The translations under genes were made by a program, and so were the position numbers. A stretch of DNA of 33,702 bases from Candidatus Gastranaerophilales bacterium (GTDB lineage: Bacteria > Cyanobacteriota > Vampirovibrionia > Gastranaerophilales > Gastranaerophilaceae), in assembly GCA_947625495.1 (NCBI GenBank), contig CANQOQ010000002.1, positions 186,306 through 220,007 on the forward strand, read 5' to 3'. The stretch's first letter is position 1, and every line of letters starts with the position of its first letter. Positions 1-33,702 of this stretch are shown here, piece by piece. The notes under the pieces were generated by a model. That model was not told the DNA's origin. It did no database searches and worked only from the letters and a program-made list of their open reading frames with translations.

Positions 1-491
1 AAAGCCTTATAAGCTATTTCCCCATTAATCCATCCACCAGCTCCGTTATAACATACATCATAATTATTCGGTTCGTCTGATAACATATTGTTATTTTTAT
101 CATATTGCTTTATATGTATAAGACATAATGTAGGATTTTTACAATCAGCTTCATATTTAATTAATTGATAAAATACAGGAATACCATTAATATTATCAGT
201 AATGGTGTTTTCCGTATTATACATTTTAAACCAACCCGATATTGAATACTTACTTTTAGTTATGGATTTTTTATCCAAATAAATATCTTTTGTTAATTGT
301 AACCATTTCTCATCATTAGAAAGTTTGTAATTTGTTTCTGTTAAATGATTTATTTTATCTTGTAAATATTTTTTTTCTGCATTCCAATTACTGATTTTCT
401 TATCATCAATTGATTTTTTAACAAAAAATCCTAGAGCAAAAGATGATAATAATAACAATAATGAAATTAATACAATAATAAGCTTTTTCAT
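1..491 (-). CDS. Membrane-anchored or secreted protein of unknown function (3' end outside window)
   Basis: The minus-strand reading frame opens with ATG at 491 and is still open at base 1, giving 163 codons with the C-terminus missing. The protein begins with MKK and a strongly hydrophobic stretch to about residue 25, so it is anchored in the inner membrane or exported. It continues with a lysine-rich, possibly coiled segment (about residues 27-60) and a globular region containing several cysteines. I do not recognise a family. It has the same promoter architecture as the small partner proteins at 1570-1944 and 2920-3288 but no clear sequence similarity to them. By analogy its 3' neighbour, outside the window, could be another convergent lysozyme-type gene; that is inference. 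Confidence 0.75.
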   Translation of the reverse strand, partial: MKKLIIVLISLLLLLSSFALGFFVKKSIDDKKISNWNAEKKYLQDKINHLTETNYKLSNDEKWLQLTKDIYLDKKSITKSKYSISGWFKMYNTENTITDNINGIPVFYQLIKYEADCKNPTLCLIHIKQYDKNNNMLSDEPNNYDVCYNGAGGWINGEIAYKA

Positions 492-497
492 AAGATA

Positions 498-526
498 ATT
501 ATAGTAATTCAATTTTAAAAAAACAA
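498..526 (-). promoter_or_regulatory. Promoter TTGTTT-17-TATAAT of the partial gene at 1-491
   Basis: On the minus strand TTGTTT (521-526) and TATAAT (498-503) are separated by exactly 17 nt. Only 6 nt separate the -10 hexamer from the ATG at 491 and no Shine-Dalgarno sequence fits, so the message is probably leaderless. The same arrangement precedes the genes starting at 1944 and 3288. Confidence 0.7.
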
Positions 527-675
527 TAGACAGCAGCTTATAGTTTTAATACAACATAATAATGTAATAATAATGAATATTTTTACAATTATTTACATGC
601 AGCTGAAATCATGTTCAAATCATGGTTTTAGCGGTTTTGAACTTTGCGAAAAGAGCTGATTTTATTGATAAAGGA

Positions 676-703
676 TTGAAGAACTTAAAAAAAGATTTAT
701 ACT
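676..703 (+). promoter_or_regulatory. Possible promoter of lysozyme gene
   Basis: TTGAAG (676-681) and TATACT (698-703) are 16 nt apart, about 100 nt upstream of the lysozyme start. The match is reasonable but in AT-rich DNA such pairs arise by chance. Confidence 0.35.
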
Positions 704-805
704 GAAAATATAACAAACTTTAAAAAAAGACTATTGATAAATGGATGTGAATATACATTCTGTTACTAACATAATAATGAAAAACATCAAGAAAGGAGAA
801 AATAA

Positions 806-1564
806 ATGGGAACATGGGACGAGTCTGAGCATCCACGTGATGACGAAGGGAAATTTACATATAAAAACGGAGGTAGTGATAGTGTTAAATCCGATGAAGA
901 AAAAATGCAAAGACGAGCAGACCTTCTATATACGTCAATGAAAGATAAAGAACCAAAAACAGATTATTCAACCATCGGACTTGGAAATTACAAAAAAGAA
1001 AAAGGTTCTGTTACCGGCGGAGCTGCAAATATAGACAATTCAAATACTGTTAAAACTATCGATAATACTGTATTTTCTGATAATGCATTGAAGAAAACAA
1101 GAAGTTTCATAACAAAAGCTGAAGATTTTAAAGCTGATGCTTATAAAGACCAAGCTGGGAAATGGACAATCGGATATGGACATACGGGTAAAGTTGATGG
1201 TAAAAAAATTACTGCGGGGATGAAAATTACTCAAGAAAAAGCAGAAGAATTATATAGAAAAGATTTTGAAATTTATAGTAAAACTTTAAAACATGTGAAA
1301 GTTTCACTTACTGAAAATGAAAAAGTTGCTTTAACAAGTTTCATATATAATGTTGGTGAACCAAGATTTCTATCATCATCTGTATTTACTAAAATCAATC
1401 AAGGAGATAGAAAAGGTGCTGCAGATGCTATGTTATTATACAATAAAGTAACAACCAAAAAGGAAGTTAATGGCAAAATTATTTCTGTAAAAGTATTTAG
1501 TCAAGGTCTTTATAATAGAAGGATTAAAGAAAGAAATTTATTTCTTACACCAGATGAGAAATAA
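806..1564 (+). CDS. GH24 (T4/lambdoid-type) lysozyme with extra N-terminal region
   Basis: A 252-residue protein whose C-terminal part (about 93-250) is a phage-type lysozyme that would cleave the MurNAc-GlcNAc bond of peptidoglycan. The catalytic segment has E106, D115 and T121 followed by IGYGHTG; the spacing E-x8-D-x5-T is that of T4 lysozyme E11/D20/T26. The usual Glu-Gly is Glu-Asp here. No signal peptide is present. The first ~90 residues are not lysozyme: they start with DESEHPRDDEGKFT, a HPRDxxGKFT-type motif that I associate with N-termini of phage structural proteins, then a charged and a Thr/Asn-rich linker. The start is fixed by AAGGAG 8 nt upstream. It ends 5 nt before the convergent gene at 1570. 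It could be a prophage-derived lysin or a secreted antibacterial effector. Confidence 0.85.
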   Translation: MGTWDESEHPRDDEGKFTYKNGGSDSVKSDEEKMQRRADLLYTSMKDKEPKTDYSTIGLGNYKKEKGSVTGGAANIDNSNTVKTIDNTVFSDNALKKTRSFITKAEDFKADAYKDQAGKWTIGYGHTGKVDGKKITAGMKITQEKAEELYRKDFEIYSKTLKHVKVSLTENEKVALTSFIYNVGEPRFLSSSVFTKINQGDRKGAADAMLLYNKVTTKKEVNGKIISVKVFSQGLYNRRIKERNLFLTPDEK

Positions 1565-1569
1565 AAGTT

Positions 1570-1944
1570 TTAATTTTCATCTCCATAAATATAACAGCCT
1601 AAAATACCATTAGTAATGGTATCACTTTCATCACAATTTTCTTTAGGAATAGCCCCATCAGCTATTACCAATATTTTTAATAAGAAAACAGAGTCAGCAG
1701 CAGTTTTATCATTAATTGGTTTTTTATCTTCCGTAATAATAACTTTATCATTATAAATAACATCACCTTTAGAATTTTTACTTAAGTGTTTCCAATTTTC
1801 TGGAGCTTCTTGTGAATAAAGAAATTCATCTAAAGTTACGGTTTCATATTTTTTATATCCGCATATTTCATTATTACGTTTATAAAAAAATATACTTAAA
1901 AATACTGAAAATATGACTATTAATATAATAATAATTTTTTTCAT
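1570..1944 (-). CDS. Small membrane-anchored protein, convergent partner of lysozyme
   Basis: A 124-residue protein: MKK, one hydrophobic segment (about 3-22), then roughly 100 residues that would lie outside the cytoplasm. Its paralogue at 2920-3288 shares GYKK near residue 30, a central NSKGDVIYNDKVI-type block, ADGAIPKENCD and the C-terminus LGCYIYGDE. Two conserved cysteines near the C-terminus could form a disulfide. I know no family with this pattern. It faces a lysozyme gene with 5 nt between stop codons and sits where peptidoglycan is, so an inhibitor or immunity role is possible but is purely inferred from position. Its promoter allows a leaderless message. Confidence 0.8.
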   Translation of the reverse strand: MKKIIIILIVIFSVFLSIFFYKRNNEICGYKKYETVTLDEFLYSQEAPENWKHLSKNSKGDVIYNDKVIITEDKKPINDKTAADSVFLLKILVIADGAIPKENCDESDTITNGILGCYIYGDEN

Positions 1945-1951
1945 AAAAATA

Positions 1952-1980
1952 ATTATAATAATTCAAGTTTAAAAAAACAA
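1952..1980 (-). promoter_or_regulatory. Promoter TTGTTT-17-TATAAT of small partner gene
   Basis: Minus-strand TTGTTT (1975-1980), 17 nt, TATAAT (1952-1957), then 7 nt to the ATG at 1944. No Shine-Dalgarno sequence is present. It is nearly identical to the elements at 498-526 and 3296-3324. Confidence 0.75.
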
Positions 1981-2073
1981 TAGACAGCAGCTTGTAGTTT
2001 TAATACAACATAATAATAAAAAAATATCAGGAAAGGAGAAAATAAATGGGAACATGGGATGAGAGTGAACAGC

Positions 2074-2177
2074 GGATTTTGCGTATAGTGGAGCGGAGCG
2101 AAACTCGAAGAAGTGAATGCCCGAAGTGAGCAGACACAGAGTGTTGCGAATGACAGGGCAGAGAGTGAGCAAAATCC
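2074..2177. repeat. GC-rich palindromic element inserted in lysozyme gene
   Basis: The element is bounded by a perfect 9-bp inverted repeat, GGATTTTGC (2074-2082) and GCAAAATCC (2169-2177). Inside are nested complements (TGCCC/GGGCA, then ACAC/GTGT), so the whole can fold as one long imperfect hairpin. Its base composition is clearly richer in G than its surroundings. Comparison with the intact copy at 806 shows it is an insertion between the GAGAGTGA and GATGACGAAGG blocks. Its ends resemble those of the element at 5860-5934 (ATTTTnCGTA start, GAGC..AAAA end). It carries no gene. It resembles in style the short palindromic elements known from Rickettsia and REP-type repeats; identity with any named family is not claimed. 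Confidence 0.65.
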
Positions 2178-2698
2178 AAGACAGTGATGACGAAGGGAAA
2201 TTTACATATAAAAATGGAGGTAGTAGTGGTAAATCCGAAGAAGAAAAAATGCAAAGACGAGCAGACCTTCTATATACGTCAATGAAAGATAAAGAACCAA
2301 AAACAGATTATTCAACCATCGGACTTGGAAATTACAAAAAAGAAAAAGGTTCTGTTACCGGCGGAGCTGCAAATATAGACAATTCAAATACTGTTAAAAC
2401 TATCGATAATACTGTATTTTCTGATAATGCATTGAAGAAAACAAGAAGTTTTATAAAAAAAGCTGAGGGATGTAAACTTAATGCATATAAAGATACAAAA
2501 GGAATATGGACAATCGGATATGGACATACGGGTAAAGTTGATGGTAAAGAAATCACTGCGGGGATGAAAATTACTCAAGAAAAAGCAGAAGAATTATACC
2601 GAAAAGATGTCAGAGAACATGCATTACCTCTTAAAGATATTAAAATACCATTAAGTGATAATGAAAAAGTTGCTTTAACAAGTTTAATATACAACATT

Positions 2699-2707
2699 GG
2701 GGGGGGG
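2699..2707 (+). repeat. G9 homopolymer in lysozyme coding sequence
   Basis: Nine consecutive G residues inside an AT-rich coding region, at the point where the lysozyme frame breaks. Tracts of this length are prone to slipped-strand mispairing; G7 or G10 would be in frame. Confidence 0.8.
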
Positions 2708-2919
2708 AAAAAACAGAATTTAGGAGTTCAACAACATATAAAAAACTACTTGTTGGAGATAAAAAAGGTGCCGCAGATGCTATGTTAAAATATTGTAAAG
2801 AAACTCAAACAAAGAATATTAATGGAAAAACAGTTAAACAAAAGATATTTCGTCAAGGTTTGTACGATAGAAGAGTTAGAGAAAGAAACTTATTTCTTAC
2901 ACCTGACGAAGAATAAAGT

Positions 2920-3288
2920 TTAACTTTCATCTCCATATATATAACAGCCCAGTCGACCGTTTGTTTTATAGTCTGTAGGATCACATTCATCTTTTGGAAC
3001 GGCTCCGTCGGCTTTAAAAAATATTTCAAACTCAGTTGTTGTATATGCATTAATACCATTTAAAGGTTTACCGGAATCAGTAAATATAACCTTGTTTTTA
3101 TAAGCGACATCTCCTTTATTATTAATGTATATTTTTTCCCAATGATTTGGGTCTTTATCATACAATAATTCAGAGACTTTCATAATTTCATGTTTTTTGT
3201 ATCCAAATATTTTAATATTTTGTTGGTAAAAAATAGTAACGAAAGAGATAAATAATATGATTATTAATATAATAAAAAACTTTTTCAT
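2920..3288 (-). CDS. Small membrane-anchored protein, paralogue of 1570-1944
   Basis: A 122-residue protein with MKK, a hydrophobic segment (about 3-22) and an extracytoplasmic part. It shares with its paralogue GYKK, a NNKGDVAYKNKVIF-type block, ADGAVPKDECD and the final LGCYIYGDE, while the segments between have diverged strongly. It is convergent with the lysozyme pseudogene: its stop is 3 nt from that gene's original stop. It remains intact although its partner is broken, which would suit a protective function retained after loss of the partner; that is inference only. Function unknown. Confidence 0.8.
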   Translation of the reverse strand: MKKFFIILIIILFISFVTIFYQQNIKIFGYKKHEIMKVSELLYDKDPNHWEKIYINNKGDVAYKNKVIFTDSGKPLNGINAYTTTEFEIFFKADGAVPKDECDPTDYKTNGRLGCYIYGDES

Positions 3289-3295
3289 AATAATA

Positions 3296-3324
3296 ATTAT
3301 AATAATTCAATTATTAAAAAACAA
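3296..3324 (-). promoter_or_regulatory. Promoter TTGTTT-17-TATAAT of third cassette gene
   Basis: Minus-strand TTGTTT (3319-3324), 17 nt, TATAAT (3296-3301), 7 nt to the ATG at 3288, no Shine-Dalgarno sequence. The cassette junction continues to about 3355 in degraded form (ttgtagtgttttaaaggag), which suggests a lost further lysozyme copy. Confidence 0.75.
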
Positions 3325-3473
3325 TAACCTAATGATTGTAGTGTTTTAAAGGAGTATAAGATTTTTCCTTCTTGAAATAAGAATTAAAACAAAATTTTTT
3401 TTTACGTGTTTTATATATATGTTTATATTAAGATATTAACGTAAATATACACGATTTTTAGGAAACATTAATA

Positions 3474-5267
3474 ATGGATAACACGAAAATAAGAAACGTG
3501 GCAATAATTGCGCACGTAGACCACGGTAAAACAACGCTTGTAGACAGCATATTAAAACAGACAGGTGTATTTAGAGAAAATCAGCAAGTACAAGAAAGAG
3601 TGCTTGACTCTAACGATTTAGAGCGTGAGAGAGGAATTACGATACTATCAAAAAATGTATCGGTTAATTATAAAGGATATAAAATAAATATAGTGGATAC
3701 GCCGGGGCACGCTGACTTTGGCGGTGAGGTAGAACGTGTATTAGGCATGGTAGATGGCGCACTTTTGATTGTTGATGCGGCGGAAGGTCCTATGCCTCAA
3801 ACCAGATTTGTGCTTTCAAAGGCGCTTGAGCTGGGTATTAAAATTATAGTAGTTATAAATAAAATAGATAAAACAGGTGCTGACCCTGATGGTGCAGTTG
3901 ATAAAGTTTTTGATTTGTTTACGGAATTAACAGATAACGAAGAGTTAATAGATTTTCCTTATGTATACGCAAACGGTTTATTGGGATTTGCAAAAAAGAA
4001 TATGGAAGACGATTCTAAGACACTTGAGCCTTTGCTTGATTGTATTATTGAAAAAATTAAACATCCGTCGGGTGATAAAAATAAAACACTTCAATTTCAG
4101 GCTACGACACTCGATTACAATGACTATGTCGGCAGAATAGCAATAGGCAGAGTTCAAAACGGTATAATAAAATCGCAGCAGCAGGTAAATTTAATAAAAG
4201 CTGACGGAAGTATTGAACGAGGGAAAATAGTCAAATTATATGTCTTTGAAGACTTGGGAAAAGTTGAAACTCAAGAGGCTGTCGCTGGTGATATTGTTGC
4301 AATAACGGGATTTGATGATATACATATAGGTGAAACAATAACAGAACCTGATTGCACGGAAGCACTGCCATTGATAAAAGTTGATGAACCGACTTTGCAG
4401 ATGATATTTTCAGTAAACGACAGTCCTTTTGCAGGTCAGGAAGGAAGATTCGTAACTTCAAGACAGGTAAGAAAAAGACTATATGACGAGCTGGAAAAGA
4501 ACGTCAGCTTAAGAGTCGAAGATACGGATACAACGGAAAGTTTCAAAGTGTCAGGCAGAGGCGAGCTTCATTTAAGTATTTTAATTGAAACAATGAGAAG
4601 AGAAGGCTACGAATTTCAGGTTTCAAAACCTGAGGTTATAACAAAAAATATAGACGGTGTTTTAATGGAACCTTATGAAAACCTATTAATAGACGTTCCT
4701 GAAAGCTGTGCAGGTGCGTGTATTGAAAAATTATCAAACCGAAAAGGTGAAATGGTTCACATGCAAAATGCAAAAGGCAGAACTCTTATAAACTTTAATA
4801 TTCCCGCAAGAGGTTTAATAGGGTTTAGGGGTGATTTTATAAGAATGACACGCGGCGAAGGGATAATGAATCATACCTTTGATTCATATAAACCTTATGC
4901 AGGCGACATAACAAAACAAAGAAACGGTTCTCTTGTATCTCACGAACAAGGTGAAGCAATTCCTTATGCTTTAGCTCAGTTTGAAGATAGAGGCGTATTT
5001 TTCCTAACGCCCAAAACGAAAGTATATAGAGGAATGGTTGTAGGTGAACATAACCGTCCGCAGGATATAGAAATTAATGTTTGCAAGACCAAAAAGCTTA
5101 CTAATATGAGAAGTGCAACTGCTGATGTAATGGTAACGCTTCAGGCACACAGAAAAATGTCATTGGAAGACTGCATGGAGTATATTTCTGATGATGAACT
5201 GCTTGAAATAACCCCGAAAAATATCAGAATTCGTAAGGCAGATTTAACAAAAGTAAGATTTAATTAA
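3474..5267 (+). CDS. typA: Ribosome-associated GTPase TypA/BipA
   Basis: A 597-residue translational GTPase of the EF-G superfamily that binds the 70S ribosome and assists 50S assembly and stress adaptation. G1 is AHVDHGKTT (residues 13-21), the switch region ERERGITI lies near 50, G3 is [11 protein letters not shown] and G4 [10 protein letters not shown] near 128-137. These are followed by the beta-barrel domain II, two EF-G-like alpha/beta domains and the BipA-specific C-terminal domain ending [19 protein letters not shown]. Length and motif order are those of the family. AGGAAAC precedes the ATG by 8 nt. It is transcribed alone, divergent from the lysozyme cassettes and separated from infA by 243 nt. 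Confidence 0.97.
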
Positions 5268-5455
5268 TTGTTTATTTAATTATTGAAAACTTTAACATCT
5301 TAATAAAAATTTACAATTTAGCTAAAAAATAGATAATAAAGGCGATTTAAAGAATCGCAAAATAATTGTTTATTTCGTAATATTAAAAAAACAATTGAAT
5401 AAATTCAAGAAAAAATCGGCTAAAAAAGGAAATGATAAGAGAAAAAAGGGTTGAT

Positions 5456-5483
5456 TTGAAATTTTTAACATGTACGATAATTT
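5456..5483 (+). promoter_or_regulatory. Possible promoter of infA/ribosomal operon
   Basis: TTGAAA (5456-5461), 16 nt, TAATTT (5478-5483), about 27 nt before the infA start. The upstream typA-infA gap also holds a 6-bp hairpin without a U tract (5342-5358), of unclear role. Confidence 0.4.
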
Positions 5484-5510
5484 TATTACTTAGTCAAGTA
5501 AGAGGAAAAG

Positions 5511-5726
5511 ATGTCAAAAGACGTAATAGAGTTTGAAGGAACGATAATAGAATCACTGCCGAATGCAATGTTTCGTGTAGGTTTAGAAAACGGGCATGAG
5601 ATATTAGCACATATATCAGGAAAAATCAGAAAGAATTTTATAAAAATTCTGCCGGGAGACAAAGTAAAAGTGGAAATGACTCCTTATGATTTAACAAGAG
5701 GCAGAATAACATACAGATTGAAATAA
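5511..5726 (+). CDS. infA: Translation initiation factor IF-1
   Basis: A 71-residue single S1/OB-fold protein that occupies the A site of the 30S subunit during initiation. The usual core is present: [44 protein letters not shown] and the C-terminal [12 protein letters not shown]. Length is standard. AGAGGAAAAG gives the ribosome-binding site. It is the first gene of the alpha-type ribosomal operon; secY, adk and map, which often precede infA, are absent here and the upstream gene is typA. Confidence 0.97.
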
Positions 5727-5747
5727 CGAAAAATAAAGGGAAAAGAA

Positions 5748-5861
5748 ATGAAAGTAAGAACATCGGTAAAACCGCTTTGCGACAAGTGCAAAGTAATAAA
5801 AAGAAAAGGCAGAGTAGCAATAATTTGCGAAAATCCTAAACACAAACAAAGACAAGGCTGA
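5748..5861 (+). CDS. rpmJ: 50S ribosomal protein L36 (37 residues)
   Basis: A short gene encoding [20 protein letters not shown] and ending in KHKQRQG. It is the zinc-binding L36 type: C11, C14, C27 and H32 form the Cys3His ribbon. It begins 21 nt after infA with AAGGGAAAAGAA upstream. The stop codon TGA (5859-5861) coincides with the first bases of the GC-rich insertion that follows, so the insertion lies exactly at the 3' end of the gene and leaves the protein intact. Confidence 0.95.
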
Positions 5862-5934
5862 TTTTCCGTAGGGCGGAGTTGAGGCGGAGCCGAACGAGCC
5901 CGTGGGGGCAACAACCCGTAACGAGCGGAAAACC
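5860..5934. repeat. GC-rich palindromic element between rpmJ and rpsM, first part
   Basis: TTTTCCG (5862-5868) pairs with CGGAAAA (5926-5932), and inside are GTTG/CAAC and GCCC/GGGC complements, so it folds into a long imperfect hairpin. G+C is far above that of the flanking genes. The edges resemble the lysozyme insertion at 2074-2177: ATTTTnCGTA at the left, GAGC then AAAA at the right. It contains no credible gene. Confidence 0.55.
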
Positions 5935-5954
5935 GAAGGTTTTAAAGCGAGTTT

Positions 5955-6031
5955 GCTCGGGTTGTGCAAAAAGGAATTTCAAGACAGCGAAATTGCGCAG
6001 AGCCGGTTTAAAGGTGCCACTGCACCCGAGC
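5955..6031. repeat. GC-rich palindromic element between rpmJ and rpsM, second part
   Basis: GCTCGGG (5955-5961) pairs with CCCGAGC (6025-6031) across 63 nt, immediately after the first element and of nearly the same length (77 vs 75 nt). CAAGACAG at 5980-5987 also occurs at the right edge of the lysozyme insertion. The pair may be one compound insertion. A reading frame from 5879 to 6067 crosses it but looks spurious. Confidence 0.45.
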
Positions 6032-6092
6032 CCTAAAGGAAATCAACAAAAAAAGCCAAATAAGTAAAACAATATAAATAAAAGGAGAGACT

Positions 6093-6458
6093 ATGGCAAG
6101 ACTTGCCGGGGTAGATTTACCTCGTAATAAGAGAATGGTAATCGCATTAACCTATATATTCGGTATAGGACCTGCCCGCAGTAAAAAAATATTAGCGGCA
6201 TGCGGTATATCAGAAGATTTAAGAACGGATGACTTAACTGATGATAATATCAAGAAGTTAAGAGATGAGATTTCTCACTACACCATAGAAGGTGATTTGA
6301 GAAGAGAAGAGTCATTAAATATTAAGAGATTGAGCGAAATTAACTCATACAGAGGTATGCGCCACAGACGTAAACTTCCTGCAAGAGGACAGAGAACAAA
6401 GACAAACGCAAGAACAAGACGCGGTAAGAAAACAGGCCCAATCGCTAAGAAGAAATAA
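6093..6458 (+). CDS. rpsM: 30S ribosomal protein S13
   Basis: A 121-residue S13, which contacts 16S rRNA in the head of the 30S and bridges to the 50S. The family start [20 protein letters not shown], the helix-hairpin-helix [11 protein letters not shown], the region [20 protein letters not shown] and a basic tail are all present. AAAGGAGAG is positioned 8 nt upstream of the ATG, just after the GC-rich insertion, so translation initiation is intact. Confidence 0.97.
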
Positions 6459-6478
6459 TTAAAGGAGTAATATAAACA

Positions 6479-6865
6479 ATGGCTAGACCGGTAAAAACAA
6501 AAAAGAAAGAAAAAAAGAATGTATTACAAGGTGTTGTACATATACAGTCAACATTCAATAATACAATCGTAACTTCAACAGACACTCAAGGTAATGCTAT
6601 TGCTTGGGCTTCTGCAGGCGGCTGCGGTTTCAAGGGTGCAAGAAAAGGTACTCCGTTTGCAGCGCAATCAGCAGCAGAAAAAGTTGCAAAACAATCAATA
6701 GACCAAGGGATGAAAAAAGTTGAGGTTTACATCAAAGGACCCGGGTCAGGCAGAGAAACAGCTATAAGAGCTATTCAAGCTGCCGGACTTGAAATCACAT
6801 TAATAAAGGACGTTACACCTATACCGCATAACGGTTGCCGTCCTCCGAAAAGACGCAGAGTATAA
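6479..6865 (+). CDS. rpsK: 30S ribosomal protein S11
   Basis: A 128-residue S11 of the 30S platform. Family marks are [19 protein letters not shown] near 22-40, [21 protein letters not shown], the glycine-rich [14 protein letters not shown] and the C-terminal [18 protein letters not shown]. It lies 20 nt after rpsM with AAAGGAG upstream and belongs to the same operon. Confidence 0.97.
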
Positions 6866-6889
6866 TAATAAAAAGTAAGGAGTCATAAA

Positions 6890-7492
6890 TTGGCTAAATA
6901 TACAGGACCATCAAATAAATTATATCGTAACTTTGGAGTTACCGATTTATCAAACAGAAAGCTGGTTTCTTCCTTAAGGCAGAATGCTTCTGGTCAGCAT
7001 GGTGCGGCAAGAAAAAAACTTTCTGAATATGCAATCCATTTAAACGAAAAACAAAAAATCCGTTTAACATATTTGTTAAGTGAAAAGCAATTTGTAAGAT
7101 ATTACAATGAAGCTTCAAGAAGCAAAGGTGTAACGGGTACTGTTTTACTTCAGTTATTAGAAGCAAGACTTGATAACATTATTTTCAGAACAGGTTTTGC
7201 AATAACAAGAAAGCAGGCAAGACAGATTGTAAATCACGGTCATGTTCTTGTTAACGGAAAGAGAGTAGATATTCCTTCTTATACCGTTAAAGCAGGCGAT
7301 GTTATTACATTCAAGTCATCAAGCAGCGAATTTGTTAAATCTGTTGCGGAATCAATAGATTTGGCGTTGGCTCCGGCTTGGATAACCATAGACAAAGACA
7401 ATATGAAAGTTACGTTCGACAGAATTCCTGAACGTGAAGAATTAGACCCTGAGCTTAAAGAACAGCTTGTAATCGAGTATTATTCTAAATAA
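6890..7492 (+). CDS. rpsD: 30S ribosomal protein S4 (TTG start)
   Basis: A 200-residue S4, a primary 16S rRNA binder that nucleates assembly of the 30S body. It is the shorter type without N-terminal zinc cysteines. The S4 RNA-binding domain runs from about residue 91 (RLDNIIFRTGFAITRKQARQ), followed by NHGHVLVNGKRVDIPSYTV. Translation starts at TTG 6890, supported by AAGGAG eight bases upstream and by the family N-terminus MAKYTGPSNKLYRNFG. It lies between rpsK and rpoA, as in many alpha operons. Confidence 0.97.
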   Translation: MAKYTGPSNKLYRNFGVTDLSNRKLVSSLRQNASGQHGAARKKLSEYAIHLNEKQKIRLTYLLSEKQFVRYYNEASRSKGVTGTVLLQLLEARLDNIIFRTGFAITRKQARQIVNHGHVLVNGKRVDIPSYTVKAGDVITFKSSSSEFVKSVAESIDLALAPAWITIDKDNMKVTFDRIPEREELDPELKEQLVIEYYSK

Positions 7493-7511
7493 TTGTAGGA
7501 GATTAATTATA

Positions 7512-8486
7512 ATGGAATTGAAAATTAAATGTATTAATACAACAACCAGTTCAGACGGTTCACAATACGGTAAATTTGTTGTAGAACCTTTGGAAAAAGG
7601 CTTTGGTACAACAATAGGTAATGCACTCAGAAGAGTATTATTATCTTCATTAGAGGGTGCAGCTGTTACTTCTATCAGAATTGAAGGTATTACTCACGAA
7701 TACACATCAATCCCCGGTATTGTTGAAGATGCTATTGATATAATGTTGAACTTAAAAGGTTTGACAGTAAAAACAGAGGATAAAGACCCTCAGCATTTAA
7801 GACTCGAAGTAGACCGTCCGGGACCTGTTTTGGCAAGTGATTTACAGCTTCCTGCAGGTGTAAAGGTTGTAAACCCTGATTGGCACATTTGTACAATTTC
7901 AGAAGGCGGAAGTATTTCTGCCGATATAGTTGTTGAAACAGGCAAAGGCTACAGAACAGTTGATGTTCTTAAAGAAAATAAAGGTAATATGCCTATAGAT
8001 TTGTTACCTATTGATGCTTCGTTTATGCCTATTAAGAGAGTCAGCTACAATGTTGAAAACACACGTGTCGGTGATGTTGTAGACTATGATAAGTTAACTC
8101 TTGAAATATGGTCAAACGGAAGTATTGATGTATCAAGTGCTTTAAGCCAAGCTGCTAACCTGTTAATAGAACACTTTATGCAAATAGCTTCTATTACCGG
8201 TCAGCCTGCCGTATTAACAAGCCAGCACGTTGTAGAAGAAGTTGAAGAAGAAACACAAGCTCCCAGCATATCAATTGAAGACTTGGAACTTTCAGTAAGA
8301 GCTTACAATTGTTTAAAAAGAGCAAGTATTAATTCTTTAGCCGAACTGCTTAAGAAATCAGAACATGATTTATTAAACATTAAAAACTTCGGAAAGAAAT
8401 CTTCTGATGAAGTAATTGAAAAATTACATCAGGTCGGTTTGGAATTACAACCGAATCCGGAAGGTGTTGAGTTCGAAGAAGTTTAA
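7512..8486 (+). CDS. rpoA: RNA polymerase alpha subunit
   Basis: A 324-residue alpha subunit, which dimerises to start polymerase assembly and contacts promoter UP elements and activators. The N-terminal domain carries YGKFVVEPLEKGFGTTIGNALRRVLLSSLEG (written here only as its location, residues about 19-49); the linker is acidic (VEEVEEETQAP). The C-terminal domain has LELSVRAYNCLKRASINSL and FGKKSSDEVIEKL, the helix-hairpin-helix that binds DNA. Length is normal. It lies 19 nt after rpsD. Confidence 0.97.
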   Translation: MELKIKCINTTTSSDGSQYGKFVVEPLEKGFGTTIGNALRRVLLSSLEGAAVTSIRIEGITHEYTSIPGIVEDAIDIMLNLKGLTVKTEDKDPQHLRLEVDRPGPVLASDLQLPAGVKVVNPDWHICTISEGGSISADIVVETGKGYRTVDVLKENKGNMPIDLLPIDASFMPIKRVSYNVENTRVGDVVDYDKLTLEIWSNGSIDVSSALSQAANLLIEHFMQIASITGQPAVLTSQHVVEEVEEETQAPSISIEDLELSVRAYNCLKRASINSLAELLKKSEHDLLNIKNFGKKSSDEVIEKLHQVGLELQPNPEGVEFEEV

Positions 8487-8523
8487 AAATAAAAAAGTAT
8501 AATTTACAAAAGGAAAAATAAAA

Positions 8524-8952
8524 ATGAGACACCAATGCACAAGAAACAAACTCTCAAGACCGCAGGACCAAAGAAAAGCCCTGTTAAGGTCTTTAGCAAC
8601 AGAGTTATTCTTACATGGCGAAATCAAAACAACTGTTTCTAAAGCAAAAGCATTAAAACCTTATGCTGAAGAAATAATAACTCTTGCAAAAAGAGGCGAT
8701 TTACATGCAAGAAGACAAGCTGCAAAATTCATATTCAATGTAGAAACATCAAAGTTTGTTGACAGTAAAACAGGTGAAGTTTTTGAAGAATTGCAGGAAG
8801 GTAAAAAACTGGTACCTCAAACGGTTCTAAAGAAATTATTCTCTGAAATCGGCAAACAATATGAAAGCAGAAACGGCGGATATACAAGAATATATCACCT
8901 TCCGCCAAGACGCGGTGACGGCGTTGAAATGGCTTTAATCCAATTAGTATAA
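8524..8952 (+). CDS. rplQ: 50S ribosomal protein L17
   Basis: A 142-residue L17 located near the peptide exit tunnel. The start MRHQCTRNKLSRPQDQRKAL and KTTVSKAKALKPYAEEIITL are family marks, and the C-terminal RIYHLPPRRGDGVEMALIQL is typical. It is about 25 residues longer than the common 116-120; the extra part is an insertion (about 77-100: DSKTGEVFEELQEGKKLV). The stop TAA shares its last base with the truA ATG, indicating translational coupling. Confidence 0.95.
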   Translation: MRHQCTRNKLSRPQDQRKALLRSLATELFLHGEIKTTVSKAKALKPYAEEIITLAKRGDLHARRQAAKFIFNVETSKFVDSKTGEVFEELQEGKKLVPQTVLKKLFSEIGKQYESRNGGYTRIYHLPPRRGDGVEMALIQLV

Positions 8953-9752
8953 TGCAAAGATATTTACTTACATTAGAATATATTGGAACAGACTATCAAG
9001 GCAGTCAAAAACAACCAAAAAAAATGCTCAATACTACAAAGCCTGTAATAACAATTCAGGATGAGGTAGAAAAAGCAATCAGCACATTGACAAAAACAAA
9101 AATCAAAACAATATTCTCCGGCCGAACCGATGCCGGTGTTCACGCTAAAGGTCAAACTGCTCATTTCGAGACAGAGCTTGAACTAAATCCGAGTAAGTTC
9201 ATTAATTCGCTTAACGGGCTTCTTCCTAAAACAATAAGCGTTAAGGAGTTAAGAAAAGTTGAGAGAACATTCCACGCACAGAAAAGTGCGAAAGCAAGGT
9301 ATTACAGATATACTATTGCCAATAGAGTACAAAGAAGTGCGTGGGATGAAAATTGTTTGCTGGTTAGATTCCCCTTAAATATTGAGAGAATGAATAAATC
9401 TCTAGGTTATTTAATCGGGGAACATGATTTTACCGCTTTTAAAAAAGTAAGAACGACAAATCCCAGCAAGATATGCAAAATGTATATAGCAAAGGCGTTA
9501 AAAGACGGTGATTATGTATATATAGATTTTGCTGCGGACAGATTTTTGTACAATATGATCAGATCGATCGTCGGAACTCTCCTAATGATTGAAAAAGATT
9601 CTTTAGCACCTGAGGTGATGAAGGAAATTTTGGAGTCAAGGGATAGAACAAAAGCAGGTTCGACCATAAGCCCTGAGGGCTTAACATTAGTAAAAGTAAT
9701 ATATGACAATAATATAAATATGGAGAAAGCTTATGAAAACTTATTCAGCTAA
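8952..9752 (+). CDS. truA: tRNA pseudouridine(38-40) synthase
   Basis: A 266-residue TruA, which isomerises uridine to pseudouridine at positions 38-40 of the tRNA anticodon arm. The catalytic aspartate lies in [14 protein letters not shown] (about 55-68), followed by [16 protein letters not shown] and the C-terminal [13 protein letters not shown]. The N-terminus has an insertion ([18 protein letters not shown]) compared with many TruA. It overlaps rplQ by one base and rplM by 20 bp. The succession rplQ-truA-rplM-rpsI is a common arrangement in cyanobacteria and related groups. Confidence 0.95.
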
Positions 9753-10173
9753 ACCTCTTGAAGTAGAAAGGAAATGGTATTTGTTAGATGCCGAAGGTCA
9801 AACTTTAGGCAGACTCGCAGTACTTGCTGCAAATCTTTTAAGAGGGAAGCACAAACCACAATACACTCCTAACGTAGATACGGGTGATTTTGTTATAATC
9901 ATCAATGCTGCAAAGATAAGCGTTACGGGTAAAAAAGAAACAGATAAAATTTATTACCACCATACAGGATATCCGGGCGGTTTAAAATCAGCATCATTCA
10001 GAGAATTAATGGAAAAAGATGCAACTTTGGCTCTAGAAAAAGCTATAAAAGGCATGCTGCCTCATAATACTTTAGGTCAGGAACAATTTAATAAATTAAA
10101 AATATATGCAGGTTCAGAACATCCTCATGCTGCTCAAAAACCTGTTTTATATAATGAAACGGAGGCTAAATAA
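9733..10173 (+). CDS. rplM: 50S ribosomal protein L13
   Basis: A 146-residue L13, an early assembly protein of the 50S subunit. Family marks are [48 protein letters not shown] and the C-terminal [12 protein letters not shown]. The start lies inside truA (20 bp overlap) behind TATGGAGAAAGC. The stop TAA shares a base with the rpsI ATG. Confidence 0.96.
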
Positions 10174-10568
10174 TGGCAAATAAAGAAGTTATGGCTACCG
10201 GAAGAAGAAAAACAGCTATTGCGGTTGTTAAACTTGTAAAAGGTAAAGGAAGAGTTTTTGTTAACGGTAAAACATTTGCTGATTATTTTGGCAACAGAGC
10301 TTCATTGGAAATGATGGTTTATAGACCTTTAGCTCTAACTGATAATCAAGAAAACTATGATGTAAGAGTTAAAACTGTAGGCGGCGGCGTTAGTGCTCAA
10401 GCTGGTGCTATCAGACACGGTATTTCAAGAGCTTTATTAAAGATTAATGAAGATTATAAATCAGTTTTAAAAACAGAAGGTTTATTAACAAGAGATGCTC
10501 GTGTTAAAGAACGTAAAAAATACGGACGTAAGAGAGCAAGAAAAAGATTCCAGTTCTCAAAACGTTAA
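10173..10568 (+). CDS. rpsI: 30S ribosomal protein S9
   Basis: A 131-residue S9 whose C-terminal tail reaches the P-site tRNA. Family marks are ATGRRKTAIAVVKL, a VFVNGKTFADYF block, TVGGGVSAQAGAIRHGISRA and the basic tail ending KKYGRKRARKRFQFSKR. It overlaps the rplM stop by one base (TAATG). It is the last gene of the operon and is followed after 18 nt by a strong terminator. Confidence 0.97.
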   Translation: MANKEVMATGRRKTAIAVVKLVKGKGRVFVNGKTFADYFGNRASLEMMVYRPLALTDNQENYDVRVKTVGGGVSAQAGAIRHGISRALLKINEDYKSVLKTEGLLTRDARVKERKKYGRKRARKRFQFSKR

Positions 10569-10586
10569 TATTTGGCAAATATCTGC

Positions 10587-10616
10587 AAAAAGAACTCCTT
10601 TGGGAGTTCTTTTTTT
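10587..10616 (+). terminator. Intrinsic terminator of ribosomal operon
   Basis: AAAAAGAACTCC, a TTTG loop and GGAGTTCT followed by eight further T residues: a 12-bp stem with U tract directly after rpsI. Confidence 0.9.
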
Positions 10617-10668
10617 GTCTGTTATTTAAAACTATTTTTGTGCTTATAGCCAAATAAATACTATCTGT

Positions 10669-10696
10669 TTGACATTTTTAGAAAAAAATTTAAAAT
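10669..10696 (+). promoter_or_regulatory. Promoter of gene 10719
   Basis: A perfect TTGACA (10669-10674), 16 nt, TAAAAT (10691-10696), followed by GGAGG and the start codon at 10719. Confidence 0.65.
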
Positions 10697-10718
10697 TTAA
10701 TATGGAGGTTGCTAAAAT

Positions 10719-11216
10719 ATGCATAGATACAGAGGCAGGTCAGGTATTAATATTAATTTATTATATCAATTGTTGATTCAGGTAGTTCCAAAAAAGGTTG
10801 CTGTTCTTATTATTGCTTTGATGATGGGAATTCCGATTCTTCTTTTTTTATTATTATATTTGAGTCCGTTTATTTTAAATTTGATACTTATGCCTGACGG
10901 TGTAAATAACAATTTAAAAACCGTACAAAAACAACTAAATAAAGCTGCAAGAATAGCAAACAAAGAATTTTTATATAATACATTTGATTCAAACGGACTG
11001 GCACAATATTTTGAAAAAGGTATAAAAAACTCAACAGCTCAAGATAATAAATTAAGTACTGATTTTGCACAAATTGAATTTTATGGCGATGGTTTATGTA
11101 TGACCCCAAAGTCCTGCACTGCAAAGTTTAATAATTCTACAGGGCACTATACTATATATTTAATAAATAACGGAAAAGGATTAATTAAAACTTCAGGATA
11201 TTCTTGGAGAAGTTAG
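10719..11216 (+). CDS. Membrane-anchored protein of unknown function
   Basis: A 165-residue protein with a basic N-terminus (HRYRGRSG), one long or two close hydrophobic segments (about 17-57: VAVLIIALMMGIPILLFLLL, then SPFILNLILM) and a soluble part of about 105 residues. The soluble part has an amphipathic helix with KTVQKQLNKAARIANKEF and a later CMTPKSC dicysteine motif, which could form a disulfide outside the membrane. I do not recognise a family. The layout (N-terminal helix, helical spine, small C-terminal domain) loosely recalls a pilin-like or minor exported protein, but no prepilin peptidase motif is visible. It is convergent with the EEP gene at 11237. Confidence 0.75.
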   Translation: MHRYRGRSGININLLYQLLIQVVPKKVAVLIIALMMGIPILLFLLLYLSPFILNLILMPDGVNNNLKTVQKQLNKAARIANKEFLYNTFDSNGLAQYFEKGIKNSTAQDNKLSTDFAQIEFYGDGLCMTPKSCTAKFNNSTGHYTIYLINNGKGLIKTSGYSWRS

Positions 11217-11236
11217 AAATACCCAAATTATATTAT

Positions 11237-12217
11237 TTATTTTGCTAAAGGAAATGTCAGTTCCGCAAAAACAGGGAAATGGTCAGAACCTATTTTGTTC
11301 CCGTTTTTATAACTTTTTACTTTTATATCTTCCGAGGTTAAAATATGCTCTAAAGTTACCCTTAAAAAAGCGGGATGAAAAGCACTCCAACTGCCGATAT
11401 GAATATTACCTTTTTTTGTTTGAGCATCATTTAACGGCAGGGATTTTATATATTTTTTATAAACGGGAGAAAATACCGTAGAATTTAAATCTCCTGCTAT
11501 TATTAAATTTTTATTTTCATGTTGGGCTATATAATTTATCTTTTTAAACATTTCATTTCTTCTTATAAAGTAATCTTTTTTTAAAGGCGGCAGTGTGTGA
11601 ATCGCATAAATATTAAAAACATTCTCGTCTTTTTGTATTTTTGCATTAATTACGGGCAGGTTATAGTCTGTCCAGTCCTCTATTGAAAAAATAATTATAG
11701 GAAATTTAGAATATAAAGCTATGCCAAAATTTCCTAAGTTTAAAGGATATTCTATGGTGTAAGGGTATTCCTTTTTAATTTTATTAAGTTCTTCAACCCA
11801 TATATCATTAACTTCCTGCATTATTAATATATCGGGCTTATTATTTTCAATCTCTTGAATTACTTTTGTGTAGTGCCAATTTGAAGTTAATACATTAAAT
11901 AATCCTATTTTTAAACTGTTTTCATAATTTACATCAGGTGTTCTTATAAAATACGGAATTAAATCAAATAGGTTTAAAAATATCAAAATCAAGGATAATA
12001 CAATTCCCGATATAAATTTTTTATTAAAAAATGAGATAAATATAATAAAAAATAAAACTGCACAATAAAAATATTGTAATTTAAAATGAGATAAAATTTC
12101 CGTAATATGGTTAATAAAAGGCAGAGAAGCAATAATATTTACAATAAAAAATATTATAAATAAAATAACTGTACGAAATTTTATAAAATTATATAATTTT
12201 TCTTTAAAATCATTCAT
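11237..12217 (-). CDS. Membrane protein with endonuclease/exonuclease/phosphatase (EEP) domain
   Basis: A 326-residue protein. Three hydrophobic segments lie at about 17-31, 50-64 and 70-90, and the EEP domain from about 102 to the end would lie outside the cytoplasm. Active-site features: N108, E135 (IMQEVND), H207 (IYAIHTLP), D243/N245 (IAGDLNST) and the terminal SDH at 311-313. The usual Asp before the His in the L-D-H-I motif is Glu (LEHIL, 289-293). Members cleave phosphodiesters or phosphoinositide-type substrates; the substrate here is unknown. I chose MNDFKEK at 12217, not the upstream ATG at 12295, because the promoter TATAAT lies between them. Confidence 0.85.
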   Translation of the reverse strand: MNDFKEKLYNFIKFRTVILFIIFFIVNIIASLPFINHITEILSHFKLQYFYCAVLFFIIFISFFNKKFISGIVLSLILIFLNLFDLIPYFIRTPDVNYENSLKIGLFNVLTSNWHYTKVIQEIENNKPDILIMQEVNDIWVEELNKIKKEYPYTIEYPLNLGNFGIALYSKFPIIIFSIEDWTDYNLPVINAKIQKDENVFNIYAIHTLPPLKKDYFIRRNEMFKKINYIAQHENKNLIIAGDLNSTVFSPVYKKYIKSLPLNDAQTKKGNIHIGSWSAFHPAFLRVTLEHILTSEDIKVKSYKNGNKIGSDHFPVFAELTFPLAK

Positions 12218-12224
12218 AACCCAA

Positions 12225-12255
12225 ATTATACCATTTTTAGCTAACACTGGTGCAA
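12225..12255 (-). promoter_or_regulatory. Promoter of the EEP gene
   Basis: Minus-strand TTGCAC (12250-12255), 19 nt spacer, TATAAT (12225-12230), 7 nt to the ATG at 12217. The segment TTAGCTAAAAATGGTATAAT is related to the poly-G promoters (TAAAAGTGGTATAAT) and to the region upstream of 24672. Confidence 0.5.
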
Positions 12256-12382
12256 TGAGGGAAAAACAGTAATGTAACAATATCTTTATATACATGTTTA
12301 AAATTTAAAAAAAACGGGAATATTATAATTAAGCCAAACTACGGACAATTTTATATAAATTAAATACGAATACAATATATAA

Positions 12383-12551
12383 ATTTTATAAAAAAACTAA
12401 GAATATTTATGAAAACTGTATGAAAATGACAGTGTAGATATTTTTGCCCCAAAAAGATGCGGTTAAAATCAAAATTTTTAACCCCAAAATAGTTACGACG
12501 CCACAATTGACGCCAATGTTATGGTGCAAAAAAACAGAAAGGGAAATTATT
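12383..12551 (+). ncRNA. Structured 5' leader, copy 1
   Basis: This is an untranslated leader ahead of the gene at 12552; the likely -10 is TACAAT at 12371-12376. Three hairpins: H1 ACTGT/ACAGT (12415-12419/12429-12433), H2 GGTTAAAA/TTTTAACC (12461-12468/12476-12483), H3 CGCCA/TGGTG (12511-12515/12522-12526). The ribosome-binding site AGAAAGGG follows H3. It is homologous to 23093-23252 and 24840-25005, with stem-preserving differences. The gap between the EEP gene and this gene (12218-12551) holds only the divergent promoters and this leader. Confidence 0.65.
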
Positions 12552-13427
12552 ATGGAAAATGTAAAAATGTCAAACATCAATTACTATGACTTTTCTTATG
12601 TAAATGCTGAAGATGTTATGCTCAGCGAAGATAAAACCGTTATTACAATATTAAATACCAGCGAGTTTTACAATTACACTCTATTTAATTCAAAAACAAG
12701 CTTGCAAACTGAAAATTGGATGAGCGGTTCAAAAGGTACAGTGATATTCTCCGATTTAGATCCGAAAATAGAATATGCCGTAAGAGTTCAAAGCCGTGAG
12801 GATATTCTTCCGATGCCGATTATTAAACCTGAAATTATTATCAACCCTACAATTCCGGTATTGGATGCGGATATTATTATACCTGCAAAAAAACCAACAT
12901 TTAACAGACTTAACGGCTGCGGTTCAATTTCAATTAAAGCTGATTCTAATCACGGTTATGCAATATTAAATGATAAAAATATGCCCTTAACTGATAAACA
13001 GCTTAAAAAATGGGGCATTAAAGTAACCAACAGCAAAGGGTTTTTAGTACCAAAAACAGATGACGGTTATTTCTTTACTACTAACACAATCATTAATTTT
13101 GAAGTTCCTGCAGGCGGTGAATATAAACTCGGCGGTAAGAATTTATCCAAAAAATACACTTTTATAAACGGCCCTACGTTTATTACTCCGGGAGTATATT
13201 ACAACGCATGGTACGGCTATGTCCCTCCGTATTTTGTAACTCAAAAAGGCAGTTACAATTTAATCATCGACCCTGCTTGTCAATATTCAAACTACTCATT
13301 ATACAATAGAGCAGGCCAGCATATATTAACGCAGGCAGATAAAGATAAAGACGGTTTAATTATATTTAAACACGTAAATCCCTCCGACAGCGTTATTGTC
13401 GGAAGCCCTATCCCAATTAAAGAATAA
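12552..13427 (+). CDS. Three-module beta-rich protein related to the 163-residue island family
   Basis: A 291-residue protein without signal peptide or membrane segment. It appears to be built from three related units: residues about 16-85 (NYTLFNSKTSLQTENW..GTVIFSDLDPKIEYAVR), about 125-165 (GYAILNDKNMPL..) and about 245-285 (NYSLYNRAGQHILT..GLIIFKHVNPSDSVIV). The pattern Y-x-L-[FY]-[ND]..G.[VI].F..[LV][DN]P is shared with the 163-residue paralogues and the gene at 13452 and would suit an Ig- or fibronectin-like beta fold. Function unknown. The start is ATG 12552 with AGAAAGGG upstream; the longer frame from 12444 translates the structured leader and was rejected. It is followed after 24 nt by the gene at 13452. 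Confidence 0.8.
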   Translation: MENVKMSNINYYDFSYVNAEDVMLSEDKTVITILNTSEFYNYTLFNSKTSLQTENWMSGSKGTVIFSDLDPKIEYAVRVQSREDILPMPIIKPEIIINPTIPVLDADIIIPAKKPTFNRLNGCGSISIKADSNHGYAILNDKNMPLTDKQLKKWGIKVTNSKGFLVPKTDDGYFFTTNTIINFEVPAGGEYKLGGKNLSKKYTFINGPTFITPGVYYNAWYGYVPPYFVTQKGSYNLIIDPACQYSNYSLYNRAGQHILTQADKDKDGLIIFKHVNPSDSVIVGSPIPIKE

Positions 13428-13451
13428 AACTATAAAGAAAGGAAACTTATT

Positions 13452-13778
13452 ATGAACAACAATAATAAAAAAAATAATAATGTATTTGATACTTCGTTTG
13501 TTAAACCTGAAGATGTATTCGTAAGCGAAGACAGAACACAAATTTCAATAATTGAAACTACATCAATGCATGAATACTGTTTATATGATGCGGAAACTAC
13601 AAAACAAGTTACCCCTTGGGTTAACGGAAGAGAAGGTCACGTTACATTTTCGGACTTAGACCCCGATAAAAGATATTCAATCAGGGTAAGATTGGCAAAT
13701 GATACTTCGAAAAAAGAAATACACTATATTCATTCTTTGCCTTTGGTTGACGATGATAAAAATAAAAAAGACGGTTAA
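13452..13778 (+). CDS. Single-module relative of 12552-13427
   Basis: A 108-residue protein starting with an Asn/Lys-rich run. It then closely parallels the N-terminal module of its upstream neighbour: a FVKPEDVFVSEDRTQISIIE region corresponds to YVNAEDVMLSEDKTVITIL, and HEYCLYDAETT..GHVTFSDLDPDKRYSIRVRL to the next block. It is therefore a tandem duplicate of that module. It has no signal peptide and ends in a short acidic/basic tail. It is cotranscribed with 12552 (24 nt gap, AGAAAGGAAAC ribosome-binding site) and ends at the family terminator. Function unknown. Confidence 0.8.
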   Translation: MNNNNKKNNNVFDTSFVKPEDVFVSEDRTQISIIETTSMHEYCLYDAETTKQVTPWVNGREGHVTFSDLDPDKRYSIRVRLANDTSKKEIHYIHSLPLVDDDKNKKDG

Positions 13779-13805
13779 AAATGAAAGGCATGGTACAAAG
13801 CTGAT

Positions 13806-13833
13806 AAAAAGCACCCTTTATAGGGTGCTTTTT
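13806..13833 (+). terminator. Family-type intrinsic terminator
   Basis: AAAAAGCACCC, loop TTTATA, GGGTGCTTTTT: an 11-bp stem that works on either strand. The preceding acaaagctgataaaaag is also shared by the other family members. Confidence 0.85.
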
Positions 13834-13874
13834 ATATTTGTTAAAGAGAACAAAGAAAAATACATAAAATTTTT

Positions 13875-15275
13875 TTATTTATTAGCTTTCAGTGATAAAA
13901 TAAATTCCTTTAAACTTTTTCTGATTGAATCAGCTGCTTCCATTTGGAATTTTTCTTCCTGCAAAAGCATATATTCTTGCGGGTATGTAAGGTATGCGAC
14001 TTCTGTTAAAGTGGAAACCGGGTCTGTTGCTCTATCAAGCACCAAACTCTTATAATTTAATCCGTCATCTTTCAATTTTAAATCATTTACGAGGTTATTT
14101 TTTATTATGAATGCTACATTTTTAGCATTGTAATTATAATAATATGTACCCGTTCCATGCTTAATATAAGGGTCTTCACCTTGAGGAAGCGAGTTATTAT
14201 GTATGCTGATTGAAATCAGAGCATCATTTTGTTTTGCCAAGTCAACTCTTTTATTTAAGTCAACAAAAACATCAGTATTTCTTGAGTATGAAACAATAGC
14301 TCCTTCTTCATTTTGCAATAAATCAATTAATTTAAGAGCTATAGCAAGATTAAATTTCTTTTCGGGGATTTTTGTAGGTCCTATTGCACCCGTATCTTTT
14401 CCGCCGTGACCCGCATCTATGAATATTCTTAAACCTTCGAGCGGTTTATCGGGATTTTTGATAAAAGGAGTTTTTGCGGTTTTAAAAATAAAGTCGCCGT
14501 TTGAATAGACCCCGTCATAGCCTAAAATAGTATCCTTAGAATTATAAGTGTATTCAAGATTGCGTTTTTCTGCTTCGGGCCCGCCATATACACCGTATAA
14601 AGTCAAATTTAAAGTTTTGTCATTTTGTTTAATAGTGTATAAAACAGGATATGATATTGCAAATTTAGTGTAATTATAAAGATTATCATAAGATTTCTCC
14701 GGAGCTGAAATTGTAATAGGCAGTCTGCTGTCTGTTGAAGTCGGGGTGGAAATGAAATTTTTATTAATCCAAAATTCTGTTTCGCCCGTTTCTTCTATTT
14801 TATAATAATCTCCCTGCTTGCCCGATAAATAAAGCACTATACCTTTGGGTAAATCAATAACACGGTTAGATTTTGCGCTTGCTTTTTCTCTTACGGGTGC
14901 ATAATTTTTTATCGTTTTTGCTGTCCAAATTGTATGAGGTTCTTTTGCAATAAAAGGCTGAACCTCCTCTTTGGGTTCTTCCATCCTTTTTATATTTATT
15001 ACTTTTGTTTTTTTAGCACCGTTTTTTTGAGTTTCTACAACCGTTATTTTATTATCACCCATTTTCAAAGGAATCGGGTGTACAAAAAAATCTTTCCAAA
15101 CCTTTACTTGCTGAGAGTTAATATGCACGGTTGATTCAGGCTTTACTGTCCCGTAAATTTGGGTAGAATCCGTATAAACGGTAGATGATTTACTTGAAGG
15201 TTTAACAATTTCAAGTGCAAAAGTTTGTGAAGTAAAAGCAAAAATTAAAGTTAAAATTAATAAAATCTTTTTCAT
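13875..15275 (-). CDS. Periplasmic N-acetylmuramoyl-L-alanine amidase (Amidase_3) with SH3-like domain
   Basis: A 466-residue exported amidase that removes stem peptides from peptidoglycan. There is a signal peptide (about 1-20, cleavage after TFA), an Ig-like domain (about 30-96), an SH3b-type domain (about 121-176: NYAPVREKASAKSNRVIDLP..) and a linker; the Amidase_3 domain spans about 281-466. Zinc and catalytic residues are visible: H290 (IDAGHGGKDTG), E305 (PEKKFNL), H359 (SISIHNNS), E425 (LTEVAYLTYPQE). The start is MKKILLILT at 15275: it gives a proper signal peptide, and the promoter lies just upstream. An upstream ATG at 15377 would precede the promoter. It is convergent with 13452. 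Confidence 0.93.
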   Translation of the reverse strand: MKKILLILTLIFAFTSQTFALEIVKPSSKSSTVYTDSTQIYGTVKPESTVHINSQQVKVWKDFFVHPIPLKMGDNKITVVETQKNGAKKTKVINIKRMEEPKEEVQPFIAKEPHTIWTAKTIKNYAPVREKASAKSNRVIDLPKGIVLYLSGKQGDYYKIEETGETEFWINKNFISTPTSTDSRLPITISAPEKSYDNLYNYTKFAISYPVLYTIKQNDKTLNLTLYGVYGGPEAEKRNLEYTYNSKDTILGYDGVYSNGDFIFKTAKTPFIKNPDKPLEGLRIFIDAGHGGKDTGAIGPTKIPEKKFNLAIALKLIDLLQNEEGAIVSYSRNTDVFVDLNKRVDLAKQNDALISISIHNNSLPQGEDPYIKHGTGTYYYNYNAKNVAFIIKNNLVNDLKLKDDGLNYKSLVLDRATDPVSTLTEVAYLTYPQEYMLLQEEKFQMEAADSIRKSLKEFILSLKANK

Positions 15276-15284
15276 AACAGATTT

Positions 15285-15314
15285 ATTATGAAATATTTTC
15301 AAACTATTTGTCAA
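15285..15314 (-). promoter_or_regulatory. Promoter of the amidase gene
   Basis: Minus-strand TTGACA (15309-15314), 18 nt, CATAAT (15285-15290), 9 nt to the ATG at 15275. Confidence 0.65.
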
Positions 15315-15405
15315 ATTTTTATATTTAAACAATTGTAAAATCATATTCAAAACTAAAAAATTCTGAAATAATAACAATGATAGTATAAGTTAAAGGACGA
15401 TGATT

Positions 15406-15897
15406 ATGGAACAAAATAAATTTTTAAATGATTCCCCTGAACAAGTTGTTGTAATTCCTTACCCACGAACCATCAGGATAACAGGTGTACAGCCGGAAAA
15501 AGCATACGGACTTTTTGACTCTGAAACAGGCACTCAAGTCACTGGGTTTAAAAAAGGTACAGACGGACAAGTTGAATTTGCCCGCTTAAACCCAAACAGA
15601 CACTATGACGTGGGTGCAATTGAAGGCATGGGAGATGAAAAACCGCAATTTGCAATTGCATGGAATCTAAATATGAAAGACAACACAGACGAAATATTAA
15701 AAAATTCAGGCAACTTACCTGTAGACTTTCCAAGCCCCTATGTAATAATAGACAACAATAATAAAAACAATGTTTTTAATATAGTTGATGATAAAGGTGA
15801 AACGGTAGGGCAAATTATGAATTTATCTCAGACGGGCGATAAACCCTTATTTGTACAAGTTTGGACTTTCAAAATGAAAGATGACACACAAAAATAA
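15406..15897 (+). CDS. Island paralogue family protein, copy A
   Basis: A 163-residue soluble protein and one of five close paralogues in the window (also at 17462, 19174, 23253, 25006). Conserved blocks: FLNxSPEQVVVIPxPRTI at the N-terminus, AYGLFDSETGTQVTGFKKGT near 28-47, VEFxxLxPxxHYDVGAIEGMGDEKP near 51-76, a divergent middle and a C-terminal NLSQTGDKP..WTFKMKDDTQK. It has no signal peptide, membrane helix or catalytic motif. The pattern suggests a small beta-sandwich; function unknown. I chose ATG 15406 because the AAAGGA spacing (8 nt) and the other copies start MNENKFLN or MEQNKILN; ATG 15400 is too close to the ribosome-binding site. It ends before a family terminator and faces the kelch gene at 16025. 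Confidence 0.85.
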   Translation: MEQNKFLNDSPEQVVVIPYPRTIRITGVQPEKAYGLFDSETGTQVTGFKKGTDGQVEFARLNPNRHYDVGAIEGMGDEKPQFAIAWNLNMKDNTDEILKNSGNLPVDFPSPYVIIDNNNKNNVFNIVDDKGETVGQIMNLSQTGDKPLFVQVWTFKMKDDTQK

Positions 15898-15918
15898 CAA
15901 ATTTGGAACAAAGTTGAT

Positions 15919-15946
15919 AAAAAGCACCCCAATGCGGGTGCTTTTT
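15919..15946 (+). terminator. Family-type intrinsic terminator
   Basis: AAAAAGCACCC, loop CAATGC, GGGTGCTTTTT after copy A. It is symmetric enough to serve the convergent kelch gene as well. Confidence 0.85.
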
Positions 15947-16024
15947 GGTTTTATTAATTTACAATTTTTTGTATTTTTATGAGTAATGGATTATGCTCCG
16001 CTAACCCGGCCTAATTGTTTTTCA

Positions 16025-17290
16025 TTACTGGTAATAAATTTCTGAACTTAAAAGTTCATTATCCTTTGCATTTTTATAACCGCCAAAAATCAATATATTA
16101 CCATTAAGTAATCTTATGGCAATATGATTAGTTCTTCTACTGTTTAATTTTGCACTATTTTTGATAAATTCTTTTTTGTTAGTATCAAAAATTAAAGTAT
16201 TCTCTAATTCACGCAGGGTAATATCACTCCCACTTGAACCACCAATTAATATTGCATTACCATTACTTAATTCTGTTAAACTATAATCTTGATTTCGGTA
16301 AATATCGGTTTCTATAACTTGCTCTATGCTATTATTTTTAGTATCAAATAAAATAACTCTGTTTTTATTACTCATAATTAATAATGTTTCATCATCGATA
16401 AATACAGATTTTGCATTAACAAACTCTACATTTCCTTTTGAATTTAAAATATTACTTTCTTTTGGTTTATATTTTTCGGCTTTATTTGTTTTATAATCAT
16501 AAATTATTACTTCTCTTTGTCTGGAAGTTATTACACCTGCAATAATAAGTATCTTGTCATCATTTAATTTAAAAGAAGTCAAGTTATCTTGTGGAGTATC
16601 TAAAGTCAAAATTATTTTAAAAGTATTCGTTATAGGATTGAATTCTTCAATTTCTAAAACATTTGGGTTGTGCGGATTTTGTATTGAAGAAATTTTATTA
16701 TCTATTCCTCCTATCAAAATTACATTTCCATTCTTCATTAAAAATGCATTATGATTAATTCTGGGGACACACATGTTCTCTATTGGAGTATATAATCCTG
16801 TATTCGGATTGTAGATTTCTTCTTTTGGTGGTATTGTAAAATATAATTTATTTTCAAAAAATACCCTATGGTTAACTTTATCAAGAATTTTGTTATCTTT
16901 ATTATATCCACCGGTAATAAGAACTCTTCCATCTTTTAGAGTTGTTGCAGTAGCACCGAATTGTCTAATATAATTCATTTCGCCTTTAGTAAAAATAAAT
17001 TTATTCTTCTTATAATCATATATTTCAGATTTTTTTGTTTTTCCCCCAATTACTAAAACATTTCCATCATTCAAAAGTGTTGCCGGTCCATTATGAAATA
17101 CATGCATATTAGGACCTTTTACAAATACATTATGTTTAACAGGAAGTAATTCTTTTATATCAAAACCTTTTGCACTTGGAATAAAAAATAAAGAAAAAAC
17201 TAACAATATTGAAAATAATATGAATGGTTTAAAATAGTTTTTCTTTCTGTTCTCTGTAATTTTATCTTTTATATTTACTTCTTCACTCAT
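16025..17290 (-). CDS. Membrane-anchored kelch-repeat protein
   Basis: A 421-residue protein with a charged cytoplasmic N-terminus (1-20), one hydrophobic segment (about 21-40) and an extracytoplasmic part made of kelch-like repeats: ATLLNDGNVLVIGG, ATTLKDGRVLITGGYN, AFLMKNGNVILIGGID, TSFKLNDDKILIIAG, LTELSNGNAILIGGSS and IRLLNGNILIFGGYKN. Such blades fold into a beta-propeller used for binding; a ligand cannot be deduced. MSEEVN at 17290 is the start; the first codons (ATGAGTGAAGA) match those of the otherwise unrelated gene at 20186. Expression is probably subject to the C10 tract in its promoter. It is convergent with copy A. Confidence 0.88.
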   Translation of the reverse strand: MSEEVNIKDKITENRKKNYFKPFILFSILLVFSLFFIPSAKGFDIKELLPVKHNVFVKGPNMHVFHNGPATLLNDGNVLVIGGKTKKSEIYDYKKNKFIFTKGEMNYIRQFGATATTLKDGRVLITGGYNKDNKILDKVNHRVFFENKLYFTIPPKEEIYNPNTGLYTPIENMCVPRINHNAFLMKNGNVILIGGIDNKISSIQNPHNPNVLEIEEFNPITNTFKIILTLDTPQDNLTSFKLNDDKILIIAGVITSRQREVIIYDYKTNKAEKYKPKESNILNSKGNVEFVNAKSVFIDDETLLIMSNKNRVILFDTKNNSIEQVIETDIYRNQDYSLTELSNGNAILIGGSSGSDITLRELENTLIFDTNKKEFIKNSAKLNSRRTNHIAIRLLNGNILIFGGYKNAKDNELLSSEIYYQ

Positions 17291-17319
17291 AAAAAATACC
17301 CAAACTTGTAAACAAAGTA

Positions 17320-17351
17320 ATTATACCACTTCTACCCCCCCCCCGAAGCAA
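17320..17351 (-). promoter_or_regulatory. Promoter with G10 tract in the spacer (kelch gene)
   Basis: On the minus strand TTGCTT (17346-17351), a 20 nt spacer containing G10 (17335-17344), then TATAAT (17320-17325), 29 nt before the ATG. The present spacer is longer than the optimal 17 nt, so loss of three G would bring it to the optimum. It has the same layout as 20215-20246 and 21971-22001. Confidence 0.65.
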
Positions 17352-17461
17352 ATTAAAGTATTTTATTTGTAATAAAAAACCATTGTAAAAAAATTGTAAA
17401 ATTAATATCAAACCCGAAAAAATTTGAAATAATAAGATAAAGTTAACGGAAAGGACATATT

Positions 17462-17956
17462 ATGAACGAAAATAAATTTTTAAATGAATCGCCTGAACAA
17501 GTTATTTTAATTCCTAACCCGAGAACAATTAGAATACATGATGCCTGTGCTCAAAGAGCATATGGGCTTTTTGACTCTGAAACAGGCACGCAAGTCACGG
17601 GGTTTAAAAAAGGTACAGACGGGCAAGTCGAATTTGATAAGTTAGACCCAAATAGGCACTATGATGTGGGAGCTATTGAAAACATGGGAGATGAAAAACC
17701 TGTATTTGCAATAAATTGGACTGCAAATATGATAGATGATACAGACACTATATTAAATAATTCCGGTAACTTGCCTGTAGCATTTCCATGTAGGTACTAC
17801 ATAAAAAATAACGGGAATAATTCCAACAACATTTTTGACTTGGTTGATGATAATGGTGATAAGGTAGGAGAAGTTGCAAAATTATCCCCTGCAGGAGATA
17901 AACCGAGATTTGATATGGTTTGTACTTTCAAAATGAAAGACGATACAAAAGAGTAA
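17462..17956 (+). CDS. Island paralogue family protein, copy B
   Basis: A 164-residue family member with all conserved blocks: FLNESPEQVILIPNPRTIRI, AYGLFDSETGTQVTGFKKGT, DKLDPNRHYDVGAIENMGDE and the C-terminal KLSPAGDKP..TFKMKDDTKE. In the middle it has the NNGNNSNNIFDLVDDNGDKV variant. The start follows AACGGAAAGGACAT, a ribosome-binding block shared with copy C. There is no export signal. Its convergent partner has been lost: only a decayed promoter and start codon remain downstream at 18079-18144. Function unknown. Confidence 0.85.
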   Translation: MNENKFLNESPEQVILIPNPRTIRIHDACAQRAYGLFDSETGTQVTGFKKGTDGQVEFDKLDPNRHYDVGAIENMGDEKPVFAINWTANMIDDTDTILNNSGNLPVAFPCRYYIKNNGNNSNNIFDLVDDNGDKVGEVAKLSPAGDKPRFDMVCTFKMKDDTKE

Positions 17957-17977
17957 CAAATTTGGCACAAGTCTTAT

Positions 17978-18005
17978 AAAAAGCACTCCGATATGGGGTG
18001 CTTTT
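17978..18005 (+). terminator. Family-type intrinsic terminator
   Basis: AAAAAGCACTCC, loop, GGGGTGCTTTT: the stem of the other copies with one G-T wobble. Confidence 0.75.
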
Positions 18006-18078
18006 GTTTTTGGGAATTCACAATTCTTGGTATTTTTATAAGTAAAAGTTGTTGGGTTATATTCCCTAACCTACATAC

Positions 18079-18144
18079 TCATAATAAATACCAAAATTCA
18101 TAACCAAAGTAATTATACCATTTTTGCCCCCTCTCCCGAAGCAA
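18079..18144 (-). pseudogene. Remnant of a poly-G promoter and gene start without a gene
   Basis: The minus strand reads TTGCTT (18139-18144), an interrupted G tract (18126-18138, ccccctctcccg on the plus strand), TATAAT (18112-18117), then GGTATTTATTATGAGTATG and TAG. It is the promoter and ATGAGT start of the family seen at 17290 and 20186, but the frame ends after three codons. The sequence 18011-18070 resembles 15951-16015, which follows copy A. So a cassette like A/kelch lost its minus-strand gene by deletion. Confidence 0.55.
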
Positions 18145-18228
18145 GGCAGGAAAAATTAAAATTATTTAAATATATCTTAATAAATACTTGACAAAAATTT
18201 AACAAATCTTCATGTTAACCCAAAAATA

Positions 18229-18257
18229 TTGAAACCATGCCGAATATAGTTTATAAT
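18229..18257 (+). promoter_or_regulatory. Strong promoter of a small RNA
   Basis: TTGAAA (18229-18234), exactly 17 nt, consensus TATAAT (18252-18257). No reading frame follows; the transcript would start near 18264 and end at the terminator 18329-18354. Confidence 0.75.
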
Positions 18258-18263
18258 ATTAAT

Positions 18264-18354
18264 GTACCTATACCTTATTAGGAGGGGCGTAGGTTTGCTG
18301 GACAAACTCCTCTGGTACAAAAGCAAGCAAGTGCATGGAAACATGCACTTTTTT
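18264..18354 (+). ncRNA. Candidate small structured RNA upstream of HEPN gene
   Basis: A non-coding interval of about 90 nt between a perfect-spacing promoter and an intrinsic terminator. It folds into nested stems: GTACC (18264-18268) with GGTAC (18314-18318), AGGA (18280-18283) with TCCT (18308-18311), GTTTG (18293-18297) with CAAAC (18303-18307) around the loop CTGGA, then the terminator hairpin. G+C is higher than in the surrounding DNA. It lies 17 nt upstream of a HEPN-domain gene, the layout of RNA antitoxins in type III-like toxin-antitoxin systems and of the abiF-type RNAs found next to HEPN Abi genes. Membership of a known RNA family is not established. The rest of the 17957-18371 gap holds the copy B terminator and the promoter remnant. 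Confidence 0.65.
18329..18354 (+). terminator. Terminator between small RNA and HEPN gene
   Basis: AAGTGCATG, tetraloop GAAA, CATGCACTT and six T in total: a perfect 9-bp stem with a GNRA loop. Read-through would reach the HEPN gene 17 nt later. Confidence 0.9.
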
Positions 18355-18371
18355 AATGTTATAATTATTTA

Positions 18372-19127
18372 ATGGATGATATTAATAAATATTATTTTCA
18401 ATTTTCAAGACTTTATATAAGAATTATGCGACTTGAAACAAATATCAAAAACGGTCTTATTAATTCTTTATTGCCATATTATAAAGAAGATATTATTAAT
18501 CAATTTAATAACTTTTTTACAAATAAAAAAAGATTGGAAAGATATAAAAATAAAGATATTAATAAAATAAGTTCAATTATAAAAAATCCTCAAATTAATT
18601 CAAACTCAAAAAAATTTATTTCTTTAATAAATAATGTTTTATATTTATCAGATTTAATTTTTATATTTCTATATTGTGAACAATTTAGAAAAAGTGAAAT
18701 TATAGATAAATTTTATTATAATGTTCCCTTAAAATATGAAAAGTTAATATCTGCAAAAGAAAATTTATTAAATTTAAGAAACACAATAGCTCATTTTAAA
18801 TTTAAAGATTTTCAAGTTCATAAAAATGAATATTTAGAAGCATTAAAAATATATGAATATCATATAGGACAAAATCTTCCAGGCATAAATTCAATACCGA
18901 TTCTTAATTACAAACCTTCATTAAAAGAAATATTAGAAACGGTTTATAAAATTAATCCAAGTTTATTAAGCAGTAATGAAGATATTAATTTTAATTGTAA
19001 TAAAGACAGATTATTACTTGAAATTTGTGACGAAATAGCATTATATAACGGATACGAAGTAGAAGAATTACATTCACCCTGGTCAATTTTAAGAGAAAAA
19101 TATAGAGTAATAAATAATAATAAGTAA
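18372..19127 (+). CDS. HEPN-domain protein, abortive-infection-like putative RNase toxin
   Basis: A 251-residue, highly AT-rich gene. The protein is helical and soluble. Near residues 136-141 it has RNTIAH, a match to the R-x4-H active site of HEPN RNases, in the context LLNLRNTIAHFKF typical of Abi-type proteins. The N-terminal RLETNIKNGLINSL (about 20-33) recalls the start of Abi_2/AbiF-like proteins, but their usual N-terminal rGl motif is missing, so the family is uncertain. HEPN proteins cut RNA and often act as toxins in phage defence. It has no Shine-Dalgarno sequence. A TATAAT (18360-18365) ends 6 nt before the ATG, so it may be made from a leaderless message or by read-through of the small RNA terminator. 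Composition differs from the housekeeping genes, which suggests transfer. Confidence 0.75.
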   Translation: MDDINKYYFQFSRLYIRIMRLETNIKNGLINSLLPYYKEDIINQFNNFFTNKKRLERYKNKDINKISSIIKNPQINSNSKKFISLINNVLYLSDLIFIFLYCEQFRKSEIIDKFYYNVPLKYEKLISAKENLLNLRNTIAHFKFKDFQVHKNEYLEALKIYEYHIGQNLPGINSIPILNYKPSLKEILETVYKINPSLLSSNEDINFNCNKDRLLLEICDEIALYNGYEVEELHSPWSILREKYRVINNNK

Positions 19128-19173
19128 TTTTATTTGAAATAATTATAAAAAGTTAACGGAAAGGACATTTATT

Positions 19174-19668
19174 ATGAACGAAAATGAATTTTTAAATGAT
19201 TCACCTGAGCAAGTTATTTTAATTCCTAACCCGAGAACAATTAGAATACAAGGTGCCCATGCCGAAAGAGCATACGGACTTTTTGACTCTGAAACAGGCA
19301 CGCAAGTCACGGGGTTTAAAAAAGGTACAGACGGGCAAGTTGAATTTGATAAGTTAGACCCCAATAGGCACTATGATGTTGGAACAATTGAAGGCAGGGG
19401 AGATGAAAAACCTTATTTTGCAATAAATTGGACCTATCCTATGAAAGATGACACAAATAATATATTAAAAAATTCCGATAACCTTCCTGTAGAATTTCCA
19501 TGTACATACCTAATAAAAGATAAAGGAAACAATTCCCATAATAATTTTGATATAGTAGATGAGAAAGGTGCAACAGTCGGGCAAGTTATGAATTTATCTC
19601 AGACAGGCGATAAACCCAGATTTGTACAAGTTTGGACTTTCAGAATGAAAGACGACACACAAAAATAA
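19174..19668 (+). CDS. Island paralogue family protein, copy C
   Basis: A 164-residue family member beginning MNENEFLNDSPEQVILIPNP, with AYGLFDSETGTQVTGFKKGT, DKLDPNRHYDVGTIEGRGDE, a variable middle (CTYLIKDKGNNSHNNFDIVD) and the C-terminus NLSQTGDKPRFVQVWTF. Its upstream block (TTTGAAATAAT..AGTTAACGGAAAGGACAT) matches copy B up to 36 bp before the start, where it meets the HEPN gene, so the HEPN locus was inserted just upstream. It faces the membrane protein gene at 19779 across a shared terminator. Function unknown. Confidence 0.85.
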   Translation: MNENEFLNDSPEQVILIPNPRTIRIQGAHAERAYGLFDSETGTQVTGFKKGTDGQVEFDKLDPNRHYDVGTIEGRGDEKPYFAINWTYPMKDDTNNILKNSDNLPVEFPCTYLIKDKGNNSHNNFDIVDEKGATVGQVMNLSQTGDKPRFVQVWTFRMKDDTQK

Positions 19669-19689
19669 CAAATTGAGCACAAATCTGAT

Positions 19690-19717
19690 AAAAAGCACCC
19701 TAATAGGGTGCTTTTTT
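19690..19717 (+). terminator. Family-type intrinsic terminator
   Basis: AAAAAGCACCC, loop TAATA, GGGTGC and six T after copy C. Confidence 0.85.
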
Positions 19718-19778
19718 GTTATATGGTCATAAATTTATTTTGTCTATATTATTTAATACTATATTTTGATGTTGTAGT

Positions 19779-20186
19779 TTATTTCTTTATCCTATAGAAA
19801 TAATATATTATACTTAATGCCAATAAAATAAGAAAAATTATTAGCAATCTAAATGATAAAATTAATATCGGAATAGATACAAAATAATAAATTACAAATA
19901 AAATCCAACTTAATACTTTTAAGAATTTATTGTTAATTGATTTTTTAGCTTGAACTTTTTCTGTGAAAATAAAATCTACACACAAAATTATTAACGAGAG
20001 GTAAACCATAACAATAAAACATAAGGTTCCGTTAACAGCATAACCAGGCATAGGCCCGCCGGAATATAAAAAAGCACAAATACTTTCTATGGCAAGCCAA
20101 AGTGCAAAAGTTATTACTACAAATCTGTAATATAAACTCTCTGTTAAACTAAATTCAGCTGTTTTGTGTATTTCATCTTCACTCAT
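19779..20186 (-). CDS. Small integral membrane protein behind a poly-G promoter
   Basis: A 135-residue protein with four hydrophobic segments at about 18-40, 50-70, 84-104 and 107-130, and a basic C-terminus (YYFYRIKK). No family recognised. The start is MSEDEIHK at 20186: the promoter -10 lies at 20215-20220, so the longer frame opening at 20246 would begin upstream of transcription. The first codons ATGAGTGAAGA are those of the kelch gene at 17290 although the rest is unrelated, which points to a shared 5' end joined to different bodies. It is convergent with copy C. Confidence 0.75.
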   Translation of the reverse strand: MSEDEIHKTAEFSLTESLYYRFVVITFALWLAIESICAFLYSGGPMPGYAVNGTLCFIVMVYLSLIILCVDFIFTEKVQAKKSINNKFLKVLSWILFVIYYFVSIPILILSFRLLIIFLILLALSIIYYFYRIKK

Positions 20187-20214
20187 AAAACCACCCAAAT
20201 TTGTAAACAAAGTC

Positions 20215-20246
20215 ATTATACCACTTTTACCCCCCCCCAGTTGCAA
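20215..20246 (-). promoter_or_regulatory. Promoter with G9 tract in the spacer (membrane protein)
   Basis: Minus-strand TTGCAA (20241-20246), 20 nt spacer containing G9 (20230-20238) and TAAAAGTGG, TATAAT (20215-20220). Spacer length is sub-optimal by three. Confidence 0.65.
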
Positions 20247-20318
20247 CAGACCATATAAATTATTAAATTCAGTTTTTTATATGAAAGTACAAAGTATCAA
20301 AAATGCTAAAGTAAAATT

Positions 20319-20603
20319 ATGATTAAAAATTTTGCATGTAAAGAAACTGAAAAAATATTTAACGGTAAATTTTCTAAAAAATTACCCAATGAAATTCAAA
20401 CCCGAGCTTTAATTAAATTACACAGTCTTGATGTTTCAGAAAATATTAACGATTTACGTATCCCGCCTTCAAATCATCTTGAATTATTGTCAGGTGACAG
20501 AAAAGGACAATTTTCAATAAAAATTAATGACCAATACCGCATTTGCTTTAACTGGGTTGATAATAATGCCATGAATGTTGAAATTACCGATTATCATGAT
20601 TAA
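20319..20603 (+). CDS. higB: HigB-type toxin (RelE/ParE superfamily)
   Basis: A 94-residue ribosome-dependent mRNA interferase of the HigB family. Visible marks are IKNFACKETEKIFNGKFSKK at the start, LRIPPSNHLELLSGDRKGQF and the core SIKINDQYRICFNWVDN, which carries the basic and aromatic residues expected in this fold, and the ending EITDYHD. The toxin gene precedes the antitoxin gene, the usual higBA order. There is no Shine-Dalgarno sequence before the ATG. It is divergent from the membrane protein gene at 20186, sharing the region with its poly-G promoter. Confidence 0.92.
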   Translation: MIKNFACKETEKIFNGKFSKKLPNEIQTRALIKLHSLDVSENINDLRIPPSNHLELLSGDRKGQFSIKINDQYRICFNWVDNNAMNVEITDYHD

Positions 20604-20630
20604 TTTTTATTAATTTTGATTTATATGAGC

Positions 20631-20659
20631 TTGATTTTACGTTGTACGTAATATATAAT
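20631..20659 (+). promoter_or_regulatory. higA promoter with overlapping palindromic operator
   Basis: TTGATT (20631-20636), 17 nt, TATAAT (20654-20659). The spacer contains the inverted repeat TTACG-TTGTA-CGTAA (20637-20651), a likely HigA operator, so the antitoxin can repress its own promoter separately from higB. Confidence 0.7.
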
Positions 20660-20678
20660 ATAAATAAAGGATTATAAA

Positions 20679-20993
20679 ATGTTAAAAAATAATTACAATA
20701 TTCCAATACCTCATATCGGAGAAATTCTAAAAGAAGAATTTTTAGACCCGTTAAATATAACTCAAAATGCACTGGCTAATGCTATTAGAGTGCCTGCAAA
20801 CAGAATTAATGCTATTGTTAGAGGGCAAAGAGGTATTACCGCTGATACCGATTTAAGATTAACAAAATATTTTGGACTTTCTAAAGGTTATTTTTTAAGA
20901 CTTCAAACTAATCTTGAATTATTGGAAGAAGGACAAAAACTTGAAAATGAACTTTCAAATATTGTTCCTTTTAATCAAGCAAAAAAAAAATAA
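20679..20993 (+). CDS. higA: HigA-type antitoxin (XRE family)
   Basis: A 104-residue antitoxin. It starts with IPHIGEILKEEFLDPLNITQ and contains a helix-turn-helix (about 26-62: NALANAIRVPANRINAIVRG) followed by the HigA motif ITADTDLRLTKYFGLSKGYFLRLQ; it ends in a helical tail with a lysine run. It would neutralise HigB and bind the operator at 20637-20651. It has its own promoter in the 75-nt gap after higB and AAAGGA as ribosome-binding site. Confidence 0.93.
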   Translation: MLKNNYNIPIPHIGEILKEEFLDPLNITQNALANAIRVPANRINAIVRGQRGITADTDLRLTKYFGLSKGYFLRLQTNLELLEEGQKLENELSNIVPFNQAKKK

Positions 20994-21019
20994 AAAAATT
21001 GCACTCTAGAATTTCAAAA

Positions 21020-21937
21020 TTAATAAGTATAAATCCAAACATCATCAGAAGTTTGATATGATTTACCTTCTTGAATTGTATTTTTATTGATTACCTTTTC
21101 TGTTTTTTCATCAATTCCGCCTGCAAAAATTATTTTATTTTCATCAAGTGGCAATATATTAGGATTAGAAGGTAATTTTTCATTTGGAGTTATAAAAATT
21201 TTATGATTAAATCCATCAAAGATATAATCTTTTGTATTTGAAATCATATATTTTGAAAAATAATATTTTCTTTCTTTTTTGCCAATATTACATGAAACAT
21301 TATTATCTTCAGCAAATTTTTTAACGTTTATTTGAGCATTATGATGATTAAAAGTTATAAGTCTATCTAAAGAACAGTTAAAATGTTCAGTTTTAAATAC
21401 TACTTCATCCCTAGTAACATTAGAAATATTTGCCCAGCAACAACCTTCTGCCAATATTCTGGAATTAATATCAATAAGATTTTTATAATAATACCCGATA
21501 AACTCCATTTTTTTAGGGTCAAAAATTTCAAACTGGCTTAATCCTTCCGTATCATGAACATAAGGTCCGATAGAAGAAATCATTAAATAATCTATAAAAC
21601 TTCTGCCCATACCCCAAGCAAAAAGAATTTTGCCGTCAGGTAATGCAACTGACAATGAATCTACTCTTGGCGAGTTCATTTTTCCTATATAATGCCATCC
21701 TTTTTCGTTAATTTTTTCGGGTGACTTTTCACTTTTTTTGATTGTTATTTCGGGTATGAAATTTTCTTCTTTTTCATCATTTTGTACCTGATTTGCTTCA
21801 TTTGATTTGATTGATATGTCAGGTATTAAATCTGAATTTTTTTTATTAAATTTATTAAAAACAGAAAATCCAATTATAAAAATTACCAATATTAGAATTA
21901 AATAAAATATTTTTATATTAAAAAAGTGATTTTTCAT
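21020..21937 (-). CDS. Membrane-anchored protein with degenerate kelch-like repeats
   Basis: A 305-residue protein with one N-terminal hydrophobic segment (about 8-28). A Ser/Glu/Lys-rich stretch follows, with an ISIKSNEANQ/ITIKKSEKSP duplication (PDISIK and PEITIK), then an extracytoplasmic domain. Kelch-type traces are SPRVDSLSVALPDGKILFAWG (about residues 90-110) and LPLDENKIIFAGGIDEKTEK near the C-terminus, with fewer intact blades than in the gene at 16025. CSL and CNIG cysteines are present. Its promoter carries a C9 tract on the plus strand; AGGAG precedes the start. It probably descends from the same kelch family with strong divergence. Confidence 0.75.
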   Translation of the reverse strand: MKNHFFNIKIFYLILILVIFIIGFSVFNKFNKKNSDLIPDISIKSNEANQVQNDEKEENFIPEITIKKSEKSPEKINEKGWHYIGKMNSPRVDSLSVALPDGKILFAWGMGRSFIDYLMISSIGPYVHDTEGLSQFEIFDPKKMEFIGYYYKNLIDINSRILAEGCCWANISNVTRDEVVFKTEHFNCSLDRLITFNHHNAQINVKKFAEDNNVSCNIGKKERKYYFSKYMISNTKDYIFDGFNHKIFITPNEKLPSNPNILPLDENKIIFAGGIDEKTEKVINKNTIQEGKSYQTSDDVWIYTY

Positions 21938-21970
21938 AAACTATAAACTCCTAAGCTTGAATGCTTAATA

Positions 21971-22001
21971 ATTATACAACTTTTACCCCCCCCCGAAGCA
22001 A
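21971..22001 (-). promoter_or_regulatory. Promoter with G9 tract in the spacer (kelch-like gene)
   Basis: Minus-strand TTGCTT (21996-22001), 19 nt spacer containing G9 (21986-21994), TATAAT (21971-21976). Compared with the other two promoters the segment between tract and -10 is slightly shorter. Confidence 0.65.
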
Positions 22002-22032
22002 ATTGAAGAAATTAATACAGACAAAATTTCCT

Positions 22033-22100
22033 TTATCGGCAAAATTAGATAAAATTATACACAAATTAAAATTGATTTTTTGCCGATAATATGATAAAAT
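22033..22100 (+). promoter_or_regulatory. fic promoter and paired operator sites
   Basis: TTGATT (22072-22077), 17 nt, TAAAAT (22095-22100), 6 nt before the ATG. A perfect 12-bp inverted repeat, TTATCGGCAAAA (22033-22044) and TTTTGCCGATAA (22078-22089), brackets the -35; its right half fills the spacer. This suits repression by the Fic protein's own DNA-binding domain. Confidence 0.65.
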
Positions 22101-22106
22101 ATAAAT

Positions 22107-23003
22107 ATGAAATATTTATCCGTAAGCGAAATTGCTAAATTATGGAATATGTCTGAAAGGTCTGTCAGAAATTATTGTGCAACAGGTAAAATCCCTGATG
22201 CTTTTTTAACGGGCAAAACTTGGAATATCCCTGAAAATGCCGTAAAACCCGACAGAAAAAATAAACACACAGATAAGCCCAAAACTCTTTTAGATATTTT
22301 AAAATTTGAGATGAATAATAAAGTTAAAGGCGGGATTTACCATAAAATACAGATAGATTTAACTTATAATTCAAATCACATAGAAGGCTCTAAACTAACT
22401 CACGAGCAAACACGGTACATTTATGAAACAAACACAATAGGACTTGCACAAAATACGGTTAATGTTGATGATGTATTGGAAACAGTTAATCATTTCAAGT
22501 GTATCGACCTTATTATTGATAAAGCTAATTATGAACTTTCTGAAAGTCTTATAAAAAAACTGCATTTTATTTTAAAAAACGGTACAAAAAGTTCATCTAA
22601 CGAAAGATTTGCGGTCGGTGATTATAAAAAATATCCTAATATCATTGGGGATATGGAAACCGTAAAGCCCGAAGATGTTACAAAAGAAATGCAAAAGCTA
22701 TTAACAGGCTATAATAAGACAAAAAATAAAAATTTAACCGAAATTTTAGATTTTCACTACAATTTTGAAGCAATACACCCGTTTCAAGACGGCAACGGCA
22801 GAGTAGGCCGATTAATAATGTTTAAAGAATGTCTTAAAAATAATATTGTGCCTTTCATAATTGATGATGAAATAAAATTATTTTATTATCGGGGTTTAAA
22901 GGAATGGAAAAAAGAAAAAGGTTATTTGACTGACACTTGCTTAACAGCACAAGATAAATTTAAATCGTATTTAGACTATTTTAAAATAGATTATCAAAAA
23001 TAA
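22107..23003 (+). CDS. Fic-domain protein with N-terminal DNA-binding domain
   Basis: A 298-residue protein. Residues about 1-50 are a MerR/excisionase-like helix-turn-helix (LSVSEIAKLWNMSERSVRNY..GKIPDAFLTGKTWNIP). The Fic core has HPFQDGNGRVGR at 224-235, a complete catalytic motif for transferring AMP or another nucleotide moiety to a target hydroxyl. SNHIEG at 89-94 matches the inhibitory (S/T)xxxE(G/N) helix in an N-terminal position (class II), so activity is probably autoinhibited. No separate antitoxin gene is visible. There is no Shine-Dalgarno sequence and the promoter places the transcription start at or next to the ATG. Self-repression through the flanking inverted repeat is likely. 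The target is unknown. Confidence 0.93.
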   Translation: MKYLSVSEIAKLWNMSERSVRNYCATGKIPDAFLTGKTWNIPENAVKPDRKNKHTDKPKTLLDILKFEMNNKVKGGIYHKIQIDLTYNSNHIEGSKLTHEQTRYIYETNTIGLAQNTVNVDDVLETVNHFKCIDLIIDKANYELSESLIKKLHFILKNGTKSSSNERFAVGDYKKYPNIIGDMETVKPEDVTKEMQKLLTGYNKTKNKNLTEILDFHYNFEAIHPFQDGNGRVGRLIMFKECLKNNIVPFIIDDEIKLFYYRGLKEWKKEKGYLTDTCLTAQDKFKSYLDYFKIDYQK

Positions 23004-23057
23004 ATTTAACATATGCGTTTTAAATTTGAAAAAACGGGCATTGTATTATTACGTTGA

Positions 23058-23086
23058 TTTGTGCCTAAAATTAATTTGAATATAAT
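23058..23086 (+). promoter_or_regulatory. Promoter of leader copy 2
   Basis: TTTGTG (23058-23063), 17 nt, TATAAT (23081-23086). The same sequence recurs at 24805-24833. Confidence 0.55.
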
Positions 23087-23092
23087 ATATAA

Positions 23093-23252
23093 ATTTTATA
23101 AAAAACTGAGAATATTTAATGAAGCTGCATAAAAATTGCAGTGTAAATATTTTTCTAAAAATGCGGTTAAAATCAAGTTTTAACCAAAATGCAGTTACGA
23201 CGCCCAAAAGACGCCAATATTTTGGCGCAAAAAAACAGAAAGGAAGTTTATT
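23093..23252 (+). ncRNA. Structured 5' leader, copy 2
   Basis: An untranslated leader of about 160 nt before copy D. H1 CTGCA/TGCAG (23125-23129/23137-23141), H2 GGTTAAAA/TTTTAACC (23165-23172/23178-23185), H3 CGCCAA/TTGGCG with loop TATT (23212-23217/23222-23227), then AGAAAGGAAG as ribosome-binding site. It has no T run after H3, so it is not a plain terminator; H3 lies close enough to influence ribosome access. Confidence 0.7.
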
Positions 23253-23747
23253 ATGGAACAAAATAAAATTTTAAATGAAACACCGGAGCAAATTGTTTTA
23301 ACTCCTAACCCAAGAAGAATTGAAATTAATCATGTACATCCTGCAAGAGCATACGGACTTTTTGATTCAGAAACAGGCACGCAGGTCAGTGAGTTTAAAA
23401 AAGGTACAGATGGTAAAGTTGAATTTGCCAACTTAGAGCCAAGCAAGCACTATGACGTCGGAGCTATTGAAGGAATGGGAGATGAAAAACCTCAATTTAC
23501 AATTGCGTGGACTCCCCACATGAAAGATGATACAGAAACTATATTAAAAAATTCACATAACCTGCCTGTAATATATCCTCAAGCCTATACAATAAAAGAT
23601 AACGGCAGCAATTCCAACAACACTTTTGATATAGCAGATTATAAAGGTAATACGGTAGGTCAAGTTATGAATTTATCTCAGACAGGCGATAAACCTAAAA
23701 TCCGTGGTATTTGGTCGTTAAAAATAAAAGACGACACTCAAAAATAA
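23253..23747 (+). CDS. Island paralogue family protein, copy D
   Basis: A 164-residue family member: FLN is replaced by ILNETPEQIVLTPNPRRIEI, then AYGLFDSETGTQVSEFKKGT, ANLEPSKHYDVGAIEGMGDE and the C-terminus NLSQTGDKP..LKIKDDTQK. It is more diverged at both ends than A-C. It is expressed from the long structured leader, unlike copies A-C, which have short upstream regions. It ends at a variant terminator and faces the hydrolase gene at 23866. Function unknown. Confidence 0.85.
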   Translation: MEQNKILNETPEQIVLTPNPRRIEINHVHPARAYGLFDSETGTQVSEFKKGTDGKVEFANLEPSKHYDVGAIEGMGDEKPQFTIAWTPHMKDDTETILKNSHNLPVIYPQAYTIKDNGSNSNNTFDIADYKGNTVGQVMNLSQTGDKPKIRGIWSLKIKDDTQK

Positions 23748-23774
23748 CAGGCATGGCACAAGTCAGATAACAAA

Positions 23775-23801
23775 AAAAAACACCCCATTGGGGTGTTTTT
23801 T
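23775..23801 (+). terminator. Family-type terminator, AC/GT variant
   Basis: AAAAAACACCCC, loop ATT, GGGGTGTTTTTT. Compared with the others the G-C pair of AAAAGC is replaced by A-T, keeping the stem. Confidence 0.85.
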
Positions 23802-23865
23802 GTTTTGCGGATTTTCAATTTTGAACATGAATTTATATTTTAAATAGATTACCAAAAATAAATTT

Positions 23866-24672
23866 TCAATTTATTTCTTTGATGAACTCCATTATTTTAA
23901 CGAGCGAATTTTCATTATAATTATGAGTATCATTATTAACAAGTACAAGTTTAACTTTTTTATTTTTACTTGCATTTTTTAATGCCATTTCATAAGGGAT
24001 TAATTCATCATCTTTTGAATGAGTAATTAGAATAGGTTCGGTTATTTTATCTATTCTTGAATATGTATTAAAATTTTGGAAGAAAGGTACTATATAAACG
24101 ATATTAGAAAAGAAATCAGAGTGAGTAAGTCTTTTTAAGACTACTTTGCCCATATCTTGAATATTAGTAAAGGTGCTTTGAAAAATAACTGCTTTAAATT
24201 CATTCTCATTAGCTATTTTAGATGTAACACCACCGCCAATGGATAATCCCCATAATATTATATCTTTATCGGGAGTATTTTTTTCTTTATTTAAATAGTT
24301 TACTGCTCCTCTTAAATCGTTATACAATCCGTTTTCATAAGGAAAACCGCTGCTGTTGCCGTAGCCTCTGTAATCATAAATGAAAATTCCATACCCTTCT
24401 TGCGCAAAAGGAATAAGCATATCAAAAAAATAACTGATATTACCGCCATTACCGTGAGAAAATAATATTGTTGGCTTGTTTGCCTTTGGTGCAATATACC
24501 AAGCGTTTAATTTTATTCCGTCTTTTGAGTTAAAATATATATTTTCATGCGGATAATCCGAATTATAAACCTCTTTAACAGGATAATAAATATTATTCTG
24601 GCAATATAAAATTATTATTAATATCCCGATTAATACTCCGATTATAATTCGTTTAACTGAAATCTTTTTCAT
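23866..24672 (-). CDS. Membrane-anchored alpha/beta hydrolase
   Basis: A 268-residue protein with one N-terminal hydrophobic segment (about 9-23) and an alpha/beta hydrolase domain. The oxyanion region is SHGNGGN (72-78); the nucleophile is S144 in GLSIGGG; the acid is D221 or D222 (SKDDELIP) and the histidine H250 (NDTHNYN). The YDYRGYGNSSG block (about 99-109) is typical of the ABHD13/17-Bem46-like esterases. Substrate unknown, probably an acyl ester at the membrane surface. GAAGGG upstream serves as ribosome-binding site. It is convergent with copy D, and its upstream region is homologous to that of the EEP gene. Confidence 0.9.
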   Translation of the reverse strand: MKKISVKRIIIGVLIGILIIILYCQNNIYYPVKEVYNSDYPHENIYFNSKDGIKLNAWYIAPKANKPTILFSHGNGGNISYFFDMLIPFAQEGYGIFIYDYRGYGNSSGFPYENGLYNDLRGAVNYLNKEKNTPDKDIILWGLSIGGGVTSKIANENEFKAVIFQSTFTNIQDMGKVVLKRLTHSDFFSNIVYIVPFFQNFNTYSRIDKITEPILITHSKDDELIPYEMALKNASKNKKVKLVLVNNDTHNYNENSLVKIMEFIKEIN

Positions 24673-24804
24673 AAAGTTAAAATACCCTTCTATATTTATT
24701 TTATAACTTTTCAGCTAAAGCAATTTGGGGAAATATAAATGTAACAAGGTTTTAATATAGATGTTTATAACTTCAAAAAAACGGGCATTATATTATTACG
24801 TTGA

Positions 24805-24833
24805 TTTGTGCCTAAAATTAATTTGAATATAAT
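24805..24833 (+). promoter_or_regulatory. Promoter of leader copy 3
   Basis: TTTGTG (24805-24810), 17 nt, TATAAT (24828-24833). The surrounding block from AAAACGGGCATT onward is almost identical to that at 23033-23086. Confidence 0.55.
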
Positions 24834-24839
24834 TATAAA

Positions 24840-25005
24840 TTTTATATAAAACTAAGAATATTATATGAAACTGCAAAAAAATTGCAGCAGATATATTTTT
24901 GCCCCTATAAGTGCGATTAAAATCAGCAAATTTTAACCACAATATATTTACGATGCTCAAAAGACACCAATATTTTGGTGTAAAAAACAGAAAGGACTTT
25001 TTACT
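24840..25005 (+). ncRNA. Structured 5' leader, copy 3
   Basis: An untranslated leader before copy E. H1 CTGCAA/TTGCAG (24871-24876/24882-24887), H2 GATTAAAA/TTTTAACC with one mismatch (24915-24922/24931-24938), H3 CACCAA/TTGGTG with loop TATT (24965-24970/24975-24980). In H3 the second pair is A-T where copy 2 has G-C and copy 1 G-T. AGAAAGGA follows. The 24673-25005 gap contains only the hydrolase promoter region and this leader. Confidence 0.7.
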
Positions 25006-25497
25006 ATGAACGAAAATAAATTTTTGAATGAATCGCCTGAACAAGTTGTTGTAATACCTTCTCCAAGAACAATTATAATAAATGGTGCCAATGCAGAAAG
25101 AGCATACGGACTTTTTGATTCTGAAACAGGCACGCAAGTCACGGGGTTTAAAAAAGATGCAGATGGAAAAGTTGAATTTGCAGGCTTAGACCCAAGCAAA
25201 CACTATGATGTGGGAGCTATTGAAGGTATGGGAGATGAAAAACCTTATTTCGCAATAAAATGGACAGTACCTATGCGTGATGATACAGACACTATATTAA
25301 AAAATTCCGGTAACTTGCCTGTAGAATATCCACAAACCTATGTAATAATAGATAACAATAATAAAAAAAATGTATTTGATTTAGCAGATAATACTGGCGA
25401 TAAAGTAGGAGAAGTTGCAAAATTATCCCCTGCAGGCGATAAACCTAAATTTCAAATAGCGTGGACTTTCTCAATGAAAGACGACACACAAAAATAA
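25006..25497 (+). CDS. Island paralogue family protein, copy E
   Basis: A 163-residue family member: FLNESPEQVVVIPSPRTIII, AYGLFDSETGTQVTGFKKDA, AGLDPSKHYDVGAIEGMGDE, middle IIDNNNKKNVFDLADN as in copy A, C-terminus KLSPAGDKPKFQIAWTFSM as in copy B. The mixture of A-like and B-like segments suggests recombination between copies. It is expressed from leader copy 3 and is the last island gene before lepA. Function unknown. Confidence 0.85.
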   Translation: MNENKFLNESPEQVVVIPSPRTIIINGANAERAYGLFDSETGTQVTGFKKDADGKVEFAGLDPSKHYDVGAIEGMGDEKPYFAIKWTVPMRDDTDTILKNSGNLPVEYPQTYVIIDNNNKKNVFDLADNTGDKVGEVAKLSPAGDKPKFQIAWTFSMKDDTQK

Positions 25498-25518
25498 AAA
25501 ATTTGGAACAAAGTTGAT

Positions 25519-25546
25519 AAAAAGCACCCTCAATAGGGTGCTTTTT
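25519..25546 (+). terminator. Family-type intrinsic terminator
   Basis: AAAAAGCACCCT, loop CAAT, AGGGTGCTTTTT: a 12-bp stem after copy E, separating the island from lepA. Confidence 0.88.
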
Positions 25547-25560
25547 GTTTCTTTAAATTA

Positions 25561-25589
25561 TTGGCAAAAGGTTATTTCTGTAATAGACT
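25561..25589 (+). promoter_or_regulatory. lepA promoter
   Basis: TTGGCA (25561-25566), 17 nt, TAGACT (25584-25589), 6 nt to the ATG, no Shine-Dalgarno sequence. Confidence 0.5.
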
Positions 25590-25595
25590 AAAAAT

Positions 25596-27398
25596 ATGAA
25601 GTACATAGATAATGTAAGAAATTTTTGTATTATAGCACATATTGACCATGGCAAATCAACGCTTGCGGATAGACTTTTGGAAAAAACAGGCACGATAGCG
25701 CAGCGTGATATGCAGGATCAGCTGCTTGACTCAATGGATATAGAGCGTGAAAGAGGAATAACCATTAAATTAAATGCCGCAAGAATGAGCTACAAAGCTA
25801 AAAACGGCAAAGAATACGAGCTTAATTTAATAGATACTCCGGGGCACGTAGATTTTTCTTATGAAGTATCAAGGTCATTAGCTGCATGTGAAGGTGCATT
25901 ATTAATTGTTGATGCAACGCAAGGTGTTGAAGCGCAGACCTTATCAAATGTTTATCTTGCTATAGAGCAGAATTTAGAGATAATTCCCGTTATTAATAAA
26001 ATAGACTTGCCTTCTGCCGATGTTGAGAGGGTAAGAGAAGAAATTGAAGAAGTATTGGGGATTGACGCTTCTATGGCAATACCTGTAAGTGCTAAAGAGG
26101 GAACGGGGATAGAAGATGTACTCAAGGCTGTTGTAGAATTTGTTCCACCTCCTGTAGATACATCGGATAAGCCTTTAAGAGCATTGGTTTTTGACAGTGC
26201 TTATGACCAATATTTAGGAACTTTATGTTTCTTTAAAGTGGTAGACGGCGGAATCAAGCTGGGCGACAAGATTAAGTTTATGGCGTCTGGTAAAGAATAT
26301 GAGGTAACGGAGCTGGGTTACTTAAATCCAAACAGAGTTCCCGTAAAAGAACTTAAAACGGGCGATGTTGGTTATATGGGCTGTTCTATTAAAGAAATAA
26401 CAAGGTTTGTGGGAGATACCATAACCCACGTGGAAAATGGTGCGAAAGAGCCGCTGGCAGGATATAAAGAAGCACTGCCAATGGTGTTTTCAGGCATGTA
26501 TCCCGTTGATAATGACCAGTATCAAGACTTAAAAGAAGCGCTTGAAAAATTAAAACTTAATGATTCAAGTATTACTTTTGAACCTGAAACATCCTCAGCT
26601 TTGGGGTTTGGTTTCAGGTGCGGTTTTTTGGGTATGCTTCACATGGAAATAGCACAGGAAAGGCTTGAAAGAGAATATAATCTTACTCTTGTAACTACAG
26701 CACCCAGTGTTATATATAAAGTTCACAAAACAAACGGCGAAGTAATAGATATTGATAACCCTGCAAACCTTCCTGATGCACAGTATAGAGAGTATATTGA
26801 AGAACCTTATGTGAAAGTTACCATAATAACTCCAAATGATTACGTCGGGTTATTAATGGAGCTTGCGCAGTCAAAACGGGGAATATTTAACAATATGACT
26901 TATCTGGATAAAATCAGGGTATCGTTGCATTATGAACTCCCGCTGAGCGAGATTATTACGGATTTTTATGACCAGTTAAAATCACGCTCCAAAGGTTATG
27001 CAAGTATGGATTATGAATTCAGCGATTATAAACGCTCTGATTTAGTTAAACTGGATATACTTCTTGCAGGCGAGGTAGTTGACGCTTTAAGTGCTATAGT
27101 GCATAAAGACAGTGCATTCTATATAGGACAGAAATTGACGTCCAAATTAAAGGATATTATTCCGAGACAGTTGTTTGAAGTGGCGATTCAAGCGGCAATA
27201 GGCGGCAGAATAATAGCCAGAACAAATATAAAAGCGCTGAGAAAAAGCGTGCTTGATAAATGTTACGGCGGTGATATAACTCGTAAAAGAAAACTTCTCG
27301 AAAAGCAAAAGCGCGGTAAAAAGCGTATGAAGGCTGTAGGAAAAGTTGAAGTTCCGCAGGAAGCATTTATGGCAGTGTTAAGTTTGAATGAAGATTAG
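25596..27398 (+). CDS. lepA: Elongation factor 4 (LepA)
   Basis: A 600-residue translational GTPase that acts on ribosomes in initiation, assembly and stress. G1 is AHIDHGKST (14-22), then [20 protein letters not shown] and [11 protein letters not shown]; domain II, the EF-G-like domains and the LepA-specific C-terminal domain follow ([20 protein letters not shown], the basic [17 protein letters not shown], then [14 protein letters not shown]). Length is standard. It is likely a leaderless message or weakly initiated, because no ribosome-binding site precedes the ATG. It is followed after 10 nt by glgC. Confidence 0.97.
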
Positions 27399-27408
27399 GA
27401 GGTAAATT

Positions 27409-28644
27409 TTGGCTCTTGATACAGCACTTGTTATGATTTTAGCAGGCGGAGAAGGCAAAAGACTTTATCCCTTAACAAGAGACAGAGCGAAACCTGCCGT
27501 TCCGTTCGGCGGAAGGTACAGAATTATTGATTTTGTTATAAATAATTTCATTAATTCGGGGTTTTATAAAATAAAAATCCTTACCCAGTACAAATCCGAT
27601 TCTTTAAATCAGCATATAGCAAGAAGCTGGCCCGTATCTCCAATATTGGGGCAGTATATAGATTTAGTCCCTGCACAAATGAGGACGGACGGAAACTGGT
27701 ATCAGGGTACTGCCGATGCTGTATATCAAAATCTGACTCATATTAAAGATGAAAACCCTAAACACGTTTGTGTTTTTGGCGGCGATCATATCTACAGAAT
27801 GGACGTCTCACAAATGATGAGGTTCCATAAAAAACAAAACGCTCAATTAACAATATCCGCTATACCGATTCCGATATCAGAAGCAAGTGAGTTCGGCATA
27901 ATAGAGGTTGATGAAGAATGGCGCTTAACAGGGTTTCAGGAAAAACCAAAGACACCGCCAAAACCAATCCCCGACAGACCCGATATGTGCTTGGCTTCTA
28001 TGGGAAATTATATATTTGAAACTGTTGACCTTGTCGAAGAAGTAACTCAAGATGCAAACAACCCCGATTCAAACCATGATTTCGGCAAAAATATAATTCC
28101 TAAAATGCTCAATGACGGTAAAAGGATTTATGTTTATGATTTTTCTCAAAACGAATTTACGGGTATGACAGCGTCAGAGAGGGGATATTGGAGAGATGTC
28201 GGAAGTATAGACAGCTATTGGCAGGCTAATATGGATTTACTTGATTCTGAACCTGAATTAAATCTTTATTCTACCGAATGGCCGTTAAGAACATATAACT
28301 ATAATTTTCCGCCTGCTAAGTTTCTCTGGCAAGAAGGCGACAGAGTGGGTATGGCAACAAATTCTTTGGTGTCTGAAGGCTGTATAATATCGGGCGGAAG
28401 TATTTCAAGATGTGTACTTTCTCCTATGGTAAGAATAAACAGTTATTCAAATGTAACTGATTCTATATTAATGGAAAATGTGAATGTCGGAAGATACTCA
28501 GAAATAAGAAAAGCCATTGTAGATAAGAATGTTGTTATTCCGCCTTATACAAAAATTGGGATAGACCCTGAGGAAGACAGAAGAAGGGGATTTATTGTTT
28601 CAAACGGCGGAGTTTGCGTTGTACCAAAGGGAGCTAAATTATGA
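27409..28644 (+). CDS. glgC: Glucose-1-phosphate adenylyltransferase (TTG start)
   Basis: A 411-residue enzyme that makes ADP-glucose from ATP and glucose-1-phosphate for glycogen synthesis. The nucleotidyltransferase domain has [20 protein letters not shown] (about 12-31), [12 protein letters not shown], the [12 protein letters not shown] motif and HIYRMD. The C-terminal left-handed beta-helix region starts near 290 ([22 protein letters not shown]). Translation starts at TTG 27409 behind AGGAGG, giving [10 protein letters not shown]. The 3' end overlaps the thioredoxin gene by four bases (ATGA). Confidence 0.96.
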
Positions 28645-29138
28645 AAAAGAAATTTTATATAATATTTTCGCTTGTCCTGATTTGTGTAATAGTAGTTTGC
28701 GCTTATTTTATATTTTCTTTGAAAAATAACAGTGAAAATATCGGTCAGCAAAGAGTTCAGAATAACTTAAACGCTCCGATTGAAATACCTGATGAAGGAA
28801 TAGTGAAGTTTGATGAAGCTAAAGATTATGATAAGCCTGTTATAGTGATGTTTTATGTGGATTGGTGCGGATATTGCAGAAGGTTTATGCCGATTTTCGG
28901 TCAAATGGCAAAAAAATACGAAAAAGATTTTACTTTTGCCGTTGTTAATTGTGACCTTCTTATAAATGAAAATCTTGTTAAAAAATACCATGTAGCAGCA
29001 CTTCCTTCTTTATACATTGTTGATAAAAAATTAAATCATACTTTTACAATGAATATGGCTTCAAGCAGTGATGTTAAAATCTTTGAAGAAGAAGCCGATA
29101 ACTTTATTAAACTGAAAAAGAAAATTAATTTAAAATAA
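28641..29138 (+). CDS. Membrane-anchored thioredoxin-like protein
   Basis: A 165-residue protein with an N-terminal hydrophobic segment (about 5-26) and a thioredoxin domain facing the periplasm. The active site is W75-C76-G77-Y78-C79 and the cis-proline is in [10 protein letters not shown]. The WCGYC pair is that of TlpA/thioredoxin-like reductases or of DsbD-C-terminal-type domains, so a thiol-disulfide role in the envelope is likely. It overlaps glgC by ATGA, so the two are translationally coupled, an unusual pairing of glycogen synthesis with envelope redox. It ends at a bidirectional terminator. Confidence 0.9.
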
Positions 29139-29165
29139 AAAAAGCTCCTTAATAGGAGCTTTTTT
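29138..29165. terminator. Bidirectional intrinsic terminator
   Basis: AAAAAAGCTCCT, loop TAAT, AGGAGCTTTTTT: a perfect 12-bp stem with A and T flanks between the convergent thioredoxin and autotransporter genes. Confidence 0.92.
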
Positions 29166-29181
29166 ATTTATCAAATGGGGA

Positions 29182-32100
29182 TTAAATTATATTATTTTTA
29201 TAATCCGAATTAGCTTTGATGTATTTTTTCTCGTCTGTAGAGTTAGCATGTTTAGGTTGAGAAGAACCTAAAGTCCACCTTACACCTGCTTGAAGTCCTA
29301 CACCGTTTCTGCCGCCTGAAGTAAAGAAGGTTTGGAAGAAGCCTGTTAATCTTTCGCCCCAAGTCTTTCTTATACCTATACCGTATTTAACAAACGGTTT
29401 AACGCTTAATTCGGGGAGTGTAGCATCGCTTGCTTTGAATTGTGTTTTATCCATAACATTCCAAACAACGCTGACTCCCATATAAGGCTGCCAGCCGTTA
29501 TTTAAGTTACCGATAAATTTCAATCCCGGTTCAAATTGAATAGCATTTAGAGGGTCTGAATTTATTCTTACCCCTGCAGCGTTTGTATAATCAAATGTAT
29601 TAACAAACGAATAAGACATCATATAGCTTGGCTGGATGATGAATTTACCGTCAGCAAGTTCCCAGTTATAACCCGTTTTTGCTGCTATACCTGACATTAA
29701 GAGAGTAAAATCATCATTACCGTACATAGTATCGGCACTTGCTACGTTTGAACCGACGTTAGCCGTTAACCCTGCAAAGAAGTTATCTTTATATGCCATA
29801 CCGACTAAACCTAATGTAGCACCGTTTTGATAAATACTAATTCCGTCATAAGCCTGATGTGAACCGTTGTAACCCAAATAAACGCCAAACATACCGTCCC
29901 AGCCGTTACCGAGTTCCATAAGTTCTGAATCAGCGCCGAAAAATGAACCCCATGCTACGTTTGATACTTTCGGCCCATTCTTAAGTTTAACGTTTTCAAA
30001 AGTTGCATAAGGTCTTAACCAAGCGGATGTATTATCGTATGGTGTGTTTGTCGGGTCAAATACAAGATTGGAATCTGCTGCCGCATATTTGTTTCTGTAT
30101 TTCATTGCTTGACGTTGAGATTTAGTCATCAGCATATACATATCCATATTGCGGAAGGCTTCATCATAAGAGTTTAATTGGTTCAAATAACCGCCGAGTT
30201 GTGCTGCAACGGGAGCCGCCATAATTGAAGGGTTTACGTTATCATAACCGCTGCCGCCCCGTTCAAAGTTTAACATTGCAGAATCAGGGTCATAAGTTGC
30301 ATTATATTTATAAATAGGAGAATATACCATCTCTCCGCCCGTATATTGAATTGCACCTGCAAGTTGTGATTTTACCGCTTCATCGGTATTTTCGGCTATT
30401 GGTGAAATAGAGAAGGTTTGTGCTGTTGTCGGCTCTAAAATATTTATATTTGAAATGTTTATTTTATGACCGTTATCACTAAATTTATTTGCGGAAATGG
30501 TATCCATTGTTTCTTCCGCAAAGTTACCGTCAAGCATTAAGTTCATATCTTGATTAAGTGTAAGGTTTCCGAGGTTTGTATCCTGAATGGAAGCATTTTG
30601 TAAACTTAATGCACCACCTTCTGCCGTAAAGGATTCTGCTTTTGATATATCTGCAGACTGTCCGAGAGTTAAAGTGCCTTTACTTAAATTTAATTTATTT
30701 CCTTCTATGGTGCTATTTAATGTTGTATCACCGACAATACCAGTTGTTCCGTTACCTGTTATTTTATCATTCAATGTAACGTTAGAAAGATTTACGTTTC
30801 CTTCATTTTCAACGGCTGTTCCGTTTGCGAAACCGCTGACTTCAATATCTGCAAGATTTAAGGTTGCACCTGATTCAACTTTTGCACCTTCCTGATTGTT
30901 ACCTTGAAGCGTGTTTCCACCGCCGTTAACTGTTAAATTACCGCTCTTGAGTGTGCCTAAACTTTCAGACGCTTTTTCATCACTCGACATCTGATAAACG
31001 CCTGAACCGATTCCTCCTGAGACCTCTTTAACAGCACTTTCTACGCTATTAATTTCTTTGGATTTTAACTTACCGTCACTTGAATCATAACTGAGGAAGT
31101 TATCTTTGTTTTCGCCAAGAACAAGCTCCACGTCATCAGCTAAAGATATTTTATCTTTTAGTACATTGGATATTTCATATTCCGTATCAGATTTTTTTGT
31201 CAAATCTATTTTTGACAGCTTAATGGTACCTTGAACTTTTTCTGTTGTTGAAGCAAGTTTATCATTCCAATCAACTTCTATATTAACACTATCTTCTAAT
31301 GCTACATTTAAATTCTGTAAAACCGATGAATCAGTTTTTTCGTTAATCAAGCTTATTGTTGAGCCGTTTTTAGCATTAAGTGCGGAAGCACTGTCAAATA
31401 GGTTTCCGCTTTCCCCCATTGAAAGTTTTGCACCTTTTTCAATATTTACGGTACCATTCAGTGTATTTTGAACATTTGAAATAACATCGCCGTTTATATT
31501 TACTGTGCCGTTTCCTGAAATAACCTGTGCAATAGTACCGCCCGTAATATTGTATGTTCCTTTATTTTCAACTTCTCCTTTTATGTTATCGGCAGAAGAA
31601 GTCAAATTGCCGCTTGAAATCTCAACTTTCTGTGAAATTAAAGCATTATTTGTAACATCACCTTGAATTTTGGTTAAACCGCCCTCTTTGGGGTTATTTT
31701 CATCATCAGTGGAACTGATTTCATATTCATTAGTACCGCCTGTTAAAATTAAAGTGCCGTAGTTATGAATTTTTTTATCTGCAATGTTAATATTATCTAA
31801 ATTAGTTGTGAAAATACCGTTTTCAGCGTCTCCTTCTTTTTCAATAACAAGAGTTTTCTGTGTTATTTTGGCGTTATTGGTAACATTGCCTAATATTCCC
31901 GTGGTGCCGTTTCCTTTAATATTTTGTTTAAGTTCTCCGCCCCAAAGAGCTAAATCACCGTCATTGGTTACTTCGCTTGTAAGCTTGTCTGCTTTAACAT
32001 CCGCAGTACCCGAACTTGCTATATTTAAGGCTCCCGTTATTAATCCGCTTTCTTTTGCTTCTAAAGCGCCCTTAACATTAATTTCTTTTTGGGTAATTGT

Positions 32101-33057
32101 TGCATTTTCACATAATGTAAGAATTCCATCTTCTTCTATATTGGTAACACCGCTGTTGCCGATATCAAATTGCTGCCCGTTGAGATTTAATTGTATTTTT
32201 TCATCCGTAATACTGCTGTTTACAACGGTTTCGCCCTTTTTAATATTTAGAGTTCCTGCATTATATATGCTGTCACTTTCCGTTTCAAATTTAACTTTAT
32301 GTTCTCCTTCAGCTTCAATATTTACGGTTTCAAGGTTAAATATAGCACCGCCTGCAGTTGTTGCTTTATTTTCGTTAAATGTAACATCAGATTCTTTTGC
32401 AGCTATATTTATAACCGTATTTGAATCATTCGTAATAAGTTCAAAATCACCTTTTCCCGTTTCTTCATCATAATTGGTCAGTTTTACTGCCATATTGAAT
32501 ATAGCACCACCGACAGATGTTGCTTCATTTTTTGTAAAATTGCTGTCTGTTATTGTTATTTTTGACTCGGCTTTATCTTCGCCTTCTTCTATACCCAAGG
32601 TTGCAACAGCACCGCCGAATGCTGCTTTATTTGTATCAAAAGTTACTTTATTAATTGTACTGTCAGCAAATTCATTATATATTACACCGCCAAGCATTTG
32701 TGTTGACATATCAAAATTTTGGGTATTTGTTCCTTTGTTTGTAAAGCTTTTAAAGGTACCGTTTGAAATATTAATACCTTCATGTACAAAAAAACCGGCA
32801 CTACCAAAATCAGTACCCGTTATAGTGTGAGTGTTTAATTCTAATTTATGATTAGGAGTATAAATGTCTGACTCATAGTCTCCTACTTCGATAAAATTAT
32901 TTTCAGCTTGAATGTTTCCTTTTAAGGAAGCTTCGGCTCCCGATTCGAGAGCTGATTTTAACCCTGACCAATTGCCGACCTCTTGAGCGCCTGCCTTGTT
33001 GTATGACATAGCCATACAAAACAGCAGAACCGCTAATAATGCTTTTTTCTTTTTCAT
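29182..33057 (-). CDS. Autotransporter with Pmp-like passenger repeats
   Basis: A 1291-residue type V secreted protein. The signal peptide is MKKKKALLAVLLFCMAMSYN..AQ (cleavage about residue 24). The passenger (about 25-990) is a Gly/Asn/Thr-rich beta-helix. Near its N-terminus are three FxxN..GGA[VI] units (FDTNKAAFGGAV, FTKNEATSVGGAI, FNENKATTAGGAI), the motif pair of chlamydial polymorphic membrane proteins. Many GNGT[TV]xI.G[DN]V[TI]NN units follow. The C-terminal beta-barrel (about 1010-1263) starts with AWLRPYATFENVK and ends GVGLQAGVRWTL. A 28-residue hydrophilic tail follows the last strand, unusual because barrels of this class normally end in an aromatic residue. AGAGG precedes the ATG. 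It is divergent from an XRE regulator. Confidence 0.93.
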   Translation of the reverse strand: MKKKKALLAVLLFCMAMSYNKAGAQEVGNWSGLKSALESGAEASLKGNIQAENNFIEVGDYESDIYTPNHKLELNTHTITGTDFGSAGFFVHEGINISNGTFKSFTNKGTNTQNFDMSTQMLGGVIYNEFADSTINKVTFDTNKAAFGGAVATLGIEEGEDKAESKITITDSNFTKNEATSVGGAIFNMAVKLTNYDEETGKGDFELITNDSNTVINIAAKESDVTFNENKATTAGGAIFNLETVNIEAEGEHKVKFETESDSIYNAGTLNIKKGETVVNSSITDEKIQLNLNGQQFDIGNSGVTNIEEDGILTLCENATITQKEINVKGALEAKESGLITGALNIASSGTADVKADKLTSEVTNDGDLALWGGELKQNIKGNGTTGILGNVTNNAKITQKTLVIEKEGDAENGIFTTNLDNINIADKKIHNYGTLILTGGTNEYEISSTDDENNPKEGGLTKIQGDVTNNALISQKVEISSGNLTSSADNIKGEVENKGTYNITGGTIAQVISGNGTVNINGDVISNVQNTLNGTVNIEKGAKLSMGESGNLFDSASALNAKNGSTISLINEKTDSSVLQNLNVALEDSVNIEVDWNDKLASTTEKVQGTIKLSKIDLTKKSDTEYEISNVLKDKISLADDVELVLGENKDNFLSYDSSDGKLKSKEINSVESAVKEVSGGIGSGVYQMSSDEKASESLGTLKSGNLTVNGGGNTLQGNNQEGAKVESGATLNLADIEVSGFANGTAVENEGNVNLSNVTLNDKITGNGTTGIVGDTTLNSTIEGNKLNLSKGTLTLGQSADISKAESFTAEGGALSLQNASIQDTNLGNLTLNQDMNLMLDGNFAEETMDTISANKFSDNGHKINISNINILEPTTAQTFSISPIAENTDEAVKSQLAGAIQYTGGEMVYSPIYKYNATYDPDSAMLNFERGGSGYDNVNPSIMAAPVAAQLGGYLNQLNSYDEAFRNMDMYMLMTKSQRQAMKYRNKYAAADSNLVFDPTNTPYDNTSAWLRPYATFENVKLKNGPKVSNVAWGSFFGADSELMELGNGWDGMFGVYLGYNGSHQAYDGISIYQNGATLGLVGMAYKDNFFAGLTANVGSNVASADTMYGNDDFTLLMSGIAAKTGYNWELADGKFIIQPSYMMSYSFVNTFDYTNAAGVRINSDPLNAIQFEPGLKFIGNLNNGWQPYMGVSVVWNVMDKTQFKASDATLPELSVKPFVKYGIGIRKTWGERLTGFFQTFFTSGGRNGVGLQAGVRWTLGSSQPKHANSTDEKKYIKANSDYKNNII

Positions 33058-33092
33058 TCTTTTACCTCTTTTCTTATTTATAAAAGTGATGT

Positions 33093-33229
33093 TTACGGCA
33101 ACAATACTTTAAATTCCAAAATTTAAATAAATATATATTTGAGCATACTTCACCTTGTTTTTAATAATAACATAAAAAATATAAAAGTGACAATAATGAC
33201 AATAAATATATAAATAAATATTGCCGTAA
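33093..33229. promoter_or_regulatory. Divergent autotransporter/XRE control region with inverted sites
   Basis: A perfect inverted pair, TTACGGCAA (33093-33101) and TTGCCGTAA (33221-33229), brackets the divergent promoters. A minus-strand promoter for the autotransporter is plausible: TTGTCA (33188-33193), 17 nt, TTATTA (33165-33170). The -35 lies in a tandem direct repeat TGACAATAA TGACAATAA (33188-33205). These are candidate sites for the XRE protein. Confidence 0.5.
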
Positions 33230-33281
33230 TAGTTGTGTTTAGATTTCGATTTTTAGTTAAAAATATTACAAAAGAGGCAAT

Positions 33282-33620
33282 ATGAACAATAGTGAATTTG
33301 GTAAGAAATTAAAAGAACTGAGAAAATCAAAAGGATATACACAGCAAGCGTTAGCTGAAAAAGCCGAGATTGATGAAAAGCACCTTTCCCGTGTTGAAAA
33401 CGGCAAGTATTTTCCTTCTTATGCTACACTTAGTAAATTATTGAATGCTTTAGGCGTAACACTTAATGAGGTCGGAATTCAACTCGAACAAGCCGAAATC
33501 AACAAAAATCCCCTGTATTCAAAAGCCTTGCAAATACTTAATTCCGCTCAAAATGATAATGAACTTTTATGTTATATCGAAAGTTTAAAAGCTATCCAAA
33601 AAGCATTGAAACTTAAATAA
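33282..33620 (+). CDS. XRE-family transcriptional regulator
   Basis: A 112-residue regulator with a Cro/C1 helix-turn-helix at about 8-62 (FGKKLKELRKSKGYTQQALA, EIDEKHLSRVENGKYFPS, LSKLLNALGVTLNEVG). A short helical C-terminal part (about 70-112) may serve dimerisation. AGAGGC precedes the ATG. It is divergent from the autotransporter, and matching inverted sites lie in the shared region, so control of the autotransporter and of itself is likely. It does not resemble the HigA in this window. Confidence 0.92.
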   Translation: MNNSEFGKKLKELRKSKGYTQQALAEKAEIDEKHLSRVENGKYFPSYATLSKLLNALGVTLNEVGIQLEQAEINKNPLYSKALQILNSAQNDNELLCYIESLKAIQKALKLK

Positions 33621-33630
33621 TAATTTTAAG

Positions 33631-33675
33631 TTGACACCATCTGATTTTTATATCATAATAGTCCGTAATCGGACT
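33631..33675 (+). promoter_or_regulatory. Promoter with palindromic operator at the right edge
   Basis: TTGACA (33631-33636), exactly 17 nt, CATAAT (33654-33659). A perfect palindrome AGTCCG-TAAT-CGGACT (33660-33675) begins right after the -10 and covers the expected transcription start. The gene it serves lies outside the window. Confidence 0.65.
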
Positions 33676-33702
33676 TATTATTTTATAAGTGTGGGGATAT
33701 TT

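Follow-up and report, generated by a model that had tools for sequence, protein, structure and literature searches.

Introduction

Among the repeats described in bacteria, those closest in kind to the insertion analyzed here would seem to be the cyanobacterial small dispersed repeats (SDRs) of Nostoc, the likeness being one of features. The Nostoc SDRs are about 21–27 nt in length; and Elhai et al., in 2008, reportedly observed in Nostoc and its relatives that the stems of these repeats vary in a compensatory manner, that the repeats insert in a nested fashion into others, and that an RNA intermediate might be suspected. MITEs, ERIC, and similar repeats have inverted ends and occupy transcribed intergenic regions; group IIC introns insert into the sense strand just after terminator stems, without target duplication; and the Rickettsia palindromic elements insert in frame and leave the reading frame open.

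The SDRs of Nostoc and relatives are cited in PMC2884548 and PMC4390886, the latter placing the insertion of SDR5 at a precise position in HIP1. The REP, REPIN, and BIME elements appear in PMC3116915 and PMC3733652 as intergenic hairpins with alternative complementary stems that form tandem arrays. Within the open-licence literature, we found no paper that by its title or abstract described the modules reported below, whose main features beyond those of a previous sequence-only reading of this DNA are the compensated stems, the nesting, and a strict sense-strand placement at stop codons, at the T-runs of terminators, and in loops.

A structured insertion in a lysozyme copy

The window, by which we mean the whole stretch of 33,702 nt that was analyzed, corresponds to positions C2:186306-220007 of a genome (G000) of 1.88 Mb in 51 contigs that is 97% complete. 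The features relevant to the insertion are the following.

2072..2182, + strand: inserted A-type module of 111 bp, composed of GC and a 9-bp stem arm through to the complementary arm and AAGAC, with the edges inferred from the filled and empty pairs of relatives
2074..2082, + strand: 5' arm of the terminal stem P1, GGATTTTGC
2169..2177, + strand: 3' arm of the terminal stem P1, GCAAAATCC
2178..2182, + strand: 3' tail AAGAC, unpaired and conserved in the family
2045..2916, + strand: host gene, lysozyme copy 2, broken by the module and then by a G-run near 2700
806..1564, + strand: lysozyme copy 1, intact and without the module

The palindromic insertion that the sequence-only reading had proposed in the lysozyme copy proved to be real: GGATTTTGC and GCAAAATCC are exact 9-bp inverted repeats at the module ends, and the segment 2074-2177 is predicted to adopt a branched fold (z -3.1) that surpassed those of all 200 shuffled sequences. 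The inverted arms indeed lie at 2074-2177, which positions had been taken as the edges of the element, but by comparison with the relatives those edges are at 2072-2182 (GC...AAGAC). As had also been stated, the insert is absent from the intact copy at 806-1564, the spacing of the flanking homology jumping from 1240 to 1347 bp across the insert; that copy, however, is located 1240 bp upstream and not the 130 codons previously given.

The insert introduces in-frame stops into lysozyme copy 2, and the outcome of the module insertion at this locus would be a dead gene copy. The comparison formerly drawn with the Rickettsia palindromic elements is thus appropriate with respect to a short palindromic insert within a gene, but weak in that those elements keep the frame open whereas the lysozyme insert ends it. 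Moreover, some 5 bp of host sequence present in copy 1 are missing at the insertion site, which loss indicates that the insertion, or what followed it, was less than perfectly clean. The second break in copy 2, the G-run near 2700 (window 2700-2707), at which positions copy 1 reads otherwise, would make copy 2 a pseudogene even without the module; similar runs of C and G are also found at L038 and L149, so that slippage or a sequencing artifact is possible at 2700-2707.

Small genes of exported appearance on the reverse strand (1-492, 1570-1944, and 2920-3288) alternate with the lysozyme copies as a repeated unit, and these genes might encode proteins that inhibit the lysozymes or serve as their immunity partners.

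Copies in the genome and in its relatives

A self-search of the genome with the 104-bp query returned 9 hits at E<=10, and one with the segment beside rpmJ returned 23, several in each instance coming from common arrays; so that the outcome of no further copies, which the earlier reading had named as the one contrary to a dispersed family, did not occur. Full or partial relatives were located on contigs C2, C4, C7, C14, C17, C19, C24, C26, and C46, including arrays after groEL (C14 and C19), dnaK (C2, at 139 kb), and rpsN (C46)—these three gene names being a reading of the translated gene ends—along with a degenerate array after rplC. The start of C26 (L036) and the end of C24 (L037) consist of one common tandem module, a probable cause of the break in the assembly at those two ends. 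Two further features are present in the window itself.

5860..5985, + strand: diverged related module between rpmJ (stop TGA at 5859-5861) and rpsM
5987..6033, + strand: trailing partial 5' module of the rpmJ-side array, in a layout shared with relatives

The insert in the lysozyme and the element after rpmJ, whose edges had been described as alike, are related; but the latter is another module, with a different, partly mismatched stem and the trailing partial module, and the segment 5860-6033 has its matches among further copies of the same kind as itself.

With a 116-bp query, matches were obtained in 22 of 58 genomes, namely in 21 of the genus (G000 included) and in one from another family of the order. 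Of the 41 genomes of the genus, 37 contained a module-start pattern, controls giving far fewer matches; across the order it was present in 89 of 117, many single matches among which may be due to chance. A stricter junction pattern recovered 63 stretches in genome contigs, almost exclusively from Gastranaerophilales, 61 of which were placed by the record titles (Gastranaerophilales, Cyanobacteria, or plain bacterium), with L267 being also inspected. Two matches from Desulfo- records (L293 and L313) were discarded as chance matches in coding sequence, as was the only match in viral contigs, situated inside an ordinary phage coding sequence. The proposal of a dispersed non-autonomous family of this genome therefore holds as to the dispersion and the many copies, but the family extends over the genus and the order as well.

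Module ends and compensated stems

A module is laid out as GC, an arm of 8–9 nt, a body, the complementary arm, and AAGAC. By this pairing rule we distinguished 218 modules in the loci examined, most of about 80–130 bp within a range of about 70–219. For the test of the stems we used 84 modules chosen by their junctions alone, with pairing left out of the choice: the terminal stems were perfect over 8 bp in 69 of these, compared to a mean of 13.1 and a maximum of 24 in 5000 permutations of the arms. The same 84 contained 13 different perfect stems in which complementarity was kept, the commonest being GAAATTCC (23) and GGATTTTG (17); and in the A-type cluster one and the same body occurred with GGATTTTG, GGTTTTTC, GGTTTTTA, GGAAAACC, or GGTTTTTG. 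The interior of the A-type modules has a small hairpin plus a longer arm, TGCCC/GGGCA, whose inner pairs vary on both sides. Among the nine stems with one mismatch in the junction-anchored set, that mismatch was G-T in four and A-C in three, while the module interiors had 43 G-U versus 6 A-C, an excess partly built in because the structure prediction allowed G-U. The sense strand folded more stably than the antisense in all 8 clusters folded. These results show that the module ends are defined by base pairing and not by a fixed sequence.

The compensatory changes in the stems—both in the 69 of 84 that were perfect and in interior pairs—are shared with the SDRs of Nostoc, as is the wider cyanobacterial lineage; the SDRs, of about 20 bp, differ from the modules, mostly of 80–130 bp, in size. 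With the REP, REPIN, and BIME elements, as these are presented in the papers cited above, the modules have in common the alternative complementary stems, the tandem arrays, and the intergenic location; but those elements display a GTAG or CGTC tag beside the stem, whereas the modules end in GC...AAGAC without any such tag.

Arrays, mosaics, and nesting

The modules form tandem series and mosaics, or lie nested within other repeats. The head-to-tail joints read AAGACA-GCG, AAGAG-GCG, or AAGAA-GCG, and in many arrays the last unit is a partial 5' module, followed by a terminator. In the head-to-tail arrangement the modules differ from the REP and REPIN units, which form inverted pairs. At the end of groEL, different species bear different sets of modules at one identical base, which indicates that the site is a hot spot whose content turns over; the arrays would grow and change through tandem duplication and recombination.

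Nested insertion in other repeats without duplication is a further trait shared with the Nostoc SDRs, and among the repeats thus entered are CGTC-like REPs. A composite repeat (TGTCCGA ... hairpin ... hairpin ... GACACT[A/G]GATTA) is present in many copies in G032, G019, and G030, with one copy seen in G000, and at its loci (L239-L250, L216-L223, L229-L238, and L043) contains several module types at fixed places. In L247, L248, and L218, a module of another type (TTACAAAACGAACAGC...), without GC/AAGAC ends, is found at one fixed place in this repeat.

Filled and empty sites

The repeat GTCATGCTGAACT(T/C)GTTTCAGCATCT occurs both empty and filled, with nothing duplicated and nothing lost. GTCATGCTGAACT^TGTTTCAGCATCT and ...ACT^CGTTTCAGCATCT are found empty and filled (L234 and L259), and the insert in those instances is GC...AAGAC. 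In the composite repeat, two different modules are inserted 1 base apart in the common loop of different copies, other copies being empty. Some insertion sites, that of the lysozyme included, lose or gain 1–5 bp. Genes that share the start ...HPRDDEGKFTYKNGG were found at 23 sites in 9 of the 41 genomes of the genus, with 4 of those sites (in G000, G034, G010, and G027) interrupted by a module at, or a few bases from, one codon; at another locus of G027, a truncated module lies in a neighboring copy of such a gene. Across L151-L173 that start is common and the sequences downstream vary, a pattern suggestive of one tag attached to varied proteins.

The many copies at many different sites, together with the clean empty counterparts, indicate that the modules have been mobile; and that the lysozyme insert belongs to a mobile family of structured modules we regard as close to certain. 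Could these, then, be ordinary MITEs, that is, DNA transposons that retain inverted ends after an internal deletion and that a DDE transposase moves as double-stranded DNA? The modules are short, non-coding, multi-copy, and bounded by terminal inverted repeats; they can break a gene; and they resemble MITEs and ERIC in size, inverted ends, and transcribed intergenic location. The target-site duplications whose search had been suggested were nevertheless absent from the clean filled and empty pairs of the GTCATGCTGAACT repeat as well as of the outer element. A transposase, furthermore, should conserve an end sequence, whereas 13 perfect stems among 84 modules means ends that vary yet stay complementary; the orientation of the modules is fixed relative to transcripts, as detailed below; and no parent element was found among the families searched (Y1 and RT). 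An origin as MITEs is consequently highly unlikely.

Placement at stop codons, T-runs, and loops

The placement was evaluated in 98 distinct arrays from loci that had been collected through similarity or the module-start pattern and, in the case of groEL, through a deliberate search. In 29 of them an ORF of 80 codons or more had its stop codon within 12 nt of the left edge, and in all 29 the offset was -2, so that the junction reads TA|G and the first base of the element, a G, is the third base of the stop. These 29 arrays represent 12 gene-end peptides: 13 come from groEL and 16 from 11 others. Apart from these stops, ORFs of that length had none within 20 nt of an array edge, and none of the 98 arrays had a stop facing it at the right edge on the opposite strand. 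Upon lowering the ORF cut-off to 30 codons, we counted 33 stop-codon arrays, plus two at -3, which two cases fit two rpmJ sites having TGA before the module (L254 and L260). In the rplC-rplD gap, readable in 23 of 30 loci, the ends without a module were TAA in 12 of 12 and those bearing one were TAG in 9 of 11; the groEL ends without modules were either TAA or TAG.

Such regularity bears on the alternative in which no transposition occurs at the module level, the modules being functional 3'-UTR RNA structures spread by recombination, with only the gene-sparing insertions surviving. The differing module content of arrays at one site between species and the position of arrays in or after essential genes (groEL, dnaK, rplC, rpsN, and rpmJ) would be in agreement with that view; but selection leaves the exactness of the TA|G edge unexplained, with no other stop in its vicinity, and coding sequence and the loops of intergenic repeats contain modules too. 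This alternative we accordingly judge to be rather improbable, though selection may still have some part in upholding the site preference.

A second class of sites comprised T-runs, which abutted the left edge in 17 of the 98 arrays, the 15 pure runs being of 7–10 nt. Immediately before the T-run there was a stem of 6 bp or more in 15 of the 17, one of 5 bp in another, and none in the last, compared to stems of 6 bp or more before 112 of 407 other T-runs. No A-run abutted the right edge in any of the 98 arrays.

The third class consisted of loops. At 33 further sites, namely those whose flanks could be joined, several of which are copies of one outer element and hence not independent, a predicted hairpin loop held the site in 25, versus 202 of 586 random positions; CGTC-like REP palindromes and the composite repeat TGTCCGA ... 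GACACT[A/G]GATTA are among them. The stop codons themselves were in predicted hairpin loops in 6 of 9 groEL and 0 of 12 rplC sequences, against 799 of 1837 in the control. Gene orientation at the array flanks as taken from mechanical ORFs ("toward" in 59 versus 47) proved too noisy a measure to be relied upon. Taken from the stops, T-runs, and loops, the data show that, with respect to the transcript or hairpin that hosts them, the modules are oriented in one way only. The location at stop-codon and terminator sites, and in the non-photosynthetic Gastranaerophilales, sets them apart from the SDRs of Nostoc.

Mode of insertion

The fixed orientation, the absence of target duplication, the unpaired or terminal positions in transcripts, and the pairing-defined ends together point to a single strand that inserts into the sense strand. 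We therefore consider it rather probable that these are non-autonomous, structure-defined modules that insert strand-specifically as RNA or single-stranded DNA. Under such a scheme, the module would enter as a single strand—either RNA, to be copied back subsequently, or a hairpin of single-stranded DNA—at unpaired positions of the sense strand, be that the mRNA or the non-template DNA strand, which mode of entry would leave no target duplication and fix the orientation; the joining enzyme would be supplied in trans. The TA|G rule of the modules recalls the cleavage of mRNA by RelE-like toxins, which cut a stop codon after its second base, and the T-run rule recalls group IIC introns.

One candidate for that enzyme is a Y1 (RAYT) transposase, by which REPIN-like or IS200/IS605-like elements are moved as single-stranded DNA. 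The hairpin ends, the strand specificity, the head-to-tail arrays, and the lack of target duplication all fit single-strand transposition, and Y1_Tnp genes were present in 11 of 32 relatives and in 3 of the 10 genomes of a second set, G032 having three. The 97%-complete G000, however, gave no match to PF01797 (Y1_Tnp), in which respect it differs from the REP and REPIN systems with their RAYT transposase; nor was Y1_Tnp found in the module-bearing G010, G017, G025, G026, and G034. The neighborhoods of the Y1 genes were also discarded as a source of the module ends, no module junctions flanking those genes: of the loci from relatives, L365 has short module-like matches adjoining, L366 short matches only, and L364 none. 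Nor does the stem have beside it a constant tag such as GTAG, and we hold this route to be doubtful.

If, alternatively, the module RNA became linked to a target, either RNA or DNA, and a reverse transcriptase then copied it, in the manner of group IIC introns after terminators, the sense orientation, the T-runs after terminator-like stems, the loops, and the lack of target duplication would resemble the behavior of those introns, with which the modules share insertion in the sense strand just after terminator stems. They differ from such introns in occurring also at stops and loops, and are only about 100 nt long. An Rfam scan of the window plus 15 loci returned above threshold only a tRNA and no intron or ribozyme, and PF00078 (RVT_1) was detected in 5 of 10 genomes tested, being absent from G000, G032, G030, G010, and G017; a reverse transcriptase as the common helper was accordingly rejected, since the enzyme is missing from half of those genomes. 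Retro-insertion of this kind is thus conceivable, though unlikely. The matching-ended transposase that the sequence-only reading had recommended seeking did not appear among either the Y1 or the RT families.

A more speculative version of insertion as RNA, which we propose tentatively and give a low probability, would be that of elements acting at the RNA level: a folded RNA of ~100 nt would become attached to other transcripts, either at a 3' end or where they are unpaired—at U-tract ends, between bases 2 and 3 of the stop, or in loops—and then be written back, neither a Y1 transposase nor the RT of a group II intron being involved.

Implications

Repeats of very small size whose stems are compensated and whose insertions are nested constitute a standing puzzle as to how they move. 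The modules provide a large, order-wide set of such repeats with clean empty sites, which sites, along with the sharp stop rule (TA^, completed by the G of the element) and the fixed orientation, make the mechanism testable. In the genomes of these bacteria, the modules account for GC-rich islands after housekeeping genes and, probably, for some of the breaks in the assemblies.
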